A stretch of 64,000 bases of DNA. Source: Pseudoxanthomonas sangjuensis (GTDB lineage Bacteria > Pseudomonadota > Gammaproteobacteria > Xanthomonadales > Xanthomonadaceae). Shown piece by piece: positions 1 through 64,000 of the stretch. The translations under genes were made by a program, and so were the position numbers. The stretch is taken from the NCBI RefSeq assembly GCF_010211755.1, contig NZ_PDWR01000001.1:62001-126000 (forward strand), in the 5' to 3' direction. The notes beneath the pieces were generated by a model that was not told where the DNA came from, did not search any database, and saw only the letters and a program-made list of their open reading frames with translations. How positions within the stretch are numbered: position 1 is the stretch's first letter; each line of letters opens with the position of its first letter.

Positions 1-213
1 GTGTTCCTCGGCCAGTCCACGCGCATCTACAACCGCGCCACCGGCGAGATTTCCTACGGCTACGTCCCGCCGGGCAGCGTGGTCGTGTCGGGCCAGTTGC
101 CTTCGGCCGATGGCAAGTACTCGTTGTACTGCGCGGTGATCGTCAAGCAGGTCGACGAGAAGACCCGCAGCAAGACCTCGGTCAACGACCTGTTGCGCGG
201 GCTGGCGGATTGA
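1..213 (+). CDS. dapD: 2,3,4,5-tetrahydropyridine-2,6-dicarboxylate N-succinyltransferase, C-terminal part
   Basis: This is the last 70 codons of DapD; the gene begins before the window. DapD succinylates tetrahydrodipicolinate in the cytoplasm, the first committed step of the succinylase branch to diaminopimelate and lysine. The visible part is the end of the left-handed beta-helix and the family tail, with the recognisable stretches [13 protein letters not shown] and [16 protein letters not shown] near the stop. Four bases separate it from the next gene, and dapE of the same pathway follows, so the three genes probably form one operon. The start cannot be judged here. Confidence 0.93.
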
Positions 214-217
214 GCCC

Positions 218-580
218 ATGGCGACCACCGTCTACGGCCTGAAGAACTGCGACACCTGCAAGAAGGCGCTGAAGTGGCTCGACCGTTTCGGCATCGCGCA
301 CGCCTTCGTCGACTACCGCGACAACCGGCAGCCGCCGGAAACGCTGGTCGCCTGGGCGGCGAAGGCGGGTGGCTGGGATGCGCTGGTCAACAAGTCGTCG
401 ACCACGTGGCGGCAGCTGCCGGAAACCCGCAAGTCGCCGGGCAGCGAGGCCGAGTGGAAGCTACTGCTGAAGGAATACCCGCAGCTGATCCGGCGTCCGG
501 TGGTGGTCACCGACGACGGCGAAATGACGCAGGGATTCTCCGACAACGGCTTCAAGAAGCGCTTCGGGGTCGGCAAGTGA
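218..580 (+). CDS. yffB: ArsC/Spx-family reductase, YffB type
   Basis: A 120-residue thioredoxin-fold protein of the ArsC/Spx superfamily. The N-terminus carries [10 protein letters not shown], a CxxC pair at the position of the redox cysteines, and the mid-region has the family TTWRQLPE-like segment. YffB proteins are thought to be glutathione-dependent thiol reductases; arsenate reduction is not established for them. The gene sits between dapD and dapE, an arrangement I know from Xanthomonas, and its stop codon overlaps the dapE start (GTGA). Co-transcription with lysine biosynthesis is therefore likely, although no metabolic link is proven. Confidence 0.85.
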
Positions 581-1704
581 GCGATGTCGTCGCGCTCGCC
601 AGCGAACTGATCTCGCGCCGTTCCGTCACCCCGGACGACGCCGGCTGCCAGCAGGCGATCGCATGGCGCCTGCAGCAGGCCGGATTCCGGACCGAGGACC
701 TGCGCTTCGGCGAAGTCGACAACCTGTGGGCCACGCACGGCGAAGGTTCGCCGGTCCTCGTGCTGCTCGGCCACACCGACGTGGTGCCGCCGGGGCCGGC
801 CGAGGCGTGGCAGAGCGATCCGTTCGCGCCGACCATCCGCGATGGCGTGCTGTACGGGCGCGGCGCGGCGGACATGAAGGGCAGCGTGGCGGCCTTCGTC
901 GTCGCGCTGGAAAAGTTCGTCGCCGCGCATCCGGACCATCCGGGCACGGTCGCGCTGCTGCTGACCTCGGACGAGGAAGGCGATGCCGTCGACGGCGTGC
1001 GCAAGGTCGCCGAAGCCTTCCGCGAGCGCGGCCAGCGCATCGACTGGTGCATCACCGGCGAGCCTTCGTCGACCGCCAGGCTCGGCGACCTGCTGCGCGT
1101 CGGCCGCCGCGGCACGCTGTCGGCGACGCTGTTCGTGCGTGGCGTCCAGGGCCATGTCGCCTATCCGGACAAGGCGCGCAACCCGATCCACCAGGCGCTG
1201 CCGGCACTGGCCGAACTCGCAGCGCGCAAGTGGGACGACGGCTACGAGAGCTTCCCGCCGACCAGTTTCCAGATATCGAACGTGCATGCCGGCACCGGCG
1301 CCAACAACGTGATCCCCGGCGAACTGCGGGTGCTGTTCAACCTGCGCTACAACCCGGTGTGGCGCGCGGAGCGGCTCGAAACCGAGGTCGAGGCGGTGCT
1401 GAAGGAACACGGCCTCGAATACGCCATCCACTGGCATCGCGGCGGCGAGCCGTTCTACACCCCGGAAGGAAAGCTGCGGTCCGTCGCGCGCGAGGTGCTG
1501 GCGCAGTTCTCGGGCGCCGCGCCGGAGGAGAGCACGGCGGGCGGCACCTCCGACGCGCGCTTCATCGCCCCGCTGGGCGCCGAGTGCATCGAGGTCGGCC
1601 CGGTCAACGCCAGCATCCACAAGGTCGACGAGCACGTGTCGGTAGCCGACCTTGAAGCGCTGCCGGACCTGTACCTGCGCCTCGTCGAGCGCCTGTTCGC
1701 CTAG
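577..1704 (+). CDS. dapE: Succinyl-diaminopimelate desuccinylase
   Basis: A 375-residue M20-family zinc hydrolase that releases succinate from N-succinyl-LL-diaminopimelate in lysine and cell-wall synthesis. Metal-ligand motifs are in the expected order: [34 protein letters not shown], and a late HKVDE carrying the final histidine. The GTG start at 577 overlaps the TGA of the upstream gene in a GTGA arrangement; it gives the usual family length and begins with the typical [11 protein letters not shown]-like helix. The reading frame stays open far upstream but only as the antisense-like shadow of yffB. No terminator with a U-tract follows; the next element is an inverted repeat at 1733. Confidence 0.95.
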
Positions 1705-1732
1705 GTGCGCCGGAAGGCGCGCCGGCATGGTT

Positions 1733-1755
1733 GCTTGCGCAACTGTTGCGCAAGC
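1733..1755. promoter_or_regulatory. Perfect 23-bp inverted repeat before the asnB leader (candidate operator and promoter region)
   Basis: Arms GCTTGCGCAAC and GTTGCGCAAGC flank a single central T. Read another way, the palindromic octamer TTGCGCAA occurs twice (1735-1742 and 1746-1753) with an 11-nt period, one helical turn. It lies between the dapE stop and the leader-peptide start. A weak promoter can be drawn with TTGCGC at 1736-1741 and GATCAT at 1760-1765 (18-bp spacer), which would place the repeat over the -35 region. That suggests a regulator site. As RNA it could also form a 10-bp hairpin, but no U-run follows, so it is not a typical terminator. Confidence 0.5.
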
Positions 1756-1782
1756 CCACGATCATCGGTTAGCGTTGGCCGC

Positions 1783-1875
1783 ATGAAGTCCTTCGCCGCC
1801 AACGTCGCGAATCCGAATAACCGCAACAACCTGCGTGCGAACGATCGTGCGCGGCCGGTGCGGGGCCGCGACTAG
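1783..1875 (+). CDS. asnB leader peptide, asparagine-rich (30 aa)
   Basis: A 30-codon ORF from ATG 1783 to TAG 1873-1875. Seven of its 30 residues are asparagine, at positions 7, 10, 12, 13, 15, 16 and 20, including two adjacent NN pairs in the core NVANPNNRNNLRAN. It lies directly upstream of the asparagine synthetase gene and is followed by an intrinsic terminator, exactly as in amino-acid attenuators such as those of his or trp. Its inferred role is to sense charged tRNA-Asn by ribosome stalling. No strong Shine-Dalgarno is visible, and a start near the proposed transcript 5' end is possible. The peptide itself probably has no other function. Confidence 0.8.
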   Translation: MKSFAANVANPNNRNNLRANDRARPVRGRD

Positions 1876-1913
1876 GCCAAGGGCAACCAGCCGAACAACC
1901 GAAACCCGCATCG
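1850..1913 (+). promoter_or_regulatory. Attenuator: alternative pause hairpin and antiterminator
   Basis: Two mutually exclusive structures can be drawn. Hairpin 1:2 pairs 1850-1856 (CGCGGCC) with 1864-1870 (GGCCGCG), 7 bp with a 7-nt loop. The antiterminator pairs 1856-1864 (CGGTGCGGG) with 1905-1913 (CCCGCATCG), 9 bp with one G-U, and so consumes the 5' arm of the terminator at 1903. A ribosome stalled at Asn codon 20 (1840-1842) would cover the left arm of hairpin 1:2 and free the antiterminator strand. A ribosome reaching the stop codon would cover that strand and let the terminator form. The pairings are read directly; the mechanism is inferred from known attenuators. Confidence 0.75.
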
Positions 1914-1930
1914 CAAGATGCGGGTTTTTT
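1903..1930 (+). terminator. Intrinsic terminator of the asnB attenuator
   Basis: Perfect 10-bp stem AACCCGCATC / GATGCGGGTT with loop GCAA, followed at once by a T-run (1925-1930). It stands 38 nt before the asnB ATG, so it would stop asnB transcription unless prevented. Its 5' arm can instead pair with leader positions 1856-1864. Confidence 0.88.
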
Positions 1931-1968
1931 CGTTTCCAGCCATCCCAATCCAACTTCGGGGAATTCCC

Positions 1969-3696
1969 ATGTGTTCGATCTTCGGCATCTTCGGCCTGCA
2001 ACCGGGCGACGACCTGCAATTGCTGCGACGGCAGTCGCTGGAACTCTCGCAACGCCAGCGCCACCGCGGCCCCGACTGGAGCGGCGTCTACCTCGACGGC
2101 GGCGGCGCTTCCGAAGGGTGCATCCTCGTCCACGAGCGCCTCGCCATCGTCGATCCGGCCGGCGGTTCGCAGCCCTTGCTGTCCGAGGACGGCGAACTGG
2201 CGCTCGCGGTCAACGGCGAAATCTACAACCATCGCGAACTGAAGGCCGGGCTGATGCGGCCCTACGCCTTCCAGACCGGTTCCGATTGCGAAGTGATCAA
2301 CGCGCTATATCGGGAAGGCGATGGCCGCGAGGACGAGCCGGCTTCGTTCCTCAACCGTCTCAACGGCATCTTCGCCTTCGCGCTGTGGGACAAGGCGAAG
2401 GGCGGGGCGATCATCGCCCGCGATCCCATCGGCGTCTGCCCGCTGTACTGGGGCCACGACCGCCAGGGCCGGTTGCGCGTGGCATCGGAGATGAAGTCGC
2501 TGGCCGACACCTGCGCCGACGTCGCGCAGTTCCCGCCGGGGCACTGGTACGACACCGCCACCGGCGAGTTGAAGCGGTACTACGAACGCCCATGGCGCAG
2601 CTACGAGGCGGTTGAAGGCGTCGAGGTCCCGCTGCAGGAATTGCGCGAGGCCTTCGAGGCCGCGGTGCACCGCCAGCTGATGACCGACGTGCCCTACGGC
2701 GTGCTGCTCTCGGGCGGCCTGGATTCTTCGCTGGTCGCCGCCGTCGCCGCGCGTTATGCGCGGCATCGCGTCGAGGACAACGACAGGAGCGAGGCCTGGT
2801 GGCCGCGCCTGCATTCGTTCGCGATCGGCCTGAAGGGGTCGCCCGACCTCGCCGCGGCGAAGATCGCCGCCGAGGCGCTGGGTACCGTGCACCACGGCTT
2901 CGAATACACCTTCGACGAAGGCCTGGACGCGCTGCCGGAGGTGATCCGCCACATCGAGACCTACGACGTCACCACGATCCGCGCTTCGACGCCGATGTTC
3001 CTGCTGGCGCGGCGGATCAAGGCGATGGGCGTGAAGATGGTGCTGTCGGGCGAAGGCAGCGACGAAGTGTTCGGCGGCTACCTGTACTTCCACAAGGCGC
3101 CGAATGCGCGCGAATTCCACGAGGAACTGATCCGCAAGCTCGATGCGCTGTACCACTACGACTGCCTGCGCGCCAACAAGTCGATGATGGCCTGGGGCGT
3201 GGAGCCGCGCGTGCCGTTCCTGGACCGCGAGTTCCTGGACGTGGCGATGCGCATGGACGCGAAGTTCAAGATGGTCGACAAGTCGCGTAGCGACGCGCAG
3301 CGGATGGAGAAGGGCGTGCTGCGTGCGGCGTTCGACGGCTACCTGCCGCATTCGATCCTGTGGCGGCAGAAGGAGCAGTTCAGCGACGGCGTCGGCTACG
3401 GCTGGATCGACGGGCTGAAGGCGCACGCCGAGCGGCAGGTCAGCGACCGCGAACTGGCCGCGGCCGACAAGTGCTTCCCGGTCAACCCGCCGCAGACCAA
3501 GGAGGCGTACTGGTACCGCAGCCTGTTCGAGCAGTTCTATCCGTCGCCGGCCGCGGCGGAGACAGTGCCGGGCGGCAAGTCGATCGCGTGTTCGTCGCCG
3601 GCGGCGATCGCCTGGGACGCCAGCTTCGCGAAGATGGCCGATCCGTCGGGCCGCGCGGTCGCGGGCGTGCACAACGACGCGATGGCCGTGGTCTGA
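1969..3696 (+). CDS. asnB: Asparagine synthetase B, glutamine-hydrolysing
   Basis: A 575-residue cytoplasmic enzyme making asparagine from aspartate, glutamine and ATP. The start MCSIFGIFG places the catalytic cysteine at position 2, ready to become the N-terminal nucleophile of the class II amidotransferase domain (roughly residues 1-200). The synthetase domain follows with the PPi-loop SGGLDSSLVAA and the later GEGSDEVFGGY motif. A more upstream in-frame ATG at 1918 lies inside the terminator hairpin and is rejected. Length is close to E. coli AsnB (554). Expression is probably controlled by the asparagine attenuator upstream. It converges on the next gene across a hairpin at 3698. Confidence 0.96.
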   Translation: MCSIFGIFGLQPGDDLQLLRRQSLELSQRQRHRGPDWSGVYLDGGGASEGCILVHERLAIVDPAGGSQPLLSEDGELALAVNGEIYNHRELKAGLMRPYAFQTGSDCEVINALYREGDGREDEPASFLNRLNGIFAFALWDKAKGGAIIARDPIGVCPLYWGHDRQGRLRVASEMKSLADTCADVAQFPPGHWYDTATGELKRYYERPWRSYEAVEGVEVPLQELREAFEAAVHRQLMTDVPYGVLLSGGLDSSLVAAVAARYARHRVEDNDRSEAWWPRLHSFAIGLKGSPDLAAAKIAAEALGTVHHGFEYTFDEGLDALPEVIRHIETYDVTTIRASTPMFLLARRIKAMGVKMVLSGEGSDEVFGGYLYFHKAPNAREFHEELIRKLDALYHYDCLRANKSMMAWGVEPRVPFLDREFLDVAMRMDAKFKMVDKSRSDAQRMEKGVLRAAFDGYLPHSILWRQKEQFSDGVGYGWIDGLKAHAERQVSDRELAAADKCFPVNPPQTKEAYWYRSLFEQFYPSPAAAETVPGGKSIACSSPAAIAWDASFAKMADPSGRAVAGVHNDAMAVV

Positions 3697-3697
3697 A

Positions 3698-3724
3698 CCC
3701 TCCCCCCGCCAGGCGGGAGGAGGG
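3698..3724. repeat. GC-rich hairpin between convergent genes
   Basis: Arms CCCTCCCCCCGCC and GGCGGGAGGAGGG around a single A, with one mismatch. It lies just after the asnB stop and before the convergent propeller gene. There is no U-run on either side, so it is a stable hairpin rather than a textbook intrinsic terminator; it may be a short dispersed palindrome. Confidence 0.5.
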
Positions 3725-3774
3725 CCGGTCCGTCGTCGGCTTTGCGGAGCCGCGCCACGGTGCCGCGGGGGGCA

Positions 3775-4758
3775 TCACTTCCCGTTCTTCAGGCGCGTGC
3801 TGACGTAGATCACGTTGTCGCGGCCGAAGTGCAGGCGGGTGCCGTCGCCCGACAGGCTGGCACGGGTCTCGCCCGATGTCGTGTTGATGCTCGGATTGGG
3901 GATGCGCACCGGGGGCGACCACGGGCGATCGGTGCTGCTGCGGGTGGAGACGAAGATGTCGTGGTCGCCGCCGCCGTTGACGCGATTCGAACTGAACACG
4001 ATTTCCAGGCCGTCCTTGCGCACGTTGGGCATCAGGTCCTGCGCCGGCGATCCGTCCGCGAGCATGCCGCTGAGTTCGATCACGCGCCGTCCGGGCCCGA
4101 CCGTGCCATCGGCGTAGACGCGGCTGACGTAGATGTCGTGCCCCCCCTTGTTCGGCAGGCCGTCGTCGGGATAGCCGTTGCTGGAGAAATACAGGAACGT
4201 GCCCTGCGCGGTTTCTACCAGCGACGGGCTGAATTCGTGGCCGGCGGTATTCGGGCCACCCGCGGCAAGGCAGCCCAGGTTCAGGGGTTCGTCCCATTCG
4301 CCGGTAGCGGGGCTGCGGCGGGTCAGGTAGATATCGCCGGCGGGCGGCGAGCCGCCGGGCTCCGCGTCGCCCGGGAAGCAGTCGTCGTCGGTCACGCGCG
4401 AGGACACGAACAGCAGCCAGTTGCCCTGCAACGGCGTCGGGCAGTATTCCCATGAGCCGGGTTCGTTGACCGGGGCGTCGAGCCGTTCGATGCGGTCGAA
4501 TTCCGCGCCGACATAGGGACGCGATGCGCGGAAGATGTCGTGCTTGCCGGTGCCGCGGGTACTGGCGATGTACAGGTCGAGGCCGTTCTTCGATTCGATC
4601 GGGCAGCCGTTGCCGACGCCGGCGACGTTGACCAGGGGGCCCGGTTCGGGGACGGCATCGCCCCAAGAGCCATACTGGGCGGCGCCGGCCTCGCTGGCGG
4701 CCAGGGCCAGCAGGGCGGAGCAGAGGGCGAGGGTGGTGCGGCGGCAACGGATGTTCAT
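3775..4758 (-). CDS. Secreted TolB-like (PD40) beta-propeller protein
   Basis: A 327-residue protein with an N-terminal signal peptide (hydrophobic ALCSALLALAA, cleavage near EAGAAQ) and then WD40-like PD40 repeats. Recurrent blade motifs include NGLDLYIAS, GDIYLTRRS, GHDIYVSRV and GDHDIFVSTR, each preceded by a phrase such as LLFVSSR or LYFSSNG. PD40 propellers bind proteins or glycans; the partner here is unknown. The start is supported by GGAGGAACACGC just before the ATG. It lies downstream of the sigma/kinase pair on the same strand, with about 110 nt between, so it could belong to that system or be regulated by it; this is only inference. Confidence 0.75.
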   Translation of the reverse strand: MNIRCRRTTLALCSALLALAASEAGAAQYGSWGDAVPEPGPLVNVAGVGNGCPIESKNGLDLYIASTRGTGKHDIFRASRPYVGAEFDRIERLDAPVNEPGSWEYCPTPLQGNWLLFVSSRVTDDDCFPGDAEPGGSPPAGDIYLTRRSPATGEWDEPLNLGCLAAGGPNTAGHEFSPSLVETAQGTFLYFSSNGYPDDGLPNKGGHDIYVSRVYADGTVGPGRRVIELSGMLADGSPAQDLMPNVRKDGLEIVFSSNRVNGGGDHDIFVSTRSSTDRPWSPPVRIPNPSINTTSGETRASLSGDGTRLHFGRDNVIYVSTRLKNGK

Positions 4759-4868
4759 GCGTGTTCCTCCTGGTGGGTGACGGCGGCTGAAGGGCCGCTT
4801 CACACCACACAAGCGGAATACGAAGGGTAAATCCGACATCGCGCCCGACGCGGGGCGGCGCAAGCGGA

Positions 4869-7676
4869 TTAGCGCAAGGCGACCGGCTGCATCAGCAGGG
4901 CCAGTTCGCGGCGGAACGGATGATCGGCTGGGTAGCGGGCGGCGAATGCGTCGCTGGCGGCGGTCCATTCGCGCATGGCCCCGGCCCGATCGCCCTGGAT
5001 GGCCAGGCTGCGACCGCGCAACAGCCGTGCTTCGGCGAGCCAGCGGTGGTCCGGACGCAGGCGCGATGGCGGAAGTGCCGCAAGCCGGTCGATCTCGGCG
5101 AGGCGTGCGTTTGCCTGTGCGGTGTCCCCCTGTTCCAGTGCCAGCCGGGCCAGCAGCAGCTCCGCTTCGATGCGCCACGGATGGTCGCGGTACTGCGGCG
5201 TGGCCAGTCGCGCGTCGGTGCGTGCCACCAGGTCGGCCGGGCAGGCCGGGCTGGGTGCATGCGCGCAGGCCAGCGCGACGCGGGCCATCGCGATCGGAAT
5301 GCCGACCCAGCTCGGCGGGTCCCATTCCACGGCGTCCAGCAGGCTGTCGCGCAGCGCGGGGTAGTCGCCTTCGACCAGATCCACGTCGCTGGCGAACCAT
5401 CCCAGCAGGATCAGCCTCTGGCGCAGCCGTTCGGGATCGTCGCGCAGGCCGGATTCGATGCGGGCGCGGATGTCGTCGGCGTCGGCGTGCGCTTCGCGCA
5501 GGCGGCCCTGCGCGGCCAGCAGCTTGATGCGGACCAGGCGCATGAAGTCGTACTGCCAGTCGTCGCGTCCGTACAGGCGCTCGGCCATGGCCAGTGCCCG
5601 TTCGCAGTCGTCGCCCGCGTGCTCCAGTTCGTCGAGGAACACCCAGAGGGCGCAACCATTCTGCAGCACATGGAAGCGGTCGGGATGTTCTTCCTGCCCC
5701 AGCCGCTCGAACAAGGCCGCCGCGCGGATGTAGTCGCGCGCGCCGTCGTGCCAGTAGCCGAGCTTGCATTCGGTTTGGCCGATGCGGCTCAGGTAGAGCG
5801 CGGCCTGGCGGCTGTCGGCCCCTTCGTAGCGCGCGCAATGCTGGTAGGCCTTCGTGTACAGCGCGAGCGCGACCCGTTTGTCGCCGATGGCGTCCTGCAC
5901 GTCGGCCAGGTTGGCGTAGCCGATCGCGATGTCCGGATGCGTCGGCCCCAGTGCGCGCAAGCGCTGCCGCTGGCCTTCGGTGAACAGTTCGGTGGCGCGT
6001 TCCGCGTGGTTGCCGTCCAGCTCCAGCATGCCCATGTCGTCCAGCACCATCGCCAGCGTGGCGGCATCGTCGTCGCTGCGCTGCAGGCGCGCCCGCGCGG
6101 CTTCCAGGTCGGCATGCGCCTGTTCGCGGTCGCCGAAGCGCGCATGCATGCGCCCGCGCAATGCCAGCGCGCGTACCGAGCGCGGATCGTCGGCGCCGAA
6201 GGCGCCCACGCTTTGCCGGTAGGCGCGCTCAGCCAGCGTGCGTGCGGTGTCGACGTCGCCCATGCGTTCGTAGGTACGCGCGAACATCCCCAGCAGATCG
6301 CCGTACACCGCCGGGTCGCGACCGCCGCTGCGGTCGAGTTCCCTCACCCCGCTGGCCAGCATTTCGTCGAGCTTGGGCAGGCGTTCGCGCGGCACGCCCT
6401 GGCGCAGCGGCGTCAGCATGTTCTCGACGAAGGCCTGCACCGCTTGCGCCCGCTCGGCCTGCGCCCGCGCGCGGTGCGCCTGGGTCAAACTCACCGCGGT
6501 GGCCGTGGCCAGTGTGGCGACCACCAACATGGAGGCGGCGACCGCGATCTTGTTGCGGCGGACGAAGCACGCCGCACGGTAACGCCAGTCGCCGCGCCGG
6601 GCGGAGACCGGGAGCCCGAGGCGCAGCGCCCCCAGGTCGTCGCCGAAGGCCTGTGCGGAACCGTAGCGCAGGGCTGGGTCGCTGCGCATCGCCTTGCGCG
6701 CGATCGCGCCGAGGTCGCCGGACAGCAGTCGTTCCAGCGTGCGCGGCGTGGACGAGCGTGAGCGCGCGTTGTCGCGGGTGACGGCCAGGCCGCGCAGCGG
6801 ATCGGAGCCGGCTTCCGGCCCCGGTGTCGGCCGTTGCCCGCTGAGCAGTTCGACCAGGATCACGCCCAGCGCATAGACGTCGGTGGCGGTGCTGGCTTCG
6901 CCCCGGTACTGCTCCGGGGCCGCGTAACCGGGCGTGAGGCGGCGCAGGGCGGTGCGGGTGGCATCCGGTTCGGCGGTGTCGGGATCGAGCAGGCGGGCGA
7001 TGCCGAAATCCAGCACCTTCACCGTGCCGTCGGCGGCGACGAGGATGTTCGATGGCTTGAGGTCGCGGTGCACGACCAAGTGCTGGTGGGCATGCTGGAT
7101 CGCGGCGCAGACCGCGAACAGCAGCTCCAGCCGCGCGTCGACGCCGAGCCCGCGCGCGTCGCACCACGACAGCAGTGGCTCGCCTTCGACGTATTCCATC
7201 GCGAACCAGGGCACGCCGTCGGGGGCGATGCCTGCGTCGACCAGGCGCGCGATGTGCGGATGTTCGAGGCGGGCGAGGATGCGGTGTTCGTGCCCGAAGC
7301 GGCGCCGCTCCTCCTGGTCGTAGACGTTGATGCGCAGGCGCTTGAGCGCCACCTGCTGCACGGTGCCGCCGAGCATGCGTTCGGCGAGGAACACACTGGC
7401 CATGCCGCCTTCGCCGAGCAGCCGCACGATGTGGTAGCCGGGTATTGCCGGCGGTGCGGCGGCCTGTCCATTCAGCCGCTCGATCGCGGCAACCTGCGCG
7501 TCCAGCGTGGTCCCGTGCAGCGCGTCCGCGCGCAACAGCATCAGCATCAGTTCGCGCAACTCGACATCGTCGCAATGCGCGTGCAACCAGGCTTCGCGCT
7601 GGCCGGCCGGCTGGTCGAGGACGCGGTCCAGCCAGCCGTCCACTTCGGTCCAGCGGGCGTCGAGGCGCGCGTTCAC
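4869..7676 (-). CDS. Transmembrane Ser/Thr protein kinase with C-terminal TPR region
   Basis: A 935-residue kinase. After an alpha-helical leader (1-75), the kinase domain shows the glycine loop LLGEGGMASVFLAE (87-99), the ATP lysine in VALKRL (Lys112), catalytic HRDLKPSN (Asp205), DFG (Asp223) and GYAAPEQ. One transmembrane helix lies at about 376-398. The remaining 530 residues are helical repeats of TPR type and would be periplasmic, so the protein can pass an outside signal inward. The GTG start overlaps the TGA of the sigma gene (GTGA), implying translational coupling. Such kinases next to ECF sigma factors phosphorylate and activate the sigma factor in Xanthomonas citri (PknS/EcfK). The signal sensed here is unknown. 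Confidence 0.9.
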   Translation of the reverse strand: MNARLDARWTEVDGWLDRVLDQPAGQREAWLHAHCDDVELRELMLMLLRADALHGTTLDAQVAAIERLNGQAAAPPAIPGYHIVRLLGEGGMASVFLAERMLGGTVQQVALKRLRINVYDQEERRRFGHEHRILARLEHPHIARLVDAGIAPDGVPWFAMEYVEGEPLLSWCDARGLGVDARLELLFAVCAAIQHAHQHLVVHRDLKPSNILVAADGTVKVLDFGIARLLDPDTAEPDATRTALRRLTPGYAAPEQYRGEASTATDVYALGVILVELLSGQRPTPGPEAGSDPLRGLAVTRDNARSRSSTPRTLERLLSGDLGAIARKAMRSDPALRYGSAQAFGDDLGALRLGLPVSARRGDWRYRAACFVRRNKIAVAASMLVVATLATATAVSLTQAHRARAQAERAQAVQAFVENMLTPLRQGVPRERLPKLDEMLASGVRELDRSGGRDPAVYGDLLGMFARTYERMGDVDTARTLAERAYRQSVGAFGADDPRSVRALALRGRMHARFGDREQAHADLEAARARLQRSDDDAATLAMVLDDMGMLELDGNHAERATELFTEGQRQRLRALGPTHPDIAIGYANLADVQDAIGDKRVALALYTKAYQHCARYEGADSRQAALYLSRIGQTECKLGYWHDGARDYIRAAALFERLGQEEHPDRFHVLQNGCALWVFLDELEHAGDDCERALAMAERLYGRDDWQYDFMRLVRIKLLAAQGRLREAHADADDIRARIESGLRDDPERLRQRLILLGWFASDVDLVEGDYPALRDSLLDAVEWDPPSWVGIPIAMARVALACAHAPSPACPADLVARTDARLATPQYRDHPWRIEAELLLARLALEQGDTAQANARLAEIDRLAALPPSRLRPDHRWLAEARLLRGRSLAIQGDRAGAMREWTAASDAFAARYPADHPFRRELALLMQPVALR

Positions 7677-8212
7677 TGCCGGTCTTCTATCCACTGCGCG
7701 AGCAGCGCGCGCGCCTTGATCCAGTCGCGTTCGACCGTGCGCTCGACCAGGCCGAGCAGGGAGCCGATCTCGCCGCTGGACAGGCCGGCGAACAGGCGCA
7801 GTTCCGCCACCTGCGCCAGGCGCCGGCTGATGTCGCCCAGGCGGGACATCGCCTGGTCCAGCGCGAGCAGTTCCAGCGAGTCTTCGTGCGCCGTCGGCAG
7901 GTCGGCGATATCGGGCTGGCGCTTGCCGGCCGATCTGCGGCGGGAGCGGTCGATCAGGATGTGCCGCATCGCCTTGGCCGCATAGGCGAAGTAGTGGCGA
8001 CGGCTGTCGAAGCCGGCCTGTTGCGGGCGGGGCATCGCCAGCCAGGCTTCGTGTACCAGCGCGGTGGTCCCCAGCGTGTCGGTCTGGCCGTTGTGGTGCA
8101 GCCGCGCGCGCGCGATCCGGCGCAGGTCGGCGTAGATGTGCTCGATCAGTTCGCTGGCCGCGGCATCGTCGCCGGCCTTGGAGCGTTTCAGCAATTGTGT
8201 GATGTCGCCCAT
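7673..8212 (-). CDS. ECF sigma factor, kinase-associated (ECF43-like)
   Basis: A 179-residue two-domain sigma factor. Region 2 includes TTALVHEAWLAM and AYAAKAMRHILIDRSRRR; region 4 has the helix-turn-helix AGLSSGEIGSLLGLVERTVERDW. No anti-sigma factor gene is adjacent. Instead a Ser/Thr kinase gene overlaps its 3' end. This layout matches the ECF43 group, whose members are activated by threonine phosphorylation near region 2 (known for X. citri EcfK and V. parahaemolyticus EcfP). Thr49 and Thr50, in LGTTALVHE, are plausible phosphosites by inference. In X. citri the target is a type VI secretion system; nothing of that kind is in this window. Confidence 0.88.
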   Translation of the reverse strand: MGDITQLLKRSKAGDDAAASELIEHIYADLRRIARARLHHNGQTDTLGTTALVHEAWLAMPRPQQAGFDSRRHYFAYAAKAMRHILIDRSRRRSAGKRQPDIADLPTAHEDSLELLALDQAMSRLGDISRRLAQVAELRLFAGLSSGEIGSLLGLVERTVERDWIKARALLAQWIEDRQ

Positions 8213-8309
8213 GGCCCGATCCCTGCCATTCCCGCTGCAGCACGGCTAATGGTTTGGGAACGACACGAGTGCGCGGTTCCGGCCAGCATGCCGGGCAATC
8301 CGCAGGACG

Positions 8310-10631
8310 TTAATGGACCGGCTGCAGTCGCAGGGTGTGCCGTGCGGCGCCCGGCAGGAACGGCGTCGCCTCGCCCTTGACCCAGGCTTCGTGGCCGGCG
8401 CCCCAGAACGGCGATAGCGGGTGGCCGCTCTGGCCGCCGGGCATGTGGATGATGCCGTCGGCTTCGTGGCCGGGCGAAACCACCATCCGTTCGCTGGCGC
8501 CGAAGGCCGGGCCCGCGACGCGCGGCATCGCGGTGTCGCCGTCGAGTTCGTCGGCGGGCATGCACAGTTTCGGCTTCAGCAGCGCGGGCAGGGCGCCGGC
8601 GAGCGGGTGGCAGATCCTCGCGGTGTTGCGTTCGCCCCAGCGGCGCTGCGCGAGCGGGCCGCGTCGCGACAGTTCGTCGCGGATTTCCTGTGCGGCGTCT
8701 TCGAGCAGGGCATCCCATGTCGCATGGCGGTGGGACAGCAGGTGCGCGGGCCGCTGTTCCAGCAGTGGCCACGCCACGCCTTCCAGCTGCAGCAGCCCGG
8801 GCATCTCGAAATCGTCGCCGAGCGCGGCCTGCGCCGGTGCGGTCAGGCCGTCGGCGATCCGCGAGTTCACCGCCAGTCGCCACGCGCGGACGATGCGGTA
8901 GCTGACCGAGTCGGTGCTGGCGCGGCCGTCCCAGCGGTTCGCGGCCTGCGCGAGTTCGGTCAATGCCGGGCCCTTGCCGCTTTCCGATTGCAGCAGTTTC
9001 CACCAGCGTTCGAGGAACAGCGCGCGGTCGTCGAGCTGGATCGCGAGCAGGTCCTTCTCGGCGAACTCGTCCTTCGCGAACAGGTCGTCGCGGATCTGCC
9101 TGGCGCGCGCGCCGTGGGCGTAGCCGCCGTCGCCGACTTCGGCGAGCTCGGCGCCGTCGAGCGTGCGGTTGTTGGCGGTCCACAGGCGGTGCGATGGTGG
9201 ATCGAGCAGGTGCGGGGCATTCGTGCTGTCGATCGGCCACGGCGCGCAGGCACTGGCCACGACCGTGGTCGGATCGCAGCCGCCATTGCGTCGCGGGCGT
9301 TCGCCGATCAGTCGCCAGCCGATCCTGCCGCCGGCATCTGCGGCCACGAAGTTCTGCGCCGGGATGCCGGCATGGTCGGCGACCGCGAAAGCCTGGTCGA
9401 GGTCCTGTGCGAAGGCGAGGTTGGCGAAGGCGAAGCTCACCGCGCCCGGCAATTGCGCCGTCCATCGCAGCGCCAACGCATTGGGGCCATCCTCGGCGAG
9501 AATCGGCCCCCACGAGGACTCCCGGACCTTGAATGTTTCGGCCGGTTTGCCGGCGACGGGGATGGGTTCGTCGTATTCGCGGATGTCCGGCGCATCCTTC
9601 GGCAACGACAGCCAGTCCGCATGGTCGATGTAGCCGTTGGTGAAACCCCACGCCACGTGCCCGTTGCTGCCGACGATCACCGCCGGCAGGCCGGGCAGGG
9701 GGAAGCCGGAGATGTCGACCTTGCCGCCGGGTGCGCGCGGATCGGCGTAGCGCAGGCGCGCGCGGAACCAGATGTTCGGCGCGCGCAGGCCCAGATGCAT
9801 GTCGTCGGCGACGATGGCGCGGCCGTCGGCGGTCAGCGTGCCGTCCACCGCCCAGTTGTTGCTGCCCGGCGCATTGGCTTCCTTGAGCGTGACCGGCTCG
9901 CCGTCCGGCGGCGCCGGCAGCTTGCGCAGGTCGACTTCGTCCGCGGTCGGCAGCGTCGCATTGCCGCGCACTTCGCCGAACAACGGCGCGTCCCATTCCG
10001 TGCCGTCGCGGACCAGCAGTGCGAACAACGCCGGTGGCAGGTGCGGCCTGATCTTCCACAGCGCCAGTTCGCGGCTGTTCTGCGGGTCCTGCAGGTCGAA
10101 GTACATCGCATAGCCGACCAGCGCCGAGTCGGCGATCTCCCATTCGCGCGGTGGCTGGCGCAGCAGCAGGTACGGCCACGGCCGTACCTTCAGCGCGGCG
10201 AGGCCGGCGTTGACGCCATCGGTGTAGGCCTGCAGCTGCCCGCGGCGGCCGCCGGCGAAGGCGTCGAGGTTGGCCATCACCCGCGCGCGCATGCGGTGCA
10301 CGCGATGCTGCCTGTCCAGCTTCAGCGCGGCCGGGCCGAACAGTTCGGCCAGCTCGCCGGCCGAGGTGCGGCGCATCAGGTCCATTTCGAAGAAGCGCTC
10401 CTGTGCGTGCACGTAGCCGAGCGCGCGGGCCATGTCGGTTTCGTTGGCCGCGTCGACGGTGACCACGCCGAGCGCATCGCGCCGGATCGTCGCCGGCGCG
10501 GACAGGCCGGGCAGGGCGAGCTCGCCATCCAGCCGCGGCAGGCTGCCGCGCAGCAGCAGCCACGCGGAAAGCGCGAGCGGGAGGATCAGGGCCAGCAACA
10601 GCAGCGCGATGCGCCTGGACCACTTCAACAT
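8310..10631 (-). CDS. Penicillin acylase family protein (Ntn hydrolase)
   Basis: A 773-residue exported or membrane-anchored N-terminal nucleophile hydrolase. An N-terminal hydrophobic segment (8-27) is followed by the alpha-subunit, a spacer, and the self-cleavage site PGSNNWAV, where Ser257 becomes the N-terminal nucleophile of the beta-subunit. The family hydrolyses amide bonds of penicillins, other acylamides or acyl-homoserine lactones; sequence alone does not give the substrate. The start is supported by GGGGAG before the ATG. It precedes the sigma/kinase genes on the same strand with about 100 nt between. Quorum-quenching or beta-lactam deacylation are both possible. Confidence 0.88.
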   Translation of the reverse strand: MLKWSRRIALLLLALILPLALSAWLLLRGSLPRLDGELALPGLSAPATIRRDALGVVTVDAANETDMARALGYVHAQERFFEMDLMRRTSAGELAELFGPAALKLDRQHRVHRMRARVMANLDAFAGGRRGQLQAYTDGVNAGLAALKVRPWPYLLLRQPPREWEIADSALVGYAMYFDLQDPQNSRELALWKIRPHLPPALFALLVRDGTEWDAPLFGEVRGNATLPTADEVDLRKLPAPPDGEPVTLKEANAPGSNNWAVDGTLTADGRAIVADDMHLGLRAPNIWFRARLRYADPRAPGGKVDISGFPLPGLPAVIVGSNGHVAWGFTNGYIDHADWLSLPKDAPDIREYDEPIPVAGKPAETFKVRESSWGPILAEDGPNALALRWTAQLPGAVSFAFANLAFAQDLDQAFAVADHAGIPAQNFVAADAGGRIGWRLIGERPRRNGGCDPTTVVASACAPWPIDSTNAPHLLDPPSHRLWTANNRTLDGAELAEVGDGGYAHGARARQIRDDLFAKDEFAEKDLLAIQLDDRALFLERWWKLLQSESGKGPALTELAQAANRWDGRASTDSVSYRIVRAWRLAVNSRIADGLTAPAQAALGDDFEMPGLLQLEGVAWPLLEQRPAHLLSHRHATWDALLEDAAQEIRDELSRRGPLAQRRWGERNTARICHPLAGALPALLKPKLCMPADELDGDTAMPRVAGPAFGASERMVVSPGHEADGIIHMPGGQSGHPLSPFWGAGHEAWVKGEATPFLPGAARHTLRLQPVH

Positions 10632-10685
10632 GCGACTCCCCTGTTCGTTGCCCTGGGGCCGTCGGCGATCCGACGGCAGCCGGCA

Positions 10686-11339
10686 TCAGTTGCGTTGCAA
10701 GGCGTAGACCGCCGTATCCAGCTTCGACACGCCTTCGACGTAGCCGGGGTGCTTGCGCGGGATCGGGCGGCGCTCGAGCCGTTCGACCCGCCAGTCGCGA
10801 CCGTAGAGCGCCTGGACTTCGTCCCCGCCGACCGAGAACGGCGGGCCGTCCTTCTCGTGCTGCGGGTATTCCAGCGTGACCAGCAGGCCGCGGCAGCCGG
10901 CCGGCAGCCGCGAATACAGCTCGCCGGCATAGCGCCGACGCAGGTCCGGTGGCAGCGCGATCAGCGCCGCGCGGTCGAACACCGCCATGCAGTCGCGCAG
11001 GATGTCGGCATCCAGTGCGAAGGCGTCGCCGCAGACCAGTTCGATGTCGCCGGCACGGTAATGCGTGCCGTAGCGCGTGGTCTCGGTTTCCGGCTGTAGG
11101 CCGTGTTCGGCGAAGAATTGCCCGACCGCGAGCTGCGACAACTCGACGCCGAGCACGCGGTGGCCCTGGGCGGCCAGCCAGGCCATGTCCAGCGATTTGC
11201 CGGCCAACGGCACGAACACGCGCGCACCGCGCGGGACGCCAAGCACGGGCCAGTGCTTGAGCAGCAGCGGCGTGGGTGCGTCCTGGTGGAAGCCGATCCG
11301 GTTCTCGGACCAGCGCTGGTGCCAGAACGCGGCGTCCAT
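10686..11339 (-). CDS. tpm: Thiopurine S-methyltransferase
   Basis: A 217-residue SAM-dependent methyltransferase of the bacterial TPMT family, cytoplasmic. It begins FWHQRWSENRIGFHQ and has the SAM-binding FVPLAGKSLDMAWLAAQG and VLGVELS, then RAALIALPPDLRRRY. In Pseudomonas the family methylates thiopurines and detoxifies selenium and tellurium oxyanions; the natural substrate here is unknown. The start ATG shares one base with the parC stop (TGATG), so translation is probably coupled to parC, an odd pairing of functions. Confidence 0.92.
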   Translation of the reverse strand: MDAAFWHQRWSENRIGFHQDAPTPLLLKHWPVLGVPRGARVFVPLAGKSLDMAWLAAQGHRVLGVELSQLAVGQFFAEHGLQPETETTRYGTHYRAGDIELVCGDAFALDADILRDCMAVFDRAALIALPPDLRRRYAGELYSRLPAGCRGLLVTLEYPQHEKDGPPFSVGGDEVQALYGRDWRVERLERRPIPRKHPGYVEGVSKLDTAVYALQRN

Positions 11340-13579
11340 CACTCCACCGCCAGCCCGTCGACCTTCTGCCAGCCGCGCGGCAACAGGCCGCCGCGGGTGG
11401 CGCGGGCGCCGACGTATTCGTCCAGGTCCTTGAACGACAGGCTCATCGTGCGCTGCCCGCTCTTCACCTGCAGCGTCTGCCCCGGCGAGACCGCGGCGAT
11501 GGCGACCACGCGCTCGGTGCCGAGCTTGGCTTTCGGTATGTCGATGATCTTGTTGCCCTTGCCCTTGTCGAGTTCCGGCAACTCGCTCAGCGGGAACGCG
11601 AGCAGGTGGCCGGCGCTGGTCACGGCGACGACGCGGTCGGTTTCGACGCTGGACACCGCCGCCGGCTGCAGTACCTTCGCGCCGGTGGTCAGGTTGAGCA
11701 TCGCCTTGCCGGCCTTCTGCCGGCCGGTCAGGTTCTCGAAGCGGGTGACGAAGCCATAGCCGTGCGACGAGGCCAGCACGAAGCGGTCGTCGTTGCCGCC
11801 GCTGGCCACGGCCTGGAACGAGGCGCCGGCCGCGGGCGAGAAACGCCCGGTCAGCGGCTCGCCGTTGCCGCGCGCCGACGGCAGCGTGTGCACGAGGGTC
11901 GAGTAACTGCGGCCGGTCGAGTCGAGGAACGCCGCCTGCTGCGTGCTGCGCGACTTCACCGCGGCCAGCAGGCCGTCGCCTTCGCGGTAGCCGAGCGACG
12001 CCGCATCGATGTCGTGGCCCTTGGCCGCGCGCACCCAGCCCTTCTCCGAAAGCACCACGGTCATCGGTTCGCTGGCGACCAGTTCGGTTTCGTCCAGCGC
12101 CTGCGCCGCGTCGCGCTGCACCAGCGGCGACATGCGCGCATCGCCGTATTTCTTCGCGTCGGCCGCGATCTCGTCCTTGACCAGCTTCTTCAGCTTCGCC
12201 TTCGATCCGAGCGTGGCGATCAGGCGGTCGCGCTCGCTGTCGAGGTCGTCCTGCTCGCCGCGGATCTTCATTTCCTCCAGGCGGGCCAGCTGCTTCAGCT
12301 TGGTCTCGAGGATGTACTCGGCCTGTTCCTCGCTCAGCTCGAAGCGCCGCATCAGCACCGGTTTCGGCTCGTCCTCGCTGCGGATGATGCGGATCACCTC
12401 GTCGAGGTTGAGGAAGGCGACCAGCAGGCCTTCCAGCAGGTGCAGGCGGCGCTCGACCTTCTCCAGGCGATGCTTCAGCCTGCGGGTGACGGTGTCGTAG
12501 CGGAACGACAGCCACTCGGTCAGCAGCGTCTTCAGGTCCTTGACCTGCGGGCGGCCGTCCAGGCCGATCACGTTGAGGTTGACCCGGTAGCTCTTCTCCA
12601 GGTCGGTGGTCGCGAACAGGTGGCCCATCAGCTGCTCGACGTCGACGCGGTTGCTGCGCGGGATCAGCACCACGCGCACCGGGTTGGCGTGGTCGGACTC
12701 GTCGCGGATGTCCTCCAGCCACGGCAGCTTCTTCGCGCGCATCTGCTGCGCGATCTGCTCGATCACCTTCGACGGCGACACCTGGTAGGGCAGCGCGGTG
12801 ACGACGATGTTGGCGCCTTCCTTCCGGAAGGTGGCGCGGGCGCGCACGCTGCCGTTGCCGGTTTCGTACATCGCGCGCAGGTCGGCCGGCGCGGTGATGA
12901 TTTCGGCGGCGGTCGGATAGTCCGGGCCGCGCACGTGTTCGCACAGGTCGGCGACGGTCGCTTCCGGATCGTCGATCAGGCGGATGCATGCCGAGGCGAT
13001 CTCGTTGAGGTTGTGCGGCGGCACGTCGGTGGCCATGCCGACCGCGATGCCGGTGGTGCCGTTGAGCAGCAGGTGCGGCAGCCGGGCCGGCAGCCAGGTC
13101 GGTTCTTCCAGCGTGCCGTCGAAGTTCGGATCCCAGTCCACCGTGCCCTGGCCGAGTTCGCCGAGCAGCACTTCGGCGATCGGGGTTAGCTTCGATTCGG
13201 TGTAGCGCATCGCCGCGAAGCTCTTCGGGTCGTCGGGCGAGCCGAAGTTGCCCTGGCCGTCGATCAGCGGATAGCGGTACGAGAACGGCTGCGCCATCAG
13301 CACCAGCGCTTCGTAGCAGGCCGAATCGCCGTGCGGGTGGAACTTGCCGATCACGTCGCCGACGGTGCGCGCGGACTTCTTCGGCTTGGACGCGGCGTTC
13401 AAGCCCAGCTCGCTCATCGCGTAGACGATGCGCCGCTGCACCGGCTTCAGCCCGTCGCCGATGAAGGGCAGGGCGCGGTCCAGCACCACGTACATCGAAT
13501 AGTCGAGGTAGGCGCGCTCTGCGTATTCGCGCAGGGGGATTTGTTCGAAGCCGTGGAACGTGGGGCGGATGTCGCTCAT
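11339..13579 (-). CDS. parC: DNA topoisomerase IV subunit A
   Basis: A 746-residue type IIA topoisomerase subunit that decatenates daughter chromosomes together with ParE. The breakage-reunion domain has the catalytic Tyr126 in [10 protein letters not shown], and the quinolone region reads [10 protein letters not shown] with Ser86 and Glu90, the sensitive residues. The C-terminal beta-pinwheel is shorter than in GyrA and lacks a clear GyrA box, in favour of ParC. A small palindrome lies 10 nt before the start. The gene overlaps tpm by one base at its end. Confidence 0.95.
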
Positions 13580-13589
13580 TCGTACTCGT

Positions 13590-13611
13590 CAGGCATGTTG
13601 AATCATGCCTG
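13590..13611. promoter_or_regulatory. Palindrome in the parC 5' region
   Basis: CAGGCATG and CATGCCTG are perfect 8-bp arms separated by 6 nt, ending 10 nt before the parC ATG. It could be a hairpin in the mRNA leader near the ribosome site or an operator. No further support is visible. Confidence 0.35.
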
Positions 13612-13634
13612 CGATTCTAGCCGGTGCAACCGGA

Positions 13635-14672
13635 TCACGCCCGGGGCGATCTTCCTTGCGGAGGAAACGCCCGGTCCAGCCATTCCGGCACCGGCAGGTC
13701 CCTGCCGCGCAGGAACGCCGGATTGAACAGCTTGGCCTGGTAGCGCGTGCCGGCGTCGGCGAGGATGGTCACGATGGTATGGCCGGGGCCGAGTTCGCGC
13801 GCCAGGCGGATCGCGCCGGCGACGTTCACGCCGCTGGAACCGCCGATGTTCAGGCCTTCTTCGGCCATCATCGCGTGCACCCACGGCACCGATTCGGTGT
13901 CGGGGATCGACCACGCGAGGTCGATCGGAGCGCCGTCGAAATTGGCGGTGATGCGGCTGGAGCCGATGCCCTCGGAAATCGAGCCGCCTTCGGCCTTCAG
14001 TTCGCCGGTATTGACGTAATTCGCCAGCGCCGAGCCGGCCGGGTCGGACAGGGCGATGCGCACCTGTGGGTTGCGCGCCTTCAGTGCGCGGCCCACGCCG
14101 GCCAGCGTGCCGCCGGTGCCGCTGGCGCAGACGAAGCCGTCGATGCGGCCGCCGACCTGTTCCCAGATCTCGGGGCCGGTCGTGGCCTGGTGGTAGTCGC
14201 GGTTGGCGGTGTTGTCGAACTGGTTGGCGAACCACGCGCCGCCGCGATCGCGCTCGTTCAATTCCTCGCACAGGCGGCGGGCCTGGTGCGCGTAGTGGTT
14301 CGGGTTGGCGTACGGAACCGCCGGCACCAGCCGCACTTCCGCGCCGGTGACGCGCAGCGCATCGATCTTCTCGCGGCTCTGCGTCTCCGGCATGGTGATG
14401 ATCGTCCTGTAGCCGCGGCTGGCGCCGAGCAGGGCCAAGCCGATGCCGGTGTTGCCGGCGGTGCCTTCGACGATGGTTCCGCCGGGGCGCAGCAGGCCGC
14501 TGCGTTCGGCGTCGAGCAGCAGGCCCAGCGCGGTACGGTCCTTGATCGAGCCGCCGGGATTGGCGAATTCGGCCTTGCCGAGGATTTCGCAGCCGGTCGC
14601 TTCGGACGCGCGGCGCAGCTTCAGCAGCGGCGTGCGGCCGATGGCGGCGGCGAGGTCGGGACGGACGTCCAT
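13635..14672 (-). CDS. Cysteine synthase-family PLP enzyme
   Basis: A 345-residue fold-type II PLP enzyme resembling O-acetylserine sulfhydrylase. The PLP lysine is Lys44 in NPGGSIKDR, followed by TAGNTGIGLA (substrate loop), the phosphate-binding ASGTGGTLAGV, and SSGVNVAGA near the end. It probably makes cysteine from O-acetylserine and sulfide, but related enzymes of this shape use other sulfur donors or make cystathionine, so I give no symbol. The start at MDVRPDLAAAIGRTPLL is the family start; an in-frame ATG further upstream adds 26 unrelated residues. It is transcribed toward parC with 55 nt between. Confidence 0.85.
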   Translation of the reverse strand: MDVRPDLAAAIGRTPLLKLRRASEATGCEILGKAEFANPGGSIKDRTALGLLLDAERSGLLRPGGTIVEGTAGNTGIGLALLGASRGYRTIITMPETQSREKIDALRVTGAEVRLVPAVPYANPNHYAHQARRLCEELNERDRGGAWFANQFDNTANRDYHQATTGPEIWEQVGGRIDGFVCASGTGGTLAGVGRALKARNPQVRIALSDPAGSALANYVNTGELKAEGGSISEGIGSSRITANFDGAPIDLAWSIPDTESVPWVHAMMAEEGLNIGGSSGVNVAGAIRLARELGPGHTIVTILADAGTRYQAKLFNPAFLRGRDLPVPEWLDRAFPPQGRSPRA

Positions 14673-14751
14673 GCGGGCCAGTTTGCCACCATCGCGGCCG
14701 GGTTCGGGCCTTCTCCCGGAAACCGGGCCCGCGACGTTTCCCGCAGGCACT

Positions 14752-14774
14752 AAAAAACCGCCGGAAGGCGGTTT
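14752..14774 (-). terminator. Intrinsic terminator after tRNA-Leu
   Basis: On the minus strand, AAACCGCC, loop TTCC, GGCGGTTT, then a T-run. It lies 17 nt past the tRNA-Leu 3' end and before the cysteine synthase gene, so it separates the two. Confidence 0.85.
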
Positions 14775-14791
14775 CTCGTATGACCCGTCGT

Positions 14792-14876
<85 letters not shown>

Positions 14877-14888
14877 AACGGGGCGCGT

Positions 14889-14917
14889 ATGGTGCGATGC
14901 GGCGGCGGGAATGTCAA
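14889..14917 (-). promoter_or_regulatory. Promoter of tRNA-Leu
   Basis: Minus-strand TTGACA (14912-14917) is a perfect -35; a CACCAT -10 (14889-14894) follows at 17 bp. The predicted start is a few bases before the tRNA 5' end. Confidence 0.6.
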
Positions 14918-14968
14918 CGCCCCCGCTTGCGCGGATGGCGATGTTCAGCCGCGGTGTACCATGCCGGC

Positions 14969-17485
14969 ATGAGCAAAAAATCCGGCAAGGGCGGCGGCAA
15001 GTCCGCTGCGGGCAAAGGGAAGGCCAACGCCGGCGGGCGCGGCAAGGCCGCGGGCAAACCGGCCGGCAAGGCGGGAAAATCCGCGAAATCCGGCCTGCCC
15101 GGATGGATGCCGGAATCGCTGCACAAGGCCGCGGCGGGAAGAAAGGCTTCACGACCGGGGAAGACCGGTCAATCGCCCACGGGCCATGCGCCCGTCGCGA
15201 CGCGGTCCGGGCCGGTGAACCGCGCTCGGCCCGCGCCGAAGCTTCCCTTCGAACCCAAGCCGTTCCACGACCCGCACGCCGCGCGCGAAGCCGAGCGCTA
15301 CGCCGAGCCGATCGCCAGCCGCGAGGCCATCCTGGGCGTGCTCGCCGCCAGCGACGGCCCGCAGACCGCCGAGGCGCTGGCGGAAAAACTCGGCCTGTCC
15401 GCGCCGGACCGCTTCGCCGCGCTCGGCAAGCGCCTCGGCGCGATGGTCCGCGACGGCCAGCTGTTGCAGAACCGCCGCGGCGGGTTCGCCCCGGCGCAGG
15501 CGCTGGACCTGGTGCCGGGCACGATCATCGCCAACCCGGAGGGTTTCGGCTTCCTCAAGCCCGACGCCGGTGGCGACGACCTGTTCCTGCCCCCGTTCGA
15601 GATGCGCAAGGTCATGCACGGCGACCGCGCGCTGGCCAGCGTCACCGGCATGGACCGCCGCGGCCGCCGCGAAGGCGCGATCGTCGAGGTGCTGGAGCGC
15701 CGCATCACCCGGCTGATCGGCCGCTTCGTCCTCGACGCCGGCATCAGCTACGTGGAGCCGGACGACAGGCGCATCCAGCGCAACGTGCAGGTGCCGCCGG
15801 ACCAGCGCGGCGGCGCGCGCAACGGCCAGCTCGTCGTCTGCGAACTGATCCAGGCGCCGGACGAGCGCCGTCCGCCGATCGGCAAGGTGGTCGCGGTGCT
15901 CGGCGACAAGCTGACCCCGTCGCTGGTGGTGGAAACGGCGATCTTCGGCCACGACATCCCGCACGAATTCCCGCAGGAAGCGCTGGACGAAGCATCGGCT
16001 GTGCCGCTGGAGATCGAAGCCGCGATGATCGGCGGCCGCGTCGACCTGCGCTCGGTGCCGCTGCTCACCATCGACGGCGAGGACGCCAAGGATTTCGACG
16101 ACGCGGTGTATTGCGAAAGCAACCGCAACGGCTTCCGCCTGGTCGTCGCCATCGCCGACGTGTCGCATTACGTGCGTCCCGGCACGCCGCTGGACGAGGA
16201 GGCGCAGCGGCGCGCGACTTCGGTGTATTTCCCCGGCTTCGTCGTGCCGATGCTGCCGGAAACGCTGTCCAACGGCATCTGTTCGCTGAACCCGCGGGTC
16301 GACCGCTTCTGCTTCGTCTGCGACATGCAGGTCGACCGCGAAGGCGAGGTGGTGAAATCGAAGTTCTACGAAGCGGTGATGAACTCGCACGCGCGGCTGA
16401 CCTACACCCAGGTGTGGAAGGCGGTGGGCGAGGGCGACGAAGAGGCGCGCGCGCAGGTCGGCGCGCAGCTGCCGCAGGTCGAACGCCTGCACCAGCTGTA
16501 CCACGTGCTGGCGAAGGCGCGGGCGAAGCGCGGCGCGATCGAATTCGAGTCGTCGGAGGTGCGCTTCGTCCTCGACAACCGCGGCGAGGTCACCCAGGCC
16601 GGCATGCTGTTGCGCAACGACGCGCACAAGCTGATCGAGGAATGCATGATCGCGGCGAACGTGGAGGCGGCGAAGTACCTGCTGTCGAAGCGCATTCCCG
16701 CGCCATACCGCATCCACGAGCGCCCGCCGGAAGGCAAGTACGCCGACCTGCTCGAGTTCCTCAAGGAGTTCAAGCTGTCGATGCCGCCGTGGGCCAAGGT
16801 GCAGCCGCGCGACTTCACCAACCTGCTGAAGAAGGTGCGCGAGCGCGCCGATTCGGCGCTGCTGGAATCGGTGTTGCTGCGCAGCCAGAGCCTGGCGGTG
16901 TATTCGCCGGACAACGTCGGCCACTTCGGCCTGGCGCTTGCGGCCTACGCGCATTTCACTTCGCCGATCCGCCGCTACCCGGACCTGCTGGTGCACCGCG
17001 CGATCAAACACGCGCTGGCCGGTGGGAAACCCGACAAGTACCCGTATCCGCCGGCGGCGATGGCCGCGCTGGCACTGCAGTGCTCCGAGCGCGAGCGCCG
17101 TGCCGACGAGGCCGAACGCGAGGTCGACGAGCGCTACCGCGCGGCGTGGATGGAGCAGCACGTCGGCGGCCAGTTCGATGGCGTGATCAGCGGCGTGACC
17201 AGTTTCGGCCTGTTCGTCGAACTGGACGAATCGAAGGTCAACGGCCTGGTCCACGTCACCCAGCTGCCGCACGACTATTACCACTTCGACCCGATCCGCA
17301 AGACGCTGTCGGGCGAGCGCCGCGGCATGCAGTTCCGCCTCGGCGACCGGGTGCGCGTGCTGGTGCTGAAGGCGAGCATGGAGGAGCGCAAGATCGACTT
17401 CAAGCTGGCCGAGCGGCGTGAGGAAGATGCTGCCGAGGCCGGGCAACGCGCATTTCCGGCGAAGCGGAAGAAGCAGAAGTATTGA
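14969..17485 (+). CDS. rnr: Ribonuclease R
   Basis: An 838-residue 3'-5' exoribonuclease acting on structured RNA. Order of parts: a Gly/Lys/Ala-rich N-terminal extension (1-70), a winged-helix segment (about 117-160), cold-shock domains, the RNB catalytic domain with TIDGEDAKDFDDAVY (367-381) holding the metal-binding aspartates, a C-terminal S1 domain (GVISGVTSFGLFVELDE) and a basic tail KRKKQKY. The start at MSKKSGKGG is chosen because the frame upstream only crosses the antisense of tRNA-Leu. A palindromic repeat begins 3 nt after the stop; rlmB, another RNA gene, follows one gene later. Confidence 0.95.
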   Translation: MSKKSGKGGGKSAAGKGKANAGGRGKAAGKPAGKAGKSAKSGLPGWMPESLHKAAAGRKASRPGKTGQSPTGHAPVATRSGPVNRARPAPKLPFEPKPFHDPHAAREAERYAEPIASREAILGVLAASDGPQTAEALAEKLGLSAPDRFAALGKRLGAMVRDGQLLQNRRGGFAPAQALDLVPGTIIANPEGFGFLKPDAGGDDLFLPPFEMRKVMHGDRALASVTGMDRRGRREGAIVEVLERRITRLIGRFVLDAGISYVEPDDRRIQRNVQVPPDQRGGARNGQLVVCELIQAPDERRPPIGKVVAVLGDKLTPSLVVETAIFGHDIPHEFPQEALDEASAVPLEIEAAMIGGRVDLRSVPLLTIDGEDAKDFDDAVYCESNRNGFRLVVAIADVSHYVRPGTPLDEEAQRRATSVYFPGFVVPMLPETLSNGICSLNPRVDRFCFVCDMQVDREGEVVKSKFYEAVMNSHARLTYTQVWKAVGEGDEEARAQVGAQLPQVERLHQLYHVLAKARAKRGAIEFESSEVRFVLDNRGEVTQAGMLLRNDAHKLIEECMIAANVEAAKYLLSKRIPAPYRIHERPPEGKYADLLEFLKEFKLSMPPWAKVQPRDFTNLLKKVRERADSALLESVLLRSQSLAVYSPDNVGHFGLALAAYAHFTSPIRRYPDLLVHRAIKHALAGGKPDKYPYPPAAMAALALQCSERERRADEAEREVDERYRAAWMEQHVGGQFDGVISGVTSFGLFVELDESKVNGLVHVTQLPHDYYHFDPIRKTLSGERRGMQFRLGDRVRVLVLKASMEERKIDFKLAERREEDAAEAGQRAFPAKRKKQKY

Positions 17486-17487
17486 TG

Positions 17488-17568
17488 TCGTAGAGCGTAG
17501 CTTGCTGCGCTGCTCTTCGCCCGGGTCGCGGGAAAGGCAAAAGCAGCGCAGCAAGCTACGCTCTACGA
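17488..17568. repeat. REPIN-like palindromic element, family A
   Basis: Perfect 27-bp inverted arms: 17488-17514 begins TCGTAGAGCGTAGCTTGCTG and its reverse complement occupies 17542-17568, with a 27-nt spacer. It sits directly after the rnr stop. The size and architecture match REP doublets (REPINs) mobilised in trans by RAYT transposases, which are frequent in this family. It could also stabilise the 3' end of the rnr mRNA. Confidence 0.8.
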
Positions 17569-17599
17569 GGGCAACGGAAAGGGCGCAAGGAACGACGAC

Positions 17600-18073
17600 A
17601 TGATCGACCAAACCCATACCGGCGGCTGCCAATGCGGCGCGATCCGCTTCCGCGTCACCGGCAAGCTCGACGATGCCTCGATCTGCCATTGCCGGATGTG
17701 CCAGAAGGCGTTCGGTGCCTACTATGCGCCGCTGGTGTCGACGCGCGGCGCGAAGCTGGAGTGGACGCGCGGCGAGCCGAAGCGCTTCGCCTCGTCGAAC
17801 CTGGTCAAGCGCGGCTTCTGTCCCGAGTGCGGTACGCCGCTGACCTACGAGGCGCCGGACGGCGTTGCCGTGGCCGCGGGCGCGTTCGACCACCCCGAGG
17901 GCCACGCCCCGCACATCCAGTACGGGGTCGAGCGCAAGCTGCCCTTCGTCGACGGCCTGCATGGATTGACCGCACGGCGCACCGAAGAGGACCTGGCGGC
18001 CGCCGGGTTCCTCGCGCGGATCGTCTCCTTCCAGCACCCGGACCACGACACCGACGCATGGCCGCCGCGGTAG
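17600..18073 (+). CDS. GFA-family zinc protein
   Basis: A 157-residue protein of the glutathione-dependent formaldehyde-activating (GFA/CENP-V) family. Zinc ligands are visible as GGCQCGAIRF near the N-terminus, ICHCRMCQKAFG, and FCPECGTPLTY. The founding member was reported to speed the glutathione-formaldehyde adduct; most family members have no proven substrate. AAGGA stands before the ATG. No other formaldehyde gene is near. It lies between the rnr palindrome and rlmB. Confidence 0.88.
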   Translation: MIDQTHTGGCQCGAIRFRVTGKLDDASICHCRMCQKAFGAYYAPLVSTRGAKLEWTRGEPKRFASSNLVKRGFCPECGTPLTYEAPDGVAVAAGAFDHPEGHAPHIQYGVERKLPFVDGLHGLTARRTEEDLAAAGFLARIVSFQHPDHDTDAWPPR

Positions 18074-18157
18074 TCCCGGCCCCGTCCCGGCTTTCGCCGT
18101 GGCGACGGCAAAAGCGATAATCCCTCTTTCGATTCCCCCAACCTCGAATTCCGTCCC

Positions 18158-18898
18158 ATGAGCAAGCAGAACCAGTGGATCGTCGGCCTCAACGCCGTGG
18201 CCTCGGCGATCGAGCACGACGCCGACAACGTGCGCGAGGTGCTGGTCGAGGGCGGCAAGAACCCCCGGCTCACCGAGATCGAGGAGAACGCGCGGCGCAA
18301 GGGCATCGAGGTGCGCAAGGTCACCGGGCAGGCGCTGGACGGCGTCGCCGGCGGGCTGCGCCACCAGGGCGTGGCCGCGCGTTACGCCGCGGCGAAGACC
18401 TGGAGCGAAAACGAATTGTCCGGCCTGGTCGATGCGGCGAACGGCCAGGCGCTGGTCCTCGTCCTCGACGGCGTGCAGGACCCGCACAACCTCGGCGCCT
18501 GCCTGCGCAGCGCGGCCGCGGCCGGCGCCACGGCCGTCGTCATCCCGAAGGACAAGTCGGCGACGGTCAATGCGACGGTGCGCAAGACGTCGGCCGGCGC
18601 GGCGGACCTGATCCCGGTGGTCGCGGTGACCAACCTGTCGCGCTGCCTGCGCGACCTGCAGAAGCAGGGCGTATGGATCTACGGCCTGGCCGGCGAGGCC
18701 GAGGCTTCGCTGTACTCGCTGGACCTGAAGGGCAACGTCGCGCTGGTGCTGGGCGGCGAGGCCGACGGCCTGCGCCGCCTGACCCGCGAGCATTGCGACG
18801 GGCTGGTGAAGATCCCGATGCCGGGCGAAATCGAGTCGCTGAACGTGTCGGTGGCCACGGGGATCACGCTGTTCGAGGCGGTGCGCCAGCGGCAATAG
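18158..18898 (+). CDS. rlmB: 23S rRNA (guanosine-2251-2'-O)-methyltransferase
   Basis: A 246-residue SPOUT methyltransferase that modifies G2251 in the ribosomal P-loop. The N-terminal RNA-binding part begins QNQWIVGLNAVASAIE; the C-terminal knot has LVLDGVQDPHNLGACLRSA, ALVLGGEADGLRRL and IPMPGEIESLNVSVATGI, the three SpoU motifs. In many gammaproteobacteria rlmB follows rnr; here one GFA gene and a palindrome intervene. Confidence 0.95.
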   Translation: MSKQNQWIVGLNAVASAIEHDADNVREVLVEGGKNPRLTEIEENARRKGIEVRKVTGQALDGVAGGLRHQGVAARYAAAKTWSENELSGLVDAANGQALVLVLDGVQDPHNLGACLRSAAAAGATAVVIPKDKSATVNATVRKTSAGAADLIPVVAVTNLSRCLRDLQKQGVWIYGLAGEAEASLYSLDLKGNVALVLGGEADGLRRLTREHCDGLVKIPMPGEIESLNVSVATGITLFEAVRQRQ

Positions 18899-18950
18899 GC
18901 CGTGCCTTGCGGAGTGGTAGGCTTTGCTTCCGTTTCGAAGGAGGCCGATC

Positions 18951-19781
18951 ATGAACCGCACGTTGTTCGCCGCAATCCTCCCCGTCCTGTTGCTCGGAGC
19001 CTGCGCCGCGGCGCAGGAGCCTTCCGCGCCGGCCGACGACGCTTCCGCCGCGGCCGATGCCGCCAAGGCCGGCGCGGATGCCTGGGATGCCGTTCTCGCA
19101 GGTGCCTGGCGCGAAGCGGGCAACGTGGCGCGCGACAGGTACCGCCATCCGCGCGAAACGCTGACTTTCTTCGGCGTGACCCCGCAGCAGACGGTCGTCG
19201 AAATCACCCCGGGCGGCGGCTGGTACGCCGAGATCCTTGCCCCGTACCTGCGCGATGGCGGCCATTACGTCGCGGCCGTGACCAAGGCCGACAGCCTGCA
19301 GGCCAAGTTCGGCGCCGATGCCGGCCAGTACGGCAAGGCCGAAATCGTCGTGTTCGATCCGAAGGCGCCGGTGTTCGGTCCGGCGGGCTCGGCCGACGTG
19401 GTGCTGACCTTCCGCAATGCGCACAACTGGGTCGATGCAGGCACCGAAAAGGCCTACTTCAAGGGATTCTTCGACGTCCTGAAACCGGGCGGCACGCTCG
19501 GCGTGGTCGACCACCGCGCCAAGCCGGGGACCGATATCGACACGATGAAGAAGTCCGGCTACCTGACCGAGGAGCTGGTGATCGAACTGGCCACGGGCGC
19601 CGGCTTCGAACTGGCGGAAAAGAGCGAGGTCAACGCCAATCCCGCCGACACCGCCGACCATCCGAACGGCGTGTGGACGCTGCCGCCGACCAACAACCAC
19701 GACGCGGCCGACGATGCCAAGTACAAGGCGATCGGGGAGAGCGACCGCATGACCCTGAAGTTCGTGAAGCCGGCGGAGTAG
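18951..19781 (+). CDS. Class I SAM-methyltransferase-like lipoprotein
   Basis: A 276-residue protein with a lipoprotein signal (lipobox LGAC, Cys18) followed by a methyltransferase fold. Motif I appears as VVEITPGGGWYAEILAPYL; further on are VLTFRNAHNWVD and LKPGGTLGVVDHRAKPG, typical of the family. The start is fixed by GAAGGAGGCCGATC before the ATG. A methyltransferase outside the cytoplasm is puzzling because SAM is not known in the periplasm, so it may have lost catalysis or bind another ligand. It converges on the macrodomain gene with only 7 nt between and no terminator. Confidence 0.8.
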   Translation: MNRTLFAAILPVLLLGACAAAQEPSAPADDASAAADAAKAGADAWDAVLAGAWREAGNVARDRYRHPRETLTFFGVTPQQTVVEITPGGGWYAEILAPYLRDGGHYVAAVTKADSLQAKFGADAGQYGKAEIVVFDPKAPVFGPAGSADVVLTFRNAHNWVDAGTEKAYFKGFFDVLKPGGTLGVVDHRAKPGTDIDTMKKSGYLTEELVIELATGAGFELAEKSEVNANPADTADHPNGVWTLPPTNNHDAADDAKYKAIGESDRMTLKFVKPAE

Positions 19782-19788
19782 CTTCGGC

Positions 19789-20289
19789 CTACAGCAGCCG
19801 TTCGTAGATCGCGAGGTCGCCGGCGGAATAGCAGCAGAACACCACCTGTTCGACTTGCCCGGGTTCCTTCAGCGCATCGCGTACCGCGGCGACGGCGATC
19901 GCCGCCGCCGCCTCGGCCGGATAGCCGTAGACGCCGGTGCTGATGCAGGGGAAGGCGACGCTGCAAAGTTCGTGCACCTGCGCCAGCCGCAGGCTGTTGC
20001 GATAGCAGGAAGCGAGCAGGCCGGGTTCGCCGTGCATGCCGCCGCGCCACACCGGGCCGACCGTGTGGATGATCTTGCGCGCCGGCAGGCGATAGCCATC
20101 GGTGATCTTCGCCTCGCCGGTCCTGCAGCCGCCGAGCAGCCTGCATTCGCGGACCAGGTCGGGACCGGCGGCACGGTGGATCGCGCCGTCCACGCCGCCG
20201 CCGCCGAGCAGCGACGAGTTCGCCGCGTTGACGATGGCGTCGAGCGCGAGCCGGGTGATGTCGTCGTGGATGGCGCGTAACGTCGCCAT
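19789..20289 (-). CDS. Macrodomain protein, O-acetyl-ADP-ribose deacetylase-like
   Basis: A 166-residue single macrodomain of the YmdB/MacroD type, which removes acetyl from O-acetyl-ADP-ribose or ADP-ribose from acidic residues. Signature parts are [28 protein letters not shown], and the phosphate loop [12 protein letters not shown]. It begins [13 protein letters not shown], directly after the rnt stop (about 7 nt), so the two are probably transcribed together. No partner ADP-ribosyltransferase is nearby. Confidence 0.93.
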
Positions 20290-20296
20290 GTGCGTT

Positions 20297-20923
20297 TCAG
20301 GGCGCGGGCGACGGCCACGCGTTGGCGATCTTGCAGAACAGCTTCGCGGTCTGCTCGGCGTCGTAGACCGCCGAATGCGCATCGTCCGCGTTCCAGTCCA
20401 TGCCCGCGGCCTGCACCGCGCGCGCCAGCACGGTCTGGCCGTAGGCGATGCCGGCCAGGGTCACGGTATCGAACACGCTGAACGGATGGAACGGGTTGCG
20501 CTTGTGCTGCACGCGCGCAACCGCGGCATTGAGGAAGTTCAGGTCGAAATGGGCGTTGTGGCCGACCAGGATCGCGCGCTGGCAGCCGTGCTTGCGCACC
20601 GCCGCGCGCACCGGCGCGAACACGTGGTCCAGCGCTTCCTTTTCCGGCTTCGCGAGGCGGAACGGGTGGTCGAGCTGGATGCCGGTGACTTCCAGCGATT
20701 TCGGGTCGATTTCGGTGCCGGGCGCGGGAACGAGGTGCGCGCTGGCGGTCTCGCCGGGGACGAACTTCCCCTCGGCGTCCAGGTCGACCGGGATGCAGGC
20801 GATTTCCAGCAGCGCGTGCCGGTTCCAGTCGAAGCCGCCGGTTTCCACGTCCACGACCACCGGGAGGTAGCCGCGGAAGCGCTTGGCCATCGGCGAGGGG
20901 AGGGGGCTGGCGCTTTCCGTCAT
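20297..20923 (-). CDS. rnt: Ribonuclease T
   Basis: A 208-residue DEDDh exoribonuclease that trims the 3' ends of tRNA and other stable RNAs. Catalytic residues appear in [21 protein letters not shown] and [13 protein letters not shown]. Length matches E. coli RNase T (215). The first 12 residues are variable; a later ATG ([10 protein letters not shown]) is an alternative start. It is followed closely by the macrodomain gene. Confidence 0.93.
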
Positions 20924-20963
20924 CCGGAAAGCTTAGCAGGGCGGGCAAGCCCGCGGAGAACGA

Positions 20964-21674
20964 TCAGGCCGCGCCGCTGGTGCTGGTCTCGTCGCGCTTG
21001 TCGCGCGGGGGCAGCGGTTCCTCGCCCTTGACCAGGAACCACACGTTCTCGGCGATGTTGGTGGCGTGGTCGCCGGTGCGCTCCAGGTTCTTGGCCATGA
21101 ACAGCAGGTGCGTGCACGGGGTGATGTGGCGCGGGTCTTCCATCATGTAGGTCAGCAGCTCGCGGAACAGCGCGGTATAGGTGGCGTCGAGTTCGGCGTC
21201 GCTTTCGCGGACCTTGAGCGCCAGGTCGGCGTCATTGTCGCGGTAGGCGGCCAGCGCGTCGCGCAACTGGCACACGGCCAACTGGCCCAGCGGGCGCAGG
21301 CCGGTGACGTGCGGCACCGGCGGCAGGGTGTTGAGTACCTTGGAGCGCTTGGCGGCGTTGGCGGCGTAGTCGCCGATGCGCTCGAGGTCGCCGGCGATGC
21401 GCAGCGCGGCCAGGATCACCCGCAGGTCGCGCGCCATCGGCCCGCGCAGCGCCAGTTGCATCACGTCGTGGCCGATCTTCGCTTCCAGCGTGTCGATGGC
21501 TTCGTCGTTGGCGATCACGCGCTCGGCGGCGCGGTCGTCGCGTCGCTCGACCACGTCCAGCGCGGCTTCCAGCTGGGCGACCGCGATCCCGCCCATGCGC
21601 AGGATCTCCGCGGTGACGCTGCGCTGCTCTTCGTCGTGGCTCTTGACGATGTGGTCGTGGGGTTGGGTGTTCAT
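20964..21674 (-). CDS. phoU: Phosphate-specific transport regulator PhoU
   Basis: A 236-residue helical protein with two three-helix PhoU repeats; E/DxxxD metal-binding patterns appear, for example LERIGDYAANAAKR and LERTGDHATNIAE. PhoU links PstSCAB to the PhoR/PhoB sensor system and keeps the Pho regulon off when phosphate is plentiful. It is the last gene of the pst group and is separated from pstB by a 96-nt gap full of heptad repeats. Confidence 0.95.
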   Translation of the reverse strand: MNTQPHDHIVKSHDEEQRSVTAEILRMGGIAVAQLEAALDVVERRDDRAAERVIANDEAIDTLEAKIGHDVMQLALRGPMARDLRVILAALRIAGDLERIGDYAANAAKRSKVLNTLPPVPHVTGLRPLGQLAVCQLRDALAAYRDNDADLALKVRESDAELDATYTALFRELLTYMMEDPRHITPCTHLLFMAKNLERTGDHATNIAENVWFLVKGEEPLPPRDKRDETSTSGAA

Positions 21675-21685
21675 GGTCGGAACCG

Positions 21686-21760
21686 GGTTGTTGGTTATTG
21701 GTTATTGGTTCTTGGGTGGTCGGTCGTTTGCCAGCAACCAGGAACCAACAACCAAGAACC
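21686..21760. repeat. Heptanucleotide tandem repeats in inverted arms between pstB and phoU
   Basis: The left arm has four GGTTNTT heptads at 21686, 21693, 21700 and 21707. The right arm has four in reverse complement at 21733, 21740, 21747 and 21754 (AGCAACC, AGGAACC, AACAACC, AAGAACC). Together they can fold into a long imperfect hairpin. The composition (no G/C-biased codon pattern, strong strand asymmetry) differs sharply from the flanking genes. Confidence 0.75.
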
Positions 21761-21770
21761 GCTATGCGGA

Positions 21771-22601
21771 TCAGCCAAACCGGCCGGTGATGTAATCCTC
21801 GGTCTGCTGCTTGCTCGGCGAGGAAAAGATGGTCGAGGTCAAGTCGTGCTCGATCAGGTCGCCCAGGTACATGAAGGCGGTGTAGTCGGACACGCGCGCG
21901 GCCTGTTGCATGTTGTGGGTGACGATGGCGATGGTGTAGTCCTGCTTCAGTTCCTCGACCAGTTGCTCGATGCGGCTGGTCGAGATCGGGTCGAGCGCGC
22001 TGGTCGGTTCGTCCAGCAGCAGCACGTCGGGCTTCAGCGCCACCGCGCGGGCGATGCACAGGCGCTGCTGCTGGCCGCCGGACAGGCCCAGTGCCGACTG
22101 CCCGAGCTTGTCCTTCACCTCGTCCCACAACGCGCCCTGGCGCAGCGCCAGTTCGACGCGGTCGTCCATGTCGGCCTTCGACAGCTTTTCGTGGTGGCGG
22201 ATGCCGTAGGCGACGTTCTCGTAGATCGTCATCGGGAACGGCACCGGCTTCTGGAATACCATGCCGACCTTGCTGCGCAGCCGGTTCATCGGGTACTTCG
22301 GCGACAGGATGTCGTCGCCGTCCAGCAGCACCTCGCCCTTCGCTTCCAGCTTCGGGTACAGCGCGTAGATGCGATTGAAGACGCGCAGCAGCGTGGACTT
22401 GCCGCAGCCGGACGGACCGATCAGCGCGGTCACCCGCTTCTCCGGGATCTGCAGGTCGATGTTCTTCAGCGCGCGGAACTTGTCGTAATAGAAGTCCAGC
22501 CCGCGCGCTTCCAGCTTCACCGGAGCGGGCGGCAGTTCGCCGCGGTCGGTGGTCACCATGCTGATGCGCTGCGTGGGTGCGCTGGAGGTGGCTTGGTTCA
22601 T
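21771..22601 (-). CDS. pstB: Phosphate ABC transporter ATP-binding protein
   Basis: A 276-residue ATPase that drives phosphate import through PstA and PstC. Walker A is GPSGCGKST, the signature is [14 protein letters not shown], Walker B is [12 protein letters not shown], and the switch histidine is in VTHNM. The start MNQATSSAP gives the family length; an upstream ATG six codons earlier is possible. Pst order on this strand is pstS, pstC, pstA, pstB, phoU. Confidence 0.97.
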
Positions 22602-22706
22602 GGTCGGATCCGCAGGCAAGGCAGAAGTGAGCGAAGGGAAGTGAGGAGCGGGTGGCCGGGAAGGGTGCTTGCCCGCTTCTTGCTCCCCTCCGCTCGTTTC
22701 CGGCTC

Positions 22707-23567
22707 TTAGTCATGGTTGATCTTGTTGCGCAGCAGGATGCCGCGCGCGGTCAGGCTGACCAGCAGCACGAACACGGTCAGCACCAGCGCGCCGGCCCAG
22801 GCCAGCGTTTGCCAGGTTTCATAGGGGCTGCCGGCGAACTGGTTCATCACCACCGGCACGCTGGCCATTGGCTGGCGGATGTCGGCGTTCCAGTACTGGT
22901 TGCCGAACGCGGTGAACAGCAGTGGCGCGGTTTCGCCGGAAATGCGCGCCAGGGCCAGCAGGATGCCGGTGACGATGCCGGCCGAGGCGCTGCGGTACAG
23001 TACCTGCACGATCACCTTCCACTGTGGCACGCCAAGGGCGAGGGCGGCCTCGCGCATCTGCTGCGGCACCAGGCGCAACATCTCGTCGGTGGTGCGCACT
23101 ACCACCGGCAGCACGATGAAGGCCAGCGACACCGCGCCGGCGATCGCCGAGAAGCCGGTCGTGGCGACGATCATCGCGTAGACGAACAGGCCCAGCACGA
23201 TCGACGGCGCCGACAGCAGGATGTCGTTGACGAAGCGGACCACGGTGCCGGCCTTGCGCGCGTTGCCGTATTCGGCCAGCCAGGTGCCGGCGGCCACGCC
23301 CAGCGGCGTACCGATCAGCAGCGCCAGCGCGCACATCACCGCGCTGCCGAAGAAAGCGTTGGCCAGGCCGCCTTCCTGCATCGGCGGCGGCGTGGTCTGC
23401 GTGAACAGGTCGAGGTCGATGCCGCCGATGCCCTTGGCCAGCAGCGTCCACAGGATCCAGGCTAGGAAGAACAGGCCGAACAGCGCGGTGGCCACGGACA
23501 GCGCGATCGCGACCGCGTTGACGACGCGGCGGCGGGCGTAGATGCCGTTGGACGCATGGGCGGCCAT
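22707..23567 (-). CDS. pstA: Phosphate ABC transporter permease PstA
   Basis: A 286-residue inner-membrane permease with about six hydrophobic helices. The coupling-loop region reads EAALALGVPQWKVI, typical of ABC permeases. The ATG shares one base with the pstC stop (TGATG), so the two permeases are translationally coupled. A 105-nt gap separates it from pstB. Confidence 0.95.
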   Translation of the reverse strand: MAAHASNGIYARRRVVNAVAIALSVATALFGLFFLAWILWTLLAKGIGGIDLDLFTQTTPPPMQEGGLANAFFGSAVMCALALLIGTPLGVAAGTWLAEYGNARKAGTVVRFVNDILLSAPSIVLGLFVYAMIVATTGFSAIAGAVSLAFIVLPVVVRTTDEMLRLVPQQMREAALALGVPQWKVIVQVLYRSASAGIVTGILLALARISGETAPLLFTAFGNQYWNADIRQPMASVPVVMNQFAGSPYETWQTLAWAGALVLTVFVLLVSLTARGILLRNKINHD

Positions 23568-24535
23568 CAACTGCCCTCCTTGCGCGACAGTCGCAGCAGC
23601 ATGCAGCGGGCCGCGGCCAGCACCACGAAGGTGACGACGAACAGCACGAAGCCGAGCAGCAGCAGTGCCGAGCGGTAGGTCTCGGTGGCCTCGCCGAAGT
23701 CGTTGGCGATCAGCGCGGCGAGGGTGGTGCCCGGCTCCAGCAGCGAAGCCGACAGTCGCACGCTGTTGCCGATCACGAAGGCCACCGCCATGGTTTCGCC
23801 GAGCGCGCGGCCCAGGCCGAGGAAGATGCCGCCGATCACCGCGCTGCGCGTGTACGGCAGCACGATGTCCCAGCTCACTTCCCACCTGGTGCTGCCCAGC
23901 GCGCAGGCCGATTCCTTCAGTCGCGTGGGCACGGTCAGGAATACTTCGCGCATCACCGAGCTGATGAAGGGAATCACCATGATCGCCAGCACGAAGCCGG
24001 CGGTCAGCATGCCGATGCCCAGCGGCGGGCCCTGGAACAGCGGCCCGACGATGGGCAGGGTGCCGAGGTGGTCGTTGAGCCACGGCGTCACGTGCTCGGT
24101 CATCACCGGGACCAGCACGAACAGGCCCCACATGCCGTAGATGATCGACGGGATGCCGGCGAGCAGTTCGATCGCGGTGCCGATCGGCCCGCGCAGCCAG
24201 CGCGGCGCCACTTCGGTCAGGAAGAAGGCGATGCCGAAGCTGACCGGCACCGCGACCAGCATCGCGATGACCGCCGTCACGATCGTCCCGTAGATCGGCG
24301 CCAGCGCGCCGTACTTGTTCTCGACCGGGTTCCAGTCGGTCGAATAGAAGAAGCTCAGGCCCTCTTCCGCCAACACGTGGCGGCCGCCCCACAGCATCGA
24401 CAGCGCGGCGCTGGCCAGTGCGACCAGCACGAAGGCCACGGTAACGACCAGGAACCAGCGGAACCGGCGGTCGTTGGCGGCGGCGCGCGTGTCGCGGCTC
24501 GGAGTGGTGGAGGCGGGCAGGGCGGTGGCGTTCAA
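23567..24535 (-). CDS. pstC: Phosphate ABC transporter permease PstC
   Basis: A 322-residue inner-membrane permease with an N-terminal cytoplasmic tail and about six helices; the coupling loop reads ESACALGSTRWEV. It partners PstA and is fed by the periplasmic PstS. It follows the lipoprotein pstS by 85 nt without an obvious terminator, so both may be read from the same Pho-controlled promoter. Confidence 0.95.
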   Translation of the reverse strand: MNATALPASTTPSRDTRAAANDRRFRWFLVVTVAFVLVALASAALSMLWGGRHVLAEEGLSFFYSTDWNPVENKYGALAPIYGTIVTAVIAMLVAVPVSFGIAFFLTEVAPRWLRGPIGTAIELLAGIPSIIYGMWGLFVLVPVMTEHVTPWLNDHLGTLPIVGPLFQGPPLGIGMLTAGFVLAIMVIPFISSVMREVFLTVPTRLKESACALGSTRWEVSWDIVLPYTRSAVIGGIFLGLGRALGETMAVAFVIGNSVRLSASLLEPGTTLAALIANDFGEATETYRSALLLLGFVLFVVTFVVLAAARCMLLRLSRKEGS

Positions 24536-24620
24536 GTGTTCCCGGGGTGCGCTTTTCGTCGTTGCCGCGATGGCGAAGCGCGTCGGCGGGCGTGTCCGCG
24601 CCCGCCGCCGCGCCGCTGCA

Positions 24621-25718
24621 TTACTTCAGGGCCGTGGCCCAGTAACCCTCGATCTGCTGCACCAGTTCCGGCGGCAGCGGCACGTAGTCCAGTTCCTTCG
24701 CCTGGGCCTGGCCGTTCTCGAACGCCCACTTGAAGAACGCCAGCGTGTCGGCGTTGCGCTTGGCGTCCTGCGGCTGCTTGCGCACCAGCATGAAATTGGT
24801 CGCGGTGATCGGCCACGCCTGCTCGCCCGGCGCGTTGGTGATGACCAGGTTGAAGTCCTTGGCGTTGGCCCAGTCGGCGCTGGACGCGGCGGCGGCGAAG
24901 CTTTCCGCGCTGGGCTGCACGAAGTTGCCGGCCGCGTTCTGCAGCGCGGCGTAGGGCATCTTGTTCTGCAGCGCATAGGCCAATTCGACGTAGCCGATGC
25001 TGCCCTTGATCTGTTTCACGTACGAGGCCACGCCTTCGTTGCCCTTGCCGCCGACGCCGCCCGGCCACTGCACGCTGGTGCCTTCGCCGACCTTCTCCTT
25101 CCACGCCGGGCTGACCTTGCTCAGGTAGTTGGTGAAGTTGAAGCTGGTGCCCGAACCGTCGGAGCGGTGCACGAGGTTGATCTTCAGGTCGGGCAGGGCG
25201 ACGCCGGAGTTGACCGCGGCGATGGCCGGGTCGTTCCACTTGGCGACCTTGCCGAGGAAGATGTCGGCCAGCAGCGCGCCGGTCAGCTGCAGCTTGCCGG
25301 CTTCGATGCCGTCGAGGTTGACCACCGGCACCACGCCGCCGATCGCAGACGGGAACTGCGCCAGGCCGGACTGCGCCAGTTCCTCGGACGACAGCGGCTT
25401 GTCGGACGAACCGAAATCGACCGTGCCGGCCTTGATCTGGGCGATGCCGCCGCCGGAGCCGATCGACTGGTAGTTGACCTTGTTGCCGGTGGCGGCGTTG
25501 TAGTCGGCCGACCACTTCGACACCAGCGGATAGATGAAGGAAGCGCCGGCGCCGGAGATTTCCGCGGCATTCGGGTTGGCCGGGGCGGTGGCGGCAGCAC
25601 CATCCGCGCCCGGGGCGGTGGCGGCCGGGTTGGCGCCGTCGGTGGTGGGCTTGCAGGCCACGATGGCAAGGGAAACGGAAATGGCCAACAGGGCGATGCG
25701 CGCCGGCTTCAGGTTCAT
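24621..25718 (-). CDS. pstS: Phosphate-binding protein PstS, lipoprotein form
   Basis: A 365-residue phosphate-binding protein. The N-terminus is a lipoprotein signal with IVAC (Cys22) and then a Pro/Ala/Thr-rich linker to about residue 55, so the protein is probably tethered to a membrane. The binding domain starts ISGAGASFIYPLVSKW and contains GSGGGIAQIKAGTVDFGSSD, VHRSDGSGTSFNFTNYL and VGGKGNEGV, which supply the phosphate ligands. It has its own PhoB array 52 nt upstream. The neighbouring second PstS is about two-thirds identical by eye, suggesting tandem duplication. Confidence 0.93.
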   Translation of the reverse strand: MNLKPARIALLAISVSLAIVACKPTTDGANPAATAPGADGAAATAPANPNAAEISGAGASFIYPLVSKWSADYNAATGNKVNYQSIGSGGGIAQIKAGTVDFGSSDKPLSSEELAQSGLAQFPSAIGGVVPVVNLDGIEAGKLQLTGALLADIFLGKVAKWNDPAIAAVNSGVALPDLKINLVHRSDGSGTSFNFTNYLSKVSPAWKEKVGEGTSVQWPGGVGGKGNEGVASYVKQIKGSIGYVELAYALQNKMPYAALQNAAGNFVQPSAESFAAAASSADWANAKDFNLVITNAPGEQAWPITATNFMLVRKQPQDAKRNADTLAFFKWAFENGQAQAKELDYVPLPPELVQQIEGYWATALK

Positions 25719-25769
25719 GGATGTCTCCGGGGAGGATTCGCGGGCAGGGCCGCTGGGTTCCACTATGAA

Positions 25770-25798
25770 ATGATGTTTTTGTTACAGCCGTATGACGT
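25770..25798 (-). promoter_or_regulatory. PhoB-box array for the lipoprotein pstS
   Basis: On the minus strand three half-sites lie exactly 11 nt apart: ACGTCAT (25792), CTGTAAC (25781) and ACATCAT (25770), against the CTGTCAY consensus. A CATAGT -10 stands at 25762-25767. The array is 52 nt before the pstS ATG. Confidence 0.65.
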
Positions 25799-25845
25799 CG
25801 ATCGCCTGGTCTGGAACGGTGGCCGGGATTTGCCTGGCCATGCGC

Positions 25846-25876
25846 AAAAAAAGCGCGGACCTTGCGGCCCGCGCTT
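25846..25876 (-). terminator. Intrinsic terminator after the secreted pstS
   Basis: Minus strand: AAGCGCGGGCC, loop GCAA, GGTCCGCGCTT, then a T-run. One G-U pair. It would end the transcript of the secreted pstS before the lipoprotein pstS, so the two paralogues are probably separate transcription units. Confidence 0.85.
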
Positions 25877-25923
25877 CGGGGTGGACGACAGGGGAGAGGG
25901 ACCCGCCGCCCGGCGCACGTTGC

Positions 25924-26934
25924 TTATTTCAGGTTGGTCGACCAGTAGGTCTCGATCTGCTGCACCAGCGAGTCCGGCAGTGGCACGTAGCCGAGCGTGG
26001 TGGCCGAGGCGTCGCCGTTGGCGTAGACCCAGCGGAAGAACTCGGTGGCCGCCTTGGTGCCCGGCTTGCCGCCCTTGTGCACCAGCATGAAGTTGGTGGC
26101 GGCGATCGGCCACGCCTGGTCGCCCGGGGCGTTGGTGACGATCAGGTAGAAGTCCTTGGCGTGCGACCAGTCGGCGCTGGCGGCGGCTTCGGCGAAGGTG
26201 TCGTCGCTGGGGTTGATGTAGTTGCCGGCGGCGTTCTTCAGGCGCGAATAGGCCACCTTGTTCTGCAGCGCATAGGCCAGTTCGACGTAGCCGACCGAGC
26301 CCTTGATCTGCTTGACGTAGGCGGAGACGCCTTCGTTGCCCTTGGCGCCGATGCCCACCGGCCACTTGACCGTGGTGCCCTCGCCGACCGCGCTCTTCCA
26401 CGCCGGACTGATCTTGGACAGGTAGTTGGTGAAATTGAACGTGGTGCCCGAGCCGTCGGAGCGGTGCACGACGGTGATCTTCTGCGCCGGCAGGCCGATG
26501 CCGCCATTGGTGGCGACGATGCGCGGGTCGTTCCACATCGTGATCTTGCCGAGGAAGATGTCGGCCAGCACGTCCGGGTCCAGCTTCATCGCGCCGGGCT
26601 GCACGCCGGGCAGGTTGAACGCCGGCACGATGCCGCCGATCACCGACGGGAACTGCGCCAGGCCCGAACGGGCCAGTTCGTCCGGCGGCAGCGGTTTGTC
26701 GGACGAGCCGAAGTCCACGGTGCCGGCCTTGATCTGGGCGATGCCGCCGCCGGAACCGATCGACTGGTAGTTCACTTCCTTGCCGGTCGCCGCCTTGTAG
26801 TCGGCCGACCACTTGGACACGGCGGGATAGACGAACGAAGCGCCCGCGCCGGTCACGTCGGCAGCGTGGGCGGAGAAGGCCATGGCCGTCGCCAACAGTG
26901 CGGCGGCGGTGCGGAGGGTGGTTTTGTGGGTCAC
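25924..26934 (-). CDS. pstS: Phosphate-binding protein PstS, secreted form
   Basis: A 336-residue periplasmic phosphate-binding protein with a type I signal peptide (LRTAAALLATAMAFSAHA, cleavage before ADVTG). Ligand motifs match the neighbour: GSGGGIAQIKAGTVDFGSSD and VHRSDGSGTTFNFTNYL. The GTG start at 26934 is preferred because GGAGCC precedes it and the signal peptide then has normal length; the frame is open for 26 more codons. Having both a free and a tethered PstS suggests capture in different compartments or affinities. A five-half-site PhoB array stands upstream. Confidence 0.93.
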   Translation of the reverse strand: MTHKTTLRTAAALLATAMAFSAHAADVTGAGASFVYPAVSKWSADYKAATGKEVNYQSIGSGGGIAQIKAGTVDFGSSDKPLPPDELARSGLAQFPSVIGGIVPAFNLPGVQPGAMKLDPDVLADIFLGKITMWNDPRIVATNGGIGLPAQKITVVHRSDGSGTTFNFTNYLSKISPAWKSAVGEGTTVKWPVGIGAKGNEGVSAYVKQIKGSVGYVELAYALQNKVAYSRLKNAAGNYINPSDDTFAEAAASADWSHAKDFYLIVTNAPGDQAWPIAATNFMLVHKGGKPGTKAATEFFRWVYANGDASATTLGYVPLPDSLVQQIETYWSTNLK

Positions 26935-27005
26935 GGAATTAGGCTCCTGAAGGCGGACAAAAGCCGGGCTGGGCGCCCGCTTCCCATCTATTCCAATCCG
27001 GTTAC

Positions 27006-27056
27006 GTGACATCTCCGCTGCAGTTGTGTGTCAGACGAATGACATGCGCGTGACCC
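27006..27056 (-). promoter_or_regulatory. PhoB-box array for the secreted pstS
   Basis: This is in the 426-nt gap 26935-27360. On the minus strand five heptamers follow at 11-nt steps: GGGTCAC (27050), ATGTCAT (27039), CTGACAC (27028), CTGCAGC (27017, weak) and ATGTCAC (27006). Consensus half-site is CTGTCAY. The last one ends 72 nt before the GTG start. Confidence 0.7.
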
Positions 27057-27223
27057 GGGTCCGGAGGCGGCATGCCCTGATCCGTGCGTGGACAGGGGGC
27101 CCGCGGGCTGGAAGGGGAGAGTCGCCGGACCGGACCGGCCGGGCTGGGATTTCCGTGCCGTGCGCCAACCGGGCTGGCCAAGGCGACGGATACGCCGCGT
27201 ATCGAGCGGCGTTTATTGCCGGC

Positions 27224-27274
27224 CCGCCATGCCGCTGTCACGCCAATGTCATTTAATTGACCCGGAACAGTCAT
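27224..27274 (+). promoter_or_regulatory. PhoB-box array for the OprP-like porin
   Basis: On the plus strand five heptamers at exact 11-nt steps: CCGCCAT (27224), CTGTCAC (27235), ATGTCAT (27246), TTGACCC (27257, weak) and CAGTCAT (27268). The last ends 86 nt before the porin ATG. It faces away from the pstS array in the same divergent gap. Between the two arrays (27057-27223) I see nothing specific. Confidence 0.75.
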
Positions 27275-27360
27275 GCGGATAGCGGAATCTTAACCGCGTT
27301 GCGCCGCGGCACGACGGCGGCTGCGGCAATTCCCAACAAAATCCACCCCGGAGATATCCC

Positions 27361-28557
27361 ATGCGTTCCAATCTGCTCGCGACGGCCATTGCCGCCAGCC
27401 TCGGCCTCGTCGGCCTGGCCGCCACCGATGTCGCGCACGCGCAGTCCTCCACCGAACTGGCCGAACTGAAGGCGCAGATCGCCGCGCTGCAAGCGAAGGT
27501 CGAGGATCTGGAATCGCGCGCCGATGCGCAGTCCGAAGTCAACGTCGAGCAGGCCAAGGTCAACGAATCGGTCGCGCCGACCGTCGATTCGCTGAAGAAA
27601 CTGGTCAACGACACCAAGCTCAGCGGCCGCATGTACTTCGACCTCACCAACATCGACCAGGAATCGAATGGCGCCAAGACCGACGCCAGCGGCTTCGGCT
27701 TCGACATCAAGCGTTTCTACCTGGGCGTCGACCACAAGTTCGACGACGTCTGGTCGATGAACCTGACCACCGACTTCCAGTACAGCTCCGCGATCTCCTC
27801 GACCGAGCTGTACATCAAGAAGGCCTACATCCAGGCCAAGCTCAGCGACGCCTTCGTGCTTCGCGCCGGTTCGACCGACCTGCCGTGGGTACCGTTCGCG
27901 GAGAACTACTACGGCATGCGCTATGTCGAGAACACCATCGCCGACCGCCTGAAGTTCGCCACTTCGGCCGACTGGGGCCTGCATGTCAGCGGCGAAGCGG
28001 GCAGCGGCATGTTCAACTACGCCGCCGCGATGCTCAACGGCGCCGGCTACAAGAACCCGAGCCGCAGCAAGGGCGTGGATTTCGAAGGCCGCATCGGCTT
28101 CGCTCCCACCGCCAATACCGTCGTTGCCGTGGGCGCCTACTCCGGCAAGCTGGGCAAGGAAAAGGAGAATACCGAGGCGCTGCATACCGCCGACCGCGTC
28201 GACGCGATGGTCGCCTACGCTTCGCCGAACTTCCGCGTAGGCGCCGAGTACTTCCAGGCCAAGAACTGGAACAACGTGCTGACCGCCGCCTCGGACAAGG
28301 CCGATGGCTACTCGGTGTGGAGCAGCGTCGGCCTGACCGACGGCGGCGTGACCCTGTTCGGCCGCTACGACAAGGCCGACCTGAGCAAGGAAATCGACCC
28401 GAGCCTGGAGGAGACCTACTACAACCTCGGCGTCGAATTCCCGGTGATCAAGGGCGTCAAGCTGGCCACGGTGTACAAGTACACGCACCGCGAGAACGAC
28501 ACCACCACCGACCAGGAGACCAAGGAATTCGGCGTCTGGGGCGAATTCCGGTTTTGA
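27361..28557 (+). CDS. OprO/OprP-family phosphate porin
   Basis: A 398-residue outer-membrane porin. A signal peptide (cleavage near VAHAQ) precedes a coiled-coil-like stretch (about 30-75, ELAELKAQIAALQAKVEDLE), then a beta-barrel that ends in the terminal phenylalanine required for outer-membrane assembly (GVWGEFRF). In Pseudomonas OprP forms trimeric phosphate-selective channels induced by starvation. The divergent pst genes and the PhoB array support phosphate uptake here. Specificity (phosphate or polyphosphate) cannot be read from sequence. Confidence 0.88.
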   Translation: MRSNLLATAIAASLGLVGLAATDVAHAQSSTELAELKAQIAALQAKVEDLESRADAQSEVNVEQAKVNESVAPTVDSLKKLVNDTKLSGRMYFDLTNIDQESNGAKTDASGFGFDIKRFYLGVDHKFDDVWSMNLTTDFQYSSAISSTELYIKKAYIQAKLSDAFVLRAGSTDLPWVPFAENYYGMRYVENTIADRLKFATSADWGLHVSGEAGSGMFNYAAAMLNGAGYKNPSRSKGVDFEGRIGFAPTANTVVAVGAYSGKLGKEKENTEALHTADRVDAMVAYASPNFRVGAEYFQAKNWNNVLTAASDKADGYSVWSSVGLTDGGVTLFGRYDKADLSKEIDPSLEETYYNLGVEFPVIKGVKLATVYKYTHRENDTTTDQETKEFGVWGEFRF

Positions 28558-28587
28558 TCCGGCTTGCCCGGATCGACGGGCGCGACG

Positions 28588-28618
28588 AAAACGGCGGGCT
28601 TCGGCCCGCCGTTTCGCT
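28588..28618. terminator. Bidirectional terminator between porin and nth
   Basis: Stem AAACGGCGGGC / GCCCGCCGTTT with loop TTCG, with A/T runs on both sides. It serves the porin on the plus strand and may serve nth on the minus strand. Confidence 0.85.
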
Positions 28619-28632
28619 TTCCGCGCGCGTGC

Positions 28633-29364
28633 TCACGCGGCGGGGGTCTTGTCCTTGAACCGGCACAGGTCGCGGATCACGCATTGCGGACAGTCCGGCT
28701 TGCGCGCCTTGCACACGTAGCGGCCGTGCAGGATCAGCCAGTGGTGCGCGTCGGGCTTGAATTCATCCGGCACCACCTTCAGCAGTTTCTCCTCGACCGT
28801 CTTCACGTCCTTGCCGGGCGCCAGCCCGGTGCGGTTGGCGACGCGGAAGATGTGCGTGTCCACCGCGATGGTCGGCTCGCCGAACGCGGTGTTCAGCACC
28901 ACGTTCGCGGTCTTGCGGCCGACGCCGGGAAGCGCTTCCAGCGCCGCGCGCGAACGCGGCACCTCGCCGTCGTGCTCTTCGATCAGGATGCGGCTCAGCG
29001 CGATCACGTTCTTCGCCTTGCCGTTGAACAGGCCGATGGTCGCGATGTACTTCTTCAGCCCGTCCTCGCCGAGGTCGAGGATGGCCTGCGGCGTGTTCGC
29101 GACCGGATACAGCCGCCGCGTGGCCTTGTTGACGCCGACGTCGGTGGCCTGCGCCGACAGCACCACCGCGACCAGCAGTTCGAACAGGGTTCTGTATTCG
29201 AGTTCGGTGGTCGGCTTCGGGTTCAGTTCGCGCAGGCGCGTGAACAGTTCGACGACTTCCGCGCGGGAGAACGGCTTCGGGCGGGCCGGGGCCGCGGTTT
29301 TCTTCGCCGGTCTGCCTGTCGCGGGAGCCTTCGCGGCGGGTTTTTTCTTCGGTTTCGTCGTCAT
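28633..29364 (-). CDS. nth: Endonuclease III
   Basis: A 243-residue base-excision DNA glycosylase/AP lyase for oxidised pyrimidines. Helix-hairpin-helix LPGVGRKTANVV carries catalytic Lys151, and Asp169 is in AVDTHIF. The iron-sulfur cysteines are 218, 225, 228 and 234 (C-x6-C-x2-C-x5-C). A Lys/Ala/Pro-rich N-terminal tail of about 30 residues is longer than in E. coli and could aid DNA or partner binding. The ATG overlaps the upstream stop in an ATGA arrangement. Confidence 0.95.
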   Translation of the reverse strand: MTTKPKKKPAAKAPATGRPAKKTAAPARPKPFSRAEVVELFTRLRELNPKPTTELEYRTLFELLVAVVLSAQATDVGVNKATRRLYPVANTPQAILDLGEDGLKKYIATIGLFNGKAKNVIALSRILIEEHDGEVPRSRAALEALPGVGRKTANVVLNTAFGEPTIAVDTHIFRVANRTGLAPGKDVKTVEEKLLKVVPDEFKPDAHHWLILHGRYVCKARKPDCPQCVIRDLCRFKDKTPAA

Positions 29365-29693
29365 TGGTCACCGCGTTGCGCGGCCTTGGCCTTGGCACGG
29401 GCGAGAACCGCGGCGGCGGCGGGCGGCAGCGACGACTTCTGCGCCTGCGGCGGTGACCGGCGCGCCGCGCGTTCGGCGGCGATGCGCGCCAGCCGGGCTT
29501 CGCGCGCGCGGTAGCGTTCGCGCGCGGCCCAGGCCTTCGCGAGGCGCGCCTGCGCATCGACGATCTTCGCCGCGACGACCTCATCGCACGCCGGGCAGGG
29601 CGCGAACGCCACCAGCCCGGCCTCGATCGCGGCGTCGACATCGTCGGCATCGAGCAATTGCGCCAGCCGCTCGCCGAGCCTGCAGTCGTGCAT
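29361..29693 (-). CDS. Small uncharacterised protein before nth
   Basis: A 110-residue protein of unknown function. An acidic first half (LLDADDVDAAIEAGL) contains a single CPAC (zinc-ribbon-like half), and the second half is a long Ala/Arg-rich helix, possibly coiled coil. It starts 5 nt after the crotonase stop and its own stop overlaps the nth start (ATGA), so it is co-translated with both. Conserved linkage to nth would suggest a role in DNA repair, but nothing in the sequence proves it. Confidence 0.7.
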   Translation of the reverse strand: MHDCRLGERLAQLLDADDVDAAIEAGLVAFAPCPACDEVVAAKIVDAQARLAKAWAARERYRAREARLARIAAERAARRSPPQAQKSSLPPAAAAVLARAKAKAAQRGDQ

Positions 29694-29698
29694 GCCCG

Positions 29699-30481
29699 TC
29701 AGCGCCCGGTGAAAGCCGGCTTGCGCCGTTCGAGGAAGGCGCGGGTGCCCTCGCGCATGTCGTCGGTCGCGAACATCAGGCCGAACTGCGCGGTTTCGTA
29801 CTGCAGGCCTTCGCCGATCGCGCATTCGCCGCCCACGGTCACCGAGTCGAGGATGCCGCGCAGCGCCAGCGGCGCGGAGGCGGCGAGTTGCGCGGCCAGC
29901 TTCGCGGTTTCCGCGTCGAGTCCGGCGGCGGCGACCACGCGGTTGACGATGCCCAGCTGCTGCGCGCGGGCGGCGTCGATCGGCGCGCCGAGCAGGCACA
30001 GTTCCAGCGTCGCCGCGCGTCCGGCCAGGCGCAGCAGGCGCTGGGTGCCGCCGAAGCCGGGGATCAGGCCGAGGTTGATCTCGGGCTGGCCGACCTTCGC
30101 GCTGTCGGCGGCGATCCGCAGGTGGCAGGCCATCGCCAGTTCCAGCCCCCCGCCGAGGGCGAAGCCGTTGATCTTCGCGATCACCGGTTTCGGCATCGTT
30201 TCGATGCGCCGCATCAGGCGCTGGCCGCGCAGGGAGAAATCGCGGCCCTCGCTGGCGCTCAGGCCCGCCATTTCGGCGATGTCGGCGCCGGCGACGAAGG
30301 CCTTCGGCCCGGCGCCGGTCAGCACGACGGCGCGCACCGCGGGATCGGCGGCGGCCGCGTCGAAGGCGGCGAGCAGGGCGTCGAGGGTGGCCGCGTTCAG
30401 CGCATTGAGCTTGTCGGGGCGGTTGACGGTGAGGGTGCGGACGGCGCCATCGTCGGCGGTCAGGACTGGGGATTCGGTCAT
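29699..30481 (-). CDS. Enoyl-CoA hydratase family protein
   Basis: A 260-residue crotonase. Oxyanion-hole segments are AFVAGADIAEM and INGFALGGGLELAMACH. Both acid/base glutamates of true hydratases are present: Glu114 (GGGLE) and Glu134 (GQPEINLGLIPG). It probably hydrates 2-enoyl-CoA in fatty-acid or amino-acid breakdown, in the cytoplasm. It is the first gene of a likely three-gene run with the small protein and nth. Confidence 0.9.
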   Translation of the reverse strand: MTESPVLTADDGAVRTLTVNRPDKLNALNAATLDALLAAFDAAAADPAVRAVVLTGAGPKAFVAGADIAEMAGLSASEGRDFSLRGQRLMRRIETMPKPVIAKINGFALGGGLELAMACHLRIAADSAKVGQPEINLGLIPGFGGTQRLLRLAGRAATLELCLLGAPIDAARAQQLGIVNRVVAAAGLDAETAKLAAQLAASAPLALRGILDSVTVGGECAIGEGLQYETAQFGLMFATDDMREGTRAFLERRKPAFTGR

Positions 30482-30683
30482 GGGTTCTGGCGAAAGGGGG
30501 GCGAAATGTTCAAAAGTCGTTTTTCGGGGCCGGACAAAACGGGAACTTCCGCCGCAAAACGCGGGTCACAGCCGCCGTCCTCACTGGTTATTAAGCCGGT
30601 GCGGGACTATCCTAACGCGAGCTTTTCCAGATTCGTCGGGGGCGGCCTGGCCGCCCCTTTCCATAACCGGAGGTTTGTTCCGA

Positions 30684-31391
30684 ATGAAGTTGCGTCAGTT
30701 CCTGGCCAGTGTGGCCCCCGCCAGCCTGCTGGCTCTTTCCCTGGTCGCCGGCGGCGCGTTCGCGCAAACCACCCCGGCCCCCGACCGCAATGCCCTGAGC
30801 TATGCGCTGGGCTACGACCTCGGTCGCAACCTGATCGAAAGCGGCGAATCCGTCGACCTGGCCACGGTGCAGCGCGCGCTGCAGGAAGGCTATGCGAAGA
30901 AGGAGCCCACCGTGCCGGTGGAGCAGCTGCGCACCGCGGTCGAGGCCATGCAGAAGCGCCAGGCCGAGAAGGCCAAGGCCGCATGGGACAAGGCCGCCGC
31001 CGACAACAAGGCGCGCAGCGACGCCTTCATCGCCCAGCACAAGACCGCCGCCGGCGTGCAGACCCTGCCGGGCAGCACCGTTCAGTACAAGGTGCTGGAA
31101 TCGGGCAGCGGCGCGCGTCCGACCCAGGCCAGCACCGTGCAGCTGGAGTTCGCCGGCCCGTATCCGTTGGGCCAGCGCCCGCAGCAGGCCCAGCCGGCCC
31201 GCCAGATCCCGTCGATGAAGGTCAGCGAAGTGCCGCTGACCGGCCTGCGCGAAGCCCTGCTGGCGATGCCGGCCGGTTCGAAGTGGGAAATCACCCTGCC
31301 GGCCGACAAGGCCTACGGCGCCGACCCGCGCACCGAGTTCCCGCCGAACCTGGCGGTGCAGTTCGAGGTCAAGCTGGTCAGCGTGAAGTGA
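30684..31391 (+). CDS. FKBP-type peptidyl-prolyl isomerase, exported (FkpA/Mip-like)
   Basis: A 235-residue periplasmic foldase. A signal peptide (cleavage near GAFAQ) leads to the N-terminal dimerisation region with the FkpA-type YALGYDLGRNL, then a long helix rich in K/A/E (about 85-115), then an FKBP domain. The FKBP half is divergent: the usual GWDEGV motif is replaced by TGLREALLAMPAGSKWEITLP, while AYG is retained. Isomerase activity may be weak, and a chaperone role is likely. GGAGG precedes the start. Confidence 0.88.
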   Translation: MKLRQFLASVAPASLLALSLVAGGAFAQTTPAPDRNALSYALGYDLGRNLIESGESVDLATVQRALQEGYAKKEPTVPVEQLRTAVEAMQKRQAEKAKAAWDKAAADNKARSDAFIAQHKTAAGVQTLPGSTVQYKVLESGSGARPTQASTVQLEFAGPYPLGQRPQQAQPARQIPSMKVSEVPLTGLREALLAMPAGSKWEITLPADKAYGADPRTEFPPNLAVQFEVKLVSVK

Positions 31392-31476
31392 CCCGACGGC
31401 GCGGTCGCGCCTGGCGCGGCCGCCCCGCCATCGCGTCGTCCCCGCGCAGGCGGGGCTTCCGCTTCCGATACGCGAC

Positions 31477-31508
31477 GAAACGCCGGCCCCGTGCCGGCGT
31501 TTCGTTTT
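31477..31508 (+). terminator. Intrinsic terminator after the FKBP gene
   Basis: GAAACGCCGGC, loop CCCGT, GCCGGCGTTTC, then GTTTTGCC. It ends just before the DUF1289-Nudix gene. Confidence 0.8.
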
Positions 31509-31553
31509 GCCGGCGCACATCCGGCGCCGGCCGCGCTGGGCGATAATCGGCGC

Positions 31554-32357
31554 ATGAGCTTTCCCTACTTGCCGGTGCCGAGCCCGTGCATCGGCGTCTG
31601 CACCCTCGACGACGACGGCATCTGCCTGGGCTGCCGGCGCACTTCCGACGAAATCGCCCGCTGGCCGCGAATGAGCAACGACGAACGCCTGCGACTGATC
31701 GAAAACGTGCTGCCCGAACGCGAATGGGCGCGCGTGGCCGCGTTGCCGCCGCTGCCCGAGCGCGAAGCGCTGCAGCGCGCGCTGCATCCGCTCGCGGCGC
31801 CGCCGCAGGGCCCGGGCTGGAACCACGACGACCTGGCCGACGTGCTGCCGCCGGGGCCGCTGCACGAAGCGGCGGTGCTGGTCGGCCTGGCGCCGCGCGA
31901 TTCCGGCACGCAGGTGCTGCTGACCCGGCGCACCGACGGCCTGCGCAACCACAGCGGTCAGGTCAGTTTCCCCGGCGGGCGCGTCGACGAAGGCGACATC
32001 GGCGTGGTCGCCGCGGCGCTGCGCGAGACCGAGGAGGAAATCGCGGTGCCGCCGGCGCAGGTCGTGCCGCTGGGCTTCCTCGATCCGTTCGTCACGGTCA
32101 GCAGTTTCCGCGTCACCCCGGTGGTGGCGCTGCTGGACCCGGCCTACGCGGCGCAACCGAACCCCGGCGAAGTGGCCGACGTGTTCGAAGTGCCGCTGCA
32201 GTACCTGATGGCGCGCGACAACCTGCGCAAGGTCGAAATCGACTTCAGGGGCCGCCGCCGCGTGGTGCTGGAATACGACTGGCCAGGGCAGCGCATCTGG
32301 GGCGCGACCGCGTCGATCCTCTCGAACCTGCGGCAACGGCTGGAGCGCTACGGATGA
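31554..32357 (+). CDS. DUF1289-Nudix fusion, CoA pyrophosphatase-like
   Basis: A 267-residue fusion. Residues 1-55 are a DUF1289 zinc or iron-sulfur-like module with cysteines 12, 16, 24 and 27 (PCIGVCTLDDDGICLGC). The C-terminal Nudix domain has the CoA-diphosphatase marker NHSGQVSFPGG and the Nudix box at about 141-164 (REtEEEI). It probably cleaves CoA or related dinucleotides. In many bacteria the two domains are separate. Its stop overlaps the sulfurtransferase start (ATGA), so the two are co-translated. Confidence 0.88.
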   Translation: MSFPYLPVPSPCIGVCTLDDDGICLGCRRTSDEIARWPRMSNDERLRLIENVLPEREWARVAALPPLPEREALQRALHPLAAPPQGPGWNHDDLADVLPPGPLHEAAVLVGLAPRDSGTQVLLTRRTDGLRNHSGQVSFPGGRVDEGDIGVVAAALRETEEEIAVPPAQVVPLGFLDPFVTVSSFRVTPVVALLDPAYAAQPNPGEVADVFEVPLQYLMARDNLRKVEIDFRGRRRVVLEYDWPGQRIWGATASILSNLRQRLERYG

Positions 32358-33211
32358 ACTGGACCGCGCTGGTGCAGGTCGGCGAACTGGCTGCGGCACT
32401 CGACGACCCGCGGCTGCGCCTGTTCGACGCGCGCGCCGTCGCCGCGATCACGCCGGACGGCCCCAACCCCGCGTTGCTCTACGCGCAATCGCATCTGCCC
32501 GGCGCGCAGTACGCCGACCTCAACCTCGACCTGTCCGACCTCAACAAGGCCGGGCAGGGCCGGCATCCGTTGCCGGACGACGAAGTCTTCGCGCGCAGGC
32601 TGGGGTCGTGGGGCGTGTCGCCGGCGCATCAGGTCGTGGTCTACGACGCCGGCGACGGCAGCATGGCCGCGGCGCGGATGTGGTGGTTGCTGAAGCTGCT
32701 CGGCCACCAGCGCGTCGCCGTGCTCGATGGCGGCCTGGCCGCCTGGCAGGTCGCGGGTTTGCCGCTGACCGCGGAAGTGCGCGCCTGTCCGGAAGAGGCG
32801 CCTTACCCGGCGCGCTTCGACCGCTCGCGCATCGTCACCGCCGACGCGGTGCGCGAGCGCCTCGACGAGGACAGCGGCTGGCTGATCGACGTGCGCGCCG
32901 CCGAACGTTTCCGCGGCGAAGTCGAACCGATCGATCCGGTCGCCGGCCACGTGCCCGGCGCGCTGAACCGGCCGTTCGCACAGAACCTGCGCGACGGCCG
33001 CTTCAAGCCGGCGGACGAACTGCAGGGCGAACTCGAAGCGCTGCTGGCCGGCCGCCGTCCATCCGACACGGTGCTGATGTGCGGCTCCGGCGTCACCGCC
33101 TGCCACCTGCTGCTGGCGTTCGAACACGCGGGCCTGCATGGCGCGCGGGTCTTCGCCGGCTCGTGGAGCGGCTGGATCGGCGATCCGTCGCGGCCGGTGG
33201 CGAAGGGCTAG
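32354..33211 (+). CDS. Sulfurtransferase, 3-mercaptopyruvate type
   Basis: A 285-residue two-domain rhodanese. The inactive N-terminal domain is followed by an active domain with Cys243 in the loop CGSGVTAC. This loop fits 3-mercaptopyruvate sulfurtransferases (SseA); thiosulfate rhodaneses usually have CRKGVT. It moves sulfur from mercaptopyruvate to an acceptor such as thioredoxin or cyanide. It is coupled to the upstream Nudix gene and ends at an intrinsic terminator. Confidence 0.9.
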   Translation: MNWTALVQVGELAAALDDPRLRLFDARAVAAITPDGPNPALLYAQSHLPGAQYADLNLDLSDLNKAGQGRHPLPDDEVFARRLGSWGVSPAHQVVVYDAGDGSMAAARMWWLLKLLGHQRVAVLDGGLAAWQVAGLPLTAEVRACPEEAPYPARFDRSRIVTADAVRERLDEDSGWLIDVRAAERFRGEVEPIDPVAGHVPGALNRPFAQNLRDGRFKPADELQGELEALLAGRRPSDTVLMCGSGVTACHLLLAFEHAGLHGARVFAGSWSGWIGDPSRPVAKG

Positions 33212-33223
33212 GGGCAGGCGGAG

Positions 33224-33251
33224 GGACGGGCAACGGCACCCGTCCGTTTTT
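33224..33251 (+). terminator. Intrinsic terminator after the sulfurtransferase gene
   Basis: GGACGGG, loop CAACGGCA, CCCGTCC, G, then five T. It lies just before the convergent SDR gene. Confidence 0.75.
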
Positions 33252-33277
33252 CTCTTCTCCTTCGCCCGTTTCCGCTG

Positions 33278-34039
33278 TCAAAGCACCATGCCGCCGGAAG
33301 CCTCGATCCGCTGCGCATTGATCCAGCCGGTGCCCGGCGCCAGCAACGCGGCGACCACCGCGCCGATATCGTCCGGCAGGCCGACGCGGCCCAACGCGGT
33401 CTGCGCGGCGATGGCGGCGTTGAGTTGCGCGTTGTCGCGCGCCGCGCCGCCGCCGAAGTCGGTTTCGATCGCGCCCGGTGCGAGCGTGTTGACGCTGATC
33501 CGGCGCGGGCCCAGTTCCTTGGCCAGGTAGCGGGTCAGCACTTCGACGCCGCCCTTCATCGTCGCGTAGGCCGAGTAACCCGGCAACGAGAAGCGCGCCA
33601 GTCCGCTCGAGATATTCAGGATGCGGCCGCCGTCGGCGATCAGCGGCAACAAGGCCTGGGTCAGGAAATACGGCGCCTTCAGGTGCACCTTCACCAGTTC
33701 GTCGAACTGCGCTTCGGTGGTTTCGGCGAATGGCGCGTGCACGCCGTGGCCGGCGTTGTTGAGCAGGAAATCGAAGTTCCCGCGGCCCCAGCCGGCCAGC
33801 ACCCGCTTCACCTGCCCGGCGAAGGCGGGGAAGGCGCTGCTGTCGGCCACGTCCAGCTGCAATGCGGCGGCGCGGCGGCCGAGCGCCTCGATGGATGCGA
33901 CCGCCTGCTCGGCTTCGGCACGGCCGCTGCGGTAGGTGAGGACCACGTCGGTGCCTTGGCGGGCCAGGTGTTCGGCGGCGTTGCGGCCCAGGCCGCGGCT
34001 GCCGCCGGTGATCAGGGCGATGGGGGAGGGGTCGTTCAT
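33278..34039 (-). CDS. Short-chain dehydrogenase/reductase
   Basis: A 253-residue NAD(P)-dependent oxidoreductase. The Rossmann motif is TGGSRGLG, NNAG is at the structural position, the serine lies in ISSGLA, and YxxxK is YATMK. The substrate is unknown. GGAGAA precedes the ATG. It is divergent from a LysR regulator with 118 nt between, the usual layout for LysR-controlled genes, so the regulator probably controls it. Confidence 0.9.
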   Translation of the reverse strand: MNDPSPIALITGGSRGLGRNAAEHLARQGTDVVLTYRSGRAEAEQAVASIEALGRRAAALQLDVADSSAFPAFAGQVKRVLAGWGRGNFDFLLNNAGHGVHAPFAETTEAQFDELVKVHLKAPYFLTQALLPLIADGGRILNISSGLARFSLPGYSAYATMKGGVEVLTRYLAKELGPRRISVNTLAPGAIETDFGGGAARDNAQLNAAIAAQTALGRVGLPDDIGAVVAALLAPGTGWINAQRIEASGGMVL

Positions 34040-34157
34040 GGCATTCTCCGGTTTGGGCGGCCGGACGGCCGTCGTGGGCAGCATGCTATTGGGCTTGATA
34101 AGCGCGATAAATCGGTGAAGATTGTTTTCTCTGTGCAATACAGGACGACAATCGGCC

Positions 34158-35081
34158 GTGGACATGCTGGAAACCTGCCGCGTCTTCGTCGCCGTGGCCG
34201 AACTGGGCGGCTTCACCCGCGCCGCCGACCGCCTGGGCCAGCCCAAGGCCAGCGTTTCGCTGGCGGTCCGGCGCCTGGAAGCGGCGCTGGGCACGCAACT
34301 GCTGCACCGGACCACGCGTCGCGTGCAATTGACCCACGACGGCGCCGCCTTCCTGGAGCGCTGCCGCGACCTGCTGGACGATGCCGACGAGCTGCAGGCC
34401 ATGTTCCGCACCGAACCGCGAAGCCTGCGTGGGCGGCTGCGCGTGGACATGTCGTCGCCGATGGCGGCCAGGTACGTGATCCCGCGGCTGGGCGAATTCC
34501 TCGACCGGCACCCGCAACTGGAGATCGAGATCGGCGGGGCCGAACGCCGCGTCGACGTGGCCGGCGAAGGCTACGACTGCGTGCTGCGCATCGGCGCGAT
34601 CCTCGACGACAGCCTGGTCGCGCGCCCGCTCGGCGCGTTGCGCATCGTCAACTGCGCCAGCCCGGACTACCTGCGCCGCTTCGGCACCCCGCGCCGGATC
34701 GAAGACCTGGCCGCGCACAGGCTGGTGCACTTCGTCGGAACATTCGGCCAGCGGTCGGCGGGCTGGGAATATCCCGTCGCCGGCGGATACGCGAACCTGC
34801 CGATGCCCGGTGCGGTGACGGTGAACAACGCGGCGGCGTACACGGCCGCGGCCCTCGCGGGCCTGGGACTGATCCAGACGCCGGCCATCGGCATGCGCGA
34901 GCTGCTCGAATCCGGGCAACTGATCGAAGTGCTGGCGGATTTCCCCGCCGAGCCGATGCCGGTCACGCTGCTGTACCCGCGTCGCCGGCACCTGCCGCTG
35001 CGCGTGCGCATGTTCATGGACTGGATGACGGACGTGCTGGCGCCGCATCTCGGCGCGTCGCAGCCTGTGGGAGCGGCGTAA
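34158..35081 (+). CDS. LysR-family transcriptional regulator
   Basis: A 307-residue LysR regulator. The winged helix spans about residues 1-60 (GGFTRAADRLGQPKASVSLAVRRLE); the rest is the periplasmic-binding-like effector domain. The GTG at 34158 (or ATG at 34164) is chosen because the protein then begins MDMLETCRVF, the usual start. The stop codon and last few residues lie inside a REPIN-like palindrome, so the extreme C-terminus may be a product of insertion. Likely target: the divergent SDR gene and itself. Confidence 0.92.
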   Translation: MDMLETCRVFVAVAELGGFTRAADRLGQPKASVSLAVRRLEAALGTQLLHRTTRRVQLTHDGAAFLERCRDLLDDADELQAMFRTEPRSLRGRLRVDMSSPMAARYVIPRLGEFLDRHPQLEIEIGGAERRVDVAGEGYDCVLRIGAILDDSLVARPLGALRIVNCASPDYLRRFGTPRRIEDLAAHRLVHFVGTFGQRSAGWEYPVAGGYANLPMPGAVTVNNAAAYTAAALAGLGLIQTPAIGMRELLESGQLIEVLADFPAEPMPVTLLYPRRRHLPLRVRMFMDWMTDVLAPHLGASQPVGAA

Positions 35082-35153
35082 GCCGCGACGCTTTTCGTAC
35101 CGGCATGCGAAGGTGCAAGAGCAGAAAGCGTCGCGGCTTACGCCGCTCCTACA
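35066..35153. repeat. REPIN-like palindromic element, family B, copy 1
   Basis: 29-bp arms (35066-35094 and 35125-35153) with one mismatch and a 30-nt spacer; the arm core is AGCGGCGTAAGCCGCGACG. The left arm contains the LysR stop codon (TAA within GCGTAAGC). The same arm occurs at 60604. Confidence 0.8.
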
Positions 35154-35159
35154 GGGGCA

Positions 35160-35936
35160 TCATTTCTTCAGTCTTGCCACCATCGCCTGCAACGCCTGCT
35201 GCGTTTCCGGCAGGTACCAGGCTTCGACGAAACGGTCGAGGCGGATGTTGTCGTTGTGCAGGGCGACGGCGAGGTCGGCGCGGGCGATGGCGCGGGTCTG
35301 CATCACCGGCGCATGCGGCAGTTGCAGCAGCGCCTGCAGCCACGCCACCGCGCGCGGCACCACGCTGGCGATGTCGGCCAATTCGTCGACCAAGCCGATG
35401 TCCAGCGCGCGTTCGGCCGGGACCAGTTCGCCGGCGACCAGCAGGCATCCGGCGCGGTGCACGCCGACCGCGCGGCGCAGCAATTGCTGGATGCCTTCCG
35501 GCGCGACCAGTCCGACCTGGGTTTCGTTCAGGCCGATCGCGTACGGCCGCGACGGGTCGACGCTGCGCGCCATGACCCGGTAGTCGCAGCACAGCGCCAG
35601 CACGCAGCCGCCCGCGGGCGAGTGGCCGGTGATCGCCGCGGCCACTGGCACGCGCGATTCGGCCAGCGCACGGGCGACGCCGAAGAACGCCTGCCAGCTG
35701 TCCATCAGCGCGTGACGGTTTTCGCCGTGCGACAGCAGGTACGGCACGTCGAGCCCGGCGGAGAAGACGCCTTCGCCGCCGGACAGCACGATGCCGCCGA
35801 TGTCGTCGCCCTGGGCCTTGTCGATCGCGGCGATCAGCGCGCGGCACAATTCGGTGTCGAGTGCATTGACCGGCGGCCGCGCCATGCGGATTTCGCGGAC
35901 GTCGCTGTGTTCGATGGTTTCGACCATTGCACTCAT
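35160..35936 (-). CDS. Delta3,delta2-enoyl-CoA isomerase-like crotonase
   Basis: A 258-residue crotonase-fold protein. The first catalytic glutamate of hydratases is replaced: GHSPAGGCVLALCCDYR has Val112. The second position is kept as Glu138 in IGLNETQVGL. Both phrases match mitochondrial enoyl-CoA isomerase 1, in which a single glutamate shifts the double bond of unsaturated fatty acyl-CoA. I therefore prefer an isomerase over a hydratase. It is divergent from the copper chaperone gene and ends beside the family B palindrome. Confidence 0.85.
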   Translation of the reverse strand: MSAMVETIEHSDVREIRMARPPVNALDTELCRALIAAIDKAQGDDIGGIVLSGGEGVFSAGLDVPYLLSHGENRHALMDSWQAFFGVARALAESRVPVAAAITGHSPAGGCVLALCCDYRVMARSVDPSRPYAIGLNETQVGLVAPEGIQQLLRRAVGVHRAGCLLVAGELVPAERALDIGLVDELADIASVVPRAVAWLQALLQLPHAPVMQTRAIARADLAVALHNDNIRLDRFVEAWYLPETQQALQAMVARLKK

Positions 35937-35972
35937 TGCGGCCCTCCGGAGGTTGCGGGCTATGATAAGCCC

Positions 35973-36422
35973 ATGAGCAGACGACAGCTTCCGCGATGGG
36001 TCCTGGCCGCGCTGGTGTCCGCGGCGTCGTTGCCGGCACTGGCCGACGAATGCAAACCGGTGCTGAAGGAGGGCTGGGTGAACCTGCCGCCGGTGCCGGA
36101 GCCGATGATGCTGGCTGGTTACGGTCGCATCGAGAACCCGTGCAAGCAGGCGGTGTCGGTGGCCTCGGCGTCCAGCCCGGCTTTCATGCACGTGGGCCTG
36201 CACCGCAGCGAGATCGTCGATGGCATGAGCAGGATGCGCGCGATCGGGGAGCTGCCGCTCGCGCCGGGTTCGACCGCAACGCTCGCGCCGGGCGGCCTGC
36301 ACCTGATGCTGATGCACCCGTCCGCGCCGGTGAAGGAGGGCGACAAGGTCGCCGTGACATTGAAGCTGAAGGACGGACGCGAGGTTGCCGGCGTGCTGGT
36401 AGTGAAGCAAGCCGCCCCCTGA
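35973..36422 (+). CDS. Periplasmic copper chaperone PCu(A)C family
   Basis: A 149-residue exported protein with a signal peptide (cleavage near ALADE) and a PCu(A)C domain. Copper ligands fit the family pattern H-x(n)-M-x(n)-H-x-M: MHVGLHRSEIVDGMSRMR then GGLHLMLM. Family members deliver Cu(I) to the CuA site of cytochrome oxidase or handle copper stress. No oxidase gene is near. The start ATG has a GGAGG about 20 nt before, farther than usual. Confidence 0.85.
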   Translation: MSRRQLPRWVLAALVSAASLPALADECKPVLKEGWVNLPPVPEPMMLAGYGRIENPCKQAVSVASASSPAFMHVGLHRSEIVDGMSRMRAIGELPLAPGSTATLAPGGLHLMLMHPSAPVKEGDKVAVTLKLKDGREVAGVLVVKQAAP

Positions 36423-36474
36423 CATCGCCGTCACCGCGGCTTTTGGCGGCCGGAGGAAGGATGGGCAAGCGGGA

Positions 36475-36899
36475 TCAGGCGCCGACCGCGCTGCGGATCG
36501 AATCCGGCAACGGCCGCGGCCGACCGGTCTTGCGGTCTATCCACACCGCGACCACGTTGCCGTCGTTGTACAGCGTCCGGCCGTCGGCGTTGACGATCCG
36601 GTGCGCGATGGTCGTGCTGCTGGTGCCGACGCGTTCCACCCCCAGCTCGACCACCACGTCCGCCGGATACGGAATCGGCTGCCGGTAGTTCAGCTGTACC
36701 GACACCACCACCGGCGCGAATTCGTCGGTGACCCATTCCTCGCCGATCGAATCGAACCAGCGGATGCGCGCCTCTTCCAGGAAGGTCAGGTAGCGCGCGT
36801 TGTTGACGTGGTTGAACGCGTCCAGGTCGCTCCAGCGCAACTGCAGCGGCATGCGGAACAGCGGCTTGGGGGAACCGGCGGAGGGGGCGTTGTCGCTGC

Positions 36900-36903
<4 letters not shown>
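36475..36903 (-). CDS. Acyl-CoA thioesterase, 4-hydroxybenzoyl-CoA thioesterase fold
   Basis: A 142-residue hotdog-fold thioesterase of the YbgC/4HBT type. The active-site segment is [17 protein letters not shown], with the usual Asp near the N-terminus; LNYRQPI is also typical. It hydrolyses acyl-CoA, probably short or aromatic. Its start overlaps the uvrA stop (ATGA), although the functions are unrelated. Confidence 0.9.
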
Positions 36904-39836
<2,933 letters not shown>

Positions 39837-40059
39837 CGGGTGGGGTCCGGTGAGCGAACAGTCAAGCCTAGCCGGCCGGCGTTTCAGCGGCAAACCCGGT
39901 TCACGCAAAGCTGTGTGCCGGCACCGGAAGGATGCGCCAAGTCATTGTTTCCAATGGAAGTCCGGATGGACGGGCCGCCGGGCCGGGTGCGCGGGCAGGC
40001 AGGGTCGCCACGGATCCGGCCCGGACGGCCCGACGGGGATCCCCCGCCGGGCCCGCGGC
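39837..40059. other. Gap between divergent uvrA and rplU
   Basis: This holds no gene I can support. It is GC-rich apart from a moderately AT-richer patch near 39930-39960. I see no LexA-like palindrome and no Shine-Dalgarno-backed small ORF. The rplU promoter lies at its right edge. Confidence 0.6.
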
Positions 40060-40089
40060 TTGACCCTAAGCGATTGAATCCCGTACAAT
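40060..40089 (+). promoter_or_regulatory. Promoter of rplU-rpmA
   Basis: TTGACC (40060-40065), 18-bp spacer, TACAAT (40084-40089). It is about 70 nt before the rplU ATG. Close to the sigma-70 consensus in a GC-rich setting. Confidence 0.75.
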
Positions 40090-40160
40090 TTCGCGTCTTG
40101 CCGGCCGGTTGGATCGGCAAGGACGAAAATAACTACAGAAGCACATCCGAGGAAATACCA

Positions 40161-40472
40161 ATGAACTACGCAGTCCTGGTGACGGGCGGCAAGCAGTATC
40201 GCGTTGCCCCCGGCGAAACCATCCGCGTCGAGAAGCTCGAAGCCGAAGCCGGCAGCGAGGTCACTTTCGACGACATCCTGTTGCTGGGCGACGGCAACGG
40301 CATCACGGTCGGCGACGCGCTGAAGGGCGCCACCGTCACCGCGACGGTCAAGTCGCACGGCCGCGCCGACAAGGTGCGCATCATCAAGTTCCGCCGCCGC
40401 AAGCACCACATGAAGCACCAGGGGCACCGGCAGCACTACACCGAAATCGAAATCACCGGCATCAAGGGTTAA
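40161..40472 (+). CDS. rplU: 50S ribosomal protein L21
   Basis: A 103-residue ribosomal protein of the large subunit. It begins [15 protein letters not shown] and contains [16 protein letters not shown], the L21 signature that binds 23S rRNA. GAGGAA precedes the ATG. It is followed after 12 nt by rpmA and is read from the strong promoter at 40060. Confidence 0.98.
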
Positions 40473-40484
40473 GGAGAAACAGTC

Positions 40485-41919
<1,435 letters not shown>

Positions 41920-41968
41920 TCCTCCGGAGCCAAAAGCGCGCGGCCGCAAGCCGCATCCGTGCAAAAAG

Positions 41969-41995
41969 AAAACCCGCCGGGAGGCGGGTTTTCGT
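41969..41995. terminator. Bidirectional terminator between obgE and rpsT
   Basis: AAAACCCGCC, loop GGGA, GGCGGGTTTT: perfect 10-bp stem with A and T runs on both sides, between convergent genes. Confidence 0.88.
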
Positions 41996-42017
41996 GTCTT
42001 CCGTCCGATGCCGCTGC

Positions 42018-42290
42018 TCAGGCGGCGGTCTGCAGCGCCTTGATGCGCGCGGTCAGGCGGCTCTTGTGGCGGGCGGCCTTGTTCTTGTGGATCAGGCCAC
42101 GGGCGCTGAAACGGTCGAGGATCGGCTGGGCGACGGCGAAGGCTTCCTGCGCGCCCTTGGCGTCGTTGGCGTCGAGCGCCTTCAGGACCTTCTTGACGGC
42201 GGTGCGAAGCTGCGAACGCTGGGCGTTGTTGCGCGCATTGCGCACGACGGTCTGCTTGGCGCGCTTCTTGGCGGACTTGATATTGGCCAC
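42018..42290 (-). CDS. rpsT: 30S ribosomal protein S20
   Basis: A 90-residue helical primary-binding 16S rRNA protein: [21 protein letters not shown] near the N-terminus and a KKVLKALD helix. The start codon is GTG (minus strand, 42290-42288), with CAGGAAT upstream. E. coli rpsT uses UUG and represses its own translation, so a weak start may serve the same purpose here. A clear promoter is at 42374. Confidence 0.97.
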
Positions 42291-42373
42291 GGTGGGATTC
42301 CTGGTGGGTGCTTTTTTAGAGCGGGCCTGAGAGAATTCAGGATTTGAACGGAAGACGGAAAATCGAGCCGGAA

Positions 42374-42402
42374 ATTATGGGGGATTCAAGGACTTGCGTC
42401 AA
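42374..42402 (-). promoter_or_regulatory. Promoter of rpsT
   Basis: Minus strand TTGACG (42397-42402), 17-bp spacer, CATAAT (42374-42379). It predicts a leader of about 75 nt before the GTG start. Confidence 0.75.
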
Positions 42403-42432
42403 CTGGGCCGATTCCGACCCGTGGACGGCCCG

Positions 42433-44049
42433 ATGAGCGGCCCGCGCCTGCTGCGCTCCACGGCGATTTTCAGCTCGATGACCTTCCTGTCGCGGCTGTC
42501 CGGGCTGGCCCGCGACCAGGTCTATGCCATCGTGTTCGGCGGCAGCCCGGCGATGGACGTGTTCGTCGCCGCGTTCCGCATCCCCAACTTCATGCGCCGG
42601 CTCTCGGCCGAGGGCTCGTTCTCGATGGCCTTCGTGCCGGTGCTGGCCGAATACAAGGAAAAGCACGGGCCGCAGGCGGTCAGGGAGCTGATCGACCGGG
42701 TCGGCGGCACGCTGGCGGCGGCGCTGCTGGCGGTGACCGCGGCGGTCGTCCTGTTCGCGCCCTGGCTGACCCAGGTCATCGCCCCGGGTTTCGCCGTCGG
42801 CGGCGAGCAGCACCGGCTGCTGGTCGAGATGCTGCGCATCACCTTCCCGTACGCGCTGTTCATTTCGCTGGCCTCGCTGGTCGGCAGCATCCTCAACAGC
42901 TACCAGCGCTTCGCGATCCCGGCGCTGAGCCCGGTACTGCTGAACCTGTCGATGATCGGCGCGGCGCTGGCCTCGGCGTACTTCTTCGACAGTTCGATCA
43001 TGGTGCTGGCCTGGGGCGTGTTCGTCGCCGGCATCCTGCAGCTGGCCTGCCAGCTGCCGTCGCTGGCGAAGCTGGGGCTGCTGCCGCGGCCGAAGTGGGG
43101 CGTCGCCCATGCCGGCGTGCGCAAGATCATGAAGCTGATGGTGCCGACCCTGTTCGGCTCGTCGGTGGTGCAGTTCAACCTGCTGTTCAACACCATGGCC
43201 GCGTCGTTCCTGGTCGGCGGCAGCATGACCTGGCTGTACTACAGCGACCGCCTGCTGGAATTCCCGCTGGGCATGTTCGGCGTGGCGATCGGCACGGTGA
43301 TCCTGCCGCATCTGTCCGGGCGCCACGCGGCGACCGACCCGGACGGGTTCTCGAAGGGCCTGGACTGGGGCTTCCGCCTGTGCCTGCTGATCGGCATCCC
43401 GGCCTGCCTGGGCCTAATCCTGTGCGCCAGGCCGCTGGTGGCGACGCTGTTCCAGTACCACCGCTTCGACGCGATGGACGCGAAGATGAGCAGCTGGAGC
43501 CTGATCGCGCAGTCGACCGCGGTGCCGGCCTTCCTGCTGGTCAAGGTGCTGGCGCCGGCGTTCTATTCGCGGCAGGACACCAGGACGCCGGTGAAATCGG
43601 CAGTGGTTTCGGTATTGGTCAATGCGCTGGGCACGGTGCTGCTGTTCGCCGCCGCGCTGGCATGGACCGATGCCGGCCACGCGGCGTTGGCGAAGGCGGG
43701 CGGCAACTGGCTGGATGCGCTGGCGCATCTCCCCGGCCTGCACGCGCTGCTGGCGCTGGCGATCGCACTGGCGGGCTGGGCCAACGCGCTGCAGCTGGCC
43801 TGGTACCTGCGCCGCGCCGGCGTCTACCGGCGCCAGCCGGGCTGGGGCCGCTGGCTGCGGCAGATCGCGCTGGCCAGCGTGGCGATGGTCGCGGTGCTGC
43901 TGGCGCTGCGCGGCCTGTGGCCGGACTGGTCGGCATGGGGCTGGTGGCAGCGCGGCTGGCGGCTGGCGCTGCTGGTCGGTGGCGGCGGCACTGCCTATGC
44001 GGCGACGCTGTGGCTGCAGGGCCTGCGTCCGCGCGAGCTGCGGCATTGA
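42433..44049 (+). CDS. murJ: Lipid II flippase
   Basis: A 538-residue MOP-family inner-membrane protein with about 14 helices that moves lipid II to the periplasm. Family marks: SRLSGLARDQVYAIVFG, AFRIPNFMRRLSAEGSFS and a conserved central KLMVPTLFGSSVVQFN. The ATG at 42433 is preferred; GTG at 42421 in the same frame is possible. It is divergent from rpsT and followed by ribF, whose promoter seems to lie in the murJ stop region. Confidence 0.95.
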   Translation: MSGPRLLRSTAIFSSMTFLSRLSGLARDQVYAIVFGGSPAMDVFVAAFRIPNFMRRLSAEGSFSMAFVPVLAEYKEKHGPQAVRELIDRVGGTLAAALLAVTAAVVLFAPWLTQVIAPGFAVGGEQHRLLVEMLRITFPYALFISLASLVGSILNSYQRFAIPALSPVLLNLSMIGAALASAYFFDSSIMVLAWGVFVAGILQLACQLPSLAKLGLLPRPKWGVAHAGVRKIMKLMVPTLFGSSVVQFNLLFNTMAASFLVGGSMTWLYYSDRLLEFPLGMFGVAIGTVILPHLSGRHAATDPDGFSKGLDWGFRLCLLIGIPACLGLILCARPLVATLFQYHRFDAMDAKMSSWSLIAQSTAVPAFLLVKVLAPAFYSRQDTRTPVKSAVVSVLVNALGTVLLFAAALAWTDAGHAALAKAGGNWLDALAHLPGLHALLALAIALAGWANALQLAWYLRRAGVYRRQPGWGRWLRQIALASVAMVAVLLALRGLWPDWSAWGWWQRGWRLALLVGGGGTAYAATLWLQGLRPRELRH

Positions 44050-44072
44050 GACCGGGCCGCTGCGGCTATACT
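44046..44072 (+). promoter_or_regulatory. Candidate promoter of ribF, nearly leaderless
   Basis: TTGAGA (44046-44051), 15-bp spacer, TATACT (44067-44072). The ATG is only 11 nt past the -10, so the transcript would have a leader of a few bases. The -35 overlaps the murJ stop. The spacer is short, so confidence is moderate. Confidence 0.5.
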
Positions 44073-44083
44073 TCGTTATTCCT

Positions 44084-45060
44084 ATGAGCAGGCTGTTCCG
44101 AGACGTCGAAGGCGGGGTGCTGTTCCCGCAGGGTAGCGTGGTCTGCATCGGCGCATTCGATGGCCTGCACCTGGGTCATCGCGCGCTGGTGCGCCACGCG
44201 GTCGCGCGTGCGCGCGAACTGGGCGTGCCGGCGGTGGCGCTCAGCTTCGAGCCGCTGCCGCGCGAGTTCTTCTCGAAGGAAATGCCGCCGCCGCGGCTGA
44301 CCCTGGCGCGGGCCAAGTACCTGGGCCTGCGCGAACTCGGCGCCGATGGCGTCGGCCTGCTGCGCTTCGACGGCAAGCTGTCGGCGATGAAGGCCGAGGA
44401 TTTCGTGCGCAAGCTGCTGGTCGAACGCCTGCGCGCGCGCGAGGTCTGGATCGGCCCGGAATTCCGCTTCGGCAACCGGCGCGGCGGCGACCTGTCGCTG
44501 CTGCAGGCGATGGGCGGGGAACTGGGCTTCGGCGCCGGCGAAATCGAGCCGGTGCAGCGCGGCGGCGAACGCGTGTCGAGCACGCGCATCCGCGAGGCGT
44601 TGCGCGGCGGCGGCTTCACCGAGGCCGCGCACATGCTGGGCCGGCCCTACGCGATCGGCGGGCGCGTGGTGCGCGGCCGACAGCTCGGCCGCACGCTCGG
44701 TTTCCCGACCGCCAACCTGCGTTTCCCGAAGACCCCGGCGCTGTCCGGCATCTACGCGACCTGGGTGCACGGCGTGGCCGAGCGGCCGTGGCCGTCGGTG
44801 TCCAGCTTCGGCACGCGCCCGACCGTGAACGGGGTCGAGCCGTTGCTGGAAGCGCACCTGTTCGACTTCGACGGCGACCTGTACGGCCGCCACATCGAGG
44901 TCGAATTCGTCGCCAAGCTGCGCGACGAACTGAAATTCCCCGATCTGCAAAGCCTGACCGGGCAGATGCAACGCGATGCGGCCGATGCGCGCCGCATCCT
45001 GCACGTGATCGTCCCTGATCAAGAAGCCCGCGCGTCGATGTGCGGGTTTCCCACGGAAGC

Positions 45061-45064
<4 letters not shown>
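44084..45064 (+). CDS. ribF: Bifunctional riboflavin kinase/FAD synthetase
   Basis: A 326-residue enzyme making FMN and FAD. The FMN adenylyltransferase domain has [11 protein letters not shown]; the riboflavin kinase domain has [11 protein letters not shown]. The last 20 residues (after ADARRILH) are encoded by a stretch that looks like a terminator hairpin (about 45025-45050), so the normal end may once have been earlier. The stop overlaps the ileS ATG (ATGA). No clear Shine-Dalgarno is seen, which fits a short-leader transcript. Confidence 0.95.
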
Positions 45065-47909
<2,845 letters not shown>

Positions 47910-47910
<1 letters not shown>

Positions 47911-48413
47911 TGCCGAAGGCCGTGAAACCCAACGCGCTGGCCTGGCTGCTCGTTTCGGTCGCCGTCGTCGTGCTCGACCAATGGAGCAAGCAGTGGGTGC
48001 TGGCGTCGCTGCCGGAGCACGTCCCGGTGCCGGTGATCGATGGCTTCTGGAACTGGTACCGCACCTACAACACCGGCGCGGCGTTCAGTTTCCTGAGCAA
48101 CGCCGGTGGCTGGCAGATCTGGTTCTTCAGCGCGCTCGCGGTCGCGGTCAGCGGCCTGCTGGGCTTCTGGCTGTCGCGCACGCGGCGCGGCGACTGGCGC
48201 ACCGCGTTGCCGTACGCGCTGGTGATCGGCGGCGCGCTGGGCAACGTGATCGATCGCGTCCAGCACGGCCACGTGATCGATTTCATCCAGTGGTACGTCG
48301 GCGAGCACTACTGGCCGGCGTTCAACGTCGCCGATTCGGCCATCGTCGGGGGGGCGATCGGCATCGCCCTGTTCAGCCTGCTCGACGGCAAGTCGAAGCG
48401 GAAGGGGGGATAA
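47910..48413 (+). CDS. lspA: Lipoprotein signal peptidase
   Basis: A 167-residue inner-membrane aspartic peptidase that cuts prolipoprotein signals after lipidation. It has four hydrophobic helices and the catalytic aspartates Asp115 (GNVIDR) and Asp142 (FNVADS). YNTGAAFSF is the family N-terminal mark. It shares one base with the ileS stop. Substrates in this window include the lipoprotein PstS and the FKBP lipoprotein. Confidence 0.96.
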
Positions 48414-48470
48414 TGGGCCTGCCGACTTCCCCGCCGAACAACCCGGCCAGCCATGGCTGCGCTGCCTAAT

Positions 48471-49421
48471 ATGGACGTCCTGCTCGCCAATCCCCGCGGC
48501 TTCTGCGCCGGCGTCGATCGCGCCATCGAAATCGTCAAGCGCGCCATAGAAACCCTCGGCGCGCCGATCTACGTGCGCCACGAGGTCGTGCACAACCGTT
48601 TCGTCGTCGACGACCTGAAGCGGCGCGGCGCGGTGTTCGTCGAGGAACTGGACGAAGTGCCGGACGGCGCCACGGTGATCTTCAGCGCCCACGGCGTGTC
48701 GCAGGCGGTGCGCGCCGAGGCCGGGCGCCGCGGACTGAAGGTGTTCGACGCGACCTGCCCGCTGGTGACCAAGGTCCACCTGGAAGTCTCGCGCCATTGC
48801 CGCGCCGGCCGCGACGTGGTGCTGATCGGCCACGCCGGCCATCCCGAGGTCGAAGGCACGATGGGGCAGTGGAGCCGCGAGGCCGGGACGGGCAGCATCC
48901 ATCTCGTCGAGGACATCGACGACGTCGCCGCGCTCGAGGTCTCGCAACCCGGCAACCTGGCCTATACCACCCAGACCACGTTGTCGGTCGACGACACCAT
49001 CGGCATCATCGAGGCGCTGCGCGCGAAATACCCGGCGATCCAGGGCCCGAAGAACGACGACATCTGCTACGCCACGCAGAACCGCCAGGACGCGGTGCGC
49101 GACCTGGCGAAGCAGTGCGACCTGGTGCTGGTGGTCGGTTCGCCGAACAGTTCCAATTCCAACCGCCTGCGCGAGCTGGCGCAGCGCGACGGGGTCGAGT
49201 CCTACCTGATCGACGGCGCGCACGAGATCGACCCGGCCTGGGTCGCCGGCAAGCGCCGGGTCGGCGTGACCGCGGGCGCCTCGGCTCCCGACGTGCTGGT
49301 CGAGGGCGTCATCGCCCGCCTGCGCGAACTGGGCGCCGGTGCCGTCGGCGAGCTGCAGGGGGAACCCGAGAACATGGTGTTCGCCCTGCCCAAGGAATTG
49401 CGCCTGCAGCTGGTGAATTGA
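48471..49421 (+). CDS. ispH: 4-hydroxy-3-methylbut-2-enyl diphosphate reductase
   Basis: A 316-residue iron-sulfur enzyme giving IPP and DMAPP in the MEP pathway. Cluster cysteines are Cys12 (RGFCAG), Cys96 (DATCPLV) and Cys199 (DICYATQNR). The start [10 protein letters not shown] is the family start; an in-frame ATG at 48453 adds six residues. It closes the ribF-ileS-lspA block, as in other gammaproteobacteria. Its stop overlaps the -35 of the tRNA-Thr promoter. Confidence 0.96.
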
Positions 49422-49446
49422 CCGGGCTATCCCCGGTGCCTAAAAT
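49418..49446 (+). promoter_or_regulatory. Promoter of tRNA-Thr, overlapping the ispH stop
   Basis: TTGACC (49418-49423), 17-bp spacer, TAAAAT (49441-49446). The -35 includes the ispH TGA. A short GC hairpin (ACCGGG/CCCGGT) lies in the spacer. A GC-rich stretch after the -10 resembles a stringent discriminator. Confidence 0.75.
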
Positions 49447-49508
49447 TGTCGGTTCGCGCGATCCGCGCCAACCCGGCCGCCGACGGCCGGTTCTCCAGAA
49501 CAACAGAT

Positions 49509-49584
49509 GCCGGAATAGCTCAGTTGGTAGAGCGGCGCATTCGTAATGCGTAGGTCGTAGGTTCGAATCCTATTTCCGGCACCA
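49509..49584 (+). tRNA. tRNA-Thr (anticodon CGT)
   Basis: A 76-nt tRNA with encoded CCA. Acceptor GCCGGAA pairs with TTCCGGC; the anticodon arm GCGCA/TGCGT holds loop TTCGTAA, anticodon CGT, reading ACG. The T-arm contains GTTCGAATC. It closely resembles E. coli thrW. Confidence 0.97.
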
Positions 49585-49645
49585 TCTTCCCAGCCCCCGG
49601 GCGAGGTCGGATTCGCGCCCTCGGGGTGCGTCCGGTGCCCTTGCC

Positions 49646-49984
49646 ATGTCCGATTTCCCCGCCTGCCCGCAATGCGGCATGGAAAACACCTACCACGACG
49701 GCACCCTGCTGGTCTGCCCGGACTGCGGCCATGAGTGGATCGAAGGCGAGGCCACGGCTGGCGCGGCCGACGAAGACGTCGTCGTGGTCCGCGACAGCAA
49801 CGGCAACGTGCTGGCCGACGGCGACACCGTGGTGGTCATCAAGGACTTGCCGGTGAAGGGCGGCTCCGGCCCGATCAAGCAGGGCACGGTGTTCCGCGAC
49901 ATCCGCCTCGGCGACGTCGACGGCCACATCTACGACCGCAAGAGCAAGACCTACATCAAGACCGAATTCCTGCGCAAGCAGTAG
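49646..49984 (+). CDS. yjdM: PhnA/YjdM zinc-ribbon protein
   Basis: A 112-residue protein. The N-terminal zinc ribbon has cysteines 7, 10, 24 and 27 (CPQC, CPDC); the C-terminal domain carries DSNGNVLADGDTVVVIKDLPVKG and IKQGT, the PhnA signature. Despite the old name, a role in phosphonate use is not established for this family, and phosphonoacetate hydrolase is a different protein. It precedes a second small zinc-finger gene by 10 nt. Confidence 0.9.
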   Translation: MSDFPACPQCGMENTYHDGTLLVCPDCGHEWIEGEATAGAADEDVVVVRDSNGNVLADGDTVVVIKDLPVKGGSGPIKQGTVFRDIRLGDVDGHIYDRKSKTYIKTEFLRKQ

Positions 49985-49994
49985 GGAGCATGCC

Positions 49995-50261
49995 GTGGCG
50001 ACGGGTTGGGCCGGCGATGGTGCGGTGCAGGAACAGATCGACGCGACCGTGAAGGACGCGATCCAGCGCGCGCGCAGCCAGTTGCCCAGGGGCGAGAGCC
50101 TGGAACGCTGCGAGGAATGCGATGCGCCGATCCCCGAGGCGCGGCGCAAGGCGGTGCCGGGCGTGCGCCTGTGCATCGCCTGCCAGCAGGCGCACGACGA
50201 AGAACAACAAGCCTTCAGCGGTTACAACCGCCGCGGCAGCAAGGACAGCCAGTTGCGTTGA
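49995..50261 (+). CDS. DksA/TraR-type zinc-finger protein
   Basis: An 88-residue protein of the DksA/TraR C4 zinc-finger superfamily, like E. coli YbiI. Zinc ligands are cysteines 39, 42, 60 and 63 (CEEC, CIAC). It lacks the long coiled coil of DksA, so an RNA-polymerase secondary-channel role is uncertain. It starts with GTG, preceded by GGGAG. It is likely co-transcribed with yjdM. Confidence 0.87.
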   Translation: MATGWAGDGAVQEQIDATVKDAIQRARSQLPRGESLERCEECDAPIPEARRKAVPGVRLCIACQQAHDEEQQAFSGYNRRGSKDSQLR

Positions 50262-50551
50262 TCGCGGCGTTGCGATGCGCCATATGCATGCATCATGAAC
50301 GCATGTAATCAAACCGACGCCGTGCGCTAACCGAAATTCAACGCGCGCCTGCCTATCATGCGCGCACGTCCGCAGCCGCTGCGGTCCGGAGTATCGGCTC
50401 TCGCGACCGCGGCCGTTGCGGACGACCACTTTCCCCGGCGCCCGGCGGAACACATGGCGGTTCCGCCGCCCCGCTTGCATGACTTCAGGCAGGCGCGCAG
50501 CGATTGCGCCGTGGCATGCTGGATGCCTTTCGCCCGACCCGCGAGGGATCC
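50262..50551. other. Gap before the M1 peptidase gene
   Basis: About 290 nt with no gene I can support. It contains a TATCAT -10-like hexamer (50354-50359) without a good -35, and an 8-bp palindrome, GGCGGAAC / GTTCCGCC, with an 8-nt spacer at 50444-50467. The first 70 nt are noticeably less GC-rich than the surroundings. Confidence 0.5.
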
Positions 50552-52258
50552 ATGCGCCGCTTGCCCGCCGTCCTGCTGTTCGCCGCCGTTGCTTCCGCCC
50601 ATGCCGCCGACGAACAGCCGCCGCTGAGCGCGCAGACGCTGTCGTCCGGCGGGCCGGCGGCGCCGGAACAGAAGGCGGTCGCCTTCGACAAGGCGGAACT
50701 GGCGTTCAAGCTGATCCCGGAAAGCAGGCGGCTGGAAGGCGATGCGCGGCTGACCTTCGTCGCCAAGCGGCGGCTGCAGCGACTGGTCGTCGACCTCGAC
50801 AACAACTTCGGCATTTCCGCGGTCGAGGTCGACGGCCAGCCGGTGGCCGCGAACCACTGGCGCAATCCCGACGGCCGCCTGGCCGTCGACCTGCCGCATC
50901 CGCTCGAAGCCGGCGCACGCACCGTGCTGCGCATCGTCTACGCCGGCAGCCCGCACCGCGCGCAGCGCGCGCCATGGGACGGGGGCATCGTCTGGACCAC
51001 CGCGCCGACCGGCGAGCCGTGGATCGCCACCGCCGTCGAAGGCGAGGGCTGCGACCTGTTCTGGCCGTGCATCGACCAGCCGTTCGGCGAGCCGGGCATC
51101 GTCGAGCAGCACGTCAGCGTGCCCGCACCGCTGGTCGCCGCCGGCAACGGCGTGCTGCTCGGCGTCGACGAGAAGGACGGCTGGCGCACCTACCACTGGC
51201 GCGCGAAGCAGCCGGATACCTATGCGGTCGCGCTGAACGTCGGCCCGTACGAACTGCTGCAGGCCGACTACCGCAGCCGCTACGGCAACACGATCCCGCT
51301 GCGCTTCTGGTACCTGAAGGGCAACGCGGCGAAGGCGAAGGAGCTGTTCGCGCAGTTCCCGCTGTTCCTCGACTTCTACGAGGAGAAGATCGGCCCGTAT
51401 CCGTTCGGCGACGAGAAGATGGGCGTGGTCGAGACCCCGCACCTGGGCATGGAGCACCAGACCATCAACGCCTACGGCAACGGCTACAAGAAGGACGCCT
51501 ACGGCTACGACTGGCTGCTGCACCACGAATTCGCCCACGAATGGTTCGGCAACCAGCTGACCAACGCCGACTGGAACGACATGTGGCTGCACGAGGGCTT
51601 CGGCACCTACATGCAGCCGTTGTACCTGCAATGGTCGCGCGGCGACATGGCCTACATGGCCGAACTGATGAAGCAGCGCGCGCTGGTCAAGAACCGCTTC
51701 CCGGTGGTGTCGGGCCACAGTTACAACGCCAGCGACGTCTACGACGCCGACAAGGGCCCGGCGCTGGACCTGTACTACAAGGGCTCGCTGGTCCTGCATA
51801 CGCTGCGCGGACTGATCGGCGACGAGGCCTTCTTCGAGGCGACGCGCAAGCTGGTTTACGGTCGGACCGATCCGCGCCCGGGCAATTTCATGCCGCGTTA
51901 CGGAGAGACGAAGGATTTCGTCGACGCGGTGAATGCGCAGACCGGCAAGGATTACGGCTGGTTCTTCAACGTCTACCTGCGTTCGACCGCGTTGCCGCAA
52001 CTGCTGGCGGCGCGCGAAGGCGGCAAGCTGTCGTTGCGCTGGAAAACCGAGGGCGACAAGCCGTTCCCGATGCCGGTCCAGGTCCGCGTCGGCGACCGCG
52101 TCGTCGACCTGTCGATGGCCGATGGCCGCGGCGATGTCGAAATCGCCGACGGCGAAAGCTGGACGCTGGATCCGCATTCGAAGGTGCTGCGCGACGCGCC
52201 GGAAATCGAGGCGTTCCAGAAGGACGCCGCGGAACGTGCGCAGGCCGCGAAGAAATAG
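50552..52258 (+). CDS. M1-family metallopeptidase, exported
   Basis: A 568-residue zinc aminopeptidase. A signal peptide (cleavage near ASAHAA) leads to an N-terminal beta-domain, then the catalytic domain with HEFAH (His325-His329) and the third ligand Glu348 in WLHEGFGTY. The exopeptidase loop is LGMEHQT rather than the common GAMEN, so substrate recognition may differ. It probably trims peptides in the periplasm or outside. The start at MRRLPAVLLF is chosen because it gives a normal signal peptide. Confidence 0.9.
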   Translation: MRRLPAVLLFAAVASAHAADEQPPLSAQTLSSGGPAAPEQKAVAFDKAELAFKLIPESRRLEGDARLTFVAKRRLQRLVVDLDNNFGISAVEVDGQPVAANHWRNPDGRLAVDLPHPLEAGARTVLRIVYAGSPHRAQRAPWDGGIVWTTAPTGEPWIATAVEGEGCDLFWPCIDQPFGEPGIVEQHVSVPAPLVAAGNGVLLGVDEKDGWRTYHWRAKQPDTYAVALNVGPYELLQADYRSRYGNTIPLRFWYLKGNAAKAKELFAQFPLFLDFYEEKIGPYPFGDEKMGVVETPHLGMEHQTINAYGNGYKKDAYGYDWLLHHEFAHEWFGNQLTNADWNDMWLHEGFGTYMQPLYLQWSRGDMAYMAELMKQRALVKNRFPVVSGHSYNASDVYDADKGPALDLYYKGSLVLHTLRGLIGDEAFFEATRKLVYGRTDPRPGNFMPRYGETKDFVDAVNAQTGKDYGWFFNVYLRSTALPQLLAAREGGKLSLRWKTEGDKPFPMPVQVRVGDRVVDLSMADGRGDVEIADGESWTLDPHSKVLRDAPEIEAFQKDAAERAQAAKK

Positions 52259-52264
52259 CCGCGG

Positions 52265-53509
52265 TTACGCGCCCTGCAGTCGGCGCACGACGCCGTGGCC
52301 GGCGACGAAGCCGCTGGCGAAGCACGCGGTCAGCAGGTAGCCGCCGGTCGGCGCTTCGCAGTCGAGCATCTCGCCGGCGCAGAACGTGCCGGGCCTCGTT
52401 CGCAGCATCAGGTCCGCGTCCAGCGCTTCCAGCTTCACCCCGCCGGCGCTGCTGATCGCTTCGGCGATCGGGCGCGGGCGCAGCAGCCGCAGCGGCAGGC
52501 GCTTGATCGTCCGCGCGAGCAGCAGCGCGTCGCCCGTTTGCGCCTTGTCCAGCGCTTCGTGGAGCAGGGCGACCCTGACGCCGTCGAGTCCGGCCTGCCG
52601 ACGCAGGTGTTCGCCGAGGCTGCGGCCGTTGCGCGGTTTCCCCAGGTCGCGTTGCAGCCGCGCGAGGTCGCGGCCGGGGGCCAGGTCGAGTTGCAGCGCC
52701 GCCGAGCCGTCGCGTTCGATCGCGTCGCGCAGTTCCGCCGCCAATGCGTAGACCAGGCTGCCCTCGATGCCGTAGGCGCTGGCCACGCATTCGCCCTGCA
52801 ACGAATGTCCTTGCCCGCGCGCATCCCGCCAGTGTGCGACGACGGGTTTCAGCGGCGCACCGGCGAACTTGTCGCGGAAGAATCCGCTCCAGGCCACGTC
52901 GAAGCCGCAGTTGGCCGGTTTCAGCGGCGCGACCGCGATGCCGGCAGCGGACAGCGTCGCCTGCCATGCGCCGTCCGATCCGAGTTCCGGCCAACTGCCG
53001 CCGCCGAGCGCGAGCACGGTCGCATCGGCGGTTGCCGCGATCTCGCCTTGCGCCGTCGCGAATCGCAGCGCCCCGGTTGCGTCCCAGCCCAGCCAGCGGT
53101 GGTGCACATGAAAGCGCACGCCGGCGTCGCGCAGCCGGCGCACCCAGCCGCGCAGCAGCGGCGCGGCCTTGAGGTCGCTCGGGAATACGCGGCCGGAACT
53201 GCCGACGAAGGTTTCCACGCCCAGTCCGCGCGCCCATTCGCGCAGGGCATCGGCATCGAAGGCGTCGAGCCAGCGGCCGACTTCGCCGGCGCGCTCGCGG
53301 TAGCGCCCGTCGAACGCGGGGCGCGGCTCGGAATGGGTCAGGTTCAGGCCACCCTTGCCGGCGATCAGGAACTTGCGCCCGACCGAACCCTTGGCGTCGT
53401 AGACATCGACCTCGATGCCCGCCGCGCGCGCGACCTCGGCCGCCATCAGGCCGGCCGGGCCGCCGCCGATGACGGCCAGGCGCTTGCGTTGCGGGGTGGG
53501 GGAATCCAT
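52265..53509 (-). CDS. HI0933/YhiN-family flavoprotein
   Basis: A 414-residue FAD-dependent oxidoreductase. FAD-binding VIGGGPAGLMAAEVARAAG is at the N-terminus; GKGGLNLTHSE and ALGGGSWPELGSDG are family marks; FCAGEMLDCEAPTGGYLL near the end completes the FAD site. The TIGR03862-like subset has no assigned reaction. It converges on the M1 peptidase with 6 nt between. Confidence 0.88.
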   Translation of the reverse strand: MDSPTPQRKRLAVIGGGPAGLMAAEVARAAGIEVDVYDAKGSVGRKFLIAGKGGLNLTHSEPRPAFDGRYRERAGEVGRWLDAFDADALREWARGLGVETFVGSSGRVFPSDLKAAPLLRGWVRRLRDAGVRFHVHHRWLGWDATGALRFATAQGEIAATADATVLALGGGSWPELGSDGAWQATLSAAGIAVAPLKPANCGFDVAWSGFFRDKFAGAPLKPVVAHWRDARGQGHSLQGECVASAYGIEGSLVYALAAELRDAIERDGSAALQLDLAPGRDLARLQRDLGKPRNGRSLGEHLRRQAGLDGVRVALLHEALDKAQTGDALLLARTIKRLPLRLLRPRPIAEAISSAGGVKLEALDADLMLRTRPGTFCAGEMLDCEAPTGGYLLTACFASGFVAGHGVVRRLQGA

Positions 53510-53615
53510 CGGCAGATTCTATGCGGCAATCGACGCGGGCAATGACCGTCGGCACGGGGGCGGGCCGCGGCGATGGGTTATCGTCGCGGTCCGGATCCTT
53601 TTTGGGGGGAATGCC

Positions 53616-55217
53616 ATGCGGGGACACAGACTGCTGACCACGGTTTTCGCGGCCATCATCGCGGCGACGCCATGGCCCGCGCTGGCAGCCGACGACCGGG
53701 CGCCGGCCGATTTCGATGCCTACGTCGACAACGTGCGCAAGACCTTCGACGTGCCGGGCATCGCCGTGGCCGTCGTCAAGGACGGCGAGGTGGTGCTGGC
53801 CAAGGGCTACGGCGTGCGCGACGTGGAAAGCGGACAGCCGGTCGGCGCCGACACCCTGTTCGCCATCGCGTCCAACACCAAGGCCTTCACCGCGGCTTCG
53901 TTGTCGATGCTGGCCGACGAGGGCAAGCTGAAGATGGACGATCGGGTCATCGACCACCTGCCGTGGTTCCAGATGTCCGACCCGTACGTGACCCGCGAGA
54001 TGCGCATCCGCGACCTGCTGGCGCACCGCAGCGGTTTGAGCCTGGGCGCGGGCGACCTGCTGTACTGGCCGACCACGACCTACAACAACCGCGAGGTCGC
54101 CGAACGCCTGCGCCACGTGCCGTTGAAGGGCGGTTTCCGCGAACGGTACGCCTACGACAACATCCTGTTCGGCGTGGCCCAGCTGGTGGTCGAAGCGGCC
54201 AGCGGCATGCCGTACGAACAGTTCCTGCGCACGCGCATCTTCGCGCCGCTGGGCATGGAGCACACCCGCTACAACAGCGACCGCCTGCAGCCCGGCGACG
54301 ACGTGGCCACCGGCTATGCGAAGGCGGACTTCAGCAAGCTGCAGCCCGCGCCGCGCATGACCTGGTCGAACGTGGCCGGCGCCGGCGGCCTGTATTCCAG
54401 CGTCAACGACCTGAGCAAGTGGGTGCGCGCGCAACTCGACGGCGGGGTGATTTCCGGCGAGGGCGACGATGCGAAGCGCTTGTTCAGCGAGCAGCGCCAG
54501 CGCGAGATGTGGAGCGTGCTGACCCCGATCCCGGTGCCGAAGCCGGCGGTGCCGGAGCTGGCCGCGGCGATGCCGAATTTCGCCGGCTACGGCGAGGGCT
54601 GGAACCTGACCGATTACCGCGGCCACAAGCTGGTCTGGCACACCGGCGGCTGGCCGGGCATGGTGTCGCGCATCACCCTGGTGCCGGAACTCAAGCTGGG
54701 TGTGATCGTGCTGACCAACCAGGAAGTCGGCGCCGCCTACAACGCGGTGACGATGCGCGCGCTGGACGACGGCCTGGGCTTGCCGCAGACCGACTGGACC
54801 GCGGCCTACGCCGCGGCCCTGGCGAAATCGCGGGGCAAGGCCGACGAGAGCTGGCAGAAGCACCTGGCCGCGCGCAACGCGAAATCGAAGCCGTCGCTGC
54901 CGCTGTCCACCTACGCCGGCACCTACCGCGACCCGTGGTACGGCGACGTGGTCGTGGCGATGGAGCAGGGCAAGCCGGTGATGCGCTTCTCGCGCACGGC
55001 CGACCTGGTCGGCACGCTGGAGCACTGGCAGCACGACACCTTCATCGTGCGCTGGCACCAGCGCTGGCTCAACGCCGACGCCTTCGTCGATTTCGACCTG
55101 GACGAGGACGGCAAGATCGTCGGGGCGACGATGAAGGCGGTATCGCCGCTGACCGATTTCAGCTTCGATTTCCAGGACCTGGACTTGCGTCGGGTCGAGA
55201 CTACGGCGACCAAGTGA
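53616..55217 (+). CDS. Serine hydrolase, beta-lactamase class C fold
   Basis: A 533-residue exported hydrolase. A signal peptide (cleavage near PALAA) precedes the penicillin-binding-protein-like domain: SxxK is SNTK (Ser86, Lys89), YxN is YDN, and HTGG replaces KTG. A C-terminal domain of about 100 residues (YAGTYRDPWYGD onward) is the lipocalin-like DUF3471 type. Such proteins are peptidases or esterases; beta-lactamase activity is unproven. GGGGGGA precedes the ATG. Confidence 0.88.
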   Translation: MRGHRLLTTVFAAIIAATPWPALAADDRAPADFDAYVDNVRKTFDVPGIAVAVVKDGEVVLAKGYGVRDVESGQPVGADTLFAIASNTKAFTAASLSMLADEGKLKMDDRVIDHLPWFQMSDPYVTREMRIRDLLAHRSGLSLGAGDLLYWPTTTYNNREVAERLRHVPLKGGFRERYAYDNILFGVAQLVVEAASGMPYEQFLRTRIFAPLGMEHTRYNSDRLQPGDDVATGYAKADFSKLQPAPRMTWSNVAGAGGLYSSVNDLSKWVRAQLDGGVISGEGDDAKRLFSEQRQREMWSVLTPIPVPKPAVPELAAAMPNFAGYGEGWNLTDYRGHKLVWHTGGWPGMVSRITLVPELKLGVIVLTNQEVGAAYNAVTMRALDDGLGLPQTDWTAAYAAALAKSRGKADESWQKHLAARNAKSKPSLPLSTYAGTYRDPWYGDVVVAMEQGKPVMRFSRTADLVGTLEHWQHDTFIVRWHQRWLNADAFVDFDLDEDGKIVGATMKAVSPLTDFSFDFQDLDLRRVETTATK

Positions 55218-55229
55218 CGGCGGGCTCAG

Positions 55230-55526
55230 ATGAAGACTCTCGCAAAGACACTTTCGGGAGTCGTTCTCCTGTTTGTCATTGGCTACGTTTTTAACTTTTA
55301 CAAGCGCTACCCGGCTGACCGATTCTGCTCAGGCGTCTCCTCAACAGACACTGAGCAGTCCATCATTCGCCGAGCCAAGCAGGAGGGCCGTCATTTTTTG
55401 CCGAGCAACAACTCAAGCAGCAGAGTTTTGGTATTCAACCAAGTCTCGCCAGCATGGCGCTATGCTTGCGTCATAGAGTTCAGCAAGGGCAAGGTTTCAA
55501 GCAAGCGCGTAATTGCTGCGGACTGA
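55230..55526 (+). CDS. Orphan small membrane-anchored protein, low GC
   Basis: A 98-residue protein I do not recognise. An N-terminal hydrophobic segment (about 8-24, LSGVVLLFVIGYVFNFY) suggests a membrane anchor or uncleaved signal; the remainder is polar with two cysteines (33 and 79). Base composition is clearly lower in G+C (about half, 28 of 60 in one counted line) than its neighbours, and codons such as TTT, ATT and AAG are common. This hints at recent transfer. It begins 12 nt after the serine hydrolase stop, without a strong ribosome site. Confidence 0.6.
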   Translation: MKTLAKTLSGVVLLFVIGYVFNFYKRYPADRFCSGVSSTDTEQSIIRRAKQEGRHFLPSNNSSSRVLVFNQVSPAWRYACVIEFSKGKVSSKRVIAAD

Positions 55527-55554
55527 GCCCTAGCATCATTCAAGCTGTCGATGG

Positions 55555-55986
55555 TCACTCGACGCCGAGCAGTTCCACGTCGAACACCAGCGAAGCGTGC
55601 GGCGGGATCACCCCGCCGGCGCCTTCGCTGCCGTAACCATCCCGGGCCGGGATCAGCAGGGTGCGCTTGCCGCCGACGCGCATGCCGGCCACGCCTTCGT
55701 CCCAGCCGGGAATGACCTGGCCGGCGCCGAGCGCGAAGGTGAACGGCTGGTTGCGGTCGCGGGAGCTGTCGAACTTCAGGCCATGCTTGTCCGCCGCGGT
55801 CTGCTCGTACAGCCAGCCGGTGTAGTGCACGGTCACTTTGTGCCCCGAAACGGCTTCCGCGCCGGTACCCACGACGGTATCGACGCGCTGCAGTTCGGCC
55901 ACGTCGCCGCCGGTGTAGGGTGCCGGCGCGGGCGCGCAGGCGGACAACAGCAGGGCGGTGGTCAGCAGCCAGGACGGAAGTCGCAT
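55555..55986 (-). CDS. FKBP-type peptidyl-prolyl isomerase lipoprotein
   Basis: A 143-residue lipoprotein (LSAC, Cys17) with a single, canonical FKBP domain: [46 protein letters not shown] and the closing [12 protein letters not shown]. Unlike the other FKBP in the window, all active-site aromatics look intact, so it should be an active isomerase at the membrane or periplasm. Confidence 0.93.
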
Positions 55987-56073
55987 GCGGATCCTCGGTT
56001 CGGTCGGGGTGCGACAGGGTAGCGCACGCGCGCGGGGCCGGGCAGGGGCGGCGGGGCCGGGTAAAATGCGCGG

Positions 56074-56811
56074 ATGATCCTGAATATCGCCGCCTACCAC
56101 TTCGCATCGATCGATGATCCCGATGCGTTCGCCGCCGCCTTGCGCGCCCGTGCGCAGGCGCTGGAACTGCGCGGCACGATCCTGGTCGCGGGCGAGGGCG
56201 TGAACCTGTTCCTGGCTGGCGGCGAGGCGGCAATCCGCGGCTTCGTCGACGAATTGCGCGCCGATCCGCGTTTCGCCGGCATCGTCGTCAAGGAAAGCCG
56301 GAGCGAATCCGTGCCGTTCGCGCGGCTGAAGGTCAAGGTCAAGCCGGAGATCATCAGCTTCCGTCGCGAAGGTTCGTCGCCGCTGGCCGGCCGCGCACCC
56401 GTCGTCGCGCCCCGCACGTTGCAGCGCTGGCTGGAGCAGGGCCACGACGACGCCGGCAGGCGCGTGGTGATGCTGGACACGCGCAACGTGCAGGAAGCCG
56501 AATACGGCAGCTTCGCCAACGCGGAGATCCTGCCGATCGCGAAGTTCACCGACCTGCCGGCGGAAGTGGAGGCGCGCAAGTCCGGATGGGCCGATGCGAC
56601 CGTGGTCAGCTTCTGCACCGGCGGCATCCGCTGCGAGAAGGCCGCGCTGTGGATGCGCAACGAAGCCGGCATGGACAACGTGCTGCAGCTCGACGGCGGC
56701 ATCCTCGGCTATTTTGAACGGGTCGGCGGCTACGGCTACGAGGGCCGCTGCTTCGTGTTCGACGGGCGCGTGGCGCTGGATCCGGGGCTCGCGCCGATGG
56801 TCGATGCGTGA
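56074..56811 (+). CDS. trhO: tRNA uridine(34) hydroxylase, rhodanese family
   Basis: A 245-residue TrhO (YceA) protein, which makes 5-hydroxyuridine at the wobble base of tRNA using oxygen. The N-terminal acylphosphatase-like domain is followed by a rhodanese domain with Cys181 in [20 protein letters not shown] and GGILGYFE are family marks. Ordinary rhodanese activity is not expected. It is divergent from the FKBP lipoprotein gene. Confidence 0.92.
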
Positions 56812-56886
56812 TTCCCGCGGCGGCGGGATGCTGAATTCCGCCGCGAGCGGCTGGAAATGCGCCGGCGCCGGCTTTATCACTTGCGC

Positions 56887-57873
<987 letters not shown>

Positions 57874-57880
57874 CCGCCCC

Positions 57881-57907
57881 CCGGAAGCGGTTACAGGCCG
57901 CTTCCGG
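57881..57907. repeat. Perfect 10-bp palindrome after the LLM gene
   Basis: CCGGAAGCGG and CCGCTTCCGG around TTACAGG, 7 nt after the stop. No U-run follows. A shorter AAAGC/GCTTT stem with a T-run is at about 57937-57955 and may be the actual stop. Confidence 0.5.
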
Positions 57908-57955
57908 CGGGGCTTCCGCCGAAGCTGAACGAAAATCGCAGAAAGCGTTAGCTTT

Positions 57956-58142
57956 TTGTCCGAAACCTGCGTATCGTGCGCGGCACTGTGTTTTGCCAGG
58001 GTCACGGTTCATCGTGGGCCTGATGCGGTAGATCCAACGATCGGCTTCATCTTTCCGCTTTACCTCGCCTGCAAACCCCAGTCTCGGCCCGGAGGTCCCG
58101 CGGCCGCGATCTTTTTCCATCCGTTTCAGGAGTAATGCAAAG
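57956..58142 (+). promoter_or_regulatory. Long leader region of the cold-shock gene
   Basis: Roughly 190 nt without a gene before the csp ATG, AT-richer than the flanks. A weak promoter (TTAGCT, 18-bp spacer, TATCGT) can be drawn at its left edge. Cold-shock mRNAs often carry long, temperature-sensing leaders; the fold here was not computed. CAGGAG precedes the ATG. Confidence 0.4.
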
Positions 58143-58352
58143 ATGTCCGATCGTCAGACCGGTACCGTCAAGTGGTTCAACGATGCCAAGGGTTTTGGCT
58201 TCATCACCCCGGCCAATGGCCCCGACCTGTTCGTGCACTTCCGCTCGATCCAGGGCAACGGCTTCAAGACGCTGAAGGAAGGCCAGCAGGTCTCCTTCGT
58301 CGCCGTGCAGGGCCAGAAGGGCATGCAGGCCGACCAGGTGCAGCCGCTGTAA
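58143..58352 (+). CDS. Cold-shock protein, CspA family
   Basis: A 69-residue single cold-shock domain that binds single-stranded RNA and DNA. RNP1 is KGFGFI (16-21) and RNP2 LFVHF (29-33), with [10 protein letters not shown] before. It ends with a strong terminator. Whether it is cold-induced or constitutive cannot be told from the protein; the long leader favours regulation. Confidence 0.95.
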
Positions 58353-58378
58353 TTTCGACCCAACCAGTCGAACCGAAG

Positions 58379-58407
58379 AACGCCGGGCTTGTCCCGGCGT
58401 TTTTTTA
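58379..58407 (+). terminator. Intrinsic terminator after the cold-shock gene
   Basis: AACGCCGGG, loop CTTGT, CCCGGCGTT, within a run of seven T. Confidence 0.9.
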
Positions 58408-58457
58408 TTGGCCGGGGTCGGCCGTAAGATGCGGCGGACCCCGATGGCGCCGCGACG

Positions 58458-58988
58458 ATGACCGGAACCCTTGCCGACTGGCAGCACCTGATCCGCGACG
58501 TGCCCGACTTCCCGAAGCCGGGCATCGCGTTCAAGGACATCACCCCGCTGCTGGCCAATCCCGACGGCTTCCGCGCGACGTTGCGGGCGCTGGCGCAGCC
58601 GTGGCGCGGCACCGAACTGGAAGCGGTGGTGGGCATCGAATCGCGCGGCTTCATCCTCGGCGCGGCGCTGGCCGCCGAGCTCGGCGTTGGCTTCGTGCCG
58701 GTGCGCAAGCCGGGCAAGCTGCCGGCGGCCACGCTGAAGCAGGAATACCAGCTCGAATACGGCACCGATTGCCTGCACGTCCACGCCGATGCGGTGCGGC
58801 CCGGCGAACGCGTGCTGCTGGTCGACGACGTGCTGGCCACCGGCGGCACGCTGCTGGCGACGCTGGCGCTGGCGCGGCGACTGGGCGCGCGCGTGGCCGG
58901 CGCCGCGGTGCTGATCGAACTGTCCGCGCTCGGCGCCCGTACGCGCTGGCCGCGCGAAGTGCCGCTGGAGAGCGTACTGAAGTTCTGA
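58458..58988 (+). CDS. apt: Adenine phosphoribosyltransferase
   Basis: A 176-residue salvage enzyme making AMP from adenine and PRPP. The PRPP-binding motif is [16 protein letters not shown]; the family N-terminus [19 protein letters not shown] and the [12 protein letters not shown] segment are present. It converges on the barstar gene with 5 nt between. Confidence 0.96.
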
Positions 58989-58993
58989 GCCCG

Positions 58994-59437
58994 CTACGCG
59001 GCGGATTCGAGTTCGTCGAAATCCTCGTCGCGCAGCGCCAGGAAGGCCCAGAACGGCACGTCGCGCCCGGTCCAGTCGGCGCTGGCTTCGTCGAGGATCG
59101 ACAGCAGCATGTCGAAATCGCCCTCGTCGGCGCTGCGCATCCCGCCGGCGCCTTCGAACAGCAGCACGTAGCCCTTCGCCGGCAGCCACGACAGGTCGCG
59201 CAGGCTGTCGGACAGCGCGTCCCAGTTGTGGCCGCTGGTCGCCGGGAAGTCCAGCGCCAGCGCCACGCGCAACAGCAGCGCGCGCTTGTCGGTGCAGCCG
59301 AGCAGGTCGATGCGCCGCGCCAGCAGGCCGGCGTCCTGCGCGGCGGCGGCCAGGGTGGCGATGTCGTCGCCGCCGACGAAGAACACGCCGGCGCGCGCCG
59401 GGTCTTCCAGGCCGAGGTCGAAGCCGGAATCGGTCAT
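58994..59437 (-). CDS. Barstar-family RNase inhibitor
   Basis: A 147-residue acidic protein with a barstar domain in its C-terminal two-thirds: ARRIDLLGCTDKRALLLRVALALDFP, then GHNWDALSDSLRDLSWLP, the helix that plugs the barnase active site. Its start overlaps the stop of the upstream ribonuclease gene (ATGA), so the inhibitor is made together with its enzyme. It stays in the cytoplasm and would protect the cell from unexported RNase. Confidence 0.9.
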   Translation of the reverse strand: MTDSGFDLGLEDPARAGVFFVGGDDIATLAAAAQDAGLLARRIDLLGCTDKRALLLRVALALDFPATSGHNWDALSDSLRDLSWLPAKGYVLLFEGAGGMRSADEGDFDMLLSILDEASADWTGRDVPFWAFLALRDEDFDELESAA

Positions 59438-59916
59438 GGGCTGCTCCCGTCGAGCGCGTACTCGAAGCGGCGGAAGGATTCGTAATGGTCGTCGGTGTAC
59501 CAGTACTCGCGGGGCGGAGTGCCGCCGGTGACGATGCGCCGCGCGCCGCGGTGGTCCAGGCCGGGCGTCTCGACCGTGTATTCGTGGTAGTACCCGCGCG
59601 CCTGCCTGGGCAGGCGGCCTTCGCGGTTGCCGAACACCGTACCGTCCTGGCGATGCGGGAACGGGCCGCCGCGCGCGATCAGGCGCAGCGTCGCGCGCGC
59701 TTCCGGCGGCAGGAAGGCGGGCAGGGCCGCGCCCGCGGAACCGGCTCCGGATTGCGCGGGCATTTCGCGCGGCAACGGCTCGGGCGCCGGCATGGAAGCG
59801 GGAACGGCAACGGTCGCCGGCGCGTCGTGCGCGGCCTGCTGCTGCGGTGTGGAACGCAACCACCACCACGCGGCGAGCAGGACGCAGGCCAGGGCCAGGA
59901 TCGTGGATTTGCGCAT
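59434..59916 (-). CDS. Barnase-type guanyl-specific ribonuclease, exported or anchored
   Basis: A 160-residue member of the barnase/RNase Sa (N1/T1) family. A short N-terminal hydrophobic segment (6-20, ILALACVLLAAWWWL) acts as signal or anchor; a Pro/Ala linker runs to about residue 65. The catalytic domain has general base Glu112 (YYHEYTV), Arg127 (ARRIV) and general acid His144 (TDDHYESFRR), the full catalytic set. It cuts single-stranded RNA after guanosine. With barstar downstream this forms a toxin-immunity pair, perhaps for nutrient RNA or competition. Confidence 0.9.
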   Translation of the reverse strand: MRKSTILALACVLLAAWWWLRSTPQQQAAHDAPATVAVPASMPAPEPLPREMPAQSGAGSAGAALPAFLPPEARATLRLIARGGPFPHRQDGTVFGNREGRLPRQARGYYHEYTVETPGLDHRGARRIVTGGTPPREYWYTDDHYESFRRFEYALDGSSP

Positions 59917-59973
59917 CGGCGATTCCTTCGCGCGGGTGACGACGCAAGGGTAAAGTATCCGCGGTCCCTGCGG

Positions 59974-60600
59974 ATGAACGCCATGCCCGCGAAGAACGCC
60001 CCGAGCCACGACCCGCGCATCGATGCCTACATCGCGAAAAGCGCCGAGTTCGCCCGGCCGATCCTGGCCCACCTGCGCGCGCTGGTGCACGAGGCCTGCC
60101 CGCAGGCCGTGGAAACGATCAAGTGGGGCATGCCGTTTTTCGTGTACGCCGGCGCGCCGCTGTGCAACATGGCCGCGTTCAAGCAGCACGTCGCGTTCGG
60201 ATTCTGGAAGCACGCGTTGGTCGTGGGCGCAGGCAGCGAACGAGAAGGAATGGGCAGCTACGGCAAGATGGCGTCGCTCGGGGACCTGCCGCCGGAAAAG
60301 ACGCTGCTGGCGCATTTCAAAAAGGCGATGGCGCTGAACGAGCAGGGCGTGAAATCGCCGGCCGCGCGCAAGGCCGCGCCGAAACCGCCGCCGCAAGCGC
60401 CGGCCGACCTGCTCGCGGCGCTGAAGAAGAACGGGGCCGCGCAGGCGACCTTCGATGCCTTCCCGCCGAGCTGCAAGCGCGAATACGTCGAATGGATCAC
60501 CGAGGCCAAGCGCGAGGAAACGCGGGCCCGGCGGTTGGCGCAGGCCGTCGAGTGGATGGCCGAAGGCAAGCGGCGCAACTGGAAGTACGAGGGCTGCTGA
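59974..60600 (+). CDS. YdeI/DUF1801-family protein
   Basis: A 208-residue cytoplasmic protein. The N-terminal DUF1801 domain (KSAEFARPILAHLRALVHEACP, IKWGMPFFVY) is followed by a YdeI-type C-terminal part (FDAFPPSCKREYVEWITEAKREETRARRL). The function is not known; relatives are linked to acid or peptide stress or to OmpD by name only. A second ATG three codons later could be the true start. A family B palindrome begins 4 nt after the stop. Confidence 0.85.
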   Translation: MNAMPAKNAPSHDPRIDAYIAKSAEFARPILAHLRALVHEACPQAVETIKWGMPFFVYAGAPLCNMAAFKQHVAFGFWKHALVVGAGSEREGMGSYGKMASLGDLPPEKTLLAHFKKAMALNEQGVKSPAARKAAPKPPPQAPADLLAALKKNGAAQATFDAFPPSCKREYVEWITEAKREETRARRLAQAVEWMAEGKRRNWKYEGC

Positions 60601-60603
60601 CTG

Positions 60604-60701
60604 TGCAGGAGCGGCGTAAGCCGCGACCGCGTACTTTCCGGGCCTACGAAAACATCCGCAGACATCTGGACATGGCGGTCGCGGCTTACGTCGCTCCTAC
60701 A
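60604..60701. repeat. REPIN-like palindromic element, family B, copy 2
   Basis: 27-bp arms (60604-60630 and 60675-60701) with two mismatches and a 44-nt spacer. The left arm has the same core (AGGAGCGGCGTAAGCCGCGAC) as at 35066, apart from one base within the first four. It fills the gap between two convergent genes. Confidence 0.8.
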
Positions 60702-60704
60702 AGA

Positions 60705-62474
60705 TCAATAGACGGTGTCCGTGCGCAGCACCGGGTAGCGGTTGTAGCCCGTGTCCCAGGCCGGATGCCGGCGATAGAAGAACTCCAGCCGCGCCTGCGG
60801 GTCCTTGGCGAAGGCCGGGTCGTCCTTCAGCTTCTTCTCGAATTCCGCCTTCAGCTTCGGATCACGCGCCAGCATCAGCCGCGCCTGTTCCTCGGCCACG
60901 TAGGCTTCCATGTATTCCTTGCGCTCGAAGGCGTTGTTGAATTCGCCCCATGCCGCCATCGAGTCCGGCGCCTGCGGCTCCAGCAGGTTGACCAGCAGGC
61001 GCGATTTGGCCTGCGCGATCGGAACGTACAGGGTGCCGGCCGCGATCCCGACGGTGTCGTCCTGCCAGGCGCCGCGGACAGTCGCGCGCTGGTGGCCTTC
61101 GACCGAGTTCGCGGCGAATTCGACCTTGTCGGCGACGAAGGCCTGCACCTTCACGTGGCTGGTCGAATTGGCCAGCACGCGGTAGTCGATGCCGTGCTGC
61201 AGCAGCCAGCGCGCCACCATGGCGGCGTATTCCGGCGGAACGAAATAGCCGCCCTTCGGCGCGACGACCACGGTGTCCGGCACGATGGTGTCGCGCAGCG
61301 GCAATTTCCAGACCTGCGGCTTGCTTTCGTCGTAGCGGGTCATGGTCGCGCCGGAAATCTCCGACGGCGATCGCGTGTATTCGTAGCTGAGGAAATCGAC
61401 CGTGCGCACCGCGTCGGTGGCCTTGTGGTCCAGCGCCACCGGCCGGCCGCCGAGTCGCGCGGCGCGCGCGTCGGCGGCGTGCGCCAGCGCCAGCCAGTGC
61501 TGCGCGTTCGCGGCGGTCAGTTCCAGCGCGTCGAGCACGGTGTCGTGCGTGGCGCGCACGCGCTCGGGATAGGTGCGCCACGAATGCGTCTCCACCAGGA
61601 TGCCGATGCGGTTGCGCAGCTGGAAATAACCGTGCGAGAAGCGCGGCGTCGATACGTCATCGACGAAACCGGAGGCCGGGTCGTCGTCGACCACGAAGCT
61701 GGGGTAGAACCCCAGCGGCAGCGAGCCCTGCGTCGCCAGTTTCGCGACGATGCCGTCCTTCAGCGCGCGGCCGGCCTCGCGCAGCGCCTCGTCGCCGGAA
61801 TTGGTCGGCTCGCCGGTGATCGAGATGTCGTGGCGGAACTTGGCGCCGTCGGTCACGTGCAGGTCCAGCGTGACCAGCGGGTCCCAGCGCTGCACCAGGT
61901 CCAGCATCGCCTGCATTTCCGGCGAGTCCGCCTTCACGTAGTCGCGGTTGAGGTTGTAGCGCTGCGCGGTGGTGCGGAAGCCCATTTCCTTCGGCCCGCG
62001 CTGGTTGGGGCGGTTCCAGGCGCGGAAGTTCTCGTGGCCGTCGACGTTGAACACCGGCACGAACACCAGCACCACCTTGTCCAGCACGCCCGCGCCGGTC
62101 TTGCCTTCCAGCAGTTCGCGCAGCAGCAGGAAGCCGGCGTCCTTGCCGTCGATCTCGCCGGCGTGGATGCCGCCCTGCGCCAGCAGTACCGGCAGGCCGC
62201 GCTCGTGCGCGGTCTTGGCGTCGAGCGCGCCGCTGGTCGAGGCGACCAGCGCCTTCATCGGCCGGCCCTGCGGCGTGGTGCCGAAGTCGGTGCAGCGCAC
62301 CGCCTGCGGGTACGCCTGCTGGAATGCGTCGCACAGCGCGATCACTTCGTCGTAGCGGCCGGTTTCGGTGAAGCCGCTGCGTTCGGCGTGGGTACTCAGG
62401 TCCGCCGCGGAGGCGGGCAGGGCGAGGGCGGCACAGAGGGCGAGAGCGGGCAGGCGGCCGAAGGTCTGGCGCAT
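60705..62474 (-). CDS. M14-family zinc carboxypeptidase-like protein, exported
   Basis: A 589-residue exported metallopeptidase. The signal peptide ends near ASAAD. Zinc ligands are His104 and Glu107 (GGIHAGEIDG) and a later histidine in LDLHVTDG; the catalytic glutamate is in GILVETHSW. A large C-terminal region of about 250 residues carries no motif I recognise. It probably trims peptides in the periplasm or outside. The start is chosen at MRQTFGRLPA to give the signal peptide. It is divergent from the peptide transporter gene, a fitting neighbour. Confidence 0.87.
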   Translation of the reverse strand: MRQTFGRLPALALCAALALPASAADLSTHAERSGFTETGRYDEVIALCDAFQQAYPQAVRCTDFGTTPQGRPMKALVASTSGALDAKTAHERGLPVLLAQGGIHAGEIDGKDAGFLLLRELLEGKTGAGVLDKVVLVFVPVFNVDGHENFRAWNRPNQRGPKEMGFRTTAQRYNLNRDYVKADSPEMQAMLDLVQRWDPLVTLDLHVTDGAKFRHDISITGEPTNSGDEALREAGRALKDGIVAKLATQGSLPLGFYPSFVVDDDPASGFVDDVSTPRFSHGYFQLRNRIGILVETHSWRTYPERVRATHDTVLDALELTAANAQHWLALAHAADARAARLGGRPVALDHKATDAVRTVDFLSYEYTRSPSEISGATMTRYDESKPQVWKLPLRDTIVPDTVVVAPKGGYFVPPEYAAMVARWLLQHGIDYRVLANSTSHVKVQAFVADKVEFAANSVEGHQRATVRGAWQDDTVGIAAGTLYVPIAQAKSRLLVNLLEPQAPDSMAAWGEFNNAFERKEYMEAYVAEEQARLMLARDPKLKAEFEKKLKDDPAFAKDPQARLEFFYRRHPAWDTGYNRYPVLRTDTVY

Positions 62475-62601
62475 GGCGGGTCCGGAGGCGGAAAACCGGC
62501 ATGATGCCCGCAATGCGGCGCGCGCGCAGCCATGACCGGCGGGGTTCGATTCGCGCTGGCCGATACGGTACCCTTCCCGAGATTTTCCGCAGGAACAGAG
62601 G

Positions 62602-64000
62602 ATGAGCACGACTGCCGGGACCGCGCCGGCGCGCCTGCCGCGCCAGATTCCCTACATCATCGGCAACGAAGCCTGCGAGCGCTTCAGCTTCTACGGGATG
62701 CGCAACATCCTGACCCCGTTCCTGGTTTCGATGCTGCTGCTGTACGCCCCGGAGGCCGAACGCGCCGGCATCGCCAAGGACGTGTTCCACAGCTTCGTCA
62801 TCGGCGTGTACTTCTTCCCGCTGCTCGGCGGCTGGCTGTCCGACCGCTACTTCGGCAAGTACAACACGGTGCTGTGGTTCAGCCTGATCTACTGCGCCGG
62901 CCACGCCTGCCTGGCCTTGTTCGACGACAACCGGCAGGGTTTCTATGCCGGCCTGTTCCTGATCGCGTTCGGTTCCGGCGGAATCAAGCCGCTGGTGGTG
63001 TCGTTCGTGGGCGACCAGTTCGACCAGCACAACAAACACCTGGCGAAGGTCGTGTTCGACGCGTTCTACTGGACCATCAATTTCGGCAGCTTCTTCGCCT
63101 CGCTGCTGATGCCGATCTTCCTGCGCGAATACGGCCCGGCGGTGGCGTTCGGCATTCCCGGCATCCTGATGTTCGTCGCCACCTTCGTGTTCTGGCTGGG
63201 GCGCAGGCGGTACGTGCGGGTCCCGCCGACCCGCGGCGCCGACCCGGATTCGTTCTTCAACGTGGCCCGCACCGCGTTGCTCGCGAGGGCCGAAGGGCAG
63301 GGAAGGCCGGGATTGCTGGTCGCCGGCTGCGGCGCGCTGCTGGCGCTGGCGATCCTGCTGTGCTGGGCGCTGGAGCCGGCGTGGTGGCCGGAGAAGTTCG
63401 AGTTCGTGATCAGCTTCTGCCTGGCGCTGGGTGCGCTGATCGCGTTCGGCGGCATCGGTACCTGGCTGCAGCTGGAACGCGCGCGCGGTCGCCACGCCGA
63501 CAGCGCGGTGGACAGCGTGCGCGCGGTGCTGCGCATCCTGATCGTGTTCGCGTTGGTGACGCCGTTCTGGTCGCTGTTCGACCAGAAGGCTTCCACGTGG
63601 ATCCTGCAGGGCAACCAGATGCGCGTGCCGCACGAGGCCTGGTGGTGGCCGAGCTGGCTGGTCAGGGAGCCGGCGCAGATGCAGGCGCTGAACCCGCTGC
63701 TGGTGATGCTGGTGATCCCGTTCAACAACCTGGTGCTGTACCCGGCGCTCCGGAGGATCGGCTTCGAGCCGACCGCGCTGAAGAAGATGGGCTGGGGCAT
63801 CGCGATTTCCGGCCTGGCCTGGGTCGTGGCCGGCCTGATCCAGTTGCGCATCGACGGCGGCGCGTCGACCTCGCTGGCGTGGCAGGCGCTGCCGTACGTG
63901 CTGCTGACCTTCGGCGAGGTGCTGGTGTCGGCGACCGCGCTTGAGTTCGCCTACAGCCAGGCGACGCTGGCGATGAAGGGCGTGATCATGGCGTTCTGGT
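62602..64000 (+). CDS. POT-family proton-coupled peptide transporter, 3' end cut by window
   Basis: The first 466 codons of an inner-membrane peptide:H+ symporter; the gene runs off the window. Family motifs are IGNEACERFSFYGMR (ExxERF), the PTR2 segment FYWTINFGSFFASLL and FWSLFDQKASTW. About ten hydrophobic helices are visible. AGAGG precedes the ATG. The only long frame closed inside the window here is a shadow in another frame. It likely imports di- and tripeptides made by the neighbouring peptidases. Confidence 0.92.
   Translation, partial: MSTTAGTAPARLPRQIPYIIGNEACERFSFYGMRNILTPFLVSMLLLYAPEAERAGIAKDVFHSFVIGVYFFPLLGGWLSDRYFGKYNTVLWFSLIYCAGHACLALFDDNRQGFYAGLFLIAFGSGGIKPLVVSFVGDQFDQHNKHLAKVVFDAFYWTINFGSFFASLLMPIFLREYGPAVAFGIPGILMFVATFVFWLGRRRYVRVPPTRGADPDSFFNVARTALLARAEGQGRPGLLVAGCGALLALAILLCWALEPAWWPEKFEFVISFCLALGALIAFGGIGTWLQLERARGRHADSAVDSVRAVLRILIVFALVTPFWSLFDQKASTWILQGNQMRVPHEAWWWPSWLVREPAQMQALNPLLVMLVIPFNNLVLYPALRRIGFEPTALKKMGWGIAISGLAWVVAGLIQLRIDGGASTSLAWQALPYVLLTFGEVLVSATALEFAYSQATLAMKGVIMAFW

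Follow-up and report, generated by a model that had tools for sequence, protein, structure and literature searches.

The window analysed here is a stretch of 64,000 nucleotides from Pseudoxanthomonas sangjuensis, whose genome (G000 in our set) is 3.29 Mb in size, and coordinates without a prefix are window positions. The gene asnB lies near its beginning, and the product of this gene scored 853 bits against the NCBIfam model NF006949, named asparagine synthase B (cut-off 499). Upstream of asnB an earlier note had described a leader of 30 codons with seven Asn codons, and direct reading of the sequence agreed with this. The Asn codons start at positions 1801, 1810, 1816, 1819, 1825, 1828 and 1840, and the stop codon occupies positions 1873-1875. 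The distance from the terminator to asnB had been given correctly as well, with 38 nt between the end of the T-run at 1930 and the asnB ATG at 1969. When ORFs of 20-45 codons were listed for both strands of the window, the leader was the only one of 390 with more than four Asn codons; four others contain four, and among these five it is the leader alone that has a T-run terminator on its 3' side. At the Asn rate found in asnB genes, the binomial probability of at least seven Asn in 30 codons is 2.9e-7. In addition, asnS was detected above cut-off in this genome and no match to asnA was found there. This implies that the asparagine for charging the tRNA proposed to be sensed comes from AsnB.

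Table 1. Features of the asnB upstream region in the window and of the ilvC leader in the same genome.
Feature	Position	Strand	Basis or remark
Palindrome, perfect, 10-bp arms and 3-nt centre, over the -35 element	1733..1755	.	GCTTGCGCAACTGTTGCGCAAGC; possible operator, putative function
Putative -35 element TTGCGC	1746..1751	+	conserved TTGC
Putative -10 element TAGCGT, 18-nt spacer, 7 nt before the leader ATG	1770..1775	+	conserved hexamer
Leader peptide ORF, 30 codons, 7 Asn, probably leaderless	1783..1875	+	direct reading, translation MKSFAANVANPNNRNNLRANDRARPVRGRD
Last Asn codon of the leader	1840..1842	+	predicted edge of a stalled ribosome ~1852, just 5' of strand 2
Possible 1:2 (pause) hairpin, 7 bp	1850..1870	+	foldable here; register not kept elsewhere
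Strand 2, 5' strand of the antiterminator, within the tail of the leader ORF	1856..1865	+	own-versus-foreign duplex energies, covariation
Intrinsic terminator, strands 3 and 4, GCAA loop, T-run	1901..1930	+	sequence reading, alignment covariation
Strand 3, pairs with strand 2 (antiterminator) or strand 4 (terminator)	1904..1913	+	duplex energies, covariation of both helices
asnB, glutamine-hydrolysing asparagine synthase B, gene proposed to be regulated	1969..3696	+	NCBIfam NF006949
ilvC leader attenuator	G000:C74:39601-39702 (L265 = G000:C74:37800-40300)		leader MLQRHTPLANVPTAAEAASLALVLVLITKPTGAGRTGA; ketol-acid reductoisomerase downstream

The tail of the leader ORF can pair with the 5' arm of the terminator. 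All nine pairs of the proposed antiterminator (1856-1864 with 1905-1913) are present, one of them a G-U pair (1858-1911). The intrinsic terminator with its T-run pairs over 10 bp as had been claimed (1903-1912 with 1917-1926) and can be extended to 12 pairs (1901-1912 with 1917-1928). The two helices exclude one another, again as proposed, since both need the same 5' arm of the terminator.

The occurrence of this arrangement was assessed in the regions upstream of asnB at the best 80 loci of named genomes among the matches listed, together with genomes of the order. In 125 of these loci (the window, L004-L043, L048 and L084-L166, several of them representing the same species twice) the AsnB protein is at least 72% identical to that of the window. 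A scripted rule required at least three Asn among the last 30 codons of the best frame and, 19-36 nt beyond the stop codon, a T-run terminator; it picked out 118 of the 125 loci (3-9 Asn per leader; three in 6 loci, four in 9 and five to nine in 103). Four more Asn-rich leaders were recognised by eye: in L137 and L138 the leader and the terminator lie further upstream of asnB, and in L025 and L026 the leader and the hairpin are present and the T-run is weak. Thus, the comparison that had been proposed beforehand revealed an Asn-rich leader in 122 of 125 orthologous loci. No leader was found upstream of asnB in the other three (L018, L029 and L042). These loci are labelled Holophagales, Rhodococcus and Deltaproteobacteria, with AsnB proteins 72-80% identical to that of the window, and their asnB genes may reflect transfer or misassignment. 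The rule also selected L071, where AsnB is 67% identical, and the 118 loci together with L071 formed the test set of 119 loci with 107 distinct sequences.

When AsnB was more distant, the same rule selected only 1 of 89 loci. It selected none of the 37 named loci (L044-L083 without L048, L066 and L071), of which 11 reached three Asn alone, their regions being A+T-richer (41% G+C versus 64%). The single locus selected, L178, was found among 52 loci with AsnB 59-68% identical, from the order plus two from other orders (L167-L201, L206, L207 and L212-L226, with L174, L175 and L186 lacking a well-placed asnB start). Outside the order, when 369 genomes of the class were searched at E 1e-150, AsnB relatives turned up only in L206 and L207, and neither was selected by the rule. 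In L178 a leader (MFAIYNTINTTNNRLLRSAGSF) and a strong terminator lie upstream of asnB, on the minus strand of the locus; the family of this bacterium belongs to the order, and its other examined loci are without such a leader. A leader with a GTG start (VKATDRRPALIRNLTNANRNPVSRRRRESRRALV) and a 13-bp terminator with a T-run also precede asnB in L066 (positions 1799-1958 of that locus), a MAG labelled Rubrivirga, which was kept out of the control of distant loci because it shows a leader and a terminator. This leader is possibly a separate Asn attenuator.

The ends of the leader peptides differ between the clades: ...RARPMRVCD in Xanthomonas, ...RARPMRDCD in Stenotrophomonas, ...NNASLPRAGD in several Lysobacter, ...NANRWRARA in Rhodanobacter and ...RIDGWAGV in Dyella. 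Each divergent tail still pairs with the terminator arm that follows it. In the 107 distinct sequences the duplex of the tail with its own strand 3 had a mean energy of -17.8 kcal/mol, compared with -10.5 kcal/mol for shuffled tails. Duplexes with foreign terminators averaged -15.2 kcal/mol (sd 0.25), and the best of 2000 permutations, which ignore relatedness, reached -16.1 kcal/mol; on average 21% of the foreign arms bind a tail better than its own arm does.

Covariation was evaluated by five measures on a MAFFT alignment (A1) of 37 sequences, namely the window and 36 of 41 named loci (L018, L025, L026, L029 and L042 were left out). The antiterminator was paired in 86.4% of cells versus 31.0-43.7% when the helix was slid, and its covariation was 0.159 versus 0.082, a value reached by 0 of 500 shuffles. 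For the terminator, 92.3% of cells were paired versus 21.7-53.4% when slid, and the covariation of 0.297 versus 0.164 was likewise reached by 0 of 500 shuffles. Nor did any of the 500 shuffles match either helix in its count of cells with changes on both sides. Two of the five measures were not exceptional: the pairs changed on both sides were matched in 28 of 500 shuffles for the antiterminator and in 43 for the terminator, and further pair types in 198 and 131, respectively. Among 108 informative sequences, one antiterminator column contains T-A in 47, G-C in 25 and C-G in 8 sequences, and another contains G-C in 105 and A-T in 3, these counts leaning towards pairing because the duplexes were chosen by minimum energy. 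An exchange of G-C for A-U in both strands of the antiterminator was seen in L032, L139 and L137, and by reading also in L138. Strands 2 and 3 have changed together in L032 and L139, whose terminators retain a G-U pair, and the change extends to all three strands in L137 and L138. Compensatory changes in the stems of relatives, which the earlier note had named as the supporting evidence to look for, were thus observed as covariation of both the antiterminator and the terminator in the 37 sequences.

The conservation of an ORF and a terminator would also be expected if the product of the ORF were a functional small protein rich in Asn and the terminator were constitutive, simply lowering asnB expression. 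However, the tail peptides vary by clade (RPMRVCD, SLPRAGD, NRWRARA, DGWAGV) with the complementarity to their own terminators kept, and the number and spacing of the Asn codons vary as well, which makes a small protein a highly improbable explanation.

The third hairpin considered in the earlier note, a 7-bp pause hairpin at 1850-1870, forms in the window sequence, but its register was not conserved in the 37 sequences, where 49.0% of its cells were paired compared with a shuffled mean of 50.8%. When 103 leaders were folded (four of the 107 were dropped, being without a scorable core or codon), some hairpin involving strand 2 appeared in 59 of them, no better than in shuffles, and the leader tails folded no better than their shuffles (mean z -0.38).

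The leader is preceded by a putative promoter (Table 1). The succession of TTGC, 15-19 nt, a -10-like hexamer, 5-8 nt and an in-frame leader ATG was found in 99 of 107 distinct leaders, compared with 9 of 1311 single ATGs in the window, the one to six in-frame ATGs per leader raising its chance of a match somewhat. Under a stricter -10 rule, with TTG alone required, the match was seen in 78 of 107 leaders versus 13 of 1311 window ATGs. No Shine-Dalgarno sequence was seen in most leaders when these were read by eye; in 15 of the 78 leaders the -10-like hexamer is CAGGAT, and its AGGA could be a Shine-Dalgarno sequence instead. The position of the -10-like hexamer, ending 5-8 nt before the ATG in 99 of 107 leaders, suggests that the transcription start probably coincides with the leader ATG or lies a few bases from it and that the mRNA is probably leaderless.

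The earlier note had placed the start of the element at 1733, the first base of a palindrome. It is unlikely that the hairpin 1733-1755 belongs to the attenuator RNA, since it encloses the conserved -35 element, and 7 nt separate the end of the -10 element from the leader ATG. Thus, the DNA at 1733 is probably 5' of the transcript, and this boundary was given up. The palindrome is a possible repressor site. An AAC-N-GTTGC core was noticed by eye at the same place in many leaders of the Xanthomonas, Stenotrophomonas and Pseudoxanthomonas types and was not apparent in those of the Lysobacter and Rhodanobacter types. The palindrome core GCAACNGTTGC occurs at 6 genomic sites, all of them read on both strands, and the reversed control at 3.

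In the 78 leaders with the strict promoter match, Asn accounts for 479 of 2527 codons (AAC 254, AAU 225), and in the asnB genes of 36 named loci for 302 of 19,800 codons (AAC 253, AAU 49). The last 25 leader codons of the same 36 loci (L004-L043 and L048, five left out) contain 122 AAC and 106 AAU. AAU is therefore strongly over-used in the leaders relative to asnB itself (106/228 versus 49/302), and it is perhaps a slower or modification-sensitive codon. In 20 leaders of one type, aligned Asn positions carry both AAC and AAU. The presence of both codons and their exchange at aligned positions imply that the amino acid is kept, not one codon.

Ribosome arrest by a nascent peptide would require a constant peptide sequence, and the peptide around the Asn codons of these leaders is not constant among the clades. 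Moreover, the downstream gene makes the very amino acid whose codon is enriched. Hence it is very unlikely that a real leader attenuator is operated here by nascent-peptide arrest or an added signal instead of a shortage of charged tRNA-Asn, even though the over-use of AAU (AAC 122 and AAU 106 in the leaders versus AAC 253 and AAU 49 in asnB) would fit such a device and arrest leader peptides do exist, e.g. TnaC (PMC8429421).

A shortage of charged tRNA-Asn would act through the position of the last Asn codon, which had been judged earlier to be suited to freeing strand 2. In the window 12 nt separate this codon from strand 2, and the spacing is 9-13 nt in 84 of 107 distinct leaders, in line with that judgement; it is shorter than 7 nt in 14 leaders, Rhodanobacter-type ones among them, and 15-20 nt in 6. 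The stalled ribosome was represented in folding by masking the RNA to 10 nt past an Asn codon located at least 9 nt 5' of the strand-2 core, and the edge at about 1852 in the window follows from the ribosome footprint size. Under this mask the strand-2 core paired with strand 3 in 100 of 103 leaders, and with the ribosome placed at the stop codon the terminator arm was free and paired in all 103. When no ribosome was present and strand 4 had not yet been made, the antiterminator core still formed in 98 of 103. This suggests that termination may need translation, unlike in trp.

Based on these comparisons, the element is very probably a classical ribosome-mediated transcription attenuator, specific for asparagine and controlling asnB. 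The interpretation is supported by the conservation of the anatomy among relatives and by the covariation of both helices. The locus combines four features of the classical type, i.e., an Asn-enriched leader before an asparagine gene, a terminator, a covarying antiterminator and a codon placement compatible with stalling. From the sequences we infer a leaderless start, ribosome stalling and a response to asparagine, which would proceed as follows. Transcription would begin on the leader AUG or no more than a few bases away. If Asn-tRNA were scarce, the ribosome would halt in the Asn run and cover the RNA to about 10 nt past the last Asn codon, so that strand 2, left uncovered, could pair with strand 3. 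Strand 4 would then remain alone, no terminator would form, and the polymerase would read into asnB. If Asn-tRNA were plentiful, the ribosome would reach the stop codon and cover strand 2, so that strands 3 and 4 would form the terminator and transcription would end at about 1930.

The terminated RNA would be about 148 nt long and start at the start codon, which is the layout of rnTrpL, and besides its action in cis the leader RNA or the peptide might act in trans, like rnTrpL/peTrpL of Sinorhizobium. However, action in cis accounts for the conserved parts, and such an additional role seems unlikely. Attenuation in cis is also the core of a broader view that we put forward tentatively and hold to be rather doubtful as a whole: that this is the first Asn-specific ribosome-mediated attenuator, that it works on a leaderless mRNA with read-through as the default and termination needing a ribosome at the stop codon, and that the device has arisen or spread more than once, as leaders of the same plan precede asnB in L066 and L178.

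The 37 sequences were also used to build a model of the element (R1), with which 200 genomes of the order were scanned. The 63 best matches of R1, compared by eye, all lie directly upstream of asnB, many of the 200 genomes having given R1 its sequences or being near kin of those that did. Below these, weak matches are frequent: at E 0.01, 164 of the 200 genomes gave one, among them members of families that lack the leader. In the window, R1 also matched 40695-40796 and 41967-42065; these were rejected as ordinary terminators, the first after the L27 gene and the second after a gene which we take to be S20-like. The 64th match, in the P. sangjuensis genome itself, is a Val-Leu-Ile leader before ilvC. 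It follows the same plan as the asnB leader: its tail (GGTGCGGG) is complementary to the terminator arm (CCCGCACC), TTGACA and TTTAGTTT occur shortly before the ATG, and it is apparently leaderless. The two leaders differ in that the ilvC leader has branched-chain amino-acid codons instead of Asn codons. Thus, this genome uses the architecture for a classically attenuated pathway. Similar leaders were seen upstream of genes in L266-L269, L272 and L270, which we assume to be ilvC-like in L266-L269 and L272 and ilvD-like in L270.

No Asn leader was found before asnS, as the 651 bases examined there contain no ORF of 10-60 codons with at least three Asn. A search for further Asn leaders in the same genome with the pattern AAYAAYNNNAAYAAY gave three sites, and the other two were dismissed, being within longer open frames. 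At the element, no Rfam family matched at the gathering threshold, and 9 relatives gave 0 gathering matches. The best match below threshold was Leu_leader RF00512 at 1779-1931 (22.1 bits versus 50, E 0.018). The leader families of Rfam, RF00512 and Thr_leader RF00506 included, stayed below threshold, and there was no T-box among the Rfam hits. The window also contains tRNA-Leu(CAG) at 14792-14876 on the minus strand and tRNA-Thr(CGT) at 49509-49584 on the plus strand.

The kind of attenuator is known, and its asparagine specificity seems not to have been described as far as we could see. No asparagine attenuator was found in the open-access literature searched, and an earlier prediction in subscription surveys is possible; nor did this literature yield a description of such asnB control in Xanthomonas, Stenotrophomonas, Lysobacter, Rhodanobacter or Dyella. 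If the interpretation is true, asparagine has to be added to the few amino acids for which sensing by leader-peptide attenuation is known, and the control of asnB in these genera and their kin would be explained. Model R1 provides a defined RNA element for which mutational tests are direct, and with this leader one can ask how an attenuator is timed when translation initiation is leaderless.

Ribosome-mediated transcription attenuation governs the trp, his, leu, thr, ilv and phe operons. The asnB element shares with these a short leader with codons of the regulated amino acid, mutually exclusive antiterminator and terminator helices, and a biosynthetic gene downstream. It differs from them in its asparagine specificity, in being probably leaderless, in that no conserved 1:2 hairpin was found, and in an antiterminator that forms in silico even without a ribosome. 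In Firmicutes, asparagine genes are under T-box control, in which the leader RNA binds the tRNA directly, without a leader peptide; the likeness to the asnB element lies in the sensing of tRNA-Asn charging by the leader RNA, which is proposed for asnB. In trpL/rnTrpL of Sinorhizobium meliloti, the leader ATG is where the RNA starts, and termination occurs ahead of the structural gene (PMC7298713). The asnB leader resembles it in the RNA start at the leader ATG, which is predicted for asnB, and in termination before the structural gene, whereas rnTrpL is specific for Trp and has reported trans functions.
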